This document shows positions 1-64,000 of a stretch of 64,000 nt of DNA, piece after piece; position 1 is the first letter of the stretch, and each line of letters opens with the position of its first letter. The stretch is from Aureliella helgolandensis (GTDB taxonomy: Bacteria; Planctomycetota; Planctomycetia; Pirellulales; Pirellulaceae). The stretch lies in the NCBI RefSeq assembly GCF_007752135.1, contig NZ_CP036298.1:8176501-8240500 (forward strand), given 5' to 3'. Under the pieces are notes generated by a model that saw only the letters and a list, made by a program, of their open reading frames with translations, did no database searches and was not told the origin of the DNA. The translations under genes and the position numbers were made by a program.

Positions 1-401
1 AAAATCCCTTCAAACCAGTGCAAGAAATCGTAGCGATCCAAAGCAATGGGAAAGGTCTCTGCCGACCAATTGGTGAGTGCGACCAAGCGATGCCGGTCCT
101 GCTGTCGCAACTGTTCCAAGATATCCACCGTTCCCTGGATAGGTCCTCCAAGCATTTCCTCCCATCTGCCATAGAAAGCGCGAATTTCTGGCTCCCAATC
201 TGGAAACAGACGGACCCGTTCCTCGGTGGCTTGCTGCAACGGAACCCCGGCATCCTGCTGCTCATTCCAATCATGCGTACAAACATGCTCGTAGAAATAC
301 TGACGCCGCGCTGCATCGCCTTGGAAGATTGGAGCGAAGACGTAGTCGGGATTCCAATCCACTAAGACGCCGCCCAGATCAAAGATGACTGTGTCGAACA
401 T
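1..401 (-). CDS. HAD-superfamily hydrolase (partial, C-terminus beyond window)
   Basis: The gene starts at ATG 401-399 and stays open to the left edge, so about 133 N-terminal residues are visible. The N-terminus reads MFDTVIFDLGGVLVDWNP, HAD motif I with nucleophile D8; the second Asp is replaced by Gly, as in YihX/haloacid-dehalogenase-type members. HAD motif II appears further on as VALTNWS. The helical cap lies between them. It probably hydrolyses a small phosphate ester or related substrate in the cytoplasm; the substrate cannot be read. It begins only about 10 bp after the cox3-like stop codon on the same strand, so it is probably the last visible gene of the oxidase-like operon, though its function gives no obvious link to that complex. 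Confidence 0.85.
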   Translation of the reverse strand, partial: MFDTVIFDLGGVLVDWNPDYVFAPIFQGDAARRQYFYEHVCTHDWNEQQDAGVPLQQATEERVRLFPDWEPEIRAFYGRWEEMLGGPIQGTVDILEQLRQQDRHRLVALTNWSAETFPIALDRYDFLHWFEGI

Positions 402-410
402 ATACTGTCG

Positions 411-1742
411 CTAAAACCAATAGACCCATGAAATCAAAAACTCACCCCAAATGCAGAGCATCCACCAGTATACACCGACTCCCTGCAACACCCTCCAACG
501 CCGCGGAGTGCGCCGCCAAGGCACAAGTACGACGAGCAAAATCAAAGCGGTGAAGACGTGGACGGCGTGCGCAGTGGTCAATAGCAGGCAGGTGGACGCC
601 CACCTCCGCCCTCCAGGAATACAAACCGGCAAACGCAACCAAGGATAATGCCGATTGAGCCCGCCTTGCATGGGTACCAACTGCTCGTGGAACTCCTGCC
701 GTGTCTGAAGCGCCCGCTCCTCGTTCCTTGCTTCCAGCTTGGCCGCTCCCGCCGATGTGGCAAGCATTGCCGCTCGCGCATAATCTTCCTGACTGCGATC
801 CCTGTGCTCTTTCGGCATCTCCTCTTGGACTTGGCGTGCACGGTGCATTGCCTCGACCGCTCGCTTCTCATCCGCATCTGCGGCCCGCTGCCGTTGCTGC
901 GTGAGTTGAAGCGATTCTCGAATCCCCTGCAACTCCAGTGTTCGATAGTGTTCGGCGACCTCTCGCTGTGCGGGTAGGCCAGAAATATCGAATGCCAGAG
1001 TTGTCATGGCCATCTGCTGCACAGCAGCATCCGCTTGCTTACCGACCACATCCTCAGTCCATCCCACCGCTCCACTGAGCAACGCACTCACGACAGCCTG
1101 ACGTTGGCCTCGCATGTCAACCTCCGCCGCCAACTTCGCAAATTCTGTCCGAACCGAGGAAGCCTCAGTCGATTCGCGATGCCCTTCTCGCTCCACAACA
1201 CTCTCTGCAGGGCTAGACAGTTGCATCTCCAACTCCCCCATCCGTACCGTGGCTTCACTCAACTCCGCATTGAGTTGCGTCAAACGCTCCTTGACTGCCG
1301 ACAAGTACCTGGTGTCGGGCCGATCGTACAAAACGCGTTGAGCGGCATTGGCTATGAGATTATGAGCCCACTGATTGTAGGACTCGGCCCCTCGAGTCCC
1401 TAAATAAAGGCTCCCCAGCAGCAATGTCAAAGCCAACCAACCCCGCGTTGCAGCAACGGCCTCCCGGCTTGCGGCGCGTAGCGTGGCCAACAGGGTCGCT
1501 CCAGAACCGAGGAGAGACAGTCCGCCCAACGCACCCATCGCTACCACCACGTGCATGTCGCTTGGATGTGGCCAATCCCCAGAGGGTGAAGCCCACCGCA
1601 CCCCAACACAACCGGCGACCAAACTGGCTAAGAACACAATCTCCGCAAGCAAGAACAAGCCAAACACTACCCCTCCACGCGACAGCGGCAGGCCTGGCTG
1701 AAACTGCAAGTCTGGCGAGTTTGTTTCGGAGGGAGATACCAT
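411..1742 (-). CDS. Cytochrome c oxidase subunit III-like protein with large coiled-coil insertion
   Basis: 443 residues, against roughly 200-290 for usual subunit III. Transmembrane segments lie at about 26-50 (with the conserved helix Glu, E34), 63-90 and 101-118 (ending GTRGAESYNQ, like the canonical ...LQASEYYE). Two more lie at 381-408 (containing TTAHAVHV, like canonical FHGLHV) and 415-443 (ending WGEFLISWVYWF). These match the last five helices of COX3. Between the third and fourth helices, where COX3 normally has a loop of about 15 residues, there are about 240-260 residues rich in Ala, Glu, Gln and Arg with heptad-like stretches (about 145-180, 250-350), predicted coiled coil. By COX3 topology this loop is periplasmic. 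Subunit III binds no metal, so the family call rests on helix similarity and operon position. The gene lies 64 bp after ctaB. Confidence 0.75.
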   Translation of the reverse strand: MVSPSETNSPDLQFQPGLPLSRGGVVFGLFLLAEIVFLASLVAGCVGVRWASPSGDWPHPSDMHVVVAMGALGGLSLLGSGATLLATLRAASREAVAATRGWLALTLLLGSLYLGTRGAESYNQWAHNLIANAAQRVLYDRPDTRYLSAVKERLTQLNAELSEATVRMGELEMQLSSPAESVVEREGHRESTEASSVRTEFAKLAAEVDMRGQRQAVVSALLSGAVGWTEDVVGKQADAAVQQMAMTTLAFDISGLPAQREVAEHYRTLELQGIRESLQLTQQRQRAADADEKRAVEAMHRARQVQEEMPKEHRDRSQEDYARAAMLATSAGAAKLEARNEERALQTRQEFHEQLVPMQGGLNRHYPWLRLPVCIPGGRRWASTCLLLTTAHAVHVFTALILLVVLVPWRRTPRRWRVLQGVGVYWWMLCIWGEFLISWVYWF

Positions 1743-1806
1743 GCGGATCGCACTGGTGCGTGCTACCTAAAACCATGCGTGTATGCGACCAACAAGCGTC
1801 CGGTCG

Positions 1807-2772
1807 TTAGCGAATCCAGTAGGACAGCAGGATCAACAACATCGTCAACGGTAGGTGCAACAGACTCACGTGCAACATGCGGCGAGCCGTTTTCATATCT
1901 GGTGCCCGCACAAAACGAATGGCGGCTACCGTTTGCCACAGAGCGACTGCTACCGCACAAACCGTCAACAGACTGGCGAATAAACCAACCGGTGGCACGG
2001 ACAACACCGCCAGCACGATCAGCGCCAACGATCCTAAAATGGCATGCCAAGCAGCACCTCGCCCAGAGGGATCGGTGACTGTAATCATCTTGTAGCCAGC
2101 CGCCGCATACTGCTCGCGGTACATGTAGGCAATCGCCATAAAGTGGGGAAGTTGCCAAGCCACCACCACGCCCAACAGAATCCAGGCGCGAACATCGATG
2201 AGCGATCCCTCCGCCGCCGTCCATCCCATCCAAACCGGCAATGCCCCGGGGAGAGTGCCAACCAATGTATTCGTCCAACTCAACATCTTGAGCGGCGTGT
2301 ACACCCAGACGTAGAGTCCCCAGGTAGCCAAGCCGCACCACATCGTCGGCAAATTGACGAACACTGCTAAATAAACGGAACCCACCAGCACTAGGACCCA
2401 GCCCATACCTGCCGCTTGACTAGAGGCCACGTTCCCACTCGGTAGCGGGCGACGGCAAGTGCGATTCATCACCGCGTCGCGATCCCGCTCCAGCCACTGG
2501 TTCATCACACTGGCGCTCGCCGCCACAAGTGCTGTCCCCAGACAGGCATGGAACGCAACCCACATGGAGACGGAATTGCCAGCAGTGACCATCGCCATAA
2601 TGACCGTTACCAGGATCATGACTAAGATCCGTGGCTTGGTCAATTCAATATAGTACGACAGCCGACCACGCGCCGCTGGGCTGGCCACAGCACCTGCGAC
2701 CGACCCGAGTACGACTGGCGAAGAACCTGCCTGATTTGTAGTTTCCACTTTTACATTCACCTTAGTATTCAA
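1807..2772 (-). CDS. ctaB: Protoheme IX farnesyltransferase (heme O synthase)
   Basis: UbiA-type polytopic prenyltransferase that adds a farnesyl group to heme b to make heme O, in the cytoplasmic membrane. 321 residues. The prenyl-diphosphate/Mg binding motif is at about N91-T105 (N...D97-R-D99...MNRT, followed by RRPLPSG). The second typical segment is about YTPLKMLSWTNTLVGTLPG. Eight to nine hydrophobic segments follow an unusually long polar N-terminus of about 35 residues. It sits between ctaA and the cox3-like gene in the operon. The signature residues look intact, in contrast to the neighbouring oxidase subunits, so the enzyme is probably functional and may serve oxidases encoded elsewhere in the genome. 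Confidence 0.93.
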   Translation of the reverse strand: MNTKVNVKVETTNQAGSSPVVLGSVAGAVASPAARGRLSYYIELTKPRILVMILVTVIMAMVTAGNSVSMWVAFHACLGTALVAASASVMNQWLERDRDAVMNRTCRRPLPSGNVASSQAAGMGWVLVLVGSVYLAVFVNLPTMWCGLATWGLYVWVYTPLKMLSWTNTLVGTLPGALPVWMGWTAAEGSLIDVRAWILLGVVVAWQLPHFMAIAYMYREQYAAAGYKMITVTDPSGRGAAWHAILGSLALIVLAVLSVPPVGLFASLLTVCAVAVALWQTVAAIRFVRAPDMKTARRMLHVSLLHLPLTMLLILLSYWIR

Positions 2773-2822
2773 GACGTGGTAGCAAAACGCTCACGTCCAA
2801 CATTGGCTCGCACTCAGCGCAT

Positions 2823-3854
2823 TCACCGATGCTTGCTTAACGCACGCGAAACAGCCTCCGAAGCCAATATTGCCCCGTAACGCTTGGTGGAGGAACGCCA
2901 AGCTCGCAACGCCGTCAACGTCGCCAAACTAACAATCAACGAGCCGGTGGCCATATGGGCCGTCACAATGAAACTCTCCCAATAGCCCTTAGCTAGAATC
3001 GTATAGCCTGCCAACGATTCTGTCACTTCCGGCCACGGTAACGCATAGTTTACGACCCAAGTCCCAATTCCCAAAACGATTTGTACGAGCACCAACAGGG
3101 CTAGGACGTACACCGGCCGCCTAACGGCTCCCGGCGGAAGACGCGACAGACCGACTACGGCAAATAATGCCACCGTTAACAGGAAGACTAGGGCCGCCAA
3201 ACTCAAATGAGTGTGCACATACCCCATAAACGCCCGGTTGCTCATCGCCCCCGTCACATGCCGCAATTGGGCCCCCATAACGAGCTGCAAGTAGCTAATA
3301 ACCACTAGGCTGGTAGACAATCTTACTCCCCACGGACCTGTCCGGCGTGGTGCCCCTAGCTCGCGGACGCGCCACCAACGCGAACTCATGACCGCCGTGG
3401 CCGTGGCAATTGCGAAGAACAATGGCCCGGTGCAACCATGGATCATGGCAAACGTACGTTGATCGAACAGGACGCGAGCCCCCCCCAAAGCCCCTTGGGC
3501 GATGATCGCCAACAATACGCCAGCACACCACCAGCGGAACCACCGTCGCTGCTCCCAAGCCCAAGCCGCTAACAGCAGCCCTATGGACAAGAACCCCGCC
3601 AAGGACGCGAGCAGCCGATGGCTATGCTCGACGAGCAGGTCAAAGGGGCCGTACAACCAAGTCGAAGCGGGGTAGGCGAACATATTCCAACCGTAGGTCC
3701 CCGGCCAATCGGGGACAGCCATCCCAGCATCGTAGGTCGTGACGAGTCCCCCCACCCAAATCAAAGGGAAAACGGAAATCGTCAAGACCACGGCTAGAGC
3801 GTGAACGATCCGACTGTAGCTGTTGGAACTCTCGTGAGTATCGATCTTGGTCAC
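2823..3854 (-). CDS. ctaA: Heme A synthase, COX15/CtaA family
   Basis: 343 residues with about eight membrane helices. Converts heme O to heme A by oxidising its C8 methyl group. Landmarks: GGLVTTYDAGMAVPDWPGT at about 35-53; EHSHR at 76-80; GALGGARV at 121-128; MIHG with H139; QLVMGAQLRH at about 190-199; VHTH with H214/H216; VTAH with H300. The paired histidines expected in the two four-helix halves are all present, so the enzyme looks intact. Its start overlaps the end of the cox1-like gene by 4 bp, indicating translational coupling. Keeping a heme A synthase beside a subunit I that has lost its heme ligands is odd and is discussed in the findings. Confidence 0.93.
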   Translation of the reverse strand: MTKIDTHESSNSYSRIVHALAVVLTISVFPLIWVGGLVTTYDAGMAVPDWPGTYGWNMFAYPASTWLYGPFDLLVEHSHRLLASLAGFLSIGLLLAAWAWEQRRWFRWWCAGVLLAIIAQGALGGARVLFDQRTFAMIHGCTGPLFFAIATATAVMSSRWWRVRELGAPRRTGPWGVRLSTSLVVISYLQLVMGAQLRHVTGAMSNRAFMGYVHTHLSLAALVFLLTVALFAVVGLSRLPPGAVRRPVYVLALLVLVQIVLGIGTWVVNYALPWPEVTESLAGYTILAKGYWESFIVTAHMATGSLIVSLATLTALRAWRSSTKRYGAILASEAVSRALSKHR

Positions 3855-5593
3855 CCCATCACCTCCGGTGCCTCTGAGTGTGCAACCGTTTCCAGCCCGC
3901 CCTGCCCACTGGCCAAACGCCCGCCGGGCGGTTCCGTCTGTGGCTGAAAGTCGCGTGGATGGGCTGGATTACCGTACTGGTACGCCCCTCGATAAACCCA
4001 CGGCTGGAAGTCGAAATTGCCGCGGCCTGGGGGACTAGGTGCAGCCCACTCTAGGGTATTGCTATTCCAAGGATTGCGCCCCACCCGTTGCCCCCAGAAT
4101 ACACTGCAAAGGAAGTTGAGGATGAAGATCAACTGGGATGCCATCGTCGCCAGTACACAAATTGCGATCACGCGATTCAGCGGGAGAATCTGCGTCGACA
4201 ACTCGTAACGGTAGGAGTCCACATACCCTCTCGGCAGACTGCCGCCCCCTAACAAGTGCGTCGGAACGAAAGCACCTTGGAGAAAGACAAAGGTCAATGC
4301 AAAGTGGACTTTGCCCCAAAACTCACTCATTTGCCTACCGAACATCTTAGGGAACCAAAAATAGATACCCGCAAAAAAAGCCATCGCCATCACACCCGCC
4401 AAAGACGCCATGCCATAAACTCCCTGCGAGTAGGCAGTCTGCATCCCAACATTGGGCGTGGTTAGTATTCCCCAAACTGCTGCCAGCCCCCCCAGCGTAA
4501 ACAGGGAAATAAACCCCAGCGCAAACAGCATGGGCGTTCGAAATTCAATCCGCCCACCCCACAGCGTAGCCAGCCAATGAAAAACGTGCACTCCGCCTGC
4601 GACCAACATAGCACCAATTGCGATGCCCAACGAAAATTCGCCGATTCGGCTCTCTCCCCACACAACTACACGCTGCACCACAACCAACACCCCCAAGCTC
4701 GCGATGCTCCAACTCAATAGCACTAATGCCCTGTAGCCGAACAACGATCTCCGTGAAAAAGTGGCGATAACATCACTGATCATTCCCAGCGCCGGCAAGA
4801 AGATGATGCCCAGCATCGGATACGCAAGAAGCTCATTCAACTCCTGCCAATGCAGTGGTTGCCCACTCTCTGCATGTCTCGCAGCGCTATTCGAAAAATA
4901 AGAATCTGCCCAATAAAAGCTCGTCCCAAGCAAGGCATCCACCAATTGCATCGCCGCACCAACGACCAACACCGGCCAGGTGAAGAGTTGTAGAATTGCC
5001 GCCGAGAACAAGCCCCAAACGGTCAGAGGCATGCGAAACAAAAACATCCCAGGCGCACGACACTGTGCAATCGTAGTGATAAAATTGACCGACACCATCA
5101 GCCACGCAAGGCCTGCGCATATCAGGCCCACACACCACAACCATTGCGTCGCTTCTCCAACCGACCATTCACCCAAGATCGATTGCAACCGAATCCAACT
5201 CTCGCCTGGAACGGCTACATCATGCAACACCGTGGAATGGGACATCACGGCGTATGGCATCATCGCCTGCGGAACAAGCATGCCCGCTGCGACTAGCAAG
5301 AAAGCAGGCCACAGCAGCCAATGAGAAACGAGGCTCAGCGTGGGATACGCCAAATCATCCGCACCGATCATGAGCGGAATAAGGTAGCTCCCCAAGGCGC
5401 CCGACAGAGCCGGGATGGCCACAAAATAAATCAGAATCGGCGTTTGTTGAGTCGCCCATGCCAACGTCCCACCCACGAAGAACCAAATCAAACTCGAGAA
5501 CAAAAATTGCAGCCCCACCGTCTTATGATCCGTGGCCAGCACGTACGTTGTTACCACATCGCGGATTCCCCCTAAAACACGTTGAGCACTCAC
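3851..5593 (-). CDS. Cytochrome c oxidase subunit I homologue lacking all heme and CuB ligands
   Basis: 580 residues, about 12 membrane helices, full-length relative to COX1. Homology is clear in DHKTVG (22-27), LIPLMIGADDLAYP (71-84), VNFITTI (169-175), LPALGMIS (266-273), VFHWLATLWGG (337-347), ALGFISLFTLGGL (358-370), GKVHFALTFVF (427-437), LPRGY (453-457) and the C-terminal NPWNSNTLEW ... APSPP motif typical of aa3/caa3 subunit I. Aligned from memory to bovine COX1, largely without gaps, the ligands are replaced: heme a H61>Q50 and H378>M395, heme a3 H376>Y393, CuB H240>Y258, H290>Q307 and H291>R308. The cross-link Tyr244>G262, Glu242>M260 and Lys319>H336. The D-channel entrance Asp91 is kept (D80). 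There are no stops or frameshifts, so this is not simple decay. It cannot reduce oxygen by the known mechanism. The real function is unknown. Confidence 0.88.
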   Translation of the reverse strand: MSAQRVLGGIRDVVTTYVLATDHKTVGLQFLFSSLIWFFVGGTLAWATQQTPILIYFVAIPALSGALGSYLIPLMIGADDLAYPTLSLVSHWLLWPAFLLVAAGMLVPQAMMPYAVMSHSTVLHDVAVPGESWIRLQSILGEWSVGEATQWLWCVGLICAGLAWLMVSVNFITTIAQCRAPGMFLFRMPLTVWGLFSAAILQLFTWPVLVVGAAMQLVDALLGTSFYWADSYFSNSAARHAESGQPLHWQELNELLAYPMLGIIFLPALGMISDVIATFSRRSLFGYRALVLLSWSIASLGVLVVVQRVVVWGESRIGEFSLGIAIGAMLVAGGVHVFHWLATLWGGRIEFRTPMLFALGFISLFTLGGLAAVWGILTTPNVGMQTAYSQGVYGMASLAGVMAMAFFAGIYFWFPKMFGRQMSEFWGKVHFALTFVFLQGAFVPTHLLGGGSLPRGYVDSYRYELSTQILPLNRVIAICVLATMASQLIFILNFLCSVFWGQRVGRNPWNSNTLEWAAPSPPGRGNFDFQPWVYRGAYQYGNPAHPRDFQPQTEPPGGRLASGQGGLETVAHSEAPEVMG

Positions 5594-6561
5594 AGGGCAC
5601 CTCGCGTGGGGAAACTCAACAAGGTTGGAGCAACTGCTGGCCGAGCATTTGAGACTCCGCCGTTCGCCTCAGGAACATCATTGACTTGCAGAAATGAAAC
5701 TCCCACGGCAAAGCGCTGGGCTTCTGCGGCGGTTGAAAACTCGCGTTGATACTGCTGCAACTGCAGACGCTGTAGATAGGCTCGATGGTCTTCCGCAGTT
5801 TCCACCATCAGTCTGCCTACGACGCGATAGTAGGCCTGTGGACGCTGCTCGCAACACACCACTTCGTAAGCCCCCATTTTCGAGGCGGAAAATCGTGCCA
5901 ATTGCACCCTTCCGGGGACAAGCTTGCACGTCAATCGCAGTGCAGGCACGCTCAAGTACTGCACAGCCTCCTCCGCTTTCAACGCGACCAGGGACGTCTC
6001 ATCGACTGGGACATGCAATTCGTTGACCTCTCCCAGCACGTCATCCGTAGTACCGAGCCGCTGATCTTGGCCAGCATACCGAACGCGCCACTCGAATGGG
6101 CGTCCCAGCACTTCGTACTGAGGTGATTCGTACTGAGGTGATTGCGGCTGGCCTTCCGCGGCACCAGCTGGACCGCCGCCAGCCGTGCTGAGCCAAGCAG
6201 CATTGAGATCCCAGCGAGCTTGGAGGGAAACCGCCAACAGGCCGATTAGAGCCACTGTGGGAACTACGGTCCACACCGTCTGCAGCCCACGATGGCCGTG
6301 TATGTAGCGAGCGGGCTGGGGATTGTGGGCCGCGTCAAATTTCCACATCAAACCGAACAAGGCAACTCCTACCGCCACGAATGCCAAACCAACCAGGGCA
6401 AATGCCACGACCTGCAAAGCCTCCGCTTCGTCGGCGAGGGAATTGATGTTCTCAGGCAGCCATCGCACAACGACTCCATTACCGGCTAGCCAGCTAGCTA
6501 AGCAACACAGCGTCCCCCAGACGGGAACGGCCAAGAACAATAAACTCCAAAATCTACCCAA
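5590..6561 (-). CDS. Cytochrome c oxidase subunit II homologue with degenerate CuA site
   Basis: The reading frame is open to 6720, but that would overlap the upstream gene through a 16-bp tandem repeat. A TTG at 6561-6559 preceded by AAGGGA is the better start, giving 323 residues; TTG 6591 is an alternative. Two N-terminal membrane helices are followed by a cupredoxin-like domain: FEWRVRYAGQDQRLGTTDD, then LHVPVD, then AVQYLSVPALRL, then YEVVCCEQRPQAYYRVVGRL, which aligns with the usual CuA loop ending CGLGHYRMRG. Numbered from TTG 6561, the CuA ligands become H>Q201, C kept (C236), Glu kept (E238), C>R240, H>Y244 and M>V247. A binuclear CuA centre is therefore not expected. It overlaps the cox1-like gene by 4 bp. 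Family assignment is firm; the electron-transfer role is probably lost. Confidence 0.85.
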   Translation of the reverse strand: MGRFWSLLFLAVPVWGTLCCLASWLAGNGVVVRWLPENINSLADEAEALQVVAFALVGLAFVAVGVALFGLMWKFDAAHNPQPARYIHGHRGLQTVWTVVPTVALIGLLAVSLQARWDLNAAWLSTAGGGPAGAAEGQPQSPQYESPQYEVLGRPFEWRVRYAGQDQRLGTTDDVLGEVNELHVPVDETSLVALKAEEAVQYLSVPALRLTCKLVPGRVQLARFSASKMGAYEVVCCEQRPQAYYRVVGRLMVETAEDHRAYLQRLQLQQYQREFSTAAEAQRFAVGVSFLQVNDVPEANGGVSNARPAVAPTLLSFPTRGAL

Positions 6562-6587
6562 CGCTTTTCCCTTGAAAGTTCGCCGAC

Positions 6588-6635
6588 CCAATGTACACAG
6601 AGCCCAATGTACACAGAGCCCAACGTTTACAGAGG
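6588..6635. repeat. Three tandem 16-bp units at cytochrome c / cox2-like junction
   Basis: Units at 6588-6603 and 6604-6619 are identical (CCAATGTACACAGAGC); the third at 6620-6635 is diverged (CCAACGTTTACAGAGG). The array spans the stop codon of the cytochrome c gene (6627-6629) and lies just before the likely start of the cox2-like gene. The unit is not a multiple of three, so copy-number changes would shift any frame through it. This argues that the long 5' extension of the cox2-like frame is not coding. Confidence 0.85.
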
Positions 6636-7946
6636 TGGCTGCTCTGGTGGAGACGAATCGAATGCGGCCTGCGACAGGGGCTCGTAGGGTAGGCTCAAGA
6701 TGTAGTTGACTAGGTCCCACACATCCCCCTCGGTCATCCCCTGCGGATTGGCGGGTTGCATGGCCGCAGCTGGCATGGGAGTTCCATCAATGCCGTACAC
6801 TATCCGCAGATAGAGATCGATGGGCCGAGAGCCTCCGCGATAAACACCCGTTCGCAAATTGCGAGGGAGCGCATGGCGTGGCTTGAGTCCCCCCAACTTC
6901 AACATAGGGGCCAAGTCATCTGGCTTTTGAGGGTCAATGCCTACGGAGGTCGTCCACTCCTTCGTCCACTCGTCATAGTCGCCGAGCTGCCCGTCCCCCA
7001 CAGCGGTCGCACCGTGGCAGGTCGCGCAATTGGCAATCTTGCCATGGTAGAGCTCGCGTCCATGTGCCACAGAGTCGGCGAGTCGCTGTTGCATCTGCGA
7101 CGTCCCGTTATTATCGCGGCCCCACAGCGGATAGTCATCCGGGGGCCCCTCCACGACTACCGCTTCATCGTTGGCCTCCAGCCAACTATCGGCCACGTCC
7201 ACAACGCACCCCTGAATCACCTCCCACTGCGAATCGAAGGCAGCTGGATCGGTCACTTTGAGCGCCGGATCGTAGAGCCGCTCGCCCGCTTCAAAATCGA
7301 GCTCAAAGGCAGCTTCGTCGATCAGCTTCCGCTCCACCTCGCCGCGGATCGAAAGATAGATCAAGTAATCCAACAGCGCTTCCAGATCCTCCTGCTCAAG
7401 CAGACGAAAGGATGGCATGCTGGTCCCCGAGACGCCTTCATGCAATGTCCGCCACAGGTCGGAACGCGTGGGTTTCTTGCCCAACGGTGTCGATTTGAAT
7501 TTCACCTTCCCCATCCGAAAATCACGGGGATAGGGATTCAAGAAACGGGAGGTCGGGCCGAGTCCATCTCCCGTCACTCCATGGCAATACACGCAATGCT
7601 CGCGGTACAACCCATAATGCACGTCATCCTCATCGCTCCGAACCGGCCCAGCGGCGCGCTGCAAACGCTCCGGCAACACCAGCTCGGAATAGGCTGGCTC
7701 AGCTTGCAGCATCTCAGGCCATTTGGGCTCATCGGGGGTTCCAAACAGCTCGGTCAGCACGGCTTGGACATCCGCCTCTGCACGCGGCAGCTCAACCCCC
7801 TCGACCAACTCCATTCGTTTGAGATAAAGCCCGTTGGGCTCAAACGACGCAATGGGCGCGTCACACCCCGCGACGGAAAGGATCGATACGAGGACGCAAC
7901 TAAGCAACCAGCAGCGGCAGTTCGTGGGTACTTCAAACCGATTCAT
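6627..7946 (-). CDS. Diheme cytochrome c lipoprotein of the oxidase-like operon
   Basis: 439 residues. A signal peptide ends in the lipobox SVAGC (C28), so it is probably lipid-anchored on the outer face of the cytoplasmic membrane. It has two class I cytochrome c domains: heme motif CVYCH at 118-122 with a later GTSMPSF segment supplying the Met ligand, and CATCH at 307-311 with GTPMPA as its Met segment. An approximately 100-residue Asp/Glu-rich linker separates them. It is the first gene of the operon, followed after the short tandem repeat by the cox2-like gene. The usual job would be to hand electrons to CuA of subunit II, but that site is degenerate here. The cytochrome domains themselves look intact, so it is the only clearly redox-competent electron carrier of the cluster. 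Confidence 0.9.
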   Translation of the reverse strand: MNRFEVPTNCRCWLLSCVLVSILSVAGCDAPIASFEPNGLYLKRMELVEGVELPRAEADVQAVLTELFGTPDEPKWPEMLQAEPAYSELVLPERLQRAAGPVRSDEDDVHYGLYREHCVYCHGVTGDGLGPTSRFLNPYPRDFRMGKVKFKSTPLGKKPTRSDLWRTLHEGVSGTSMPSFRLLEQEDLEALLDYLIYLSIRGEVERKLIDEAAFELDFEAGERLYDPALKVTDPAAFDSQWEVIQGCVVDVADSWLEANDEAVVVEGPPDDYPLWGRDNNGTSQMQQRLADSVAHGRELYHGKIANCATCHGATAVGDGQLGDYDEWTKEWTTSVGIDPQKPDDLAPMLKLGGLKPRHALPRNLRTGVYRGGSRPIDLYLRIVYGIDGTPMPAAAMQPANPQGMTEGDVWDLVNYILSLPYEPLSQAAFDSSPPEQPPL

Positions 7947-8269
7947 AGGTACTAATGTTCAGTATTGCAAAGATTCACAGTCAACCCCTAGTGAACCAGC
8001 AGAAGCCCTAAATAGCAACGCGAAATCGACTAGGGCAAACCGTCGCATTGCATTCCCAAGCCCCCGCCAGCCCCACGGAGTGACATGCTCGATACCAACA
8101 CGCCCCTCTTCGAAAATAGCAATCGGCCTTGAAACTCCCCGCGATTCGCTCAAGCCCCCAACGAAACCTCATACTGCTTACCGCCGCGAAGCTGCGATCG
8201 GCTGTACCGGCGGTTGAATTCAGCTAGCGCGCAGCTGCGCGGCACAAATCCAACCCGAATTAGGGGGGC
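7947..8269. other. Intergenic region upstream of oxidase-like operon
   Basis: About 320 bp between the helicase stop codon and the cytochrome c start, both on the minus strand. It should hold the operon promoter. A perfect 12-bp palindrome, GCGCAGCTGCGC, lies at 8229-8240, about 30 bp after the helicase stop; there is no T-run, so it is at best a weak termination or protein-binding site. A 64-codon minus-strand frame at 7959-8153 has no recognisable features and is not called. Confidence 0.5.
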
Positions 8270-11200
8270 TTAGCCACGGATTAACTTCAGCAGCTCCTCG
8301 GTGGTTAGCTTGCTGCTGCGATCGCTGCCCTCTAGTAGACTGTCGGCTAGGTCGCGTTTGGTAGCGTGCAATTCCAAGATATGCTCTTCAATCGTGCCAG
8401 CCAATATCATGCGATAGATGGTTACTGGGCGTTTCTGGCCAATTCGATGCGCGCGATCAGACGCCTGATCCTCAACCGCTGGATTCCACCAGGGATCCAG
8501 ATGGATCACATAATCGGCAGCGGTTAGATTCAATCCAGTTCCGCCCGCTTTGAGACTGATCAGAAAGACATCGCCCTCCCCCGCTTGAAACGCATCGACG
8601 CTTTTCTTTCTCGCGGCGGCGGGCGTGCTGCCATCGAGGTACTGGTAGGAAATCTTTCGTTCATCGAGTGCTTCGCGCACGAGGCTTAAGTGGCCGACGA
8701 ACTGGCTGAAAATCAAAGCCCGGTGATTCCCCTCCCGCAACTCGCCAATCGTTTCGAGAGTCTGTGCCAGCTTGGCAGATTCGACGGTCGACGCGGGCGC
8801 CACCAATTTCGGGTGACAACAGGCTTGGCGCATCCGCATAATCTCACTTAAGACCAGCAGGTGTTTAGGCTGATCGTCTGCCGAGTCCGCCAATTTTTCG
8901 ATCGCCCGCTGCCGCAGCGCTTCATAGAATGCAGATTCCTCCGCACTCGGTTCAATCCGCAGGGTGACCTCAGTGCGTGAAGGCAATTCGGTCAATACTT
9001 GAGCTTTGGTGCGGCGGAGGATGAAGGGGGCCACGAGCCGCTTGAGCCGCTGTCGAGCTGCTCGGTCGTGATCGCGTTCAATGGGAACAGCAAACCGCTC
9101 CTGAAAACCTTCCGCACTGCCCAGCAATCCTGGGTTAATGAAGTCCAGCAGACTCCACAGTTCGCCGAGATGGTTTTCCATCGGCGTACCGGTCAGGATG
9201 AAGCGGCAGTCGGCCACGAGCCGCTTGGCAGCTTGGGAACGTTTGGCGGCTGGATTTTTAATCGCCTGAGCCTCATCGAGAATCAGCGTGGCAAACTCCG
9301 TTTTTCCAATCGGTAGAGACCGCGCCTGCAACAATCCGTAAGAGCAGAGCACAACATCCCCAGCAGCGAGCGACCCCAGCAATTTGCTGCGATTGGAGTC
9401 GGCCAGGATGTGAGGGCGAAGGGTGGGCGCAAAGCGAGTAATCTCATCCTGCCAATTATGGATAACCGAGGTGGGTGCGACGACCATGGCTGGCCCTTGG
9501 GAGGCGCGTTGGAGCAACAGGGCGATCGCTTGCAGTGTTTTCCCCAGCCCCATGTCGTCGGCCAGGCAGCCTCCCACGCCCCATGCCGCCAAACGCATCA
9601 TCCAGTGGACACCTTCGCGCTGGTAGTCTCGCAACTCGGCTTGTAATGTTGTAGGAATTTCGAGGGGAATATCGTCGGCACGCTTCATCCGTTCAACGCA
9701 TTTCTTCCAATGCGTGTCCGATTTGACTTTGACCTCTCCGAAATCTTCAAACAAACCGGCGTGCACAGCCGCGAACCGCAGCTTCCCCTTCGCCGAGCGT
9801 CCGTCACCAAAGGACCGCAAATCTTCGATCCTTGCCCGCAGGTTTTCGGTTAGCGCCAAAAACCGCCCGTCGTCGAGTCGCAAGAAGCGGCCTGACGAGG
9901 CAGTCACCAAATCAATCAACTTCATCATATCCAGGCTAAGTTCGCGATCGAATTTCAGCTCTCCCGAAGCTGCAAACCAATCTCGATCCCGGCGAATCTG
10001 AACTCGCAGCATCGATTCGGTTGCCTGTCCAGCCAACTGCAACGACTTACCTTTAGGCCAGTGCAGCGAGACTTCGTCTGCCTGCTGGAGCGTTTCTAGT
10101 TCTAGGATCGATTCCAAAGCCTCGAATGCAGTGGGAAACACCACGGTCCAGCTGTCGGTCATGTGCGTGGCCAAGACGGGACATCGATCGAGAGCGCTCT
10201 GAGCCTGCTCCTGCTCACGGGGCAAGTCTCGGTTGGCCGATACGGAATCACCGTTGATGGTAGCGAATAACGTCCGGGCGCCCTCACCTGGACGGCACGA
10301 GGGGCCCGCGTCGCCAAAGGGGTGAACATAGAACTCTGCACGCAGTCCCTCTCCGCTCGGCAGTAAGTGCAAATGCAGTCGGGGGCTGCCTTCGACCTTC
10401 TTCGCTGCGGCGAAGGTTGCGGACTCTCCGCCCCCCACCTCGGCTTTACCAGCCTGCAGATCCCCGATTTCCGAGTGCACAGTAACCACCGAAGTCAGGC
10501 GCGTCATCACTTCCAAAACTTTCTCCGACGCCGACACGGGCACCTGCAAGCCGTTGCCCAACATGCCCTGCAATTCGAGATGCGGTGCGTCGTACATGGT
10601 CAACGCGATCTGTCTTGGGCCGGTTTGCTTGATTCCCACCCCACCACCTCTGGGCGGACTAGGTTGCAGAGCGATCTCAATTTGCTCGTTGCCCACATCG
10701 CGCACAACCAAACGCACCGGACTATCAATAATCTCCAGCGGCTGCTCACGATCTTCCGGGGTATAGATCCGCGGATGCCCGATCAGTGCACGCGCGGCAT
10801 ATTTCGTCTCAAACTCGCAATACTCTACCGGGTAACCGTAGGACCCCCTTTCGGTCCAACGACGAAGTGCTTGGCACAGGGCCTGATCCTGTGGGGTCAA
10901 AAACGAGAACGCTGGCTCGCTGTACTGTTGTTGCAGACGCGACAGAGCGATCTTGCGTCCCTTCGACCACTTCGAGCCTTTGCGAACTTGATGAAACACG
11001 TCCAGGGTAAAATTGGTCGCATTGTACCTCAGCTCATAAACCAACCGATCAGTAGGCTCATCACTGGCATCCGCTGACTGGCTGGCCGCTGGACCACCAC
11101 CGAGCCGCGTTAGCGCCTCCAGTGTCAGCGCCCAGGCTGGTTCCGGCTTGACGAACTCAATTAGACTCGCCGTTCCCAACTGTTGATGCAATTCTTGCGA

Positions 11201-12400
11201 AAGCTCTCGTTGCTGGGAGGCTGTGGCGAGTTGTGAGCGTCCGGCCAATCCGCAACATTCTGCGGCGAGCCACAGGCAGCCCCCCGCCCGCAGGCCGCTG
11301 CCTGCCTCGACGAGCCCACTGATACCGCTCTCGATGTCCTCTTCTTGAGTCAACCAAGCCTGCAGGTAGCCCGCAACCCAGTGCTGCAGCGGCGTTTCGG
11401 CGAGCAGATTTAGATCCAAGACCAATTTGCTCGGCTCGTTGGGTGATTGCATAAAACTCAGTGCCCGTTCGATCATCCGAAACGTCCCCAAGTACGGAGT
11501 GCGACCGCGCTGCGCCAGACTGGCCGCTTGCGATGCCTTATCGACTTTCAGGCTATGGGCTGGCGAAAAAGCGGATAACAACGCCAACAATGACGGCAAG
11601 CCACCAAGTCTGGTGAGCGTCTTTTTCGACTTGCGATTGGAGAGTGTGGCGGAAAGCAGTTCGAACGCTTGGTCCCAATCCCCCTCGAGCAACCGCAAAC
11701 AGCCCTCGACATCTCGAAACGGCACGCGTTGGGTCAAAACCAACTTTCGTAGCAGTTCGAGATTCCCCGAGGCGACCGCCCACTCCAACAAGGCTGGTAA
11801 AAAATCGGTGTGCAGCTCCGCATCACTTTCTACCAAGGCGGCGAGTCGCTCGACTGGCAGGGGCTCGGTCTTGCCGAAGGCTATCCATCTGGGAATTGCG
11901 AATGCGAAGTACTTCTGCTGAAACTCCGCCGAGAGCCCATCAAAGGCGGCTTCCTCGAACGGGAACAGCAAGGGAACGCATCCGGGAACCAAGTCGGACA
12001 CGTACCGGTGGAACTTATCCGCGTCTTGCCGATAGAAGGACATGTAGAAATCGAGGAGGTCATCCCTGCGACTCCATAAATGTGCGGGCTCAGCGATCGC
12101 CGCAAAGTCCTCGTAATTCTCCCTGCGCATCGCATCGCGAATCAGCAAATCAAATAGCGGAGCGACCGGCTTCCGAGTCGACGGGTCGACCAAACCAATC
12201 CTGACCCATTTTATCATTTGCAAACGGACAAAGTCTTGCGTCAATGGCAAGTCGGAGTCGTTGCACACCGCAAGCTTCTGGGCCAACTCCCAAAGATCAC
12301 GATAGCTGTGCGTGGAGTGTTTGAAGACCAGTAGCTGCAGGAGCGTTTGGGATGTCTGGTCCAGATTCTGATATTTTTTTAGGTATTGTTGCATGACCAC
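8270..12400 (-). CDS. SNF2/HepA-family DEAD-like helicase (very large N-terminal part)
   Basis: 1376 residues. The C-terminal 450-480 residues form a complete SNF2 ATPase: Walker A region DDMGLGKTLQAI, box Ia VVAPTSVIHNW, box II LDEAQAIKNP (DEAQ rather than DEAH), box III LTGTPMENHLGELWS. These are followed by motif V SLKAGGTGLNLTAAD and motif VI DRAHRIGQKRPV. Such enzymes use ATP to move along or remodel DNA-protein complexes; bacterial members are linked to transcription recycling or repair. The first roughly 900 residues are helical and Leu/Ala-rich with no catalytic motif recognised; planctomycete homologues often have such extensions. ATG 12394 is an alternative start two codons in. It is transcribed toward the oxidase-like operon but separated by 323 bp. 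Confidence 0.92.
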   Translation of the reverse strand: MVMQQYLKKYQNLDQTSQTLLQLLVFKHSTHSYRDLWELAQKLAVCNDSDLPLTQDFVRLQMIKWVRIGLVDPSTRKPVAPLFDLLIRDAMRRENYEDFAAIAEPAHLWSRRDDLLDFYMSFYRQDADKFHRYVSDLVPGCVPLLFPFEEAAFDGLSAEFQQKYFAFAIPRWIAFGKTEPLPVERLAALVESDAELHTDFLPALLEWAVASGNLELLRKLVLTQRVPFRDVEGCLRLLEGDWDQAFELLSATLSNRKSKKTLTRLGGLPSLLALLSAFSPAHSLKVDKASQAASLAQRGRTPYLGTFRMIERALSFMQSPNEPSKLVLDLNLLAETPLQHWVAGYLQAWLTQEEDIESGISGLVEAGSGLRAGGCLWLAAECCGLAGRSQLATASQQRELSQELHQQLGTASLIEFVKPEPAWALTLEALTRLGGGPAASQSADASDEPTDRLVYELRYNATNFTLDVFHQVRKGSKWSKGRKIALSRLQQQYSEPAFSFLTPQDQALCQALRRWTERGSYGYPVEYCEFETKYAARALIGHPRIYTPEDREQPLEIIDSPVRLVVRDVGNEQIEIALQPSPPRGGGVGIKQTGPRQIALTMYDAPHLELQGMLGNGLQVPVSASEKVLEVMTRLTSVVTVHSEIGDLQAGKAEVGGGESATFAAAKKVEGSPRLHLHLLPSGEGLRAEFYVHPFGDAGPSCRPGEGARTLFATINGDSVSANRDLPREQEQAQSALDRCPVLATHMTDSWTVVFPTAFEALESILELETLQQADEVSLHWPKGKSLQLAGQATESMLRVQIRRDRDWFAASGELKFDRELSLDMMKLIDLVTASSGRFLRLDDGRFLALTENLRARIEDLRSFGDGRSAKGKLRFAAVHAGLFEDFGEVKVKSDTHWKKCVERMKRADDIPLEIPTTLQAELRDYQREGVHWMMRLAAWGVGGCLADDMGLGKTLQAIALLLQRASQGPAMVVAPTSVIHNWQDEITRFAPTLRPHILADSNRSKLLGSLAAGDVVLCSYGLLQARSLPIGKTEFATLILDEAQAIKNPAAKRSQAAKRLVADCRFILTGTPMENHLGELWSLLDFINPGLLGSAEGFQERFAVPIERDHDRAARQRLKRLVAPFILRRTKAQVLTELPSRTEVTLRIEPSAEESAFYEALRQRAIEKLADSADDQPKHLLVLSEIMRMRQACCHPKLVAPASTVESAKLAQTLETIGELREGNHRALIFSQFVGHLSLVREALDERKISYQYLDGSTPAAARKKSVDAFQAGEGDVFLISLKAGGTGLNLTAADYVIHLDPWWNPAVEDQASDRAHRIGQKRPVTIYRMILAGTIEEHILELHATKRDLADSLLEGSDRSSKLTTEELLKLIRG

Positions 12401-12735
12401 ACAATCTAGCGTTTCCTATATATATTGTTGGCGCGAACTGGTGGTGCAACGCAAGAAATTTATTTGCCGGCCGTGGGGGATGCAGCACATTCACCAGCCA
12501 TTCCACCGTGTCGAATCCCTGTTTCAATCGGCCGCGACGCGGTAACGCTGGGCCGCTACCTCCAGGAATAGTATCCTGCAGCTGAGCGTCCGCAGGCGAG
12601 AGCCGACTCAAACGACCGCTGGCTCACACTGGAATTTTGGGGATTCCACACTGCCTCAATCCAAAATTTGCCAATTGATATCGGTTATGATAATACCGGT
12701 CTCGATCCAGCACATGCCGTAATTAATGCCGCTCC
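12401..12735. other. Divergent intergenic region with two promoters expected
   Basis: 335 bp between the minus-strand helicase and the plus-strand PSCyt1 gene. An AT-rich stretch, TTTCCTATATATATTG, at about 12412-12427 lies upstream of the helicase, and TTGATATCGGTTATGATAAT at about 12675-12694 lies upstream of the PSCyt1 gene. Both are plausible promoter regions, but no spacing fits a consensus well. Frames inside it (for example 12297-12611 minus) look like chance. Confidence 0.4.
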
Positions 12736-15696
12736 ATGCGTCCTTTCGCCCTCCCCCTATTCTACCTCCCTACGTTTTGCGTCTGCCTTTTCGCAAATTT
12801 TGTGGCGGCAGAAGAATCGAAGGATTCGACGAGCCCCTGGACTCTGTCACAGGCCGGTGGCGTTTCCCAGTGGTTTGAGATTCGTGGGACCGGAACACGC
12901 AACAATCCACTGAGACGCAAGCTGGACCAAACGTTTGTAGGCGATCAGTTTTTTGTGCAGTTCCAACTCCGCTACGACGCAGCCAGTATCGATACACCGC
13001 TAGATGGAAATGGTGAATTCTTTGTTCTATGGATCGACGAGCAAGATGGTGGCGACGGCGCAGGACACAACGGCGGTATCCCCAATATTGGCATTCACGT
13101 CAATAAAAACAAAAACGCTTTCATGGCGAGGTTCTCCTCTGCGTCGGAATCCTTCAGCGAAATCGAACTGGAAGGCAATCGGGTCTACCGCGTCCTGGCT
13201 TGCCTCTCCCGCTCCCAAACAGAGGCAGGGACGGGGCATCCATACGACCAACTGAGGGTTTGGATCGATCCCAAGATCACTGAAGAGGCTAAACCAGCGA
13301 TTCGCTTGTCGGGCAAGAACGCAATTCAAGCCATCAATTGGATCGGTTTCTCAAGCGGTGGGAAAACCGAGCCGAATGATCGAATTCTGGTTTCGGAAGT
13401 CTCACTCGCATCCAACTGGTGGGAAGCCTTTGGTTTGCCGCCGCGGGTCAACTTGGATGCCCAACCGGCGCCACCCAGGATGCCCGCAGCGGCCCTGACG
13501 GTTGATTTTGGCACACAGGTTTATCCGATTCTGCGTCAGCATTGTTTTGACTGCCACAGCGGCGAGGACTCAGAATCGGGAGTACGTCTGGACTCTTACG
13601 ATGAACTCCTCAATCAGGTGTCGCCACGCAGTGCCTCATCCAGCCACCTGATTACCCTGATCGAATCTTCGGATCCAGCGCTCCAAATGCCACCACCGGA
13701 CGGCATCACACCTCCGATCAGTAGCCAGCAAATCGCCCTATTGCGGCGGTGGATCGATGAGGGCGTGACCTGGGATCACCAACTCCTGCCGGCCCCTACA
13801 ATAAAGTCCACGCACTGGGCGTTTCAACCGCTCACCGTGCCCGAGATCCCCACCACCGCCCCAGGTGCGACAGTCCGGTCTCCCGTGGATTGCTTTATTC
13901 TCCGCGAGCAGGAGAACCAAGGAATCGTAGCGGGTACACGGGCCGACTGGCCGACGCTGCAGCGGCGAATCGCAATGGACCTGACGGGCTTGCCTCCATC
14001 GGCCTTTCCGGAACTGGAGCGAGCGAACAGCCACGAGCAACTCGACCAATGGATTGAGAAACTACTGTCATCCCAGTCTTATGCGGAGCGTTGGGGGCGA
14101 TACTGGCTGGACCTGGCGAGATGGGCGGAGAGCAATGGACACCAGCACAATCGCTTCCGTCCCCACGCTTGGCGTTACCGCGATTACGTCATCGACAGTT
14201 TTCGGACCGACAAACCGTACGATCTTTTCATCCGCGAACAGCTTGCGGGTGATCAATTACCAGCCGCATCCCAAGCCCTTCCAGCAACTGGATTCTTAGC
14301 GGCAGCTCGTTACAGCGGGAATGAACTCGACAAAGAGATTCAACGAAACGACATCCTGGTCGACGTGGTGAATACGACAGCTCAGACGTTCCTAGGGTTG
14401 ACCCTAGAGTGTGCCCAATGTCACACGCATAAATTTGACCCGCTCACCATCCGAGATTACTACCGTTTCCAAGCCTTCTTCACTCGTGGCCAGCCGGGTA
14501 ATTTGCTGCTAACCCAGAATGCGCTCGATGCCAAGTTGTGGACCGACATTCGCCAACAACTCCTCGATGCGGTTCACGCGCGATTGGTCGAGCAAAAACG
14601 CCTCGCCGGTGTCCCGGAGCCGATCCTGGTCATCCCCACAACGGTCGTGGCCAACATGAACTCCGACGAACGCCAAGTCTACCAAGAACTTGAGGCTGCG
14701 ATCTCCGCTGCTCCTCAGGTTTGGGGCTGGACCGAGGCGGACAGTGAGACCATTACGACTCCCCATGAAATGCGTTGGCCATTGCCCAACGATCGTGAAG
14801 CCCTCGGTAACCTTAAAACATTTGTGCGAATTCGCGGTGATGTAAAATCAGCGGGTCCAGAGGTCCGCCCCGGCTGGCCGATCGCTTTTGGCCCGACTCC
14901 TGAATCGGTCGACTCCCGCACCGACTTAGCCCAGTGGCTGGCGTCCCCTGGCAATCCGCTAACGGCTCGCGTGTGGGTCAATCGCATCTGGCAATGGCAC
15001 TTCGGTCGCGGAATTGTCGAAACATCCGGCGACTTCGGTACTCAAGGCACGCCCCCCACTCACCCAGAATTGCTCGACTGGCTCGCCAATGAATTGATCG
15101 AAAGCAACTGGAGCACTCGGCACATTCACCAACTGATCTTGCAATCAGCAACCTATCGGCAGTCAGCCTCTGTATCGAGGTCGAATTTCGACCTCGATCC
15201 CGACTGCAAAACGATTTGGCGGTGGACCCCACGCCGGTTGGAGTCGGAAGCCATTCGAGATTCGATCCTGGCGGTCGCTGGAAAACTGGAAGCATTCAGT
15301 GGAGGACCAAGCACCCCGGAGAGTCCTCAGAGCGAGACGTTTCGGCGCAGCGTTTATCTGGAGCAGCAACGGGACCATCTTGCGGAATCCCTGACACTCT
15401 TCGATAGCCCTCCCGCGCTTTCCACTTGCTCACGCAGACGGACCTCGACCGTTAGCCTGCAACCACTGTATTTGATGAACAGTGAATTCATGCAAACCAT
15501 GAGTCGAGCTTTTGCGGACCGCGTGCGGCGAACAGCGGAGCAAAACCGTTATGCTGCAACAGCCTTACGTCTCGCTTTGGGACGCGACGCAACCGCAGAG
15601 GAGTTGGAAAAACTCGATGATTTCTTAAAGGAGAATTCCTTGGAATCCCTCTGCCTAGCCGTCCTGAATCTGAGCGAATTTCTGTACGTGAATTGA
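12736..15696 (+). CDS. PSCyt1-DUF1549-DUF1553 planctomycete cytochrome protein
   Basis: 986 residues with an N-terminal signal peptide (to about residue 25, ...FVAAEE). Residues 30-235 form a beta-rich domain resembling concanavalin/LamG-type folds, which is unusual ahead of PSCyt1. The planctomycete cytochrome c domain follows with heme motif CFDCH at 270-274 and a downstream ALQMPPPDG segment. DUF1549 begins near RSPVDCFILRE (381) and contains a second CxxCH, CAQCH at 559-563, in CAQCHTHKFDPL. DUF1553 forms the C-terminal third (LTARVWVNRIWQWHFGRGIV onwards). The protein is exported. Family function is not established; these genes are strongly expanded in planctomycetes and are almost always paired with a DUF1501 gene, as here. 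Confidence 0.92.
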   Translation: MRPFALPLFYLPTFCVCLFANFVAAEESKDSTSPWTLSQAGGVSQWFEIRGTGTRNNPLRRKLDQTFVGDQFFVQFQLRYDAASIDTPLDGNGEFFVLWIDEQDGGDGAGHNGGIPNIGIHVNKNKNAFMARFSSASESFSEIELEGNRVYRVLACLSRSQTEAGTGHPYDQLRVWIDPKITEEAKPAIRLSGKNAIQAINWIGFSSGGKTEPNDRILVSEVSLASNWWEAFGLPPRVNLDAQPAPPRMPAAALTVDFGTQVYPILRQHCFDCHSGEDSESGVRLDSYDELLNQVSPRSASSSHLITLIESSDPALQMPPPDGITPPISSQQIALLRRWIDEGVTWDHQLLPAPTIKSTHWAFQPLTVPEIPTTAPGATVRSPVDCFILREQENQGIVAGTRADWPTLQRRIAMDLTGLPPSAFPELERANSHEQLDQWIEKLLSSQSYAERWGRYWLDLARWAESNGHQHNRFRPHAWRYRDYVIDSFRTDKPYDLFIREQLAGDQLPAASQALPATGFLAAARYSGNELDKEIQRNDILVDVVNTTAQTFLGLTLECAQCHTHKFDPLTIRDYYRFQAFFTRGQPGNLLLTQNALDAKLWTDIRQQLLDAVHARLVEQKRLAGVPEPILVIPTTVVANMNSDERQVYQELEAAISAAPQVWGWTEADSETITTPHEMRWPLPNDREALGNLKTFVRIRGDVKSAGPEVRPGWPIAFGPTPESVDSRTDLAQWLASPGNPLTARVWVNRIWQWHFGRGIVETSGDFGTQGTPPTHPELLDWLANELIESNWSTRHIHQLILQSATYRQSASVSRSNFDLDPDCKTIWRWTPRRLESEAIRDSILAVAGKLEAFSGGPSTPESPQSETFRRSVYLEQQRDHLAESLTLFDSPPALSTCSRRRTSTVSLQPLYLMNSEFMQTMSRAFADRVRRTAEQNRYAATALRLALGRDATAEELEKLDDFLKENSLESLCLAVLNLSEFLYVN

Positions 15697-15704
15697 GTAA
15701 ATCC

Positions 15705-17090
15705 ATGAATACCCTCTACGCGATCGATCGCAGGCAGTTCCTGTACGGCGCAGGTATCGGCGTCACCGCAACGGCTCTCCCCAGTATGCTGAGCGCAGCG
15801 GAACTGGCCCCCACCGCCCTGCATCATCCGCCGACAGCCACCAATGTGATCTTGCTGTTCATGTCAGGCGGCCCCAGCCAAGTGGATACGTTTGACCCGA
15901 AACCGGAATTAGATCGCCTCGAGGGAAAGAACGTTCCCGATAGCATTGCTGCAGCGATCCCCAAAATTAAGCGTGCTGGTGTCAAAAACCTAATGCGTTC
16001 TCCTTGGAGATTTCAGAAGTATGGCGCTAGCGGGATCCCTGTTTCAGACTTGTTTCCACAGGTCGCTAAACATGTTGACGACCTGTGCGTGATTCGCTCC
16101 ATGCAGCATAACAATCCAGTCCATGGACCTGGTGAGTGTGTCGCACTAACAGGAACCTCTGCAGGGGACCGTCCCAGCATCGGAAGTTGGGCGTTGTACG
16201 GACGAGGCACGGCAAATGAAAATCTTCCAGCCTTTATCTCGATGAATCTACACTCCGACGGGATGCAGTATCCGCAAGGTGCGGGATGGGGCTCCGGTTT
16301 CCTACCATCAGGCTTCCAGGGCACGGTCGTCGATCCCTCTCAAGGAATCCGACACGTCGCAATGCCACCTCAAACTACCGAAGCAGGGCGGCGACGCCAA
16401 TTGGATCTGATCCATTGGTTCAATGAGCGTCACTTAGAGCAAGCTGGCGAAATGAGCGAACTCAAGGCTCGTCTGGACTCCTACGAAACGGCGCATCTCA
16501 TGCAAACATCTGCACCTGACTTATTTGACACGTCAGGCGAGACGCAACACACGCATGATCTCTATCAACTGGAGAACCCGCGCAGCAAATCGGTGGGACG
16601 GGCCTGCCTGCTCGCACGACGCATGGTTGAGCGAGGTGTCCGCTTTGTCCAGATTCGGGTCGGTGGCTGGGATGCCCACGGCAACATCAAAGCCAATCAC
16701 GAGAAGATGGCGGCCCGCACCGATGGCCCTATCGCCAGCCTTCTGACCGACCTTCGGCAGCGAGACCTGCTCAAATCCACGCTGGTTGTTTGGGCTGGCG
16801 AGTTTGGCCGCACGCCTACCATGGAAGGCCGCGGGAAGGGACGCGATCACTCCCCCGCCGGCTACACGACTTGGCTTGCCGGCGGTGGTACCCAAGGTGG
16901 AAAAATCATCGGCGCGACCGACCCGCTCGGCTATGTCGCAGTCGAACGTCCTGTGTCTCCGCATGATTTCCATGCCACCATCCTGCACGCTTTGGGTATC
17001 GACGCAAATCGTTTAACCTATAACCATCATGGGCGTGACGAAGTCCCCACGGTCTTCGGCGGCGAAGCGGTCAAGGAAGCGTTCGCATAA
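15705..17090 (+). CDS. DUF1501 protein with Tat signal
   Basis: 461 residues from ATG 15705; a TTG at 15693 overlapping the upstream stop is an alternative. The N-terminus carries a twin-arginine type signal (DRRQFLYGAG, then a hydrophobic stretch ending SAAE), so it is probably exported folded. DUF1501 proteins belong to the alkaline-phosphatase/sulfatase-like fold; typical segments here are LFMSGGPSQVDTFDPKPEL, the GPGECVALTGTSAG region, VVWAGEFGRTPTMEG and the terminal HDFHATILHALGID. The gene is immediately downstream of the PSCyt1-DUF1549-DUF1553 gene, forming the standard pair; substrate and reaction are unknown. Confidence 0.9.
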   Translation: MNTLYAIDRRQFLYGAGIGVTATALPSMLSAAELAPTALHHPPTATNVILLFMSGGPSQVDTFDPKPELDRLEGKNVPDSIAAAIPKIKRAGVKNLMRSPWRFQKYGASGIPVSDLFPQVAKHVDDLCVIRSMQHNNPVHGPGECVALTGTSAGDRPSIGSWALYGRGTANENLPAFISMNLHSDGMQYPQGAGWGSGFLPSGFQGTVVDPSQGIRHVAMPPQTTEAGRRRQLDLIHWFNERHLEQAGEMSELKARLDSYETAHLMQTSAPDLFDTSGETQHTHDLYQLENPRSKSVGRACLLARRMVERGVRFVQIRVGGWDAHGNIKANHEKMAARTDGPIASLLTDLRQRDLLKSTLVVWAGEFGRTPTMEGRGKGRDHSPAGYTTWLAGGGTQGGKIIGATDPLGYVAVERPVSPHDFHATILHALGIDANRLTYNHHGRDEVPTVFGGEAVKEAFA

Positions 17091-17094
17091 TGGG

Positions 17095-17272
17095 GCCTAG
17101 TGCATTGTCAAGACTAAGAATTAGGGTTTAGCGAGCGTTCGGAAAAAGGTGTCCGACACCAAAAGTGCAAAGCACCCGAAGGGCCGTTCCGGATTTTGGT
17201 GTCGGACACCTTTTTCCGGGCAACCCGAATTTCCGGGCAACCCGAAAATTAAGCTTGGACAATGCACTAGGC
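17095..17272. mobile_element. 178-bp MITE/REP-like inverted-repeat element
   Basis: Bounded by perfect 15-bp terminal inverted repeats, GCCTAGTGCATTGTC at 17095-17109 and its complement at 17258-17272. Inside lies a second perfect inverted repeat of 25 bp (17140-17164 and 17194-17218) whose core is the palindrome-like GGTGTCCGACACC, around a 29-nt loop. A 17-bp tandem repeat (TTTCCGGGCAACCCGAA) is at 17213-17229 and 17230-17246. It has no coding capacity. The left 46 bp recur at 27531-27576. This fits a non-autonomous element or REP/REPIN family mobilised by an enzyme encoded elsewhere. The big hairpin may also stop transcription between the converging DUF1501 and polymerase genes. Confidence 0.75.
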
Positions 17273-17338
17273 TTTGCTGACGCTTCGTTGAAAAGTCAGA
17301 CGGACCGACCATCGCGGATCAATCCCGACACTTATGAA

Positions 17339-19072
17339 TTATTCGTGCTCTAGCCACTGCAAGAGAGTTTCCAAACTCCATGTGTTGATCACCTGCTGCG
17401 GCTCCAGGCCAGCCCGACGGCCTTGCTGGACTCCATAACGCATCACATCCAGCCCTTCGATCGAATGCGCATCTGTATTGATCGCAATGGGAATTCCATG
17501 CTTGACCGCAGCTAGCAAATTCTCTTCCGACAAGTCGAGACGCCGGGGACTGGCATTCAGTTCAAGAGCTTTGCCCTGCTCGGCCGCAGCTTCAAACACC
17601 GCCTGCAAGTCTACATCATAGGCAGGTCGCGCCCCTAGCAATCGTCCCGTGGGATGCGCAATGATATCGACGTGCGGATTGCGAAGCGCTCCCAAAATAC
17701 GATCGGTAATCTGTACGCGCGACTGCTTTTGGCCATAGTGCACACTGGCAATGACCCAATCGGCCTCCGCCAGCACTTCGTTGGGCAAGTCCATGGGGCC
17801 CGACTCCAGGATATCGCATTCGATTCCCTTCAGAACGCGGAACCCGTCACTCTGCCGTGCATTGAATGCATCGATCTGCTGCCACTGCGCCAACAACCGA
17901 GTTTCATCCAGGCCTCGAGCCATGCTCACACGCTTTGAATGATCGGTAATCGCGATGTACAACAAGCCACGGCTGCGAGCGGCGGCAACCATTTCCTCGA
18001 GCGTGTTGCCACCGTCGGTAGCGGTGGTGTGCATGTGCAGATCCGAGACGATATCACCGAGTTCAACCAAACGATGCGGTGCGGCCCCCTGCTCTGCCCA
18101 TTCAATCTCATGCCGCCCTTCACGCAATTCTGGAGCGATCCATTGCAAGCCGAGCGCCGCATACAACTCCTCTTCAGTCCGACCAGCAATATACTCTTCA
18201 GGTGCATCTAGTCGCGCCACGCCATACTCATTGACCGTCAAACCCAACTTTCGAGCGCGTCCCCGGATGGCTACATTGTGCTCTTTGGAGCCGGTGAAAT
18301 ATTGAAGTGCAGCCCCGAAGCTCTCAGCCGGGACGACTCGCAGATCTACTTGGAATTGATCGTCAACGCGGATCGACATTTTGGTATCGCCACGGAGCGT
18401 CGTACTGACGCGACCTGGAAATGATTCCAACCGATCCATGACTTCGTTCGCATTTTGACTGACCACTAGAACATCGATATCACCCACCGTTTCGCGACCG
18501 CGTCGGAAGCTGCCCGCAAATTCAAGTTGCTCGATCGACGTACAAGCCTGCAAATGCGATCGCAGTCGAAATACAAGGCTCTCCCCCTGGTCAATTCGCA
18601 GCCGTTGCGAGGCTGCTTCGGCAATCTCTAGTCCGGCCAAAATTTGCTGCTCGGTTTTAGCCGCAAATCCTTTCAACTTTTGGACACGCCCCTCTTGGCA
18701 GGCTTGTCGCAACTCCTCCAACGATTCGATCCCCAATTCTTGGACTAAGAGCGCCGCCTTCTTGGCGCCCAATCCTGGGATGCGTGTCATCTTGAGCAGC
18801 ACTGGAGGAGTTTTTGCGCGCAGCTCGTCAAGCTGCGGCAAGCAATTCTGCGCTACCATCACAGCGCACTTCTCTGCCAACGTAGCACCAATTCCAGCAA
18901 ACGAGGTCAGTTCACGACTGGGATCCGCCAAGATGTCCGCCACCGGTTCTGTCAATTCCAAAATGGCTTTGGCACCGCCACGATAGGCGCGAATACGAAA
19001 TGCATTCTCTCCTCGCAATTCTAAAAGATCTGCCAACTCTTCAAAGGCATGGGCGATATCGGCATTATTCAT
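17339..19072 (-). CDS. polX: PolX-family DNA polymerase with PHP phosphoesterase domain
   Basis: 577 residues from ATG 19072 (MNNADIAHAFEELADLLEL, the usual start of bacterial PolX); the frame is open to 19123. Order of domains: N-terminal helix-hairpin-helix 8-kDa domain; HhH segments including ITRIPGLGAKKAALLV-like sequence; the nucleotidyltransferase palm with GSFRRGRETVGDIDVLV (catalytic DxD); then a C-terminal PHP domain with SDLHMHTTATDGGNTLEEM, ITDHSKR, IASVHYGQ and DIIAHPTGRLLG, whose His/Asp residues bind metals. Such enzymes fill short gaps in base-excision repair, with the PHP part acting as a 3'-exonuclease/phosphatase. It stands alone on the minus strand, 217 bp after the GTPase gene. 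Confidence 0.93.
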   Translation of the reverse strand: MNNADIAHAFEELADLLELRGENAFRIRAYRGGAKAILELTEPVADILADPSRELTSFAGIGATLAEKCAVMVAQNCLPQLDELRAKTPPVLLKMTRIPGLGAKKAALLVQELGIESLEELRQACQEGRVQKLKGFAAKTEQQILAGLEIAEAASQRLRIDQGESLVFRLRSHLQACTSIEQLEFAGSFRRGRETVGDIDVLVVSQNANEVMDRLESFPGRVSTTLRGDTKMSIRVDDQFQVDLRVVPAESFGAALQYFTGSKEHNVAIRGRARKLGLTVNEYGVARLDAPEEYIAGRTEEELYAALGLQWIAPELREGRHEIEWAEQGAAPHRLVELGDIVSDLHMHTTATDGGNTLEEMVAAARSRGLLYIAITDHSKRVSMARGLDETRLLAQWQQIDAFNARQSDGFRVLKGIECDILESGPMDLPNEVLAEADWVIASVHYGQKQSRVQITDRILGALRNPHVDIIAHPTGRLLGARPAYDVDLQAVFEAAAEQGKALELNASPRRLDLSEENLLAAVKHGIPIAINTDAHSIEGLDVMRYGVQQGRRAGLEPQQVINTWSLETLLQWLEHE

Positions 19073-19210
19073 AAGGCACTGCTGATCCTCTAACAAACTT
19101 CGGATGCAAGTTTTACACAGCAACGAGTGCTGGATCTCAATTGGGATTCTAGATAACGAACGAGGCCTGAGGTACCATCCCGCTCACCGCAGGACTGCAA
19201 GCAAGAGAGG

Positions 19211-19257
19211 CTAGTGCCTTGTCCCTGGGAAATTAACCCTGAAAATTCTTCCCCTGA
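19211..19257. repeat. Possible degenerate end of the 17-kb inverted-repeat element
   Basis: CTAGTGCCTTGTCC at 19211-19224 matches the terminal repeat of the 17095-17272 element (CTAGTGCATTGTCC on its complementary right end) with one mismatch. It is followed by two near-copies of CCCTGAAAATTC (about 19238 and 19252). No partner end was found, so this would be a solo or decayed end. Short match; could be chance. Confidence 0.4.
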
Positions 19258-19289
19258 AAATTCGATGCTGAACCAGCTCGCTCGCGAAC

Positions 19290-20282
19290 TTAGGCATGCA
19301 ACTCGACAACATCCCCGTCCTGGGGTTGATAGTCAGGTTTGACGGTAGTGCCGCCGTGCACGGCAGAACCCCAGACACGAGCAAATTTCAAATTCCGGGC
19401 CATCTCATGGTGCACATTTGCGGCAACATCGAGCAGCGTGCCTCCCTTGCGAATCGCAAAGGGCTTCGTCAAATCGGGTTGCTTCTGCAACGGATGCTTG
19501 GTGTACACACGCACTACCTCCAACCGCTCAAAAGTCGCCCGTCGAACCTGCTCCAGTCCAATCCCTTGCATACCGCTGACCTCCAAGCAATCGAAGGGGA
19601 TGTCCCAGAATTCGTTGAGTAGATCCAATCGCTCTGCAGCGTCCGGAACCTCGATCTTGTTCAGCAGCACGAGCGTCTGCGTGTAGCTCACACCTATGTC
19701 ATTTTCGTCCAGGTACGTCTCTCGCCCCAAGCGGGTTTTGCCGCCAGAAAATCGCTCCCAGATAGCTTGGGAATCTTCGATCAGATGATCGCTCGCCAAA
19801 TCGATGACAAGGAATACGAGATCGGCTCCGCGGACCAACCCCACCACCGAAGCTTCCATAAAGTCCGCAGTGATCGGAGGCAAATCGATCAACTGAAACG
19901 GACAATCCTCAAACAACATCATGCCCGGCAAGGGCGATAGCGTGGTGAACGGATAGTTAGCAATTTCGGGCGTGGCCCGCGTGAGTGCTGCCAGCAACTG
20001 ACTCTTGCCACTATTGGGCGCACCAACTAACAAGACGCGGCCGGCCCCTTGCTTGGGAATTTTCGGAGGCTTACCTGCCGCTGGAGCGGTGGCCTCCCGC
20101 TGCACATCCAGTTTCGCTCTGGCAATCTTGGTTTTCAAGTCTGCCTGAAGCCGATCCGTCCCCTTATGCTTCGGGAGTTCGCGCAACATCCACTGCAGAC
20201 AATCCAGCTCCTCTTGCGAACTCTCGGCCTGCCGGTAGGCGGCTTCCGCGCGATGGTACTGTGCGGTCAGGTTGGCAGGCAT
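19290..20282 (-). CDS. TGS-domain GTPase (DRG/Obg-like)
   Basis: 330 residues. A helical N-terminus (1-80) is followed by a G domain with G1 GAPNSGKS at 87-94, a TTLSPLPGMM switch region, G3 LIDLPPI (DxPG is replaced by DLPP) and G4 LLNKIEV. A C-terminal TGS domain runs from about 255 (VVRVYTKHPLQKQPDLTKPFAIRKGGTLLDVA in part) to the end at GDVVELHA. This architecture is that of DRG-type GTPases, thought to act with ribosomes or RNA. The gene starts 18 bp after the kinase stop, so it is probably in the ECF-kinase operon. Confidence 0.88.
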   Translation of the reverse strand: MPANLTAQYHRAEAAYRQAESSQEELDCLQWMLRELPKHKGTDRLQADLKTKIARAKLDVQREATAPAAGKPPKIPKQGAGRVLLVGAPNSGKSQLLAALTRATPEIANYPFTTLSPLPGMMLFEDCPFQLIDLPPITADFMEASVVGLVRGADLVFLVIDLASDHLIEDSQAIWERFSGGKTRLGRETYLDENDIGVSYTQTLVLLNKIEVPDAAERLDLLNEFWDIPFDCLEVSGMQGIGLEQVRRATFERLEVVRVYTKHPLQKQPDLTKPFAIRKGGTLLDVAANVHHEMARNLKFARVWGSAVHGGTTVKPDYQPQDGDVVELHA

Positions 20283-20300
20283 GGTTCATCCATCTCTCGC

Positions 20301-22400
20301 CTACTCGGCTACTTGCAACACAATGCGCAACGCATTGCGACGCTGGGGGAAACTCAACTGTGTTGCGTAAAACTCGCGATCCGCTTCAACGTAATCCTCA
20401 TCATCGAGAACCGCTATCATCTCGCTCCAGCGATCGATCACATCCCGTCCATTGGAGACTTGTCCATGGCTGGCACCAGGCAATCGCTTGGTGGAAAACA
20501 GTATTTGGCCATTGTCGTCCAGCAAATACAAATGATCCTTAGTCCCGATCAGATCCAATTCGGGCCGCACCAGTATCCCAATCTCCGCTTCGCTAATCAC
20601 CATTCCAAACGGTTCTTCGGTCTCGGTATCAAAGACGGGTACTCCGACCACAATCCGGCTTTGGCCAGCCGTCGCGAAATCCATATCGATGCAGTACTCG
20701 CCGGGGAATTGAGCCATCACCGTTTTGTGAAACGTATTGGCAGCTCCACGACGCAGACGACTGTGGGGAACCGAGCGCACATTGGAAACATCATGCAAGC
20801 TACGTTCGACACGCACGATCTCGTGAATGCGACCGTCTTTGAACTGAGCGAAGCTGAGCGCCGACACATTCCCCTTTGCTCTTGCCAAGCCAAGTAGGAT
20901 TTTGGTCATCCGGTCGCGCCACGTTCCGTACTCTTCGTCCTGGTGGTCCAAGCGTTCGATCAACCCTTGGACTGGAGGCAGTTCGACCATGAACTGCGTA
21001 GACGCCGCCAGTTGCCTGACCTGCACGCACAATCGCGATTTGAGATCTCGGCCGTTCATCCGCATGGCGTCGTAGCGAGCTTGACGCTCATGCTTTCCGG
21101 CGATCCACGCTTCGACATCCGCAGCAAGGTCCATGGCCGATGCGTGGCGGGCATAGCGTTGCTTGGCCATCGCCTTCATGCAAATCGACTCCAAGTCTCG
21201 AGCCACATGCGCATTGACATCGCGCGGTCGCGGCGATTCGGACTGCACAATGGATTGCAAGAACTCAGAGACTCTCAAGTTTCCACCTTGCGAGCGATTG
21301 CTCTGCTCATGCGGAGCGTAGCCGGTCAGGATGGCGAACAGGATGGCTCCGAGACCGTAGACGTCGGTTCGTTCATCCAGGCTGTCCATTTCACCGGCTG
21401 CCTGTTCGGGGGCCATGTAGAGTGGCGTACCAACAATATCGCCAGCAATGGTTTGAGCCAGACCACTCTCCGCGGCGGTGCCCGACAGTGCAAAGCGGCT
21501 GGCCAATTCACCGTCGGTGTCCAATTTTGCCAGCCCCCAGTCGAGCACCAGGACTTGTCCGAAATTGTCGAGTGCCACATTCTCTGGCTTGAGGTCGCGA
21601 TGGACGACACCTCGCGAGTGAGCGTAGGCGATGGCTTGGCACACGTCCAGGAAAATATTCAACAGACGATGCAGGTGGATAGGATCGTCGCTGACCGACC
21701 GCCGCTTGGCATGGTACTCGTGAATTGCATCGAGCAGCGTTTGCTTGCCGAGAAATCGCATGGCGTAGAAAGGCAAGCCAGTCTCTGGATTGACGCCACT
21801 CATGTATAGCGGAACAACGTTGGGATGCTCCAAGTGCCCGGTGATTTCCGCTTCCCGCTGGAATCGCTTCCACTGAGTGGGGGATTCGGCAGCGGCAGCA
21901 TTCATCTCTTTCAGAGCCACGTTGCGCCGCAGCTTCTCATCCCGGGCCAGCCAAACAGTCCCCAAGCCTCCTTCGCCTATTTTTCGCAACAGCGTAAAGC
22001 GACTTACCGCTTGCCGCGAATCCGCGGGCCGCTCCGCTTCGGGCTGCTGGAAGTAGACCGTTCTCGATTCAGCCACCTGCGATTCCAATGCCCCCTCTCG
22101 CCGCTCGGCTGAGCCCTCGTCTGCCGCTGCACGAATCGATGACCGTCCCACCGCCGACTGCACCGATTTTCGCAGTCGCTCCTTTGCAATTTCGCTCAAC
22201 CGTTCCGTGTGCTCCTGCATCGCTTCCTCGTCACTCGCGACTAGCGCCACCGAACGATGAATGATAGCCGACAAATTGGCAAACGAGCGGGCTGTCGCCG
22301 TACTCTTGGCAAGTTGCGAATCGAGCAGCGTACGCTCGGAAGCTTCCAGCCGACCCGAAAGAGATTTCGAGATCATTTCGGTTAACACTAGATCATTCAT
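20301..22400 (-). CDS. Serine/threonine protein kinase with anti-sigma-like N-terminus and C-terminal sensor-like region
   Basis: 699 residues. Kinase domain about 134-435: glycine loop IGEGGLGTVW (141-150), catalytic Lys K164, HRDLKPEN (267-274), DWG instead of DFG (287-289) and MAPEQAAG. Residues 1-60 (ISKSLSGRLEASERTLLDSQL and on) resemble the N-terminus of anti-sigma factors of the zf-HC2 type but without Cys/His ligands. The region after about 470 has no long membrane helix and ends with a PAS/Cache-like beta segment (LDLIGTKDHLYLLDDNGQIL). The gene overlaps the ECF sigma gene by 4 bp. Inference: the kinase senses a signal and controls the sigma factor. Cytoplasmic. Confidence 0.9.
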   Translation of the reverse strand: MNDLVLTEMISKSLSGRLEASERTLLDSQLAKSTATARSFANLSAIIHRSVALVASDEEAMQEHTERLSEIAKERLRKSVQSAVGRSSIRAAADEGSAERREGALESQVAESRTVYFQQPEAERPADSRQAVSRFTLLRKIGEGGLGTVWLARDEKLRRNVALKEMNAAAAESPTQWKRFQREAEITGHLEHPNVVPLYMSGVNPETGLPFYAMRFLGKQTLLDAIHEYHAKRRSVSDDPIHLHRLLNIFLDVCQAIAYAHSRGVVHRDLKPENVALDNFGQVLVLDWGLAKLDTDGELASRFALSGTAAESGLAQTIAGDIVGTPLYMAPEQAAGEMDSLDERTDVYGLGAILFAILTGYAPHEQSNRSQGGNLRVSEFLQSIVQSESPRPRDVNAHVARDLESICMKAMAKQRYARHASAMDLAADVEAWIAGKHERQARYDAMRMNGRDLKSRLCVQVRQLAASTQFMVELPPVQGLIERLDHQDEEYGTWRDRMTKILLGLARAKGNVSALSFAQFKDGRIHEIVRVERSLHDVSNVRSVPHSRLRRGAANTFHKTVMAQFPGEYCIDMDFATAGQSRIVVGVPVFDTETEEPFGMVISEAEIGILVRPELDLIGTKDHLYLLDDNGQILFSTKRLPGASHGQVSNGRDVIDRWSEMIAVLDDEDYVEADREFYATQLSFPQRRNALRIVLQVAE

Positions 22401-23020
22401 TGCCCGGCCCCCCCTTCGTCATCGAAAAACCCCTTCGAACCGACACACTTCGCTAGCCCAAGCCTAGCGCGATGCAAGCGGACCCATAAGTTAGACGAAG
22501 TTATTTCAAGTTCCTTACAGATTTCTGGAACTTCCATCCCCTCCATGACGCTCAAGACAAAAACATCGGCGTGCTTGGCTGGCAGACTTTTCAAACAATC
22601 TTGCACCAGTCCCCACAACTCTTTCAACTCAAACTCTTTGTCCGGAGCTATGGTCGGCAGAGAGCCAGCTTTCCATTGCCCATTTTCGTCAAACAATAGT
22701 GCGGTAGGATCGAAATCGTCGTTGGCAGTCTGAAACTGACGCTTCGAACGATCGCGCAAGTGGTCAATGATCTTTCGTTTCAAAATGCCCAGCAACCAGC
22801 CAATTTGGGTACCGTTGCCGACAAATTGCTGATGATTCGCGATTCCCGCCAACAGGGTCTCTTGCACGACCTCTTCAGCATCCCCCGCGTTGCGCAGGCG
22901 AGAGACGGCATAGCGAAACAGATAGTCTCCGTAGGCATCGACCCACTGCTCAGGCTCCAGAACGGCGGTTTGACGGGACGGTTGCGAGGTAGAATGTGAC
23001 ATTGACAAGGGAGAATTCAT
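22397..23020 (-). CDS. ECF-family RNA polymerase sigma factor
   Basis: 207 residues. Region 2 is at about 30-100 (YGDYLFRYAVSRLRNAGDAEEVVQETL and WLLGILKRKIIDHLRDR) and region 4 at about 140-195 (SLPAKHADVFVLSVMEGMEVPEICKEL and NLWVRLHRARLGLAKCV). The linker between the two is longer than in minimal ECF factors and contains a DFDPTALLFDENG segment seen in planctomycete members. First gene of the ECF > kinase > TGS-GTPase cluster, with a 4-bp overlap to the kinase. The kinase probably takes the place of a classical anti-sigma factor. Confidence 0.92.
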   Translation of the reverse strand: MNSPLSMSHSTSQPSRQTAVLEPEQWVDAYGDYLFRYAVSRLRNAGDAEEVVQETLLAGIANHQQFVGNGTQIGWLLGILKRKIIDHLRDRSKRQFQTANDDFDPTALLFDENGQWKAGSLPTIAPDKEFELKELWGLVQDCLKSLPAKHADVFVLSVMEGMEVPEICKELEITSSNLWVRLHRARLGLAKCVGSKGFFDDEGGAGQ

Positions 23021-23167
23021 TCCGATCGTGGAAAATCCGATCTAAAAGCTGATAGGTACCCGGTTCACCCTACGTATCCGTACCGAGTAAAGTATACCCT
23101 GCACCAGCTAAAGTAGCCTCCCCTCCCTCCCCCAACTGCCCCCTTAGATCGAAAGTTGATTGGTTCC

Positions 23168-24520
23168 ATGCCAAAGCTGCTTCAAGCGATCGGTCCAGCC
23201 ATCATTGTGGCCGCCGTCGTACTGGGCCCTGGCTCGATCTTGACGAGCTCCAAAGTGGGCGCCACCATTGGACTTGGCGGAATCGCAGCCCTACTCGTGG
23301 CCGCCATTCTGATGATTGCCATGGTCGCCCTCTCCGCTCGCCTCGGAGTCCTCTACCCAAACAGCCTCTGCGATGAACTCGCCAAGCGATTGGGACGCCC
23401 GGTCGCCATCCTCATTGGCCTCACCCTGTTCACGCTAGTCGCCCTCTTCCAGTCCTCCAACAACATCGCCCTGATTGGCGGTCTGGAGCCCATCCTGGGA
23501 GATGTCCCCCTCAGTGTCACCACAAAACTAATCGTGCTGGCTGCGTTCAATGGCCTGATCATTGCCAGCCTCTACCTTCTGAGGAACTTGTATGCCTCCG
23601 TCGAGAGACTAATGAAGCTCTTGATGGGATTGATGGCCATTGCATTTTTGATCAATTTTGCCGTCGTCTTCGCTAGCCCCCGCGGTTTCGAGCCGGTGCC
23701 CAACACCAGTGCCATCGACTGGCTACCACTGCTGGGAATGATTGGTACCACCTTCTCCGTCGCGGGCGCCTTTTACCAAGCCTACCTGGTGAAGGAAAAG
23801 GGATGGACCGTGAAAGACATTCCACGCGGCCTGACCGACTCGATCGTCAGCATTTCCATGCTGAGCTTGGTAACCATGGTCATCCTGCTCACCTCCTGGA
23901 GAGTCTTCTACGGACGCCCGGAACCGGTAGAGCTCGCGTCGGTGGCAGATGTCGCTCGGCAATTGGAGCCCCTGTTTGGCCCTTCTGCCAAAGTCATCTT
24001 CTGCGGCGGAATTCTGGCCGGCGCCCTGAGCTCCTTCCTGGTCAACGCCATGATCGGCGGAACCGTGCTGAGCGACAGTCTCGGGGCCGGCGCCAAACTG
24101 CAAGACCGCTGGCCCGTCCATCTCACCACGCTCGCGCTGCTGATTGGCATGGGTGTGGCCACGGCTGCGTTTGCGAGCGAGGGAAGCACCGTTCATCTAA
24201 TTACGATCGCTCAAGCCCTGACTGTCCTCGGTGTGCCGGCGTTGGCACTAGCACTGGTCTATCTGGGAACCCGCCCCGAGCTGAACGGTGCGCATCGAGT
24301 ACCAAGACTGCTGATCGGCCTAGCTATCGTGGGATTCTGCGTCTCCTGCATCCTAGCCGGATTGACGGCTCGCACCGTTTGGAAAAAACTTAGCCCCCCT
24401 GCCCCTCCAGTAACTCACTCAACTTCCAACTCGGAAGTGATTACGATGGAGATGCAACCGCCAGCTTGGTTGTTCTCGGCAGCCCCTGGCTGCAAGGGTG
24501 CCAGCTGGATTTCGCTGTAA
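23168..24520 (+). CDS. NRAMP-family-like transporter with altered metal site
   Basis: 450 residues from ATG 23168 (TTG 23156 is possible), with about 11 membrane helices. The overall NRAMP pattern is visible: LLQAIGPAIIVAAVVLGPGS in helix 1, a long helical core, and AGAFYQAYLVKEKGW in helix 6. The metal-coordinating motifs are replaced: the helix 1 DPGN is GPGS and the helix 6 MPHN aligns with SVAG. Classical Mn2+/Fe2+ binding is therefore unlikely as such; divergent NRAMP relatives are reported to move Mg2+ or other ions, so the substrate is open. A 45-residue hydrophilic tail follows the last helix. Divergently oriented from the ECF operon; no riboswitch was recognised in the 147-bp gap. 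Confidence 0.8.
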   Translation: MPKLLQAIGPAIIVAAVVLGPGSILTSSKVGATIGLGGIAALLVAAILMIAMVALSARLGVLYPNSLCDELAKRLGRPVAILIGLTLFTLVALFQSSNNIALIGGLEPILGDVPLSVTTKLIVLAAFNGLIIASLYLLRNLYASVERLMKLLMGLMAIAFLINFAVVFASPRGFEPVPNTSAIDWLPLLGMIGTTFSVAGAFYQAYLVKEKGWTVKDIPRGLTDSIVSISMLSLVTMVILLTSWRVFYGRPEPVELASVADVARQLEPLFGPSAKVIFCGGILAGALSSFLVNAMIGGTVLSDSLGAGAKLQDRWPVHLTTLALLIGMGVATAAFASEGSTVHLITIAQALTVLGVPALALALVYLGTRPELNGAHRVPRLLIGLAIVGFCVSCILAGLTARTVWKKLSPPAPPVTHSTSNSEVITMEMQPPAWLFSAAPGCKGASWISL

Positions 24521-24696
24521 CGCAGGCGATATCCCCCGAGAGGCGGAGGGCTGCTCGCGGCTTACCCTGAGGAAACCTGCCCCCGAGAAAATGCACTTGG
24601 GGCAAGTCCAGCGGCAGCAGCCGACGGCCCCCTTGCCTTGCGCAATCGTCAAGCCATCACTACTCATCCACCCCCGCAACCTCCCCTTGAGCTCTC

Positions 24697-27423
24697 ATGT
24701 CCAAGCATTCTTTTCCCAGCCTCCACCTCGCGACCCTTCTCGTCCTTTCTTCCGTGGGATCCACGGCTTGGTGCGCGGAAGTCGACCCGACTCGCTTTGA
24801 GAAGACCATCGTTTCGGCGGACCTGGTCCAGCCCATGGAATTCGATATCGCGCCTGACGGTCACCTCTTCCTGATCGAACTGGGCGGTAACCTGAAGCGC
24901 ATCGACCCCAACATTGGGGTGGCCGAAGTCGTCGGAAAATTAACCGTCACCACCGAGCAGGAAAACGGTCTCATCGGCCTGGCCCTTGACCCCAACTTCG
25001 CTGAAAACGGTTGGATCTATTTGCAATACTCTCCACCCGACTTCCCGGGACAGCACATCAGTCGTTTTAATTTCCGTGACGGACAACTCGACTTGGCAAG
25101 TGAGAAACGCTTGTTTCGCTACCAGGAACAACGTCGCGAGTGTTGCCACCACGCCGGTTCCCTCGAATTTGGCCCCGATGGCAATCTGTACATTGGCACC
25201 GGCGACAACACGAATCCGTTCAATGACTCGGCAGGATTTGCTCCACTCGATCAACGACCGGACCGCGAACCCTGGGACGCGCAGCGCTCCGCTGGCAATA
25301 CGAAGAGCTACAACGGCAAAATCTTGCGGATCCGTCCCGAAGCGGATGGAAGCTACTCGATCCCAGACGGCAACCTGTTCCCCAAGGATGGACAGATCGG
25401 TTATCCCGAAATCTATGTGATGGGCTGCCGGAATCCGTGGCGGATCAACCTCGATCAACGTACTGGATATCTGTACTGGGGAGACGTGGGCCCTGACGCA
25501 GGCCAAGACAATGAGCGTGGTCCGCGTGGATACGATGAAGTCAATCAAGCTCGCAGCGCGGGCAATTTTGGCTGGCCCTACTTCATCGGTAACAATTTTG
25601 CCTACCCACTGGTCGACTTCGCCTCAGGAAAAATCTCTCCCCCTCAAGATCCTGCCAGCCCTGAAAACCATTCGGTCAACAACACCGGCGCGAACCTCCT
25701 CCCACCCGCCCAGCCCGCCATGATCTATTATCCGGCTGCAGCGACCGACCTATTTCCCGAAGTTGGCTCGGGAGGACGAACCGCATGCGCTGGCCCTGTT
25801 TACTACTTTGACAACACCCTGGAGTCTCCCCATAAATTCCCCGCCCATTACGACTCGACCCTGTTTGCTTTCGAATGGTCTCGCAACTGGATCATGGCGG
25901 TCCACCTCGACGCCGATTCCAAGATCCAGCGACTAGAACGCTTTCTGCCTGAGATGCAATTCACGCGTCCCATCGACATTCAATTCGATGCACGGGGAGC
26001 CATGTATGTCATCGAATACGGTGAGACCTGGGGGGTCAATCCAGATGCCCAACTGGTGCGCATCGACTACGTACGCGGTAACCGCCGCCCGACGGCCATC
26101 GCCACCGCCGTGGGCAATGTGGGGCGTGAGCCTCTCGAGGTCCAACTTTCCGGCCGCGAATCCTCGGACAAAGATGGCGATCCTCTAACCTATCAATGGA
26201 CAGCCATCCGTGCCTCTGCTGCCGCCAGCTCCACCGCTACGTCCGACGCCGATCCAGCCGCTACGCCTCCGACCCTGGAGCGCACCCTGCTGAGCACCGA
26301 AGCAGAATACACCGCCACGTTCGAAGAGCCAGGCATCTACACTCTGGAGTTGCAGGTCACCGATCCCAGCGGTGCAAATAGCGTAACCAGCCTGCCAGTT
26401 CTCGTGGGTAATTCACGCCCCGAGGTTGAGTTTCTCGAACCGCGCGACGGCGCCTTCTTTACCCCTGGGCAAGCGGTACGCTACCGCATGCTCGTGCGAG
26501 ACCTCGAGGATGGAACCAGTGATTTCGATCAAGCGGACGAGGATGAAAACTGGGAATTCATCGATTCGTCGGCCCCCAGTCGCCTGACCGTTGAAGCGGT
26601 GCCCGTCGACCACTCAGCGGAGGCTAGCAACGATCCACCTGGACTAGCCCTGATCCGTCAGACCGATTGCTTAAATTGCCATGCTTACAATCGCCCGCTC
26701 GTCGGACCTTCCTTCGTGCAAATCGCCACCAAATATCAAGATCAACCCCATCAAATGGAAGTCTCGGTGAAACGGGTCATCGAGGGTTCAACGGGCGTCT
26801 GGGGCAAGGTCGCGATGCTTCCACATAGTCAGCACACGCCAGAACAAGTGCAACAAATGGTCGAGTACGTCTTCTCCGCCACAGCCGACAATTCCAACCC
26901 CAGTGCACAGGGTTTTACCAACGAACTGCCGATTGCCGAAGAGGTGCAAGCGGTGCGTTTCGAAGCCAACTTTACCGACCTAGGACGCGGCGATGTTCCC
27001 AAACTGTCCGGCTTCCAGTCGGTGACGCTCCGCAGTCGCCAACAACAAGCGGAGTGGGCGGACGAATACCAACGCATGCAACCCTTGAACTCGGACAAGG
27101 CACAAGGCAAGGTGTTCATGGGCGGCATCGAACACGGCGGCTACCTTCGCTTTAAGAATCTAGATCTATCGCAGATAAGTGCACTGAAGGTGCGATTGGC
27201 TAGTGCAGGAGCCGGCGGAATGCTTGAAGTCCACCAGTCCTCCCTCGATGGCCCGCTTCTCGGTAGCATCGCAATTGAAGTCAATGGAGAATGGGAAGCG
27301 TTCTACGAGAAAACGATCGCGTTGGAAAAGGCCGACGAACTCGCCGACTTGTTTCTCGTTTTCAAGAACGAGAAAAATCGTGGCGGATTGGCCAACATTG
27401 ATGCGGTAGAGTTTTTGAAATGA
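24697..27423 (+). CDS. Secreted PQQ-type sugar dehydrogenase-like protein fused to PKD, cytochrome c and CBM-like domains
   Basis: 908 residues with a signal peptide (cleaved near WCAE). Residues 30-455 form the six-bladed beta-propeller of soluble glucose/sorbosone dehydrogenases (EFDIAPDGHLFLIELGG, NGLIGLALDPNFAENGWIY, HHAGSLEFGPDGNLYIGTGDN, RNPWRINLD). About 465-570 is a PKD-like beta-sandwich. A cytochrome c domain has heme motif CLNCH at 658-662 and a VWGKVAMLPH Met segment. About 750-908 is a beta-rich domain of the CBM6/DUF1080 kind (GGIEHGGYLRFKNLDL). It probably oxidises a sugar or polyol outside the cell and passes electrons to its own heme. Closest named families are the planctomycete/verrucomicrobial membrane-bound dehydrogenases; substrate unknown. 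Confidence 0.88.
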   Translation: MSKHSFPSLHLATLLVLSSVGSTAWCAEVDPTRFEKTIVSADLVQPMEFDIAPDGHLFLIELGGNLKRIDPNIGVAEVVGKLTVTTEQENGLIGLALDPNFAENGWIYLQYSPPDFPGQHISRFNFRDGQLDLASEKRLFRYQEQRRECCHHAGSLEFGPDGNLYIGTGDNTNPFNDSAGFAPLDQRPDREPWDAQRSAGNTKSYNGKILRIRPEADGSYSIPDGNLFPKDGQIGYPEIYVMGCRNPWRINLDQRTGYLYWGDVGPDAGQDNERGPRGYDEVNQARSAGNFGWPYFIGNNFAYPLVDFASGKISPPQDPASPENHSVNNTGANLLPPAQPAMIYYPAAATDLFPEVGSGGRTACAGPVYYFDNTLESPHKFPAHYDSTLFAFEWSRNWIMAVHLDADSKIQRLERFLPEMQFTRPIDIQFDARGAMYVIEYGETWGVNPDAQLVRIDYVRGNRRPTAIATAVGNVGREPLEVQLSGRESSDKDGDPLTYQWTAIRASAAASSTATSDADPAATPPTLERTLLSTEAEYTATFEEPGIYTLELQVTDPSGANSVTSLPVLVGNSRPEVEFLEPRDGAFFTPGQAVRYRMLVRDLEDGTSDFDQADEDENWEFIDSSAPSRLTVEAVPVDHSAEASNDPPGLALIRQTDCLNCHAYNRPLVGPSFVQIATKYQDQPHQMEVSVKRVIEGSTGVWGKVAMLPHSQHTPEQVQQMVEYVFSATADNSNPSAQGFTNELPIAEEVQAVRFEANFTDLGRGDVPKLSGFQSVTLRSRQQQAEWADEYQRMQPLNSDKAQGKVFMGGIEHGGYLRFKNLDLSQISALKVRLASAGAGGMLEVHQSSLDGPLLGSIAIEVNGEWEAFYEKTIALEKADELADLFLVFKNEKNRGGLANIDAVEFLK

Positions 27424-27530
27424 CAGGGAATGCGATGGCTCGCTGTCGCTGTAGAGTGATGCTACGCAGCGGCGTGGTCGCTCTACCGACTGACTGCTTT
27501 TCACCACCGAAAGTCACCATGCCAGCCAGC

Positions 27531-27576
27531 CTGGTGCATCGTCAACTCTAAGAATTAGGGTTTAGCGAGCGCTCGG
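27531..27576. repeat. Second copy of left end of the 17-kb element
   Basis: 46 bp matching 17097-17142 at 41 of 46 positions by direct comparison, including an identical 24-bp core (CTAAGAATTAGGGTTTAGCGAGCG lies within it, read in part as AAGAATTAGGGTTTAGCG). The inner hairpin and right end are missing here. It lies between the dehydrogenase and the convergent small lipoprotein gene. It shows that the element is dispersed and that its left part can occur alone. Confidence 0.8.
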
Positions 27577-27619
27577 CAGCCCGGCAGAAAAGCTGCGACA
27601 AGCCGCTGCGCTCCCAAGG

Positions 27620-27880
27620 TCAATATCCCGGCGGTGGAGATGGGGGTTGGGAGCCTGCGGAGGGAACATAAACGCTCGGCGCGGACAATTGCTGGACGCC
27701 ATAATCAGGTTGTCCATAGCCCTGCTGACCATAACCTTGTTGCCCTTGATAGGCCGGCTGACCGGGGTAGACCGGAGGGGGATACCCAGTCATGGGGGGA
27801 AACTGCTGGCAGCCAAGTGTTCCGGCAAGCAGGCAAACCGCGGCGACGCATTGACCTGTAAAAGAGAGGGCTTTGGCCAT
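27620..27880 (-). CDS. Small Pro/Gly/Gln-rich lipoprotein
   Basis: 86 residues. Signal peptide with lipobox LAGTLGC (Cys24) followed by a short low-complexity mature part built from YPGQPAYQGQQGYGQQGYGQP-like repeats of Tyr-Gly-Gln and Pro. No known domain. Such short YG/PG-rich lipoproteins are probably surface or periplasmic structural components; no function can be assigned. Convergent with the upstream dehydrogenase gene. Confidence 0.7.
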   Translation of the reverse strand: MAKALSFTGQCVAAVCLLAGTLGCQQFPPMTGYPPPVYPGQPAYQGQQGYGQQGYGQPDYGVQQLSAPSVYVPSAGSQPPSPPPGY

Positions 27881-28116
27881 GTGTCTGCTTCCTACAACAA
27901 TGAGTTTTTATAGTACGAGGCGCACTGCACGTGCCACCCTAACGGTTCTTTTACAGATCTACCGCGGGGAATAACAGTGCAATTTTTGCTGAATTTCTCA
28001 AGATTCAGCCTCCAAGTGACGAGGCCACTCTGCATCGTCTTCCCACATTCTCGAGCGAAGTTAATAATCAGGGGCTGCTGCGGTTCGTTTTACGTCCCTA
28101 TCTATTGTGAGCTTGC

Positions 28117-28911
28117 ATGAGACATCGAATCGGCGCTGTATCCTACCTCAACACCAAGCCCTTGATTCACGGGCTGCGGGACCGGCTGCCCAATATCGAT
28201 CTCGATTTCGACCTACCCAGCCGACTGGCTGACCGTCTCAACCACGGTGAACTCGACGTGGCGCTCATCCCCTCGGTAGAGTTCTTGCGGGGTGCAGGGC
28301 TGCAAATCCTGTCGGACGCATGCATTGCCTGTCGAGGGCCGGTACGGAGCGTCCGCCTCCTCTTTCGCCGCCCGCCAAGTCAAACCCAAACGCTCGCGCT
28401 CGACGTGGGCTCGCGGACCAGCGCCGTCCTGGCCCAAGTCTTACTCCAACAGCAACATGGCGTCCGGCCTAGCTTAGTCCCCTTTGACATCGACGCCCGC
28501 TTGGATCAGATTGATGCCGACGCCGTGTTAATAATCGGCGATCGCGCCATGGATGTTCCCGCCGGTCAATATGTCGAAAACTGGGATCTGGGAGAACAAT
28601 GGTGCAACCTGACCGGCCTCCCCTTCGTGTTCGCGATGTGGGTCACCAACCAGCGGAGCATCGAACCCGGCCTGAGCGTCGCCTTGCAAGAGGCTCGCGA
28701 TCAAGGCTTGGCCGCTGCCGAACAACTCGCCGCACAATACGCTGCAACCTATGGCATCTCCACCGCAGATTGCGTGACCTACTTCCGGCAACAATTACAT
28801 TTCCATTTGGGAGAACGTGAACTCGCGGGGCTCGACCTATTTCGACGCCAAGCCGCTGAGCTACGCCTCCTGCCCGCCACCAGTACTCAACTTTCACTAG
28901 AACTCCTATGA
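28117..28911 (+). CDS. mqnA: Chorismate dehydratase, futalosine pathway
   Basis: 264 residues. The N-terminus RIGAVSYLNTKPLIHGL is the family signature (periplasmic-binding-protein fold used as an enzyme). Further family features: LDVALIPSVEFLR, ALDVGSRTSAVLAQVLL, the DADAVLIIGDRAM segment and LPFVFAMWV. It converts chorismate to 3-enolpyruvyl-benzoate, the first step of futalosine-dependent menaquinone synthesis, in the cytoplasm. It overlaps mqnC by 4 bp (ATGA), so the two are translationally coupled. Confidence 0.95.
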   Translation: MRHRIGAVSYLNTKPLIHGLRDRLPNIDLDFDLPSRLADRLNHGELDVALIPSVEFLRGAGLQILSDACIACRGPVRSVRLLFRRPPSQTQTLALDVGSRTSAVLAQVLLQQQHGVRPSLVPFDIDARLDQIDADAVLIIGDRAMDVPAGQYVENWDLGEQWCNLTGLPFVFAMWVTNQRSIEPGLSVALQEARDQGLAAAEQLAAQYAATYGISTADCVTYFRQQLHFHLGERELAGLDLFRRQAAELRLLPATSTQLSLELL

Positions 28912-30044
28912 TCCAACCGATCCTTGAAAAAGCAGTCCAGGGCCAGCGTCTCACTACCGCCGAAGGTCTGCAATTGCTGCAGAGCCACGACTTGACCGCC
29001 ATCGGCGCGGCTGCGGACCGCGTAACCCAACGATTGCACCCTGAGCCCGTACGCACCTACAACATTGATCGCAATATCAACTACACGAATGTCTGCACTG
29101 CAGTCTGCGATTTCTGTGCATTCTATCGATCTCCCAAGAGCGACGAAGGCTATGTGCTATCGCGCGAAGAGTTGCTGAAGAAAGTCGAAGAGACGGTTGC
29201 CTTGGGAGGCAATCAAATCTTGATGCAGGGCGGATTGCATCCGAAGTATAAATTGGAATGGTATGAGGAACTTCTGTCGGACATCACGACCTCTTTTCCA
29301 ACCGTCAATGTTCACGGTTTTAGCCCACCAGAAATCCATCACTTCACGAAACTCAATAACCTACCGCTCAAAGAAGTACTGTCGAGACTCAAAGCTGCCG
29401 GACTGGGAAGTCTCCCGGGCGGTGGTGCAGAGATTTTGGTCGACCGAGTGCGTAGTGAAATCACGCGTGGCAAAGTCATGACCGACGACTGGCTGAATGT
29501 AATGCGAGTCTGGCACGAACTGGGTGGCATCAGTTCAGCAACCATGATGTTTGGCCACGTTGAAACGCTCGAAGAGCGGATCGAACATCTTGATCGCATC
29601 CGGCAGCTTCAGGACGAAACCGGAGGCTTCACCGCATTTATCTGCTGGACGTTCCAGCCCGATCACACCGACATGGCGGATATCCCTGCCACCGGTGCCT
29701 ACGAGTACTTGCATACTCAAGCCGTGGCCCGACTCTTCCTCGACAATGTGCCTAACATCCAAAGTAGCTGGGTCACTCAGGGACTGAAGATCGGACAATT
29801 GGCCATGTTGTACGGCGCCAATGACATGGGCAGCCTGATGATCGAAGAGAATGTAGTGGCCGAAGCGGGGACCGTACACTTCCTAACATTGGATCAAATC
29901 CGGGACGCCATTTCTGAACTCGGCTGCGAACCGCGCCAACGCGACGTTTTCTACAATTTAGTCGCCCCCGAATTGGAACAGTTTGCCATCACTGCCAACC
30001 GCAAGCAGAGTGCCAATCCGGCATTGCCGGTGGTAAGTGTCTAA
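28908..30044 (+). CDS. mqnC: Cyclic dehypoxanthine futalosine synthase (radical SAM)
   Basis: 378 residues. Radical SAM cluster motif CTAVCDFC with C63, C67 and C70, followed by AFYR, then GGNQILMQGGLHP, FSPPEIHHF, LPGGGAEILVDRVR, and GFTAFICWTFQP typical of MqnC. It cyclises dehypoxanthine futalosine in menaquinone biosynthesis. Partner mqnA is immediately upstream; mqnB and mqnD are not in the window. The presence of both genes indicates menaquinone as the respiratory quinone. Confidence 0.96.
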   Translation: MIQPILEKAVQGQRLTTAEGLQLLQSHDLTAIGAAADRVTQRLHPEPVRTYNIDRNINYTNVCTAVCDFCAFYRSPKSDEGYVLSREELLKKVEETVALGGNQILMQGGLHPKYKLEWYEELLSDITTSFPTVNVHGFSPPEIHHFTKLNNLPLKEVLSRLKAAGLGSLPGGGAEILVDRVRSEITRGKVMTDDWLNVMRVWHELGGISSATMMFGHVETLEERIEHLDRIRQLQDETGGFTAFICWTFQPDHTDMADIPATGAYEYLHTQAVARLFLDNVPNIQSSWVTQGLKIGQLAMLYGANDMGSLMIEENVVAEAGTVHFLTLDQIRDAISELGCEPRQRDVFYNLVAPELEQFAITANRKQSANPALPVVSV

Positions 30045-30660
30045 AGCCCAGTACTGCAAGGTTACGTCTTCCCCTTCGCCAGCGCTTAGCCTCTCTCGAC
30101 GGTGGACTCAGTGCCATTGAGAGGTGCGTCGCTTGCGATCAAGAGAAGCTAGCTGTGCCAACGAGAACTGTGGCATCCCAGCGAGCTGCCTCCGCGCACC
30201 AAGCTCCCATCGCAGGCCATCGCGTCTCAACTTTTTGAAATCGCAACTCGCCACATGAGCAAGACAAAGTGGTGGCTGCAGCTGGCTATTTGAGGATCAA
30301 TCCTTACGGTAAAACTGAAAACGTACTGAAATCAACGAGCCGGTAGGCAAGGTCCCAGAGCCTGGCACTTGCTCAGTCACCGATTTACCACCACTTCGGC
30401 CAAGAAAGAACAATCCACTACACCACTTTCATTCTAAGGCAGCACGCATACGGTGCATTCAACCTTAGCGGGCGGCAGTGGACGGCTCAGCGAAGCCGGC
30501 GATGGAGCTTCGTTTCCAACTAGGGCGCGTCGACCGGCAAGGTGGTTCCCCCTGAAAACCGACAAGGCCCCCACCTGCGCAAGAATGACGAAAGGGCGGA
30601 AATGACGTAGAATTGAAGAGGCAAGCATCCCTTCTTCGTTTTGAACTCAGGAGCGATCCG
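30045..30660. other. 616-bp intergenic region
   Basis: No gene, tRNA-like T-arm or clear terminator was seen. Short frames (30434-30628 and 30465-30695 minus) lack family features. The 3' end contains the Shine-Dalgarno AGGAG about 9 bp before the decarboxylase ATG. The last 200 bp are richer in G and C and may carry decayed coding sequence or the promoter. Confidence 0.4.
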
Positions 30661-32322
30661 ATGCAAGAAGCAAATCCGACAGCCTCGACATCCATCGGCG
30701 ACTATCTCATTCAACGGCTGCGTGACTACGGAATCGCCGATGTCTTCGGAATACCGGGGGACTACGTGTTGTCCTTCTATGGCATGCTCGAGCAGAGCGA
30801 GCTGAATGTGGTCGGTTGCACACGCGAGGATAGCGCTGGATTCGCTGCAGACGCCTACGCACGACTGCACGGCATGGGGGCTCTCTGCGTCACCTATTGC
30901 GTGGGGGGACTAAGCGTCTGCAACAGTATCGCTGGAGCCTTTGCCGAAAAATCTCCCGTCGTCGTAATCAGCGGAGCTCCCGGACTGAACGAACGACGAA
31001 ACAATCCTTTGCTGCATCACAAAGTTCGCGACTTTCATACCCAGCGCCAGGTCTTCGAGAAACTTTGCATCGACGTGGCCGAGTTGAACGACCCCAACAC
31101 TGCATTTTCGGAGATCGATCGCGTGCTCGACGCGGCGCAGCGTTTCAAGCGTCCCGTCTATATCGAGCTACCACGAGACATGGTGCACGTCGTTCCCACG
31201 AACTCTCGCAAGTTTCAACGCATCGAGGCTGAAGTCGACCAAGCGGGCCTAGCGGAAGCGGTTCGAGAAACCGTCGCCAGATTGGCTGCCGCCCAGAAAC
31301 CAGTCATCATTGCGGGCGTTGAGATCCATCGCTTTGGGCTCCAGGACCTCGTGCTCCGATTAGCTGAATCGCTGCAGATCCCGATTACAGCGACGATTCT
31401 TGGCAAGAGTGTTGTGCGCGAAACTCACCCTCTCTACCTGGGCCTCTACGAAGGCGCCATGGGACGCGAGAATGTCACTCAATTCGTCGAGGAGAGCGAT
31501 TGCGTGCTGCTGCTGGGAACCTTCATGACCGATATCAACCTGGGCATCTACACCGCCAATCTCGAACTACGGAATTGCATCTATTCGACAAGCGAACAAT
31601 TGCAAGTCTCCCACCACTACTACCACCATGTTCCGTTAGACGCATTTCTCAACGAGTTGCTGGCACAACAACCCACCACTACGGTGCGCGAAATCCCCGC
31701 CAATCTGAGACGCACCTTGGATGAAGATTTTGTGGTGGAGCCCAAGCGAGAGTTGAGTGTCAGTCGCATGGTCAAACTGATCAATCGCCGCTTGCGCAAG
31801 GACAACATCGTGATTGCGGACATCGGCGATGCGCTCTTTGCCTCGACGGAGTTGCTGGTGCACGAACGAGCCGACTTCCTCAGCCCTGCTTACTACACCT
31901 CCATGGGTTTTGCGACTCCAGCCACTCTTGGCGCCTGCGTCGCCAAGCCTGACCAGCGAGTGATTACGCTCTGTGGCGACGGAGCATTTCAGATGACCGG
32001 GACCGAATTATCAACGATCATTCGCCAAGGCTTTGCTCCCATCTTGATCATCCTGGACAATCACGGCTACGGTACGGAACGATTCCTGCATGCAGGTGAT
32101 TGGAAATACAATGAAATACACCCTTGGTCCTATCATCAATTGCCCCTCATCTACGGAGGCGGTCGTGGCTACCTTGTCGAGACCGAAGGAGAGTTTGCCG
32201 AAGCGCTGGCCCAAGCCTGGGAAGACACTTCTTGCGCGCAAATCATTCAGGCCAAAATCAGTGAGGGCGATGCCAGCCAAACTCTCCTGAGACTCGCCGA
32301 ACGGATGGGACGACAAGTGTAA
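30661..32322 (+). CDS. Thiamine-diphosphate-dependent alpha-keto acid decarboxylase (pyruvate/indolepyruvate decarboxylase type)
   Basis: 553 residues from ATG 30661, chosen for the AGGAG upstream; the frame is open to 30613. N-terminal Pyr domain: YLIQRLRDYGIADVFGIPGDYVL in part, and the catalytic Glu in CTREDSAGFAADAYAR. The paired-His signature of this subgroup is in NPLLHHKV. The central domain is followed by the PP domain with GDGAFQMTGTEL and the Asn in ILDNHGYGTER, the GDG-N motif that binds Mg-ThDP. It decarboxylates a 2-oxo acid to an aldehyde (pyruvate to acetaldehyde, or indolepyruvate or branched oxo acids). The substrate cannot be fixed from sequence. Single-gene unit. Confidence 0.92.
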   Translation: MQEANPTASTSIGDYLIQRLRDYGIADVFGIPGDYVLSFYGMLEQSELNVVGCTREDSAGFAADAYARLHGMGALCVTYCVGGLSVCNSIAGAFAEKSPVVVISGAPGLNERRNNPLLHHKVRDFHTQRQVFEKLCIDVAELNDPNTAFSEIDRVLDAAQRFKRPVYIELPRDMVHVVPTNSRKFQRIEAEVDQAGLAEAVRETVARLAAAQKPVIIAGVEIHRFGLQDLVLRLAESLQIPITATILGKSVVRETHPLYLGLYEGAMGRENVTQFVEESDCVLLLGTFMTDINLGIYTANLELRNCIYSTSEQLQVSHHYYHHVPLDAFLNELLAQQPTTTVREIPANLRRTLDEDFVVEPKRELSVSRMVKLINRRLRKDNIVIADIGDALFASTELLVHERADFLSPAYYTSMGFATPATLGACVAKPDQRVITLCGDGAFQMTGTELSTIIRQGFAPILIILDNHGYGTERFLHAGDWKYNEIHPWSYHQLPLIYGGGRGYLVETEGEFAEALAQAWEDTSCAQIIQAKISEGDASQTLLRLAERMGRQV

Positions 32323-32526
32323 GCACCGTCCTCAGAGTAGGAGCACTTTCCGGAAGGCGCCCGCCCAGAGTGTACGAAGTGGATGGAGCGAACTGAGTGG
32401 ATGGAGTAGAGTGGCTGGACGGCGGAAGTGTAGGCTCGCTATGGTAACATGAGCTGGATGCTCGCCATCCCAGGCTGTGCGCAAGACGGTGACGCGAAGA
32501 GCTTCTTGGTGTAGGCGGTAGACATC

Positions 32527-32790
32527 GTGATTCCAGCAATACTCACACTACTATCCGTTGGGCTGCTGATCGCTGGCGTGCGGTCACTGGTGCTTCTCCA
32601 ACGCATCGACGAACCCACGGACAGTGAACGATCAGACCCATTCTATACTCCGGTCACCCTGCTATTCTCGACGGCCCCACGCAGTGCCAAGTTCGGTGCC
32701 GTTCAACGTCGCACGATCTGGTTGTTCTGCGGTTCGATACTAGTCCTTTACCTCGCCCGCGCCGCCTTCATGCAATCGAGTGGGAACTGA
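32527..32790 (+). CDS. Small two-helix membrane protein of unknown function
   Basis: 87 residues from GTG 32527. One hydrophobic helix at about 2-24 (IPAILTLLSVGLLIAGVRSL) and one at about 67-81 (TIWLFCGSILVLYLA) flank a polar loop of about 40 residues. No family recognised. The coding look (membrane pattern, no stop) is reasonable but the gene is short and isolated, with about 200 bp upstream and 250 bp downstream empty. Confidence 0.5.
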   Translation: MIPAILTLLSVGLLIAGVRSLVLLQRIDEPTDSERSDPFYTPVTLLFSTAPRSAKFGAVQRRTIWLFCGSILVLYLARAAFMQSSGN

Positions 32791-33036
32791 TGCGATGAGG
32801 CACGTCTGCTGTGCTGGCCCGTCGACGACGGAATCGAATCGGTCGTGAACCGTGTGCAACGGCTTAACCGCAAAGATTCGCCCAGGAAAATACCTCGAAT
32901 CCCGCTGCACGACCGCCCTTTAGCACGGCCCATTCGCCGAATGGTGTCCGCCCCCGTAGCATCCTCTGCTATTGAGCCCCAGAAGAATTGAGGATTAGAG
33001 ACGAATGCTGGAGTCCGTCCGTTGTCTCTACACTCG

Positions 33037-33555
33037 CTACTTTTCGATTTCATCGAAATCCACGTCAGCTGCTGGCGCTGAGGTGTAGATGGAATCGGGA
33101 TGCGTCACATCGGTGGGCTTCTGATAGTCAAAATGATCGATGGGAATGTCGATGCGATCATTGACCACGACTTGCTCAACGATTCCTTCTTCCAAGGTCT
33201 CTTCGACCGCCAACTTGATCTGATCCTTGATCTCGAGCAGCACGGCATCCCGCAACAGGGACGGGTCGAGCTGCCTGAGCTTCTCTTCCACCGCTTCATG
33301 CAGTTGCCAACGATGGTGTTCGATCGTCGCCTTGGAGGCAATCCGACGTTCCGGCGTGACCAGTAGATGCACGCGCAATTGTGTCAGCCAATTGCGATCC
33401 TCCGACTGCACATAGTACAATCCCAACGGAATTTCCGCACTGGCGGTCACTTTGATGCGTGTCGCTTCGGAGCGAACGTAACCGATGATTACAGCATGGA
33501 TAATTACCAAGCTTAGCACCAGCCCTGCGATCCAATAGCGTTTTACGAAACCCAT
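33037..33555 (-). CDS. Single-pass membrane protein, weakly FliL-like
   Basis: 172 residues from ATG 33555 (frame open to 33594). One N-terminal membrane helix (YWIAGLVLSLVIIHAVIIGYV) is followed by a 145-residue soluble part with LRVHLLVTPERRI and, later, LRDAVLLEIKDQIKLAVEE and an IVEQVVVNDRIDIPI strand. The order 'strand - helix - amphipathic helix - final strand' resembles flagellar FliL, but there are no flagellar genes nearby and identity cannot be judged by eye. A related stomatin-like fold is also possible. Probably periplasmic, anchored at its N-terminus. Confidence 0.6.
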   Translation of the reverse strand: MGFVKRYWIAGLVLSLVIIHAVIIGYVRSEATRIKVTASAEIPLGLYYVQSEDRNWLTQLRVHLLVTPERRIASKATIEHHRWQLHEAVEEKLRQLDPSLLRDAVLLEIKDQIKLAVEETLEEGIVEQVVVNDRIDIPIDHFDYQKPTDVTHPDSIYTSAPAADVDFDEIEK

Positions 33556-33685
33556 TGCTTCTATCCCACGGGAAGAAATACCTGTTGTGATCAAACTGGA
33601 GCGTCCTGATGAAGCAACCAGCTAGAATCCTTCGAACACTAGGTTATGGGCACTGGCAAGTCCGACAAACTTAGCAAACTGCGCA

Positions 33686-34582
33686 TTGAATCCCGTAGCA
33701 ATCGCCAATTCAATCCATACAATCGTGACAAACTGTAGGCAAGTTCCGTTGGCGTCCACTTGCCGAGCAGATCCGCGTATCCCTCTGAAAACTGTCCTCA
33801 TCGTGGCTGGTGTCTTCTCTCTCTTAGCTGCCTTAGCACTTTCGTTGATCGTCAATCGTATCGCGAGCATGGCATTGATGTTTACCGGACTCTCTCGCGA
33901 GGCGGCCCGTTTCCAGGCCCGCTCCGCATTTACGGGGGTCGGCTACACCACGCGTGAATCCGAAAGTATCGTCAATCATCCCGTCCGTCGTCGCATCGTC
34001 ATGATGCTGATGTTGATGGGAAATGTGGGGGTGGCCACCGTCGTCGCCACGGTGATGGTTTCGCTGAGCAGTTCCATTGGAGAGAGCTTGCGATACCAAG
34101 TCCTGGTCGCCATCGTCCTGACCGTCGGCCTCTTGGCTCTGTGGGGGATCTCGTCCAGTCGAATAGTGGAGCGGCAACTCAACAAGGTGATTGGGCGGGC
34201 ACTCAAGAAATTTACCGACTTGGACACCCGCGACTACGTATCCCTACTTCAGTTGGCGGACGGCTATTCCGTGTTCGAGATGCGAATCGACTCCAAGCAC
34301 TGGCTCGTAGGCAAGTCTTTGAGGGAGTTGCGTCTCTCGGACGAAGGCATCCTCGTCTTGGGCATTCATCGAACGGATGGCATTTACCAGGGCATTCCAC
34401 GAGCCCAAGACATGGTTTCCGCCAAAGATACAGTTATCCTGTACGGTAATAAGCAAGCCATTCGTCGGCTTGACCGGCGCCAGGCGGGGGTGGCTGGCGA
34501 CCAGGAGCATGCCGAGCACGTCACGCGACTGGATGAGGTGAAAAAATCGGAACCCCAATCCGCCGTAGGGCCTCCCAGCTAG
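33686..34582 (+). CDS. Membrane protein with C-terminal RCK_C (TrkA-C) domain
   Basis: 298 residues from TTG 33686; the true start is uncertain, and a start near 33800 would remove a non-hydrophobic leader. About three to four helices (35-60, 115-135, 145-165) surround a very conserved-looking stretch, TGLSREAARFQARSAFTGVGYTTRESE. An RCK_C domain of about 75 residues follows (HWLVGKSLRELRLSDEGILVLGI to TVILYGN). RCK_C domains bind small ligands and gate ion transport. There is no RCK_N nucleotide-binding domain and no selectivity filter, so it is not a K+ channel itself. Function unknown; transport regulation is an inference. Confidence 0.8.
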   Translation: MNPVAIANSIHTIVTNCRQVPLASTCRADPRIPLKTVLIVAGVFSLLAALALSLIVNRIASMALMFTGLSREAARFQARSAFTGVGYTTRESESIVNHPVRRRIVMMLMLMGNVGVATVVATVMVSLSSSIGESLRYQVLVAIVLTVGLLALWGISSSRIVERQLNKVIGRALKKFTDLDTRDYVSLLQLADGYSVFEMRIDSKHWLVGKSLRELRLSDEGILVLGIHRTDGIYQGIPRAQDMVSAKDTVILYGNKQAIRRLDRRQAGVAGDQEHAEHVTRLDEVKKSEPQSAVGPPS

Positions 34583-34636
34583 CTCACAAGATCTCCAGAC
34601 TCAACTTTTGAATTCACGAACCAAGGACCTAGAGCA

Positions 34637-36016
34637 TTGACCCAATCCCCCTCGCGTAGCGGCGTATTCTCTGCCTCCACTGACAAACGACTCGAGGCGT
34701 TCGGCGAGAGCATCAGTTTTGACCACCGACTCTTTAGGCATGATATTCGAGGCTCGATCGCGCACGCGCGGATGCTGGCAAAACAGCAACTCCTAACCGA
34801 AGAAGAATTCCAGACCATTGAGCAATCGCTCCGCGAAATCGAAACCGAGATCGAGCAGGGCAAGATGCCCTTTCGCAATGAGCTGGAAGATATCCATATG
34901 CATATCGAGAGCCGCCTGATTGAGCTCATTGGCGACACGGGGCGGAAGCTGCACACCGCTCGCAGCCGCAACGATCAGGTCAATACCGACTTCCGCATGT
35001 GGGTGCGTGAAGCGTTGGACACCATCGACGCTCTTCTACAAGAGCTCCAGCGCGCGTTTCTGTCGCGGTGTGATGGCGATTTCGACATCATCCTGCCCGC
35101 CTACACGCACTTGCAACGCGCCCAACCGGTACTGGCCCCTCACTACTGGCTGTGCTACATCGAAAAATACCAGCGAGATCGCGAGCGGCTCGCCGATTGT
35201 CGCAAGAGAGTGAACGTCTGCGGGCTGGGCGCTGCGGCCTGCGCGGGCACCACGCTTCCCATCGATCGTGACGCGACGGCCCGTGAACTCGATTTCGAAC
35301 GGGTCGCAGCCAACAGCATCGATGTCAGTAGCGACCGCGACTTCGTGCTCGAAGCCGGCTTCGTCCTGGCCATGATCGCCGAACACCTCAGTGGCTGGGC
35401 CGAAGAATGGATTCTGTGGTCCACGGTGGAATTCAACTTCATCCAGCTACCCCATCAGTTCTGCACCGGTTCGTCGATCATGCCTCAAAAGGTTAATCCC
35501 GATACTCTGGAGCTCACCCGAGGCAAATCGGCTCGAGTATTGGGGAATCTGCAGACCCTCATGATCCTCGTAAAAGGCTTGCCACTGGCTTACAACCGTG
35601 ACCTGCAAGAGGACAAGCCCCCACTCTTTGACTCGTTCGAGACCGTCCGAGCCTGCCTCGAACTGGCCATCCCCATCGTCGAACAATCGGTCTTGCAACG
35701 GAAGTCAATTGCCAGCCGGTTGGACCAAGGCTACTTGGATGCCACGACCCTCATGGAACACTTGATGATTCGTGGGATTCCACAGCGCACCGCACACCAC
35801 TTGGTAGGGACGCTAGTTGGAATGGCCCAAGAGAGTGGTGTGCGACTAGCCGATTTGACCGATGCACAGCTAAAAACAGCTCATCCGGAACTCGACGAAT
35901 CAGTCCGCGAGGTCCTAGGGGTGGAAAAAGCGGTAAAAGCCTACCAAAGCTACGGGTCGAGTAGCCCGGACCAAGTACGATCACAGATTCATTCTTGGCG
36001 CGAGCAATTACAATAG
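34637..36016 (+). CDS. argH: Argininosuccinate lyase
   Basis: 459 residues from TTG 34637. Fumarase/aspartase superfamily. Landmarks: GESISFDHRLFRHDIRGS, HTARSRNDQV (substrate-binding), the THLQRAQPV loop with its catalytic His, and the signature GSSIMPQKVNPD. It splits argininosuccinate into arginine and fumarate, the last step of arginine synthesis, as a cytoplasmic tetramer. No other arg genes are adjacent. The following gene begins within 55 bp or less. Confidence 0.96.
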   Translation: MTQSPSRSGVFSASTDKRLEAFGESISFDHRLFRHDIRGSIAHARMLAKQQLLTEEEFQTIEQSLREIETEIEQGKMPFRNELEDIHMHIESRLIELIGDTGRKLHTARSRNDQVNTDFRMWVREALDTIDALLQELQRAFLSRCDGDFDIILPAYTHLQRAQPVLAPHYWLCYIEKYQRDRERLADCRKRVNVCGLGAAACAGTTLPIDRDATARELDFERVAANSIDVSSDRDFVLEAGFVLAMIAEHLSGWAEEWILWSTVEFNFIQLPHQFCTGSSIMPQKVNPDTLELTRGKSARVLGNLQTLMILVKGLPLAYNRDLQEDKPPLFDSFETVRACLELAIPIVEQSVLQRKSIASRLDQGYLDATTLMEHLMIRGIPQRTAHHLVGTLVGMAQESGVRLADLTDAQLKTAHPELDESVREVLGVEKAVKAYQSYGSSSPDQVRSQIHSWREQLQ

Positions 36017-36070
36017 GTGAGCAAGCAGCAGAAATTCACTCTGGCTTTTCTCCCGGAAACAGCACAACTG

Positions 36071-38473
36071 ATGAACGAGCAAACCGACTTGAGACGCGAT
36101 AACCGAACCGCCGCTCCGCTTATCATGGCCGTCGCCTGCGTTCTACTCCTGCCACCCTGGATGAACTCTGCAACGGTGTGGGCTCAGAACCCGTTTGGGG
36201 AATCACCGTTTGGAGAGTCCACTGCAGGGGATTCGGTCAACCCGTTCGGTGCGGCTAGCGATCCCGGAGACGGCAATGGTTTTGGTGGCTTCGCGCCCGC
36301 CGCACCTGTCGCTGGCAATTCCGCTGCAGCCTCGGAAGCGACCGCAGCCACGGAGGTTGAGGACGATCCCGACCCAGTCGTCCAAGCCGTGCGTCAACAG
36401 CCGCCAGAGACCCCCGAGGAAATGGCCAAGGCGCTGACCTGGCTCGTTCGGATCAAACGCTTTGACGAGGCCAAGCGATGGCTCGACCATCTGGCAACGT
36501 TGAACTGGAATCAACAGGAGCTAGCCCAACTAGCACGCAGTGGTGGCAGCTCCCTGTGGGTCCGTCTACGGGCCCCGGAAGCGGAATTAAGCGCTGCCCA
36601 AAGTAAGCTTATCTCCGAGATTTTTACCGCGCCTGCCGAATTAGCGCGAGATCTGACTTCGATCAACGGCTGGATCGATCGGCTGGCCAGCAAGTCAGCC
36701 GGCCAGCGACGCTTGGCTCAATTGCGACTGCAGGATGCAAGCCTAGTCGCCGTGCAACGCTTGATCGACCGACTGCTCGCCGGGGACGCCTTGGTGCCAG
36801 CAGAAATGCTGGCTGGAACCATCCTGGAGTTTGGCCGCGACGGCATCGAAGCCCTGCAGACCGCTTGCTGGGTCAAAGATCCAGCGCGTGCGGCGCGAGT
36901 CCTCATGGCCTTGGCCGACTTGCCGGGCACCCATTTTTACCCGGAGCTGGGGGCTGCAACAGTCTCCCCTCTCTTAGCCACAGAGCACCAGACCGCTCTA
37001 CGAGCGAAACTAGAAGCGAAACACAGCAAGCTTCCGAGCCCGGCTGCTGTTAGCAAGTTATTGACGAAGCGTTTTGACGATTCTCTGGCAGAGTATCAAG
37101 AACGTCGCAGCCAGGTGGCCATGCTCCCGATCACACTGTGGCGAGTCACTACCGACGGTGCCACGATTGAGCGCGTTGAGGCCAAGGCGGCAGACCTTCC
37201 CTTGGAACGCTTGGCACAATTGGCTGGCTTACGCTTGCGTTTGCCCACAGCCACGGCGGATGAACTGCGAGATTGTGGCGCCGCGTTGCTGCAGCGCGCC
37301 TACCAAATTTCACCTCAGTTGCGCGATCCGCAACTGGCGTCCCATCTACTGCTGCCCCTCACTGCCACCCAGTTGACCACCACCAATCTCTTAGAGCAAG
37401 TTTACACCCAAGCGACAACTTGGCAGATGCATGGCGGTGCCTTGCGCGCCATTGAGCTCCTTGGCAAAGATGCGGGGGATTCCGCTGCGACAGCCCCACT
37501 CGGCTTCCTCAGCAAACGACTTCTCGACTCACGCCCCAGCGTTCGTTACTCGGCCTTCAGCACTTTGGCACGTCTGAACCCACAGCATGCCTACCTGGGT
37601 GCTGAGACAGCACTGCACACGGCTCTGGAAATCATGCAACTGGGCAACGGCCCACACGCACTGGTAATCGGAGGCCAATCCGACCGTCGGCAAACGGCCG
37701 TAAATCAGATTCAGATGCAAACGTCGGCCGCGACTTCGTCAGCCAACACTGCCCGCAACGCCTTCATTGCTTTGGACCGCGAAACTCCGACCGAATTGGT
37801 CGTGATCGTGGACCGCGTGGCGGATCAGAGCATTTTCCAGCTGATTCAGCGTCTGCGTGGGGGAAAGCGGAGCAGCGCGCTGCCAATCGCAGTGCTTACC
37901 GACGAACTGTATCAATACGAACGTGAATTGATTGACCGAACCCCTGGCGTCATCCATTCGGTACTGTCCACCGATCCTCAGCAAATGGCGAGGGTCCTCA
38001 TGCAGCTTGCCAATTCACTCGATACCGTTCCTTTGACAGCAGTCGAGCGAAGCCAGCTAGCGATTCAAGCTGGAGACTTCCTAGCAACGATTGCAGCGAA
38101 TCGTACTCAATATGCTTTCTACCCGTTGGGAGATATTGGAAGCCATCTAATGGTAGAGGCAAACAACTTTTTGCCTCGCGCGCGTATCGATGTTTTATCG
38201 GGACTGGGAACGGCCGAGAGCCAACGAAAACTAATCGCCATGGCATCGCAGGAGTCACTCGAGGAAACCCATCGCCTCGCCGCCGCTCGAGCCTTCGGTA
38301 GCTCGGTTCGCAGCTTCGGAATGTCGCTAGGTCAGCAAGATATTCTGGCAAACTACGATCTCTACAACCAGCTGGCACCACAAGATCCGGTAGCATTAAG
38401 AGCTCTCGGTCACGTATTGGACGTGAGTGAAGCGCATGCCGGAAAAGCGGAGTGGCCCACGCCATCCTGGTAG
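36071..38473 (+). CDS. Large secreted protein of unknown function, helical repeats plus receiver-like segment
   Basis: 800 residues from ATG 36071, chosen because it yields a normal signal peptide (basic start, APLIMAVACVLLL, cleavage after ATVWA); a GTG at 36017 abuts the argH stop. The mature N-terminus is low complexity with NPFGESPFGES...NPFG repeats, then Ala/Glu/Pro. Most of the rest is Leu/Ala-rich helical, HEAT-like. About residues 535-640 (HALVIGGQSDRRQT..., ELVVIVDRVAD, SSALPIAVLTDEL) show the alternating strand-helix pattern of a response-regulator receiver but in an exported context. No family is named with confidence; similar proteins appear to be planctomycete-specific. Confidence 0.75.
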   Translation: MNEQTDLRRDNRTAAPLIMAVACVLLLPPWMNSATVWAQNPFGESPFGESTAGDSVNPFGAASDPGDGNGFGGFAPAAPVAGNSAAASEATAATEVEDDPDPVVQAVRQQPPETPEEMAKALTWLVRIKRFDEAKRWLDHLATLNWNQQELAQLARSGGSSLWVRLRAPEAELSAAQSKLISEIFTAPAELARDLTSINGWIDRLASKSAGQRRLAQLRLQDASLVAVQRLIDRLLAGDALVPAEMLAGTILEFGRDGIEALQTACWVKDPARAARVLMALADLPGTHFYPELGAATVSPLLATEHQTALRAKLEAKHSKLPSPAAVSKLLTKRFDDSLAEYQERRSQVAMLPITLWRVTTDGATIERVEAKAADLPLERLAQLAGLRLRLPTATADELRDCGAALLQRAYQISPQLRDPQLASHLLLPLTATQLTTTNLLEQVYTQATTWQMHGGALRAIELLGKDAGDSAATAPLGFLSKRLLDSRPSVRYSAFSTLARLNPQHAYLGAETALHTALEIMQLGNGPHALVIGGQSDRRQTAVNQIQMQTSAATSSANTARNAFIALDRETPTELVVIVDRVADQSIFQLIQRLRGGKRSSALPIAVLTDELYQYERELIDRTPGVIHSVLSTDPQQMARVLMQLANSLDTVPLTAVERSQLAIQAGDFLATIAANRTQYAFYPLGDIGSHLMVEANNFLPRARIDVLSGLGTAESQRKLIAMASQESLEETHRLAAARAFGSSVRSFGMSLGQQDILANYDLYNQLAPQDPVALRALGHVLDVSEAHAGKAEWPTPSW

Positions 38474-38583
38474 CCCAGTTGCCTGCCAGCTTGTGGTAAG
38501 TCTAATCCTAGGGACAATGGGAGCCATTAGGCGACGGCACTAGAGATACCAACTACGTAGATCTCAACTCTGGATTAGGCTGC

Positions 38584-39675
38584 ATGGAAATGTCGCGGTA
38601 TGGATTCCAACCACAAATTCCTGATACGGGTTCCCCCGTTCCCGGAATTATTGGAACCAGCCCTGCCATGCAAGCGGTGTACGCGACAACTCGCCGCGTT
38701 GCTCAGAGCAATGCCTCGGTCCTGCTCTTGGGCGAAACGGGGACCGGGAAAGAATTAATCGCCGGAGCCATCCACCGGCTGAGCGATCGTCGCTCGGGCC
38801 CGTTTGTAAAAGTCAACTGCGGGGCGCTCAGCGAAAGCTTGCTAGAAAGCGAGTTGTTCGGTCATGTGCGAGGTGCGTTTACCAGTGCCGTATCCAATCG
38901 CACGGGACGCTTCGAAGCGGCTCACAGCGGCACGATCTTCCTGGACGAAATTAACAGCACCTCCTTGATCCTACAGGTCAAACTCCTGCGAGTTCTGCAG
39001 GAGCGCGAATTTGAGCGGGTCGGAGATACATCCACCATCACGGTCGATACGCGAGTCATTGCCGCTAGCAACCGCGATCTGACGACCGAGGTGCAAGAGG
39101 AGCGATTCCGAGAGGATCTCTACTGGCGACTTAACGTCGTGCCCATTGATATCCCTCCTCTGCGAAGACGCCCCGAAGACATTCCCGCTCTGGTCGTCCA
39201 TTTTCTGAATTATTACAACGAAGCCAACAATCGCTTCGTCGTGCACATTCAGAAGGAGGCTCTTGAGCTGATGCAGCACTACCACTGGCCGGGAAATGTG
39301 CGCGAGCTGCAGAATTACATCGAACGCGCAGTCGTGATGGCGGATGGTGACGAATTGACGGTCGAATTGCTCCCCGATGTGGTGCGCGGAGCGGCGCCAG
39401 GTAGCCGTACCGTTTCACTGCGTGGGGTCGATTTTGACACGCTTGCCCAAGAAATGGTCGAACAAGGGGTACGCGAAGCGGAGCGGGAGAAAGTGGATAT
39501 CCACAGCTTTGTCGTCAACCGCATCGAGAAGGAAGTGATCGCCCACGTCTTGGCCGACTGCAATTTCGTCCAAACCAAAGCAGCCGCGAAACTAGGGATC
39601 AATCGCAATACGCTCCATAAAAAAGTCAAGGATTACAACCTGGAGTCCCCCGACTCGAGCGAGGACGCTGGCTAG
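38584..39675 (+). CDS. Sigma-54-dependent transcriptional activator without receiver domain
   Basis: 363 residues. A short leader (1-20) is followed directly by the AAA+ domain: Walker A GETGTGKE (50-57), sigma-54 contact loop RGAFTSA (96-102; usual GAFTGA, so Gly to Ser), Walker B GTIFLDEI (116-123), and the arginine-finger/sensor regions (ERAVVMADG). The C-terminus has a Fis-type helix-turn-helix (TKAAAKLGINRNTLHKKVKDY). It needs ATP hydrolysis to open sigma-54 promoters. With no receiver or GAF domain, control would be by expression level or a separate partner. The upstream 110 bp hold no recognised -24/-12 site. Confidence 0.92.
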   Translation: MEMSRYGFQPQIPDTGSPVPGIIGTSPAMQAVYATTRRVAQSNASVLLLGETGTGKELIAGAIHRLSDRRSGPFVKVNCGALSESLLESELFGHVRGAFTSAVSNRTGRFEAAHSGTIFLDEINSTSLILQVKLLRVLQEREFERVGDTSTITVDTRVIAASNRDLTTEVQEERFREDLYWRLNVVPIDIPPLRRRPEDIPALVVHFLNYYNEANNRFVVHIQKEALELMQHYHWPGNVRELQNYIERAVVMADGDELTVELLPDVVRGAAPGSRTVSLRGVDFDTLAQEMVEQGVREAEREKVDIHSFVVNRIEKEVIAHVLADCNFVQTKAAAKLGINRNTLHKKVKDYNLESPDSSEDAG

Positions 39676-39697
39676 CAAGGACCGTGGGCCAGTACGC

Positions 39698-40024
39698 CTA
39701 TCCCTCTTCAGCCACCTCTTGAATCAATCGAACCAAGTGCGTGCGCGAGACGGCTTGATCGACGAGCGTCTCCACGTCCAATCCCAATTCACGGCCCAAC
39801 GCTTGTGCCAGATCGACATCCCGAATCCCTTCGTATTGGTTCAGCACTCGATCCTCGAAGTAGATCGTCTGACTGTCGCGACTAAAGCCCGACTCGAAAC
39901 CATCGGCAAGCTCCGCAATCCAAGCCGACGGTACACCGCGCGCGCGACAATGCTCCAGCGACCAAATCTCATCCCCGGTGCATTCCGACAATAGCATTAA
40001 TGACTTAAGTCGACTGAGCGGCAT
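39698..40024 (-). CDS. Small hypothetical protein paired with YceH-family gene
   Basis: 108 residues, acidic, helical, no membrane segment. It begins 12 bp after the stop of the YceH-family gene, so it is very probably cotranscribed. Recognisable text includes WIAELADGFESGF, a YEGIRDVDLAQALGRELGLD helix pair and DQAVSRTHLVRLIQEV. No family known to me; the regular codon usage and operon spacing support it as real. Confidence 0.65.
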   Translation of the reverse strand: MPLSRLKSLMLLSECTGDEIWSLEHCRARGVPSAWIAELADGFESGFSRDSQTIYFEDRVLNQYEGIRDVDLAQALGRELGLDVETLVDQAVSRTHLVRLIQEVAEEG

Positions 40025-40036
40025 AGGGCTCCAACA

Positions 40037-40804
40037 CTAGGACTCTAAACGATCGAGACGGTCGGTCAATTGCTCCACCAACATCCGCAGCTCCACCACC
40101 TCTTCTCGCAATGCCTCGAACTCCTCTTGCGCTGCGGCACTCGCCGGTGGGGCAGCCTTGGTTGCCGCCATTGCCGAATGCGACTCGCCTGCATGCAGCT
40201 CACTCGTGGAACTGCGTGGTTGCGGATTCGCTGCTGGGCTGCCGCCAGCGTGTTCAGCTTTCAGTTGCTCGAGTTCTTGCGGCAAGTAGAGATTGTGGGT
40301 GAAGACCTGTCCGCGTCCGGCCGGGGTGAGCGCAACGACCAACCCACGGTCCATCAAATTAGTCAGCAGCGCTGCCAGCGTGCCTAGATCCGCAATGGGT
40401 TCGAATCGACTGGCCCGGCTTCTTAGGTCTCCCGCGGTCTGCTCCCCACGCAAGAGCAACTCGGTCATGATGGCCGCCTCCGCACCTTTGACTCCCAGGT
40501 AGTCGTAACCGTAGTGACGGTACTTGGGGACGCGACCTCCGCCATGGACCTCAGCGATAACGCCCGCCTCGCGCATCGCGATCACCTCATCCTCGACCTG
40601 CTCGGACGTTAGATTCATTAGGGGATAGCGATTGCTTTTCTGGTTGCATCCCGTCACCAGCCCATTGAGTGAAAGTGGATACGCATCCGGCGTCGTTCGC
40701 GCCTTTTCCATCAAGACGCCCAGAATGCGGCGATGCTTGGGAGGCAAGGGGGCCGGTGGGCCTTGAGGCTCAGCTGGTTGAGGCGTAGCGAGGGGTTCGT
40801 CCAT
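40037..40804 (-). CDS. YceH/DUF480 family protein
   Basis: 255 residues. A Pro-rich start (1-22) precedes two winged-helix-like domains: RRILGVLMEKARTTPDAYPLSLNGL and SNRYPLMNLTSEQVEDEV in the first, KGAEAAIMTELLLRGEQTAGDLRSR in the second. An Ala/Ser-rich linker and a C-terminal coiled coil (EFEALREEVVELRMLVEQL) complete it. The family's molecular role is not settled; the double winged helix suggests nucleic-acid or regulatory binding. First gene of a two-gene unit with the 108-residue protein. Confidence 0.9.
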   Translation of the reverse strand: MDEPLATPQPAEPQGPPAPLPPKHRRILGVLMEKARTTPDAYPLSLNGLVTGCNQKSNRYPLMNLTSEQVEDEVIAMREAGVIAEVHGGGRVPKYRHYGYDYLGVKGAEAAIMTELLLRGEQTAGDLRSRASRFEPIADLGTLAALLTNLMDRGLVVALTPAGRGQVFTHNLYLPQELEQLKAEHAGGSPAANPQPRSSTSELHAGESHSAMAATKAAPPASAAAQEEFEALREEVVELRMLVEQLTDRLDRLES

Positions 40805-40926
40805 GGCGGGTACTTGGTGGAGTTAGGAATACTCGAAAGGGTCGTGAAATCCGTGCAGCTCAAGCATTTGGGGAGTGGAGCAGCCGAGCTGTAGGTGAAT
40901 CGCTGTTCTGACACCGCAGTTCCAGC

Positions 40927-41718
40927 TCACCCCGGTCGACCACTGACGCGAAACATCTGCTCGTGCGGCAATAGCGCGCCACCATCGATGGGGAGTGTGG
41001 CACCATTAATATACTCGCTCCCTGGTTCGCAGAGAAAGAGAACCCCGCGGGCTATTTCTTCAGGCTTGGCTAGGCGTCCCCAGGGCAACTCGCTTCCGCG
41101 AGCGTTGAGCTCCGTCTCGTGGAAGAACTTCCGCTCACCGGGGGTATCCGTCCAACCTGGATGCACGATATTGACGCGAATTCGATGCTCCGCCAATTCG
41201 CAAGCTGCGGTCCTGGCCATTTGGTCGGTAGCTGCTTTGGCCATATTGTAGGCCATCGCGCCGGGAATGGCTTTGAAGGCATGGGGAGAGCTGATGCAGA
41301 CCATAGCCCCTCCCGTTCCCTGCTCGATCATGACGTTGGCGACCGCTCGTACGAAATTGAACGGCCCCCACAGACATACATCAATCGTCTTTTGAAATCC
41401 GTCCAAATCAGCCTTATAGAACAGCTCACGGTCGCTGTAGGCAGCATTGGTCACCAGCAGGTCGATTCTACCGTGAGTGTCTTTCGTGCTTTGCACCAAC
41501 TGGTCGACCGCTGCGCGATCGGTCACATCGGCTACGCCAGCAGATCCCGTTCCTCCCACCATGGTGATTTTCTTGAGCGTATCATCGGGAGGCAAAATAT
41601 CATTTACCACCACATGCGCCCCGGCTCGCGCTAATTCGATGGCCGCAGCCGCCCCGATTCCACGCGCCGCCCCGGTCACGATTGCTACTTTGCCCTGCAG
41701 AGATTTTGTCGTACTCAT
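40927..41718 (-). CDS. Short-chain dehydrogenase/reductase (SDR)
   Basis: 263 residues, classical SDR. Cofactor loop TGAARGIGAA near the N-terminus, NAAYSD (NNAG-like), catalytic Ser in CISSPHAF and YxxxK as YNMAKA, then the HPGWTDTP loop after the active site and a C-terminal GATLPIDGGALL. An Asp following the second strand (VVNDI) suggests NAD(H) preference. Cytoplasmic oxidoreductase; substrate not inferable. Not clearly in an operon. Confidence 0.92.
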   Translation of the reverse strand: MSTTKSLQGKVAIVTGAARGIGAAAAIELARAGAHVVVNDILPPDDTLKKITMVGGTGSAGVADVTDRAAVDQLVQSTKDTHGRIDLLVTNAAYSDRELFYKADLDGFQKTIDVCLWGPFNFVRAVANVMIEQGTGGAMVCISSPHAFKAIPGAMAYNMAKAATDQMARTAACELAEHRIRVNIVHPGWTDTPGERKFFHETELNARGSELPWGRLAKPEEIARGVLFLCEPGSEYINGATLPIDGGALLPHEQMFRVSGRPG

Positions 41719-41771
41719 CTATCCACCTTAACTGTGCATCACATCGTTTACCCAAGCGGCTCGGTTCGGCC

Positions 41772-42254
41772 CTAATTCCGCATGACAATAAGGACTCCCA
41801 GCACTACGCACAAGACACCGAAGATGCGTGGCCAGGTAAAAGCGTGTTGCGCGTAGCCCAACCACCCGAAATGATCGAGTACGAGGGAGACGACCATTTG
41901 GCCAGCCAGAACCAATGCGATCCAGCGAGTGGCCCCCATTGCAGGTGCGACGAGCAAAGAAACGGTCACCATATAGGTTCCCAAGAGGCCACCCGTCCAA
42001 GCCCAGGCTGGCAGCGTCTGCAGGCGTTCGACGGAGGGAACGCCAACCCGCAGCAAAGTGGCCAAACCAAGAAGCGCTAGCAACCCCACCCCAAAGCTAA
42101 CCACGCTGGCCTGTAGGGGATGGTTGCATTGCTCCCGCAGCTTGGCGTTGACCGCGGGCTGCAATGCCATCGCCGCACCAGCTCCCAGAGCGAAGAGACT
42201 GCCCAAGGCTGCGAATATGTAGGAGAATCGTTCCACGGTCCAAACCCTTTGCAT
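41772..42254 (-). CDS. YdcZ/DUF606-type small DMT membrane protein
   Basis: 160 residues with about five membrane helices. The start AALGSLFALGAGAAMALQPAVNAKLREQ matches the DUF606 pattern (a helix followed by N-x-x-L-R), with ISF-like VVSFGVGLLALL next and an LVLAGQMVVSLVLDHFGW segment characteristic of the family, which is half-size compared with 10-helix DMT exporters. Some members work as homo- or heterodimers. Substrate unknown. It lies 53 bp after the start region of the SDR gene on the same strand but upstream of it, so possibly cotranscribed. Confidence 0.85.
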   Translation of the reverse strand: MQRVWTVERFSYIFAALGSLFALGAGAAMALQPAVNAKLREQCNHPLQASVVSFGVGLLALLGLATLLRVGVPSVERLQTLPAWAWTGGLLGTYMVTVSLLVAPAMGATRWIALVLAGQMVVSLVLDHFGWLGYAQHAFTWPRIFGVLCVVLGVLIVMRN

Positions 42255-42355
42255 ACAGAGGAAGCCGTGGTCGATATTGGCTGGCGTGGCGCAAGCCAGC
42301 TAAGCGGTCGATCGCGGGAAATCTCCCGAGCGCGACGAGCCGCGTGATCGAATCT

Positions 42356-42733
42356 CTAGGCTAGAAACGCTGCCAACTTCTCATGCGTTGCGGGATCCTG
42401 GAACTCCAGCTTGCCAAAACCACGCTCCGCTCCCAGCGCGACGGCAGCATCTTGATGCTCCGCATAATTCGTAATCAGCATCACAGGAATCGCCCTGAGT
42501 TCTGGATCAGCCTTAATCAACTTCAGGATTTCTACCCCATCGGTGTAATCCCGGTCAAGCTTGCGATTGATCAATACGAGGTTGACGGGGGTCTCCCGTA
42601 GAATCGCCAGGGCATCCTTCGGGCCATGAGCTTGCAGAAGCTGCGCATTGAAGCCCGTTTTCACCAGACGCTGTATGCTGGCATGATCCGGTGCACAATT
42701 ACCGACGTCGAGTACGGTTGGCGATGCCATCAA
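42356..42733 (-). CDS. Response-regulator receiver-like protein lacking phosphorylation residues
   Basis: 125 residues, a single receiver-type domain with no output domain. The beta-alpha order is preserved: TVLDVGNCAPDH, NLVLINRKLDRDYTDG, IPVMLITNY, GFGKLEF. The acidic pair that holds Mg2+ is replaced by G11-N12, and the phosphoacceptor Asp is N56 (VLINRKLD). The Thr (T88) and Lys (K108) positions are kept. It probably works as a phosphorylation-independent pseudo-receiver. ATG at codon 2 is an alternative start. Confidence 0.85.
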   Translation of the reverse strand: MMASPTVLDVGNCAPDHASIQRLVKTGFNAQLLQAHGPKDALAILRETPVNLVLINRKLDRDYTDGVEILKLIKADPELRAIPVMLITNYAEHQDAAVALGAERGFGKLEFQDPATHEKLAAFLA

Positions 42734-43121
42734 TAATATCCACCCAACTTCTAACTGCTAATGAGAAAACCAAGCGAAGAATCGCACAGGCGCCTGGACG
42801 TTTGCCGACTCAGCGGCACTCGTCCAGCAAACACCCCGCCGAAGACCATCCGGCGACGCTCGGGTACGCGCGTCACACCCTCACGGGAGTGCTGCCACAA
42901 CCTACTGCAAATCACTAGTTGGCCCTACCGATTGCGATTGCACTGCCACTTCATTGCGGCCATCGCAACCGCTGGAGGTGGCTGTCACCATACCCGAGAC
43001 AAAGGCGAGCAGGATAAAGACGACTGCTTGGCTTTCCTTGGTAATCACAATACTTCTATTCCTTGTCTTGAGGATTCCCGGTCACCAGCCCCTCCAGGGA
43101 CATGCGACTTGTTTCAACCGC
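42734..43121. other. 388-bp region without a supported gene
   Basis: Lies between the pseudo-receiver gene and the 3' end of the cupin gene, both on the minus strand. Plus-strand frames (42761-43171, 42954-43364) run antisense into the cupin gene and show no family features. No repeat or terminator was seen. Confidence 0.4.
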
Positions 43122-43481
43122 TCAATCGAACCACTCGTCGGCCGGATCAAACTTTGGGGAGGCCACGATGAGCACTTTCATCCCGCCAACGGCTCGGTGC
43201 CGAGTTTTCGGATGGATGACCACCGCCATATGCGGACGCAGTGGAATCCGTTCGCCATCAAGTTCCATCTGCGCGTCATCCTCACACTCAAGCACGAAAT
43301 AGGTTTCCGTGATCGCTTTGTGATAGTGGACCTTCGCGTTTTTGGTAATTTCCGTCACGTGTAACGAGTATGGGACTGATTCCACATCCATCAACCCCCT
43401 CCTAGCAACCCCGCAAGGACACAGAATGGTGGGTAGCGAGGGGTAATCGACTACTTCGTAGGACTTTGTCAGTTCAGCCAT
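43122..43481 (-). CDS. Cupin-domain protein
   Basis: 119 residues from ATG 43481 (MAELTKSYEVVDY...); the frame is open to 43541 but that leader is Pro-rich and not cupin-like. A single conserved beta-barrel: cupin motif 1 is KVHYHKAITETYFVLE (His, His, Glu metal ligands) and motif 2 is LRPHMAVVIHPKTRHRAV (His). Probably a metal-binding enzyme or small-molecule sensor in the cytoplasm; reaction unknown. A run of eight G residues lies upstream at about 43513-43520. Confidence 0.85.
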   Translation of the reverse strand: MAELTKSYEVVDYPSLPTILCPCGVARRGLMDVESVPYSLHVTEITKNAKVHYHKAITETYFVLECEDDAQMELDGERIPLRPHMAVVIHPKTRHRAVGGMKVLIVASPKFDPADEWFD

Positions 43482-44206
43482 ACCTGGAGGCTCTCGTTGT
43501 TGGGGAGCTAAGGGGGGGGGACAATCAACTAAGCTAGGCAAACTCTAACGTCTATTCCGAAGACAACGAAAGAGACTAAAACTAGTTTTCGTCAGACAAA
43601 CGGAGCGAAGCCCCACTATTGGGCCCCAAACCAAGTGTACAAACGAACACACAACACGGACTCCCGCACCAGACTATACCGATTAGGCCGACCTGCCGGG
43701 CATCACATCTTACCTAAGCAGGCAGCTCGAATTCTAGAGTAGAAATCGGCATAAACGAAGGCAGTCGCAACGGCCTCAAAAAACAATCTTCGCTGTTCAA
43801 GCGTTTCTTTCCACGCGGCCGATACCTTCCTCTAACTCAGCTCGACAACGCTGCGAGACGGCCGCGAAAGGCTGAGTGCAATCACCGGGTCAATAAAACA
43901 GGGCCCATGGAATGGCCCGCCCGGTGACTGGCGTAACAAGGACCCAAACTTTGCGGTAGGAAGTGTGGACCATAAGGTTCGGAACAGCATCCGACCTAGT
44001 GACAATCCATTACCGGCACCACGAAGTTGGACTGGTTCCCTGAAGACTTGGCAACAAGCGGCAGAAACCAGTCCGTTGCCGGCCCGGCAGGAGGGCGATT
44101 TCGGCGGCGGCTTCGTGCGTCGAAACCGGTCTCGGCCAACTACACCCCCGTAAAGGCCAGAACTACGCCAGAACAGACAGTTCATCGTTTAGGGAGTTGT
44201 GTCTCG
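43482..44206. other. 725-bp intergenic region ahead of Cys-rich protein gene
   Basis: Between the minus-strand cupin gene and the plus-strand Cys-rich gene, so it should contain divergent promoters. An upstream extension of the Cys-rich frame to 44027 has no signal-peptide character and is probably untranslated leader. No tRNA-like or riboswitch-like structure could be recognised. The ribosome-binding site AGGGAG is at 44191-44196. Confidence 0.45.
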
Positions 44207-45073
44207 ATGAAATTGAACATGCTTATTGGTTCCCTCGTACTTGGTGCTACTCTTTGTAGCCAATCGTTCGCTGGGGGACTCCTCGACCGCATGCTCGGAC
44301 TAAAGGGTGCCGGCTGTGACAGCGCTTGCTGTGACACTGGATGCTCGATAGACCCAAGTTGCGGATGCGAGATCGCTGCAGATCCTTCCTGCGGTTGTGA
44401 AATCAATGCTTGTGGCGGCGGATGTGCTGCTGCAATCGCACCATCCTGTGGATGCGAAGTGGTAGCGAGCTGTGACACGGGTTGCTGCACTCCACGCCGT
44501 CGCCCACTGATGGAATTGGTACAAAAGATCCACTGCAAGAAGCAAGCTTTGGTAAGCCGCTTGGCTAGCCATGGCAATGCATGCTGCGACAGCGGATGTG
44601 ATGGTGGATGCGGCGGAAGCTGCGGCATCATCGACCCATCCTGCGGTTGCGAATCACCATGCGGTGGAGCTTGCGGTGCAGCCCCAACCTGTGGTTGCGA
44701 ACTGAACGCTTGCGGAAATGGCAACCTGTTTGGTGCATCCTGCGGTTGTGAGCTGAATGCTTGTGCAGCTGGTCCTAGCTGTGGCGTTGAGGCCCCTTGT
44801 GGTCCTATCGGTTGCGACAGCGGATGTGGATGCGGACCTAAGCGATCCTGTGGTCTGCTCAGCAAGCTGTTCCAACGCAAGAACAACTGCTGCGATACCT
44901 TGGCTTGCGACTCCGGTTGCAGCTCTTGCAGCAGCTGTGCTACGAGTGCTCCAGTAGCAGCTCCAGTAGTACACGGCGATGCAGCTCCAATGCCTCCAGC
45001 ACCGGTTGTTGACCCAAGTGCTTACCTTCAAAGCAATCGACGCGTCATTCAGGCTACCAGCTACGTTCGCTAA
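44207..45073 (+). CDS. Cysteine-rich secreted repeat protein
   Basis: 288 residues from ATG 44207, supported by AGGGAG ten bases upstream and by the signal peptide that follows (KLNMLIGSLVLGATLCSQSFA). The mature protein has over 40 cysteines (about 15%), mostly in CGCE-type units: six copies of [P/A][S/T]CGCE with Ala/Asn linkers, plus CDSGC and CDTGC motifs. A short basic patch, RRRPLMELVQKIHCKKQ, interrupts the array, and the C-terminal 45 residues are Ala/Pro/Val-rich and Cys-free. No catalytic motif. Probably a disulfide-cross-linked envelope or surface structural protein; planctomycete cell walls are known to contain Cys-rich protein, but whether this one is part of it is inference. Followed by a strong terminator. 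Confidence 0.85.
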   Translation: MKLNMLIGSLVLGATLCSQSFAGGLLDRMLGLKGAGCDSACCDTGCSIDPSCGCEIAADPSCGCEINACGGGCAAAIAPSCGCEVVASCDTGCCTPRRRPLMELVQKIHCKKQALVSRLASHGNACCDSGCDGGCGGSCGIIDPSCGCESPCGGACGAAPTCGCELNACGNGNLFGASCGCELNACAAGPSCGVEAPCGPIGCDSGCGCGPKRSCGLLSKLFQRKNNCCDTLACDSGCSSCSSCATSAPVAAPVVHGDAAPMPPAPVVDPSAYLQSNRRVIQATSYVR

Positions 45074-45122
45074 GCTTCGGCTTTAGCAAACGCTGGTAAA
45101 ACCTCCAGACGTGTTCAACAAC

Positions 45123-45160
45123 GGTCCGTAGGGCGAAAGCTCTGCGGATCGTTTTTTTTT
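45123..45160 (+). terminator. Intrinsic terminator after Cys-rich gene
   Basis: A 12-bp stem (GGTCCGTAGGGC paired with GCTCTGCGGATC, with G-U wobbles) closed by a GAAA tetraloop, then G and nine T residues (45152-45160). It is 50 bp after the stop codon. The clearest rho-independent terminator in the window and consistent with a highly expressed monocistronic gene. Confidence 0.9.
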
Positions 45161-45240
45161 GCGTCTACCCAACCTGCCCTGCTCCATGTTACCCTGCTAC
45201 CCATATCATCTGAAGGATCCAATTTTAGAAGACGCCCGCC

Positions 45241-46710
45241 GTGAGTACCGCAAAAATCGACTGGAACATGGTTCTAGGCCCAGCCGCTGAGGTGCTGGGT
45301 GACGAGCAATCCAGTCACTACGACGCACTCCAATCCGCGCTCCTGCAACATTCCCGACGCGCGATTCGCCCGCGTCCCGAACTGCCCCCCAACGAGCTAC
45401 CGTTCGGCACCGATGCGGTCCCCTGGTGGCAGGCCGGGCGATTTCTCTCAGAGGACGCTGTCCGGCCCGGCGGCTTTCTCAATTTCGCAGCAGGCGACTA
45501 CTACATCCAAGACGCCGGTTCCATGCTAGCGTTGGCCCTGTGTGGCATTTCTCCTGGCCAAAAAGTCTGCGATACCTGCGCTTCTCCCGGTGGCAAATCA
45601 ACGGCCATCCTCGAACAGCTGGCCGGCCAGGGATTCCTCATCTCCAATGAGGTGATCCACTCGCGTGTCGCACTGCTCAATATGGCCCTGTGGCGCAGCG
45701 GCTACGGCAACCAGATCACGACCAGCACCGAAGTTGAGGTGTTGGCGGAATACTTCCCTGAGAAGCTCGATTGCGTCCTGGTGGACGCCCCTTGCTCCGG
45801 TCAGTCGATGGTGGCTCGCGGCAAGCAATCCATGGCCTCCTTCACTCCAGCACAGATCTCGCACAGCGCAGCTCGGCAACAACGCATCTTTCGCGCAGCG
45901 GCACGTATGGTCGCTCCTGGCGGACGCATGGTGTACTCAACCTGCACCTTCTCTTACGCCGAAAATGAACAAATCATCCAACAATTCCTCGACGAACATC
46001 CCGGCTGGGAGCCGATTGAGCCGGACCATCTCGAACCATGGAAAAGCCCGACTGCGGCTGGCTGCTATCGCGTGTGGCCGCACCGAGATCAATGTGCTGG
46101 CGGATTTGCTGCCGCCCTCCGGCGTCAGACTTTGCCCTCCGACGCGCACCTTACCGAGATCTCTGCCGACCAACTCTCGCCGCCTCCCAAGCGGCGGCCA
46201 CGAAACTCCTGGCAAGTCGTCGCGGAATTGCCTCAAGAGGTCGCTGACTGGTTTCTGGCCGATCTCGATGCTCCCTCACTCTCGCTGGAATTCTATCGCG
46301 TTGGATCGCAATTGCATCTGGTGCCCGCAGCCATCAACGAAGCCCTCCCGTCGGAAAAACCTTGGTTTGAAATTGCTGTTGCCGGAACTCCCATTGCCGA
46401 AGCTCAGGGCAAGCGTTGGGAGCCGAGCTATGCGAGCTCGGTTCTGAACAAACAGATTCCGATGCAACCAGCACAGCAAATCGAGCTCAGCGATGACGAG
46501 GCGGTGCAATACGTGGCTGGACAAGCAGTGCGGTGCACACCACACCGCACTCCTCCCGACCTGCATGGTTGGTGTGGAGTGATTTGGCGCGGTAGGAAAC
46601 TCAGCTGGGGAAAATTCACCTCGGGAGTTCTCAAAAATCACTTCCCCAAAGTCGCGCGACAAACCAATACGCAAGTTGCCGCGGGAAGTCTAGGCCCTTC
46701 TCCTGATTGA
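45241..46710 (+). CDS. RsmF/NOL1-NOP2-Sun family RNA cytosine-C5 methyltransferase
   Basis: 489 residues from GTG 45241. SAM-binding loop CDTCASPGGKST (110-121), motif IV DAPCSGQSM with C185, and motif VI STCTFS with C235; this two-cysteine arrangement is diagnostic of RCMT m5C methyltransferases. The C-terminal 190 residues include an RsmF-like RNA-binding part (GQAVRCTPHRTPPDLHGWCGVIWRGRKLSWGK in part). Likely methylates a cytosine in 16S rRNA. Assignment to RsmF rather than RsmB rests on the C-terminal extension. Confidence 0.9.
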   Translation: MSTAKIDWNMVLGPAAEVLGDEQSSHYDALQSALLQHSRRAIRPRPELPPNELPFGTDAVPWWQAGRFLSEDAVRPGGFLNFAAGDYYIQDAGSMLALALCGISPGQKVCDTCASPGGKSTAILEQLAGQGFLISNEVIHSRVALLNMALWRSGYGNQITTSTEVEVLAEYFPEKLDCVLVDAPCSGQSMVARGKQSMASFTPAQISHSAARQQRIFRAAARMVAPGGRMVYSTCTFSYAENEQIIQQFLDEHPGWEPIEPDHLEPWKSPTAAGCYRVWPHRDQCAGGFAAALRRQTLPSDAHLTEISADQLSPPPKRRPRNSWQVVAELPQEVADWFLADLDAPSLSLEFYRVGSQLHLVPAAINEALPSEKPWFEIAVAGTPIAEAQGKRWEPSYASSVLNKQIPMQPAQQIELSDDEAVQYVAGQAVRCTPHRTPPDLHGWCGVIWRGRKLSWGKFTSGVLKNHFPKVARQTNTQVAAGSLGPSPD

Positions 46711-46804
46711 ATTTTCCATGACAATGGCTGTTCGCAACCCCTCACAGCAGCCTTCCTAGAGTCGTTGTCTACCTGCAAACTCCCCCCGTAACTGTTTGGG
46801 CATC

Positions 46805-49800
46805 ATGACATCCTTTCACCGTATCCAGATTATTTCGGCAAGGCTCCTGCTCCTGCTTGCCAGCAGTTTAGTAGGGTACCTACTACCTTCACCCCAACTC
46901 TGCGCACAAGCCGTTGCCGAGAGTGCTGCTCAGCCACCGGCAGCAGCCCCAGCCACGGACCCCGCCGGAAATCTGCGGTCCCCTGCTTCCCCCACGAATC
47001 CACCGGCCGCTACCGCGCCCCCGGGTGCGGAAGTCCCCCCGGCCACAACGCTCCCCATCGATCCGATCGCAGGTCGAATCCAAGAGATCCAACAGCGTTT
47101 AGCGCAAACTCAAGCAGAGATTGCGTCGAATCCCGATGAAGCGAAAAAGGGGCTGACAGACCTCTACCAGAAGGCGATCACGGATTTGCAGGCCGCTCAA
47201 ACCGCGCGCGAAAAACTGCAGGAATGGGAGGCCCGAACGGTGGCGGCCCCGCAGACGCTCCAAACCGTACTCCAACAACTCGAAACGCTTAAACAACAGA
47301 AAGACAAACCAGCCACTTTCAACTTTCCCAATATGGATGAGGGGAAAATAAAAGTTCAACAGCTGGGCACCGAGCTGGCCGCCGCCACCGCCAAGCGAAC
47401 GAAACTCACCGAGGAGGAAGCTGCTCGAGAAAAACGCCGCAAGGAACTTCCACAACTAATCTCCGATTTAAAGACACTTCAAGACCAACAAACCAAGGCC
47501 GGAAGCCCAGCGGACGCAGCCAATGCGCCGGCTGTTACAGAAGCCCTCTCCTGGGCCAGCGATGCAAGTCTCCGATCGATCAATCAACAAATCTTGGCCT
47601 TGGAAAGTGAGCAGCGGGCCTACGAAGCTGAGGCAACCCTGCTCCCCAAACAGATTGAACTTGCGCGGAGTGAGGAGAACCGGCTCCAAGAACTGGTAAA
47701 GCAAGCCAATGCGCAACTTGAGGCCATACGCACCAATCGCATCTTGCAACAACGACTTGAACTGGAGCATGCGCTGCTCGATACGAAATCTCCTGCCAAC
47801 CAAGAGCCCATTAACCAAGAGCTCATTAAGAACCTACTGCAACACCTAGAGACCTGGCAGAATTGGACAGCAAGGCACAACTTGCTACAAACCAAACTAG
47901 CTACGACCAACGAGACACTGCGTGTGTGGCGTGAAAAACGCTCCAAAATGGATGCCAGAGTTTCCACTTCTCCGACCTCAAAGAGCGGCGGTACGTTCAA
48001 CAGTTGGGTTGGTCTGATGCTTCGTAAACAGCGTAACGAACTGCCCGACACGGATCAACTCTACGCAGAGATCTCATTGCTTCAAGAGCAGATGCGAGCT
48101 GCTGACGCTCTGCGTTTCGAGCTAGACGATGAATTGCAAACCGCCCAATCCCAGTTAACCCAAGAAGAGGCGATTCAAGCAGCTTCCGCGGACAACGAAG
48201 ATGAACCTCCTAAGGAAGCGCGAACCGAAGAGTTGCTGAAGCAAACGATCGATATCTTGCAAGCGATACAACTCGACCTCAACACGCACGTCGACGCCCT
48301 CTACGAAACCGCCAATCAAATCCAAAACACGATCCACTTGTCGATCGATTATCAAGAATTCATTGACAAGCACGTACTGTTCATTCGTAGTTCGGAACGG
48401 CTGCAGAGTTCAGACATCCCCTCATTGATGGAAGCCTTTCACTGGCTGGTTTCACTAGACAACTGGCGTTTCACCGGTGCACTCTTGTTGCGAGATATCT
48501 ACCAAGAACCGTGGTGGTACACTCTGCTGGTAGTCGGGTTAGGCATTCTATTGGCAAACCAAACCAATCTGCGTCGTAGGTTGGGAGAAGTCTCCACCAA
48601 AGCAAGCAAGAACACCTGCACTCAGTTTTCGTACACCGTTCGCGGAATCCTCTTAACCTTCCTTATTTCGTCGCCGCTCCCCTTAGCACTGCTATTCTTC
48701 TTTTGGCGTCTCACGGTTCGGTCTCAACTCGAATACACCATGGGCGCAGATTTACAATTTGTGCAAGCCGTTTCCAGCAGCCTACTGCTGACCGTGAGCG
48801 TCTTCTTACCGGCGGAGCTGTTGCGGCAACTCTGCCGCTCCAATGGATTGGGGATCAAACATTTTGGCTGGCCAGAGTCCGAATCTAAAAGTTTGGGCAA
48901 TAACCTTCGCTGGCTGATCAATAGCACCGTTCCACTCATTGCGGTGTTTGGAATGTTGAATTATCAAGCCGACGCGCGCTGGGAATCTTCCTTGGGCCGC
49001 GTCGTCTTCATCTGCCTGATGCCGCTCATTTCGATTTCGCTCTACAGAATTTTCCATCCTCAAACTGGAATCTTCAGCGATTTCCTCAGAAGCAACAGTG
49101 GAGGTTGGCTCGATCGAACAAGTCTAGTTTGGTTCTTGGCCATCGTCTTGAGCCCGATCCTGATGGCATTCACCAGCTACTTAGGCTACCACTACACGGC
49201 TGTTCGAATAGCGGGCCACTTCGCCTCGACGATGTGGATGATCGTAGCATTGACGCTCGTCTATTGCGTCCTTACCCGTTGGATACTGCTCAACCGTCGA
49301 AGACTCGTTCGACAACAGGCTCGCCAACGCCTTGAGGATGCTGCCAAACGTGATTCGGGGACCGCTGCCCCCGCCGTCGATGACACGACGGTCGATCTGA
49401 TCACGCTCAATGAACAAACAAGACGGTTGGTCACTAGTGTTGTGGTAGCCACCGGATTAGGAATTGCCTATCGAATCTGGTTCGATGTCCTGCCTGCGGT
49501 CGACATGCTCAACAGCGTTCAACTCTGGACGACCCAAGGCCCTACTCCCGATGAGAACATCAACATCACGTTGGCCAATGTCGTGCTCGTCATTCCGATT
49601 CTGATTTTAGCAATCATCGCTGGCCGCAACGTACCGGGCCTGCTGGAAATTGCCCTACTCCAATACTTGCCGCTCACCAAAGCAGCCAAGTACGCAATTA
49701 CGACCATGTTTCGATATGCGATTCTGGCAATCAGTATCATGGCGGTCTCTTATGTACTCGGACTGCAGTGGGCTAGCATCCAATGGCTGGTGGCAGCTCT

Positions 49801-50377
49801 GGGCGTCGGACTCGGCTTCGGCCTCCAAGAGATCTTTGCCAATTTCGTGTCAGGCATCATCCTCCTCTTTGAGCAACCTCTCCGCGTAGGCGATACGATC
49901 ACCGTCGACGGAACAACTGGAGTCGTCTCCAAAATCCGCATGCGCGCCACCACGATCATCAACTGGGATCGCCAAGAGTTGATCGTACCCAACAAAGACT
50001 TGATCACAGGTAAACTACTCAACTGGACGCTGAGCGACACGATGAATCGCATCGTCGTCAATGTGGGCATCGCCTACGGTAGCGATACATCCCGAGCCTG
50101 CGACATCATCCGCGAGATTTGTGAAGAGCATCCCAATATTATGAGCTCCCCTTCCCCCGTCATCACCTTCGAAGGCTTTGGTGACAATACGCTCAATTTA
50201 GTGGTCCGGGCCTACCTCGAATCACTCGACAACCGCCTTGCAACGATTCATGAAATGCATCAACAGATCTACATGGCCTTTGGTACTGCTGGCATTGAAA
50301 TAGCCTTTCCGCAACGTGACTTGCATATTCGATCGATCCCAGACCGCCTGTCCAAATGGTTTGAGTCCCGATCCTAA
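46805..50377 (+). CDS. Large mechanosensitive channel of MscK/MscS type
   Basis: About 1190 residues from ATG 46805 (TTG 46796 possible). Signal-peptide-like start, then a Pro/Ala-rich linker, then a long periplasmic coiled-coil region (about 95-520). Eleven or so membrane helices run from about 565 to 1000. The MscS pore and beta domain is at the C-terminus: LGVGLGFGLQEIFANFVSGIILLFE in part, LRVGDTITVDGTTGVVSKIRMRAT, and IVPNKDLITGKLLNW. Such proteins release solutes on membrane tension during osmotic downshock. Stands alone; a cluster of short repeats follows it. Confidence 0.92.
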   Translation: MTSFHRIQIISARLLLLLASSLVGYLLPSPQLCAQAVAESAAQPPAAAPATDPAGNLRSPASPTNPPAATAPPGAEVPPATTLPIDPIAGRIQEIQQRLAQTQAEIASNPDEAKKGLTDLYQKAITDLQAAQTAREKLQEWEARTVAAPQTLQTVLQQLETLKQQKDKPATFNFPNMDEGKIKVQQLGTELAAATAKRTKLTEEEAAREKRRKELPQLISDLKTLQDQQTKAGSPADAANAPAVTEALSWASDASLRSINQQILALESEQRAYEAEATLLPKQIELARSEENRLQELVKQANAQLEAIRTNRILQQRLELEHALLDTKSPANQEPINQELIKNLLQHLETWQNWTARHNLLQTKLATTNETLRVWREKRSKMDARVSTSPTSKSGGTFNSWVGLMLRKQRNELPDTDQLYAEISLLQEQMRAADALRFELDDELQTAQSQLTQEEAIQAASADNEDEPPKEARTEELLKQTIDILQAIQLDLNTHVDALYETANQIQNTIHLSIDYQEFIDKHVLFIRSSERLQSSDIPSLMEAFHWLVSLDNWRFTGALLLRDIYQEPWWYTLLVVGLGILLANQTNLRRRLGEVSTKASKNTCTQFSYTVRGILLTFLISSPLPLALLFFFWRLTVRSQLEYTMGADLQFVQAVSSSLLLTVSVFLPAELLRQLCRSNGLGIKHFGWPESESKSLGNNLRWLINSTVPLIAVFGMLNYQADARWESSLGRVVFICLMPLISISLYRIFHPQTGIFSDFLRSNSGGWLDRTSLVWFLAIVLSPILMAFTSYLGYHYTAVRIAGHFASTMWMIVALTLVYCVLTRWILLNRRRLVRQQARQRLEDAAKRDSGTAAPAVDDTTVDLITLNEQTRRLVTSVVVATGLGIAYRIWFDVLPAVDMLNSVQLWTTQGPTPDENINITLANVVLVIPILILAIIAGRNVPGLLEIALLQYLPLTKAAKYAITTMFRYAILAISIMAVSYVLGLQWASIQWLVAALGVGLGFGLQEIFANFVSGIILLFEQPLRVGDTITVDGTTGVVSKIRMRATTIINWDRQELIVPNKDLITGKLLNWTLSDTMNRIVVNVGIAYGSDTSRACDIIREICEEHPNIMSSPSPVITFEGFGDNTLNLVVRAYLESLDNRLATIHEMHQQIYMAFGTAGIEIAFPQRDLHIRSIPDRLSKWFESRS

Positions 50378-50387
50378 AAGCTTATTG

Positions 50388-50665
50388 ATATAGCAACCCA
50401 CCACGTAACGGGCTGTTGATTCAATAGCAATTTGAATTCTAACGCGAAGGTAGCATCCCTAATTACCCTATAGCGGTAACCACCCTTCCTTGCTCACCGG
50501 GCTGTTGATTTAAAAGCGCCTTGAGTTTTAGCGTGAAGGTAGCGTCCCTAATCGCCCTGTAGTGGCGACCACCTACTCCTTGCTGACGCGGCGGGTTACT
50601 ATTTCGACAGACCGTCACGCAGCGGGTTACTATATTCAACAGCCCAGTAATTCAACAGCCCAGTA
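50388..50665. repeat. Intergenic repeat cluster: 89-bp tandem duplication with inverted-repeat ends
   Basis: Two diverged tandem copies of an approximately 89-bp unit at 50410-50498 and 50499-50588, each starting GGGCTGTTGATT and containing GCGAAGGTAGC/GTGAAGGTAGC. These are followed by two copies of GCGGGTTACTAT (50591 and 50622) and two perfect copies of ATTCAACAGCCCAGTA (50634-50649, 50650-50665). The latter are inverse to the GGGCTGTTGA starts, so the cluster is framed by an imperfect inverted repeat. No coding capacity. Fits a composite REP/MITE-type element; unrelated in sequence to the element at 17.1 kb. Confidence 0.75.
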
Positions 50666-50824
50666 AGCAAGGCAAATACCACTGGTTCATGTGTGGGAGC
50701 TCCCTATTTCCGCTACAACTAAAAAGTGCCCCAATTCGATTGTCTACTAGCTCTCGAGTAGCCCATCACTACCGTTCAATACACCTCTTGAAACACGTCT
50801 CGAAAATTGACAAAGCCCTACCCC

Positions 50825-52495
50825 ATGCAGAACCCAACTTCTACTCCGCTTCGAATTGTCATTATCGGAGGCGTTGCAGGAGGTGCATCGGCAGCGACGC
50901 GCGCCCGGCGTTGCAACGCCAATGCCGAAATCACAATCCTTGAGAAAGGTCCTGCCGTTTCGTTTGCAAACTGTGGGCTCCCCTACCACCTGGGCGGGGA
51001 GATCGAAGATCGAGAAAAGCTGATCGTCGCCACTCCAGAATTGTTCTGGGATCGCTTCCGCATCCGTGTCCGCACCGGGCATGAAGTCACCAAGATCGAT
51101 CGCGAAGCAGCGACCGTTACCGGCAAGAACTCCACTCAGGAAGAATTTAAAGTCCCCTATGACCGCTTGATCCTGGCTACCGGTTCGGAACCCATTCGAC
51201 CGGAATTCTGCAATATCCAGGCCGACAATGTCTTCCAGTTATGGACGCTGGATGACATGGACCGCATCCTGGCCTACATGAAGAAACGTCCTTGCAAAAA
51301 GGCGACTGTAATCGGCGGCGGTTTCATTGGCCTCGAAGTTGTGGAACAACTCCAACACCGGCAAATCTCGATAGCACTCATCGAAAAATTGCCGCAAGTG
51401 CTGGGGCCGCTCGACTGGGAAATGGCGAAACTGATCGAACTGGAACTGGAAAAGCAGAAAGTCCAACTTCATCTGGGAGCCACCGTTGAAAGCCTCCTAA
51501 CCAGCAATCAACGAGTGACGGCCGTCAAATTAACCAACGGAAGCTCGGTCACCTCGGATTTAGTCATCGTCGGAGCGGGCGTGCGACCTCGCACGGCATT
51601 GGCAGAATCGGCCGGCCTTTCGTTAGGCGAACAGGGGGGCGTGCGCATCAACGAATTTTGCCAAACTGACGACCCCAATATCTATGCCGTTGGTGATATG
51701 GTGGAATACCACCACGGAACCTTGGACCGCAATCTACGAGTCCCACTAGCGGGCCCTGCCAACCGGGCCGGGCGAGTCGCCGGGACTCACGCCGCCACCG
51801 GCCATGCTCAGCCGCTGGGAAGTGTGCAAGGAACCGCCATCGTCCGCGTCTTTGGCCTAGCCGCCGGTGCCACGGGAATCAACGAACGCATGTGCGGGCA
51901 ATTCGACATCGACTGCCGCACTGCCACCATTCAAGCGCCACACCACGCTAACTATTTCCCCGGCGCTCGAAGCCTCACCATTAAGCTGATCTATCGAGCT
52001 ACCGATGGGAAAGTCCTGGGGGCTCAAGCCGTCGGCGCCGAGGGAGTCGACAAACGAATCGACGTGATCGCGACACTTCTCAACTTCCATGGAACCGTTT
52101 ACGATTTGGCACAACTCGATTTGGCCTACGCACCTCCCTTTGGTTCCGCCAAAGATCCCATTCACATGGCTGCCTTTGCCGCCCAAAATGATCTTGAGAA
52201 AGCCCCTGCGCTGCTCCCCTTCAATGCTGACTTAGCCGGGTTGCAAGTCGTTGACGTGCGGAACAACGCCGAACTGGCTAAGCTTCCCTTGGACGGTGCA
52301 ATTCATATCCCCGTCGATGAATTGGCGGAGCGGTGGCAGGAACTTGACCCCACACTTCCCACGGTTACCGTCTGCCATTCCGGTAAGCGAGCGCATGTGG
52401 CCGCTTGCTGGCTCAATGGGAAAGGGTTCCAACAGCCTGTGCTGAATCTCAACGGGGGCATGTCCATCCGCAAGCTCTCGACAACCTTGCCCTAA
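50825..52495 (+). CDS. CoA-disulfide reductase/NADH oxidase-like flavoprotein with C-terminal rhodanese domain
   Basis: 556 residues from ATG 50825. FAD-binding IVIIGGVAGGASAATRARR at the N-terminus, the single redox-active cysteine in SFANCGLPY (C50), NAD(P)H-binding ATVIGGGFIGLEVVEQL, second FAD segment NIYAVGDMV, then a dimerisation domain. The last roughly 95 residues are a rhodanese domain: VVDVRNNAELAKLPLDGAIHIP and active-site loop CHSGKR. The fusion is the CDR-RHD type, reported to reduce CoA disulfide or persulfides. A role in thiol redox balance or polysulfide handling is inferred. Confidence 0.92.
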   Translation: MQNPTSTPLRIVIIGGVAGGASAATRARRCNANAEITILEKGPAVSFANCGLPYHLGGEIEDREKLIVATPELFWDRFRIRVRTGHEVTKIDREAATVTGKNSTQEEFKVPYDRLILATGSEPIRPEFCNIQADNVFQLWTLDDMDRILAYMKKRPCKKATVIGGGFIGLEVVEQLQHRQISIALIEKLPQVLGPLDWEMAKLIELELEKQKVQLHLGATVESLLTSNQRVTAVKLTNGSSVTSDLVIVGAGVRPRTALAESAGLSLGEQGGVRINEFCQTDDPNIYAVGDMVEYHHGTLDRNLRVPLAGPANRAGRVAGTHAATGHAQPLGSVQGTAIVRVFGLAAGATGINERMCGQFDIDCRTATIQAPHHANYFPGARSLTIKLIYRATDGKVLGAQAVGAEGVDKRIDVIATLLNFHGTVYDLAQLDLAYAPPFGSAKDPIHMAAFAAQNDLEKAPALLPFNADLAGLQVVDVRNNAELAKLPLDGAIHIPVDELAERWQELDPTLPTVTVCHSGKRAHVAACWLNGKGFQQPVLNLNGGMSIRKLSTTLP

Positions 52496-52584
52496 CGCTC
52501 CAACTTCAGAGGGCAGCAGTCCAGTTGGACGCGTGCATCCCCTCCCCTGTTCCACAACGTTTCACTTCGTAGATTCTAAAAACC

Positions 52585-53094
52585 ATGCCCATTTACGAAT
52601 TTTACTGCCGCGATTGCCACACCATGTACAGTTTTTTTGCGCGTCGCGTCGATACGCAAACCATCCCCCAATGCCCCAAGGGATCGGCGAAGCATAAGCT
52701 CCAGCGGCAGATGTCGCGATTCGCAATCTCTTCTGGACGCAGCGAAGGACCGGAGGGGCCGCCCGATTCCGAGATGGACCTGGACGACGAGAAGATCGAG
52801 CAAGCAATGATGCAGATGGCTGGCGAAATGGAGGGCGCCGATGAAGACGATCCGCGCGCCATGGCTCGCATGATGCGCAGGCTAATGGATACAACCGGAA
52901 TGAACATGGGCGAAGGGATGGAGGAAGCGATTCGTCGCATGGAGGCAGGCGAGGATCCCGATCAGGTGGAGGCAGATCTCAGCGATGTGCTCGACGGTGA
53001 AGCCCCTTTTTCGACCGGTGAAAGCAAGCTCCACGGACTGAAGCGACGCATGACCGAAGCTCCCAACGTCGATCCTGAAATGTACGACATGTAA
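52585..53094 (+). CDS. Zinc-ribbon (FmdB-like) regulatory protein
   Basis: 169 residues. The N-terminus MPIYEFYCRDC is the FmdB/CxxC_CxxC_SSSS pattern; the second knuckle is CPKGSAKH, so one Cys of the usual second pair is replaced, possibly by His. The remainder is a Met- and acid-rich helical tail with repeated MARMMRRLMD and GMEEAIRRMEAGEDPD segments. The family is small and of unknown function. Single gene after the CoA-disulfide-reductase fusion, with 89 bp between them. Confidence 0.85.
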   Translation: MPIYEFYCRDCHTMYSFFARRVDTQTIPQCPKGSAKHKLQRQMSRFAISSGRSEGPEGPPDSEMDLDDEKIEQAMMQMAGEMEGADEDDPRAMARMMRRLMDTTGMNMGEGMEEAIRRMEAGEDPDQVEADLSDVLDGEAPFSTGESKLHGLKRRMTEAPNVDPEMYDM

Positions 53095-53239
53095 GATGCG
53101 GTCCGCAGCCCCGCAGTGCTCAAAATCCAATCGAACTCTGGTTCCTCGATGCCCGCAGCGCTCGCACCAGGGCCGCTCAGGCAGTGCACCAGACAGAATT
53201 CCAATCGTTTAATCGTTGCTGAGATCACACAGGCTACCC

Positions 53240-53677
53240 GTGAAAAACGCCCCTAACACACAACGGAAAGCACCGCGATTCTCTAGGCGAACTTGGGGCC
53301 TGAGCGCCATCCTACTGGCCATCGCTTGCAGTCCATTGAGTGGCTGTGGGTCGACCGATGCAAACCAGCGCGAAGCACTTAAGTTTTTTGGCATTACCTA
53401 TTTCAATTATCAACAGATCTGGAAAAAGCCACCCGCCAATTGGGACGAACTGCTAAAGTTGGCCCCTACCACCGAACTTCCAGACGATCGGAAACTCTTA
53501 GAACAAGTGCGGCAAAGCGGGTACACCATTCTCTGGGAAATCGACTGCATGACCTCCGATGCCGCCGAGGTCGTACTGGCTTATCCACCTGACGCCTTGG
53601 ATCGCGGCGGGGACGTCCTCTTTGCCGAAGGCTCTGTTCGGAAAATGTCTGCCGACGAACTCAAGCAGCGATTGTAA
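53240..53677 (+). CDS. Small lipoprotein with DUF1559/pseudopilin-like C-terminus
   Basis: 145 residues from GTG 53240 (TTG 53216 possible). Signal peptide ending in lipobox LSGC. The mature part has LKFFGITYFNYQQIWKKPPANWDEL and a C-terminal GGDVLFAEGSVRKMSADEL, which resembles the H-X9-DG segment of DUF1559 pseudopilin-like planctomycete proteins. Short exported protein of unknown role; probably membrane-anchored by lipid. Confidence 0.7.
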   Translation: MKNAPNTQRKAPRFSRRTWGLSAILLAIACSPLSGCGSTDANQREALKFFGITYFNYQQIWKKPPANWDELLKLAPTTELPDDRKLLEQVRQSGYTILWEIDCMTSDAAEVVLAYPPDALDRGGDVLFAEGSVRKMSADELKQRL

Positions 53678-54493
53678 ATCAGCCAGTCAGGTCTTCTCAC
53701 GAAACGACCCTCTGCCAGTCGTAGCCCCTGCGCTCTCTCGCCTCTTCGTTCGCTGCCTTGTGCTTCTCAATTTCGCACCAACCTTAGCATCCACTAGTAT
53801 CCCCGCTTGATGCAGCAGAACCCCATGACGTGAACATTTCCGGAAAAGCATGCCGGGGACAACATGCCGGGGACGGTGCGTGGCTGCGTGACTTGAGGCT
53901 CCTGCGCGGCGAGCCTGAACGGAACACCTGCGGCTCCCGATATCTACCTACTTCATGACGATCAGGCTGTCCGAGCAATCTGCGCGCACTACGCATCGCT
54001 CCGTTCAACATCTGAACTGCCGTTCAACTCTTCAGTGACCGCCCATCAACCGCTCAGTAACCGTCTGCGAACCTTCTATTGACTGCCTACTGACAAATGG
54101 CTGACATCTTTTCCACTGCAAATCTTCCGCGGCTGGACGCCCGCTGAACCTTGAACTGACTATGAAGCTTCCTTCAGCTGACTGTGAACCAACCGTCTAC
54201 CGACCTGAAAACAACCGCAAACTAACCGTGAACTGACCGCATTCCGACATCTTTTCCACAAAGATTCCTCGTGATTTGCGTTGCACGACTCCGACTTGTG
54301 GAGGAACGCGAGAGCTCCGCAATTGCTCGTGTGTAGCGCCTGCAACCTGACAGGCAACCAACGGGCAACTGACGCGCAATGAACCAATCATTAACTTGGT
54401 TTCTACACGAATGTGACACGGTCTGAACCGGCAGCGAACCGTGAACTAACAAGTTTTCCAACATGCTGCTGGGAGAGAAATTTCCCGGAGGAA
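53678..54493. other. 816-bp non-coding region rich in degenerate AACTGACCG-type repeats
   Basis: No supported gene. From about 54005 to 54460 the sequence is crowded with variants of (G)AACTGACCG / GAACCAACCG / AACTAACCGTG, e.g. GTGAACTGACCG near 54229. It also has two copies of GACATCTTTTCCAC (about 54103 and 54247). The three short minus-strand frames across it (54160-54464) overlap each other and look like by-products of the repeats. It lies 3' of the lipoprotein gene and 3' of the convergent K+ channel gene. Confidence 0.6.
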
Positions 54494-55648
54494 CTATTCA
54501 ACAACGGCGCTGCCGGAAGCATCTTTCGGCGGCAGTTCACTTTTTAGGCGGAAGACGTTACACAACCGGGCGACTTCGTTCACACGTGCCAGGATAATGA
54601 GGCAGTCTCCGGCCGCCAGCAAGAAGGTCGCCGGAGGGTGCAATTTGACTTCACCATCTGCATGTCGCACCGCCAGAACGATGAGTGGTGCATCGCCTGT
54701 CAACGCACAACTTGCCACTGGAGCGTTTACCAGTGAGGAGCCAGGCAGCACTTCGAGCTCGTCGAGCTGCAATCCAAGCAGCTCCAATTCCGTGTTCATC
54801 GCGATTGGAAAATGGGCTCTCTCCATAAGGGATTCTGCGGAGGGACGGAGAATCATCTGTGCCAAGCGATCGGCGCCGATGGCAGCAGGCAATACGACTT
54901 GAGTGGCGCCCACTTGCCGAAGCTTTTTGATGGAACTGCTATGCTCCGCCCTGGCTAAGATTTCGAGCTCCGGATTCAACTCATGCGCTGTGATAGTAAT
55001 AAATAAATTGGCGACATCATCGCTCAAAACAGTCGCCAACGTGGCGGCCCGCTCAACACCGGCCCGCTTCAAGACCTCCTCTTCGGTCGCATTGCCTTGA
55101 ATTCCCAGGCAACCTTGCCGACGCGCCGCTTCGATACTGGTGCTATCCTCGTCGATGACGATCAGCGAACGGCCACGTGCGGCCAGCGTGGCGGCCAACT
55201 TAGTCCCCATCCGCCCGAAACCGCAAATGACCACGTGTCCCGTCAGCTCTTCAATTTGCCGCTGCATCCTCCGCTCTCCCAATTCTCGTCGCAATTCGCC
55301 ATCCAAAACCAGCTGAGCCAAGCCTCCCACGGTATAGACCGCTGCAGCGTAACCAAGCACGATCAAGCCAATCGTAACCCAACGCAAAGAAACACTATCC
55401 AGCGGATGGACCTCACCATACCCCACGCCGAAAATAGTGATGATGACCATGTAGAAACTATCGAGCCAATCCCATCCATGGAGCACATAGCCCAAGCAGG
55501 CGGTAAACATGATCGTAACGGTGACACAAATTCCGAACAGAATTCGTCGTGTGGGTGCCATCGATTGCAGCGTGGCGGTGCGCATATTCCACCGCATTCG
55601 CTGGATACGCCGCTCCTCCTCCGTCATGACGTGTCGTGGTGACTTCAC
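54494..55648 (-). CDS. RCK-gated potassium channel-like protein
   Basis: 384 residues. Two membrane helices (about 36-55 and 90-112) flank a pore loop with filter TIFGVGYGEV (71-80), the VGYG of K+ channels. Then an RCK_N Rossmann domain (HVVICGFGRMGTKLAATLAARG, IVIDED, GIQGNATEEEVL) and an RCK_C domain (about 285-370, ELEVLPGSSL to LLAAGDCLIIL). Kch/MthK-like cytoplasmic-membrane channel, ligand not known. Its start overlaps the nadE stop by 4 bp, so it is expressed with NAD synthetase; nucleotide control by NAD(H) is an attractive but unproven link. Confidence 0.92.
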   Translation of the reverse strand: MKSPRHVMTEEERRIQRMRWNMRTATLQSMAPTRRILFGICVTVTIMFTACLGYVLHGWDWLDSFYMVIITIFGVGYGEVHPLDSVSLRWVTIGLIVLGYAAAVYTVGGLAQLVLDGELRRELGERRMQRQIEELTGHVVICGFGRMGTKLAATLAARGRSLIVIDEDSTSIEAARRQGCLGIQGNATEEEVLKRAGVERAATLATVLSDDVANLFITITAHELNPELEILARAEHSSSIKKLRQVGATQVVLPAAIGADRLAQMILRPSAESLMERAHFPIAMNTELELLGLQLDELEVLPGSSLVNAPVASCALTGDAPLIVLAVRHADGEVKLHPPATFLLAAGDCLIILARVNEVARLCNVFRLKSELPPKDASGSAVVE

Positions 55649-57720
55649 CTGAAGTCCTCAAGTTCTCGCAGCCAAGCGGCTGCTTCCCCGTCGCTGGGCA
55701 TTCGCCAATCTCCTCGCGGCGAAAGGCTCACGCTTCCAACCTTCGGACCATCTGGAACGCAGGATCGCTTGAACTGATTGCTGAAAAAGCGTGTTAGAAA
55801 CAGCTTGAGTGTTTGAACAATCTCTTCGAGCGGGTATTCGCGTGAAAAATCCGCCAACTTGGCTAACTGCACAATGCGTCTGGGCCGCGCTCCGTAGCGC
55901 ACCATGTGATACAAGAAAAAGTCATGCAACTCGTAGGCTCCAATCGTTCCTTCGGTCAGCTGCGTTATCGCACCATCTTGATCGGCAGGCAGCAACTCGG
56001 GTGAAATCGGAGTATCGACGACCCCCAGCAAACAATCGCGCACCTTACCATCAAACTCATGCTCAGCGATGTACTTGACCAAGAATTTCACCAGCGTTTT
56101 GGGGATGGAGGTGTTGACGTTGTACATCGACATATGGTCGCCGTTATAGGTACTCCAGCCCAATGCCTGTTCGGACAGATCTCCCGTCCCTAGCACAAAA
56201 CCGCGATTCATCAACAGCATCGTTCGAATTCGAGCTTGCACATTCTCAAACGTAAGGTCATGCAAATCCTCAGCGGGCACTTGCTGGAGGCGCTCTGCAA
56301 ACTTCTCCAAAGTTGCCCCCGCCAGATCGATGCCGAACGGCGAGTGCCCGAGTCCGATAAACGTGTCGAGGCAGAGCTGGCGAATATCGATTTCATCGGA
56401 GGTTATCTCCAGATACTGCATCAAGTCCCGAGCCGCTGTCAGCGTGCGATTCGTGGTTCCAAACCCAGGCATGGTAATGCCCGCGATCCGCGAGCTCGGC
56501 CACTCCTGCTCACGACATGTCTTTGCCGCCACCAGTAGCGCCAGGGTACTATCAAGCCCGCCCGACACACCGATGTTAAGCGGCAGTGACGCGGGTAACC
56601 TACTCACGCGTTTCGCAAGCGCTGCGCACTGAATACCAAATACCTCTGCACAGCGTCGATGCAATTCCGCATCGACTCGCGGTACAAACGGATGGCCACT
56701 GACCGATCGGCATGCTCCGTCACCGCGAAGTGGCGGGACGGGCAGATTGGAACCAGCTGGCTGGGCATCGACGTCTAAGGTTCTCAAGGACAGAACTATT
56801 CGCTGAGCGCACTGTTGCCAGCTGCCAGTGATCTGTCGATCGTGTCGCAATTTCTGCAGATCAATATCGGCGGTCGCCATGGACGAGGTGAACCAACTGC
56901 ATCCGTGATCACCCACACGCTGCGATTGCGCCAGGAGTTGCCCATTCTCCGCAACTAAACACTGACCGCCAAAAACAACATCGGTCGTCGACTCAGTCGG
57001 ACCAGCACTGGCGTAGGCATAGGCCGCCAAACATCGTCCTGATTGGCTGCGCACCAAGACCTCGCGCCACGCCGCCTTGCCAATCAACTCGTTGCTAGCT
57101 GACAAATTGAGCAATAGATTAGCTCCTCCGGCCGCCAATAAACTACTCGGAGGGACTGGCATCCAGAGATCTTCGCACAATTCGATCCCTACGACCAACT
57201 CATCACGACGGAAGAGGAGATCAATGCCAAAGGGAACCTGACTCAAGTCGAGTGATTCGTAAGTACCTAAGTCACAAAACTCGGGTTCGTTTCCATCGGC
57301 AGCGGCAAACCAGCGTGCTTCGTAGAACTCTTGGTAATTCGGTAGGTATTGCTTGGGAACCACCCCCACCACGCGACGTCCATAGACGACCGCTGCTGAA
57401 TTGTAGAGTTTGCCTCCCACGCGAACGGGCAGGCCCACGACGACCATTTGCTGAGGGTTGACGGACAGGGTCAAGTGGGCCAAGGCATCCGCAGCCGACT
57501 CCAGCAGCGCATCCTGAGCGAACAGATCTCCGCAAGAGTATCCCGTCAAGGACAGCTCGCCAAAAACCACAACATCGCTGGTGTCACACTCCCTTAACAC
57601 TTCCAGTGCTGCACCGACATTGGCGAAAGGGTCCGCGATGTGAGTCTGGTGACTTGCCGCCGTCACCCGTGCAAAATCCAATCCCGCAGCGCCGCACTTC
57701 GTAGGGTATTCCCTGCTCAT
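55645..57720 (-). CDS. nadE: Glutamine-dependent NAD+ synthetase
   Basis: 691 residues, the long two-domain form. N-terminal nitrilase-like glutaminase (1-290) with catalytic triad E55 (FGELSLTGY), K123 (VPKQYLP) and C182 (GIELCEDLW). C-terminal synthetase with ATP pyrophosphatase loop [16 protein letters not shown], and [14 protein letters not shown]. Converts deamido-NAD to NAD using ammonia from glutamine, in the cytoplasm. Coupled by 4-bp overlap to the downstream RCK channel gene. Confidence 0.96.
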
Positions 57721-57744
57721 AAAATAATGTTCTTCTCTTACGAC

Positions 57745-59181
57745 CTAAGCGAGTATGTCATGCAGGACGTGGCCGTGGACATCGGTCAGGCGATGGTCCC
57801 GACCTCCAAAACGAAAAGTGAGCCGTTCATGATCAATTCCCAGAGTGTGCAAGATCGTAGCATGCAGGTCATGGATTTCGACCGGCCGGTCGATGACTTT
57901 ATAGCCAAACTCGTCCGTTTCCCCATACACGCGGCCACCTTGAACTCCGCCTCCGGCCATCCAAATCGAGAATGCATAGGGATTGTGGTCGCGTCCATTC
58001 GACCCCTGCGCGAATGGCGTTCGGCCGAATTCTCCCGCCCACACAACCAATGTTTCGTCGAGTAGGCCGCGTTCCTGCAGATCCTGCAACAAGCCGGCAA
58101 TGGGCTGATCGACCGCCAGTGCGTTGTCCGTATGCCCCTGCTTCAATTTGCTGTGTTGGTCCCATCGATCCCCGCTACTCGCCGGGCACGTCAATTCGAT
58201 AAACCGCACGCCACGCTCCACTAGGCGACGTGCCAACAAGCACTCGCGTGCAAAGATATCGGTATTTTTGTTCGGATGATCCACCCCATACAACTCCCGA
58301 GTCGCCTGCGTTTCGGCATCTAAATCGCTCGCCTCAGGAACCGATTGCTGCATTTTGTAAGCCAACTGATAATTCTCGATGGCGCTCTCAATCGGATCGG
58401 GCTGGCCCGCTTGAAGACTGTACGCTTGATCCAATTGTTGCAGCAACTTACGTTTCGCAGCCAGGCGATTGGAGTCACCGGCTAGCGGGCGCAGATTGGC
58501 GACAGGATCACCCTGGGGTGCAAAGGTCGATCCTTGGTAGGTGGCCGGGAGAAATCCGCTGGCAAAGTTATCAAGACCACCCGGGGGAGTCAGCCCACCG
58601 TTGATCACCACAAAACCAGGCAAGTCCTCCGACTCCGTACCAAGTCCATACACGGTCCAGGCCCCCATGCTCGGTCGCCCAGCTATCCCCAATCCTGTAT
58701 GGAGAAAATAGTTGGCGGCAGTGTGTTCCGAAAACTGGCTCGTCATCGACCGGACCACGCACAATTTATCTGCCTGCCGCGCAATGTGCGGGAAGAGATC
58801 GCTGACCCACAAGCCGCTCTCGCCATATTGATGAAAGGGCCAAGGAGACCCGAAGGTTGTCCCTGCATTGTCGAACTGGGTAGGCTCCTTTTTCACCGGA
58901 AAGGGCTGGCCGTTCAATCGCGTCAATTCAGGCTTGGGATCAAAGGTATCCATCTGGGATGGACCACCATCCATATACAGAAAGATCACATGCTTGGCCG
59001 AAGCGGGATGATGCAAGCGTTGGATCACACCAGAGGATGCGCCGGATGCCACTTGCCCACGATGTAACATTTGAGCAAGCGCGACAGTGCCAAATCCCAT
59101 TCCCCAGCGACTGAGGAAACCGCGACGCGAGGTACAAGCATGTTGCGATTGACAAGGATAACGCCATGTTTCAACGGACAT
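57745..59181 (-). CDS. DUF1501 protein with Tat signal (second locus)
   Basis: 478 residues from ATG 59181 (frame open to 59217, but that start lies deeper in the upstream gene). Twin-arginine signal SRRGFLSRWGMGFGTVALAQ. DUF1501 landmarks: VIFLYMDGGPSQMDTFDPKP-like stretch (IFLYMDGGPSQMDTFDPK), the HTGLGIAGRPSMGAWTVYG region, VVWAGEFGRTPFAQG and HDLHATILHTLGID. It overlaps the end of the PSCyt1-DUF1549-DUF1553 gene by 11 bp. It is a paralogue of the gene at 15705-17090 but clearly diverged, for example in its longer N-terminus. Confidence 0.92.
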   Translation of the reverse strand: MSVETWRYPCQSQHACTSRRGFLSRWGMGFGTVALAQMLHRGQVASGASSGVIQRLHHPASAKHVIFLYMDGGPSQMDTFDPKPELTRLNGQPFPVKKEPTQFDNAGTTFGSPWPFHQYGESGLWVSDLFPHIARQADKLCVVRSMTSQFSEHTAANYFLHTGLGIAGRPSMGAWTVYGLGTESEDLPGFVVINGGLTPPGGLDNFASGFLPATYQGSTFAPQGDPVANLRPLAGDSNRLAAKRKLLQQLDQAYSLQAGQPDPIESAIENYQLAYKMQQSVPEASDLDAETQATRELYGVDHPNKNTDIFARECLLARRLVERGVRFIELTCPASSGDRWDQHSKLKQGHTDNALAVDQPIAGLLQDLQERGLLDETLVVWAGEFGRTPFAQGSNGRDHNPYAFSIWMAGGGVQGGRVYGETDEFGYKVIDRPVEIHDLHATILHTLGIDHERLTFRFGGRDHRLTDVHGHVLHDILA

Positions 59182-62100
59182 ATAAGAACTCTTTACTGTT
59201 GAGCAACACGTGGGCAAGATCTACCCACCCCGTCTGATCGTCTGCCAATTCTACGAGCTGCAATGCCTGTCTCGATTCTTCAGAGTTCGCATCACGACCA
59301 AGCACCGCTCTCACCATCGCCTGCACGCGCATCTCCGGAGTCGCTGCCCCCTCGCTGCGCAGGGCCACGCGACGCGCAATCTCGGCACCAAACGGATCGT
59401 TCAACAAACCAAGCGCTTGAGCCGGGACGTTCGAATCATTTCGAGCCCCGACGGTCGTTGAAGGCAAAGGGAAGTCAAATGCAACTAAAAACGGATTGAG
59501 AAAATTTCGGCGCACTTCAATGTAAACCGTGCGGCGGTTGTCACCATCGAGCGGTCCCGATTGCGCTGGACGCCCGCGGCCTGTCATTTGATCGTTCAAA
59601 TAAACCGGCACACTCGGACCGGCCAATTGCGCATCCAATGAATCTGCCGCCGAAAGCATTGCGTCACGCATGGCTTCTGCACTGAGTCGCCGAACGCGGC
59701 GATGACTCAAGAGAATGCCATCCGCGTCTCGGACTGCTTGCTCGGCAGTTGGAACACTTGTCAAACGGTAGGTGCGGCTCAAGACGATTTCCCGTACCAG
59801 CCACTTGACCGACCAGTCGTGCCGCACAAACTCTGTCGTCAAATGATCCAGCAAATGGGGATGCGAAGGCGCTCCCCCCAGCACACCAAAGTTATCGGGC
59901 GTGGCTACCAAGCCCTGGCCCATCAGATAGTGCCAGACACGATTGACCATGACGCGCGCTGTCAACGGATGCGACCGGTCGGTCAGTGAGGCAGCCAATT
60001 CGCGGCGGCCAGTCGATTCTTCGCCTATCTCAATCTCTGCGAGAGTCTCCGACAGACAACCTCGCGGCACGAGTTCGCCGGGAGTGTGAGGATTTCCGCG
60101 GATATCGAGTGCAGCATTGCGTGGTGTCCCCTCCGAGGTTGCCAATAGGATTGTCGGTTGAGGCGTTTTCTTGTCCAATTCCTGCAGCTCGACGGCCAGG
60201 CGTTTCAGGGGTTCCAAACCAACTCCCGGGAGCGGTACGTGCAACTCTTCCGCGAGACGCAGCGCCGAGCGCAGCACGTCGATTTGCTCGGCATCCTGCC
60301 TACTCAAGCTAGCGACCAACTGGCTGGCTGCCAATTGCAGTAAACGATCTATCGACCCTTCGGCCTGCTCGAGCAGTCGTACCGCCACGGAAGAGGCTTC
60401 CGTGGGTGGTCCCTGCTCCGCAAAGCGAACCTCCTCGATCTCAAACCAATCCTTTCCAAAATCTTCGATGGAGAGGAAGGCTGGATAGTCGATGTACTTG
60501 TTCAAGTCCCCCGCATGAATAACCCAGCCGTGATCGCGGGGTTGATCGATGGGCTTCCGCAGATCTCCGAACAGCAGTCCATGAAACTCCAACATAAAGT
60601 AGTTGTTTACCAGCACGGTCGACTGGGCTGATTTGCCTCGCATCTTGATGCAAATCGCCTTTCCCTGCACGTCAAATGTCGGCGAACGAAGCACCAACTG
60701 TTGCTTGCGGCCCAATCGATGGCTGCGAAAGATACCGCGACGACTCGGCAACACCACGCCATCCTCAAACCACTCGAATTCGGGTACCCAACCCTGTGGC
60801 GATGCCGCTGGCTCAACACCGTTGACGCTCCACCCCTGGGGCATCCCATTCGCAAAATCTGCAAACAGAACACTCGACTGCTCCCACTCATCAAACGCAG
60901 CAACTCCCTGTTCCAACTCGGTTTGCAAAGCGTCGCAACTCGCTTGCGTTGCATGCGGATCATCTTTTCCAGCACGATTCGCCGTCGCAGCCCGCAGTAC
61001 TACCCATGGTGAATCGAGAGGCAGCAGCGAGACCTTGCGCTCCGGTGGGGCGTCCTGCAAATGCTCCACGACTTGCTCCAACCAACTACGCATCGCTTGA
61101 TCCAGGGAACTGCCTGAAGCAACATCAACGTCTGCCTCTGCCTCGTGTGGCACTGGCGCGCACTCGCTCGCCTGCGGCTCGGGATCGATGGCGGCCAATT
61201 CCTCAACCACTTCTCGCACCTCCCCAGCCTCCCTTTCTCCTGCAGCAAGTGCCGGGACTTGGAAAGCTTGGGCCGCTGCCTCATCTGCTTTTTGCACTCT
61301 TCGCTGAATCATTGCGGAGTGCCGGGCAATCTTCTCTTTTGGGTCGGTGATCGCATAGGAGCGGCGTGAACTCTCAATCACACCCGCTAAACCGAAATAA
61401 TCCGCCTGGCGGATCGCATCAAACTTATGGTCATGACACCGGGCGCAGGCGATCGTCATCCCCAAGAACGTTTTAGAAAAGACATCGATCTGATTGTCGG
61501 TGCGAGTCGCCCAATCATTCGAGACGTCGACCGGCGCATGCACCGAGTCCCCCAGCCACCACCAAGCAGTCATCGCTAAGGAATCGTTTTGCCCAGTGAG
61601 GGGATGCAAGCGTGGTGAGTCCGCTTGATCTCCTGACAAATGCTCGTATACAAAGTCGTCGTACGGCAGGTCCGTGTTGAACGCATCGATAACTGCATCA
61701 CGATACCGCCATGCATGCTTGGCAGGGTAATCAAACTCATGCCCCAATGTTTCGGAGTAGCGGACGAGATCGAGCCAATGTCGCCCCCACCGTGCGCCGA
61801 ACTGGGGAGATGCGAGCATCTCATCCACCAAGGCTCGATACTGATCCTCGGTCGGATTCATCGCGAAGTCATCGGCAAGGGTGGCGGAAGCGGGCAAGCC
61901 CAGAAGATCGACACTCAATCGCCGAAGCAAGGTTCGCGGTTCGGCGTCGGAGCCAGGCGAGACACCGCGCGCCCGCATTTGCTCCAAGACCAAACGGTCC
62001 AGCGGGCGTAGCGACCAGGCATCGGCAGCCGTTGCTGCAACATCCACCTCTTCCACCGGGGCCCACGCCCAGTGCGACTGAATGCGTTGTTGCAGCCAAT

Positions 62101-62533
62101 TCCGCTGCCCCTCACCGGCGGGCTGGTCTGCCGACCAAGGTGCCCCCTTGGCGACCCATTGCTCAAGAATCTCGAGCTCTCTTGGGCTGAGCGACTTTTC
62201 CGGTGGCATTTCAAACGACTCACGACGGATCGCCTCGACCAGTAGGCTTGCATCGGGATCGCCCGGAACAATCCCTGCCCCACTATCGCCTCCCGCCAAG
62301 ACGGCTTCCCGCGACTCCAAACTCAGCCCACCTTTGCGCCGAGTCGGATCCTCACTGTGGCAACTGCCGCACTGCGCTGCGAGCAGCGGGCGCACCTCTC
62401 GCTCAAACCATTCAATGTCTTCAGCCGAAAACGAGGGCTCAGTGGCTGGGGCGGGAATTGCATGAAATGCCAGGAGCGCAAGGTTCAGCCAAGCCAAACA
62501 AGCACTTCTGAGTATTCGACGAGCGCAAACCAT
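59171..62533 (-). CDS. PSCyt1-DUF1549-DUF1553 planctomycete cytochrome protein (second locus)
   Basis: 1120 residues with a signal peptide (ends near PAPATEP). PSCyt1 starts almost at once with heme motif CGSCH (55-59) and a FEMPPEKSL Met segment. DUF1549 then contains CARCHDHKFDAI. A central approximately 250-residue insertion carries an acidic linker and a beta-rich module (IDYPAFLSIEDFGKDWFEIEEV); the C-terminal DUF1553 includes LTARVMVNRVWHYLMGQGLV. Unlike the first locus, there is no LamG-like N-terminal domain; the extra module is internal instead. Exported; function unknown. Confidence 0.92.
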   Translation of the reverse strand: MVCARRILRSACLAWLNLALLAFHAIPAPATEPSFSAEDIEWFEREVRPLLAAQCGSCHSEDPTRRKGGLSLESREAVLAGGDSGAGIVPGDPDASLLVEAIRRESFEMPPEKSLSPRELEILEQWVAKGAPWSADQPAGEGQRNWLQQRIQSHWAWAPVEEVDVAATAADAWSLRPLDRLVLEQMRARGVSPGSDAEPRTLLRRLSVDLLGLPASATLADDFAMNPTEDQYRALVDEMLASPQFGARWGRHWLDLVRYSETLGHEFDYPAKHAWRYRDAVIDAFNTDLPYDDFVYEHLSGDQADSPRLHPLTGQNDSLAMTAWWWLGDSVHAPVDVSNDWATRTDNQIDVFSKTFLGMTIACARCHDHKFDAIRQADYFGLAGVIESSRRSYAITDPKEKIARHSAMIQRRVQKADEAAAQAFQVPALAAGEREAGEVREVVEELAAIDPEPQASECAPVPHEAEADVDVASGSSLDQAMRSWLEQVVEHLQDAPPERKVSLLPLDSPWVVLRAATANRAGKDDPHATQASCDALQTELEQGVAAFDEWEQSSVLFADFANGMPQGWSVNGVEPAASPQGWVPEFEWFEDGVVLPSRRGIFRSHRLGRKQQLVLRSPTFDVQGKAICIKMRGKSAQSTVLVNNYFMLEFHGLLFGDLRKPIDQPRDHGWVIHAGDLNKYIDYPAFLSIEDFGKDWFEIEEVRFAEQGPPTEASSVAVRLLEQAEGSIDRLLQLAASQLVASLSRQDAEQIDVLRSALRLAEELHVPLPGVGLEPLKRLAVELQELDKKTPQPTILLATSEGTPRNAALDIRGNPHTPGELVPRGCLSETLAEIEIGEESTGRRELAASLTDRSHPLTARVMVNRVWHYLMGQGLVATPDNFGVLGGAPSHPHLLDHLTTEFVRHDWSVKWLVREIVLSRTYRLTSVPTAEQAVRDADGILLSHRRVRRLSAEAMRDAMLSAADSLDAQLAGPSVPVYLNDQMTGRGRPAQSGPLDGDNRRTVYIEVRRNFLNPFLVAFDFPLPSTTVGARNDSNVPAQALGLLNDPFGAEIARRVALRSEGAATPEMRVQAMVRAVLGRDANSEESRQALQLVELADDQTGWVDLAHVLLNSKEFLYVR

Positions 62534-62664
62534 GGGGATTACTACGATTAGGGAGTCCGATCAACTAGCGAGGCGAGACTCCCATTGTAGTCATTTTCAC
62601 CGTGTTGTTCGCCCTTTCCGGTCTACCCGGCTCGGTATATTCCCCACCCTGTGATCAATCTTGC

Positions 62665-63669
62665 CTAGCCAGCCATGTAAACGAGATACAGGGCACCTAG
62701 TACCAATAGGGCAATTAGGGCTGCATCGGGCTCAATCAACCAATACCGCTTGCGCGGACGGTACAGCAGCGTTAGCAACCCCACCGCGGTGACGACGATG
62801 GCAGCAGCAGCCGTGATGGCGTGCGTCCCCGAAACGACCTGCAGGAGCGAATCGGTGGTACTCGCATCGAGCGATGCTAGAATCAACATATTGAAGGCGT
62901 TGCTTCCAAAAATGTTGGCGATCGCCATGTCCGCTGCTCCCAAACGCACTGCAGCAATCGACGATACCGCCTCGGGCAACGAAGTCACGACAGCCAGCAG
63001 CAGCGTCCCTACAAAAGTGCGGCCCAGACCAGTAACTTCCGCCAGGGTATCGGCCGTCGTGGCCATGCGGGGTGCGACAAAAAAGATGACTGCAGCAGCC
63101 ACCGCGAACCCCCCGATACTAACCATAGCTCCCCGAACGTTCTTCTTGGACTCCCCCGGTTCCGCGGTCGATTCTTCGGCCAAGAGTTTGGCCGACTCAC
63201 GTTCATCCAAAAACAACAGCCTCGCACACAGACAGTAGGCTCCTATTACCGCCCAACTAGCAGGCCCAACGTTGAGCAACGTCCAAGGGGAATCGACGAG
63301 CATGCCAATCAAGATGATTCCCGCCAATAGCACTCCCACCGTAGCGCTCAATCCATGGGCCGCCGCAGCCCGGGTTAAGATGCTGCCCGGGCGTCGCGAA
63401 ACCAAGTCAATCAGCGCTAAGATCATCAGGTTAGCCAGCGAGCTCCCCAGAATGCCTCCAGCCGTCAAGTCGGCGGCCCCGAGCTTCACCGCGCTATACC
63501 CCACCGATAACTCTGGCAAACTAGTGGCACCGGCTAACAGGACCAATCCCGTAATCGACCCACCCAATCCAGTCCGCTCAGAGATTTCGTCACCGAACTT
63601 TGCCAAAAACATGGCAGCCACGACAATCACAACTGAAAGTGCAACAAAAGTAAGGGACAAAAGGAACAT
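62665..63669 (-). CDS. Sodium/calcium exchanger (CaCA) family antiporter
   Basis: 334 residues from ATG 63669, preceded by AGGA; the frame is open to 63714. About ten helices in two inverted halves, each with the alpha-repeat motif: LAGATSLPELSVG with GSSLANLMIL in the first, AVVTSLPEAVSSI with GSNAFNMLIL in the second. These residues bind the cation. A hydrophilic loop of about 25 residues separates the halves. YrbG-like; exchanges Ca2+ or another cation for Na+ or H+. Confidence 0.92.
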   Translation of the reverse strand: MFLLSLTFVALSVVIVVAAMFLAKFGDEISERTGLGGSITGLVLLAGATSLPELSVGYSAVKLGAADLTAGGILGSSLANLMILALIDLVSRRPGSILTRAAAAHGLSATVGVLLAGIILIGMLVDSPWTLLNVGPASWAVIGAYCLCARLLFLDERESAKLLAEESTAEPGESKKNVRGAMVSIGGFAVAAAVIFFVAPRMATTADTLAEVTGLGRTFVGTLLLAVVTSLPEAVSSIAAVRLGAADMAIANIFGSNAFNMLILASLDASTTDSLLQVVSGTHAITAAAAIVVTAVGLLTLLYRPRKRYWLIEPDAALIALLVLGALYLVYMAG

Positions 63670-63908
63670 GGCGTCCTGTTCGAAAAAATACAAGGGAAAG
63701 CGACCATACGGCACGAGGGACTGCTACGTCCGTAGCAGAGTACCATTCCGCCTGATCCAAGGCGAGGGCCCCCTGTCAGGCGCTCCGCCAGGTGACGCAG
63801 CGCTTTCGCTCCACTCGTCTCGCCTGATCGCCCAACGCGCCTGCCGCCAGACTTCCAATTGCGTTCAGTAAGGCCAATTTTCTCCCGAGCCGCCTTTCGT
63901 TTCACTGT

Positions 63909-63934
63909 TTCCTAGCGCATCTTCCTAGCGCATC
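63909..63934. repeat. 13-bp tandem duplication
   Basis: TTCCTAGCGCATC at 63909-63921 is repeated exactly at 63922-63934, just before a possible stop codon of a gene entering from the right. Small slippage-type duplication. Confidence 0.8.
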
Positions 63935-63941
63935 CTGCCTG

Positions 63942-64000
63942 CTACCATGCATCGATGATATCGTCCGCCAGGAGGGCTACGTCGTCCGAGTCGGGGGTGG
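63942..64000 (-). CDS. Possible C-terminus of a gene continuing beyond the right edge
   Basis: One minus-strand frame is open from the edge to a TAG at 63944-63942 and reads TPDSDDVALLADDIIDAW, an acidic, plausible protein end. With only about 18 codons visible, chance cannot be excluded, and no family can be named. Confidence 0.3.
   Translation of the reverse strand, partial: TPDSDDVALLADDIIDAW

Follow-up and report, generated by a model that had tools for sequence, protein, structure and literature searches.

Why should the frame for a cytochrome oxidase subunit I (COX1) stay open after every histidine that binds its hemes and copper has been replaced? The ligands of the heme-copper oxidases are among the best-kept residues in biology, and the loss of all six with the frame still open, as seen in Aureliella helgolandensis, is unexpected. 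The gene lies in a 64,000-nucleotide stretch, here called the window, from a genome consisting of one contig of 8.44 Mb.

The operon and the identity of its COX1

A preliminary description of the window had placed an open frame for a COX1 homologue at 3851-5593. The open frame and its homology hold, but the frame is on the minus strand; the plus strand over 3851..5593 is interrupted by stops. The features of the locus are as follows.

coxA-like, 5593..3851, minus strand: COX1 lacking all six histidine ligands, 580 aa, GTG start
coxB-like, 6720..5590, minus strand: COX2, four of six CuA positions lost, listed start GTG
cytochrome c gene, 7946..6627, minus strand: two CXXCH motifs
ctaA, 3854..2823, minus strand: heme A synthase, the genome's sole PF02628 match
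ctaB, 2772..1807, minus strand: heme O synthase, the genome's sole TIGR01473 match above cut-off
coxC-like, 1742..411, minus strand: COX3-like ends, long variable middle insert, conserved C-terminal motif altered
overlap of coxB stop and coxA start, 5590..5593, minus strand: GTGA, 4 bases
overlap of coxA stop and ctaA start, 3851..3854, minus strand: GTGA, 4 bases

The order cytochrome c-coxB-coxA-ctaA-ctaB-coxC is that of the caa3 operon of Pirellulales, and a Shine-Dalgarno-like GGAGGTGAT lies inside the final codons of coxA, ahead of ctaA. The listed GTG start of coxB falls within the cytochrome c gene, and its product resembles relatives only from about residue 53 onward, which places the probable true start near 6564. 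The coxC genes of the window and of the congeners G010, G012 and G005 carry a long, variable, coiled-coil-looking insert between the first and last membrane segments, which is shorter in the canonical G029 and G015. Upstream of the operon (8270-12400, minus strand) is a 1376-aa frame that by eye resembles an SNF2-type helicase.

The coxA product matches the Pfam COX1 model PF00115 far over its cut-off (E 3.5e-68, 230.9 bits) and scores 329.8 bits against TIGR02891, under that model's cut-off of 670.75. Solved A-type COX1 chains (Paracoccus 1ar1, M. tuberculosis 8hcr and bovine 1occ) are homologous to it over most of its length, aligning to approximately residues 16-533; these three we take to keep all metal ligands, as is also seen by alignment for two of them. 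Judged from its sequence, the protein is by descent a member of the heme-copper oxidase superfamily, with homology to COX1 along its whole length. Foldseek matches of a structure model were COX1 chains (TM ∼0.60-0.68). The model itself was poor (pLDDT 51.8, pTM 0.56), as was that of a canonical control built from an alignment of the same kind (62.9 and 0.73), and the Foldseek outcome therefore adds little.

Loss of metal and proton sites

At the positions of bovine H61, H240, H290, H291, H376 and H378 the window COX1 has Q50, Y258, Q307, R308, Y393 and M395, respectively. These residues align with the ligand columns of canonical relatives, confirming that the six histidines are absent, and the cross-linked Tyr244 has, as proposed, also gone, its position being occupied by Gly. 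The Mg pair is lost, H368 and D369 are replaced by Q and T, and R439 by G, while R438 is kept. The Glu242 gate is missing too, but its absence is uninformative because Ala stands at this position in 80/80 aligned canonical orthologues. The D-channel Asp, D80 (bovine D91), is kept as described, but the proton paths carry the changes N80S, N98S, S157W, S316G and K319H.

The damage extends to COX2. At the six CuA-site positions the window protein reads QCERYV, where 77/77 canonical orthologues have HCECHM; H161, C200, H204 and M207 are lost and C196 and E198 kept. The hallmarks of a functional A-type cytochrome c oxidase (six histidines, Tyr244, the CuA site, and the D and K proton paths) are thus not found intact. 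As the known ligands are gone, and with them most of CuA, the window COX1 is expected to bind neither heme a, heme a3 nor CuB, in agreement with the earlier proposal, and the view that it is redox-silent is well supported.

The check proposed for a second, canonical COX1 in the genome gave a positive answer. Two further COX1-family proteins each retain six histidines: one, encoded at a separate locus, is aa3-type and looks, from the reading frames around it, like part of an operon resembling alternative complex III plus an aa3 oxidase; the other, of 783 aa, is presumably cbb3-like by its motifs. The genome's single CtaA match and single above-cut-off CtaB match both lie in the window operon, and we infer that they serve the separate aa3 oxidase.

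Distribution among relatives

The named relatives, taken from the 80 best entries of a longer list, are Pirellulaceae and other planctomycete MAGs. G010, which is likely to be the sister species, shares the gene order of the window operon and whole-length COX1 homology, and retains all heme, CuB and CuA ligands, in contrast to the 0/6 COX1 histidines of the window. Canonical coxA and coxB with every ligand kept are also found in the congeners G003 and G012. Ligand loss in the window is therefore derived, and an old non-catalytic family is ruled out by the finding that the nearest relatives detected are canonical. Ligand-bearing close relatives had been named as a case that would refute the first proposal, by pointing to recent decay or a sequencing artefact; this case applies in part. 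Orthologues at ∼44-54% identity are canonical, with the exception of G005.

Whether orthologues consistently lack histidines had been put forward as a check, and they do not. Of 137 distinct segments with at least 45% identity to the protein of G010, among them loci from the window's own genome, 24 were incomplete and were dropped; in the other 113 all six columns could be read, and 107 of these were distinct by core. Six histidines are present in 103/107 of this set, which is not random as 20 stretches and 14 genomes in it were picked as outliers. The four degenerate proteins are those of the window (QYQRYM), G144 (HHQPHH), G133 (HRHQDH) and G359 (LHHHSP). A fifth, from G005 (YH--HH), stands outside the count because its H290/H291 segment is missing. 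The four relatives resemble the window protein in combining an open frame with ligand losses, but each has lost a different and smaller set, which in G144 comprises H290/H291 only, and the G359 protein is fused to COX3. The CuA-site positions read RCESHA in G005 and HFEWAR in G359; a coxB match beside coxA was not found in G133 or G144. Among the 14 genomes re-examined as order-level outliers by E-value, one (G359) is degenerate; the other 13 have histidine in all ligand columns covered, many being cut at contig ends.

Several of these loci have features of their own. In G359 the COX1-COX3 fusion is a single 908-codon frame with ligands partly lost (L224, 5142-7865, plus strand), and no CtaA match was found in this 93% complete MAG. 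In G133 (L163, 7528-11301, plus strand) the degenerate coxA lies between a cytochrome c gene and a 634-codon frame that looks membrane-bound, and ctaA does not adjoin it. In G050 a caa3 coxA is split over two frames (L182, 6598-8440, plus strand), either because the gene broke recently or because the sequence is in error.

Within the genus of 15 genomes, coxA and coxB are canonical in G003, G010 and G012 and degenerate in G005 and the window, whereas ctaA has one match in every genome. In the other ten, the surroundings of ctaA contain cytochrome c, ctaA and ctaB, while coxB, coxA and coxC gave no match there at E 1e-4, although two of the contigs measure just 4.9 and 7.0 kb; elsewhere in these ten genomes, several of which are incomplete MAGs, no caa3-clade COX1 was found. 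G013 carries a COX1 of another clade (L173). As ten congeners lack the genes, close relatives can do without the product. In a tree built from cytochrome c, ctaA and ctaB, the window groups with G010 (support 86) and the ten coxA-less congeners form one weak clade (42), while the COX1 tree places the window with G005 (93; perhaps long-branch attraction). A single loss may underlie both the window and G005, and the coxA of G010 may have been replaced by transfer. The series of intact, partly lost, fully lost and missing genes in one genus makes it possible to ask which parts of COX1 matter without chemistry.

Constraint on the protein and possible roles

Between the window and G010, identity is 66.5% for cytochrome c, 68.5% for ctaA and 71.3% for ctaB, but 49.7% for coxA and 47.7% for coxB. 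The COX1 branch is 1.05 long in the window and 0.066 in G010, whereas in the cytochrome c, ctaA and ctaB tree the two branches are similar (0.28 and 0.27). Four-fold sites are nearly saturated (30.7% identical over 140 sites against 25.9% by chance; distance ∼2.0, lower bound ∼1.3), and despite this the frame remains open across 580 codons. When codons of G012 or G003 were evolved neutrally to the observed identity (six settings of 200 runs), only 2/1200 runs were stop-free for the window and 1/1200 for G005. The BLOSUM scores of the window changes, -0.14 and -0.17, compare with means of -0.40 to -0.49 for stop-purged neutral runs; in every setting they match or surpass the best of the 200 runs. 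New charged residues number 13 against neutral means of 24.4-30.3. In G005, charge and hydropathy depart from the simulation in the same direction, while its BLOSUM scores (-0.37 and -0.40, simulated -0.39 to -0.46) indicate changes no more conservative than neutral. These statistics support the view, put forward at the outset, that selection maintains the window COX1, apparently still as a membrane protein. A plain pseudogene is disfavoured by the open frame, the conservative changes and the stops in almost all neutral simulations; neither a broken frame nor a neutral substitution pattern was found in coxA. Its combination of lost catalytic residues and apparent protein-level constraint is that of a pseudoenzyme.

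Constraint in the window COX1 is concentrated in the cytoplasmic half and the C-terminal tail. Retention was scored at 273 sites that at least 95% of the 80 canonical orthologues share, each assigned to a side by what we take to be the bovine helix borders; the window keeps 106/141 cytoplasmic and 52/132 periplasmic sites (P=2.6e-9). The corresponding figures are 101/141 and 49/132 in G005 (P=9.4e-9), 116/141 and 78/132 in G133 (P=3e-5), and 115/141 and 84/132 in G359 (P=0.001); the milder case, G144, displays no side bias (132/141 and 119/132; P=0.37). With ligand sites excluded and nine choices of border and mid-plane, the worst P values were 3.5e-5 (window), 2.3e-7 (G005), 0.001 (G133) and 0.048 (G359). 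The 80 defining orthologues, pooled as a control, lack bias (losses 108/11254 and 104/10556). Among 15 further canonical COX1 picked as outliers, loss was greater on the cytoplasmic side (P<0.05) in five (L164, L165, L166, L168 and L179) and on the periplasmic side in two (L171, P=0.049; L172, P=0.015), with no side difference in eight, the two most distant (L169 and L173) included. Three of these (L164, L165 and L166, from G097, G150 and G148) have all COX1 ligands but a diverged cytoplasmic side, in which R or S stands in place of D91 and the motif of the C-terminal tail is gone; in this they are the reverse of the window protein. In coxB no difference in conservation was evident between the membrane part and the CuA domain.

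Conserved tail sites are kept at 16/17 in the window against 142/256 in the rest of the protein (P=0.0015), and at 16/17 against 134/256 in G005 (P=0.0006); G133 and G144 each keep 15/17 and G359 10/17. Working outliers mostly retain the tail as well (12/15 keep 12-17 of the 17 sites; 3/15 just 7-9). Tail identity between the window and G005 is 66% compared with 38% elsewhere; in the working pair G012 and G010 the corresponding values are 74% and 88%. At four-fold sites, identity to G010 is no higher in the coxA tail (7/20) than elsewhere (36/120), showing that the tail constraint acts on the protein; nucleotide-level constraint at the coxA 3' end was not seen.

Comparison of the predicted proteins establishes descent from a functional caa3 oxidase that sister species retain, ligand loss and constraint at the protein level. 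What the constraint serves is a matter of probability. We consider it about an even call, or slightly better, that the protein is a redox-silent remnant of a caa3 oxidase, probably still made, and kept for contact of its cytoplasmic face with a putative partner. The window COX1 would be made, folded and inserted in the membrane, its kept cytoplasmic face would provide a scaffold or docking surface, and oxygen would be reduced by the genome's other oxidases, with ctaA and ctaB supplying the separate aa3 enzyme. Of the new jobs suggested for the subunit, a scaffold or assembly platform is possible, and a new job in general plausible. Counting against a kept function are the disappearance of the genes from ten congeners, the lack of bias in G144 and in coxB, and the retention of the tail in most working orthologues, as well as its partial loss in G359. 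The side bias could also mean that folding alone remains selected. A credible but less probable account is slow decay before deletion, in which caa3 became redundant beside other oxidases and coxB, coxA and coxC are vestiges without benefit, their frames staying open because coxB, coxA and ctaA overlap, ctaA is needed and a misfolded membrane protein is harmful. The GTGA overlaps and Shine-Dalgarno-like site upstream of the sole detected CtaA, the ten congeners that retain cytochrome c, ctaA and ctaB alone, the split coxA of G050 and the five lineages at different stages all fit decay. Coupling alone, however, leaves amino acids unprotected, yet the side bias and tail are kept at the protein level, and in simulation 6-9 stops on average had already arisen by ∼0.2 neutral substitutions per site. 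Moreover, neither G133 nor G359 showed ctaA next to coxA, so coupling to it cannot explain the open frames there; this, the simulations and the tail constraint disfavour a frame kept open for polarity alone. Contact through the cytoplasmic face is ranked slightly ahead of decay because decay explains the ten gene-less congeners, but does not easily explain the kept side and tail or the open frames of G133 and G359.

The remaining explanations carry far less weight. A protein still redox-active through other ligands at a rebuilt site is improbable; two of the 12 histidines of the window COX1 are new in helix VIII, but none of the 12 lies in a ligand column, CuA is damaged too and the ligands that have gone from the other degenerate lineages are different ones. 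Ion or proton conduction in the absence of redox chemistry, also among the roles first envisaged, appears more improbable still. It would fit the kept D91 position, but among what we take to be the proton-path positions (eleven, of which 309 and 315 are doubtful) 6/9 conserved sites on the cytoplasmic side are lost in the window against 29/132 others there (P=0.008), with similar preferential loss in G005 (P=0.016) and G359 (P=0.001), though no significant excess in G133 (P=0.2). A sequencing or assembly artefact can practically be dismissed, given the single-contig genome, changes that run through coxA, coxB and coxC yet leave the frames intact beside normal neighbours, and other degenerate versions in four further genomes.

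Proteins that keep a fold after losing catalytic residues, in one case repeatedly, are exemplified by pseudoenzymes and pseudonucleases (PMC5106787, PMC8097288); the examples there are soluble or RNA-binding, unlike the membrane-embedded COX1. No description of a ligand-free COX1 was found in the literature searched, which largely excludes subscription journals. We suggest, tentatively, that several Pirellulales lineages independently turned the caa3 core into a metal-free membrane scaffold whose functional part is the cytoplasmic face and tail, a non-catalytic branch of the heme-copper oxidases. That the cytoplasmic half stays while the heme half goes suggests either that the cytoplasmic face has a role so far unrecognised or that folding constraint is cleanly separable from catalytic constraint. 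As the window protein scores far over the Pfam cut-off, terminal oxidases should not be counted from COX1 family matches alone.
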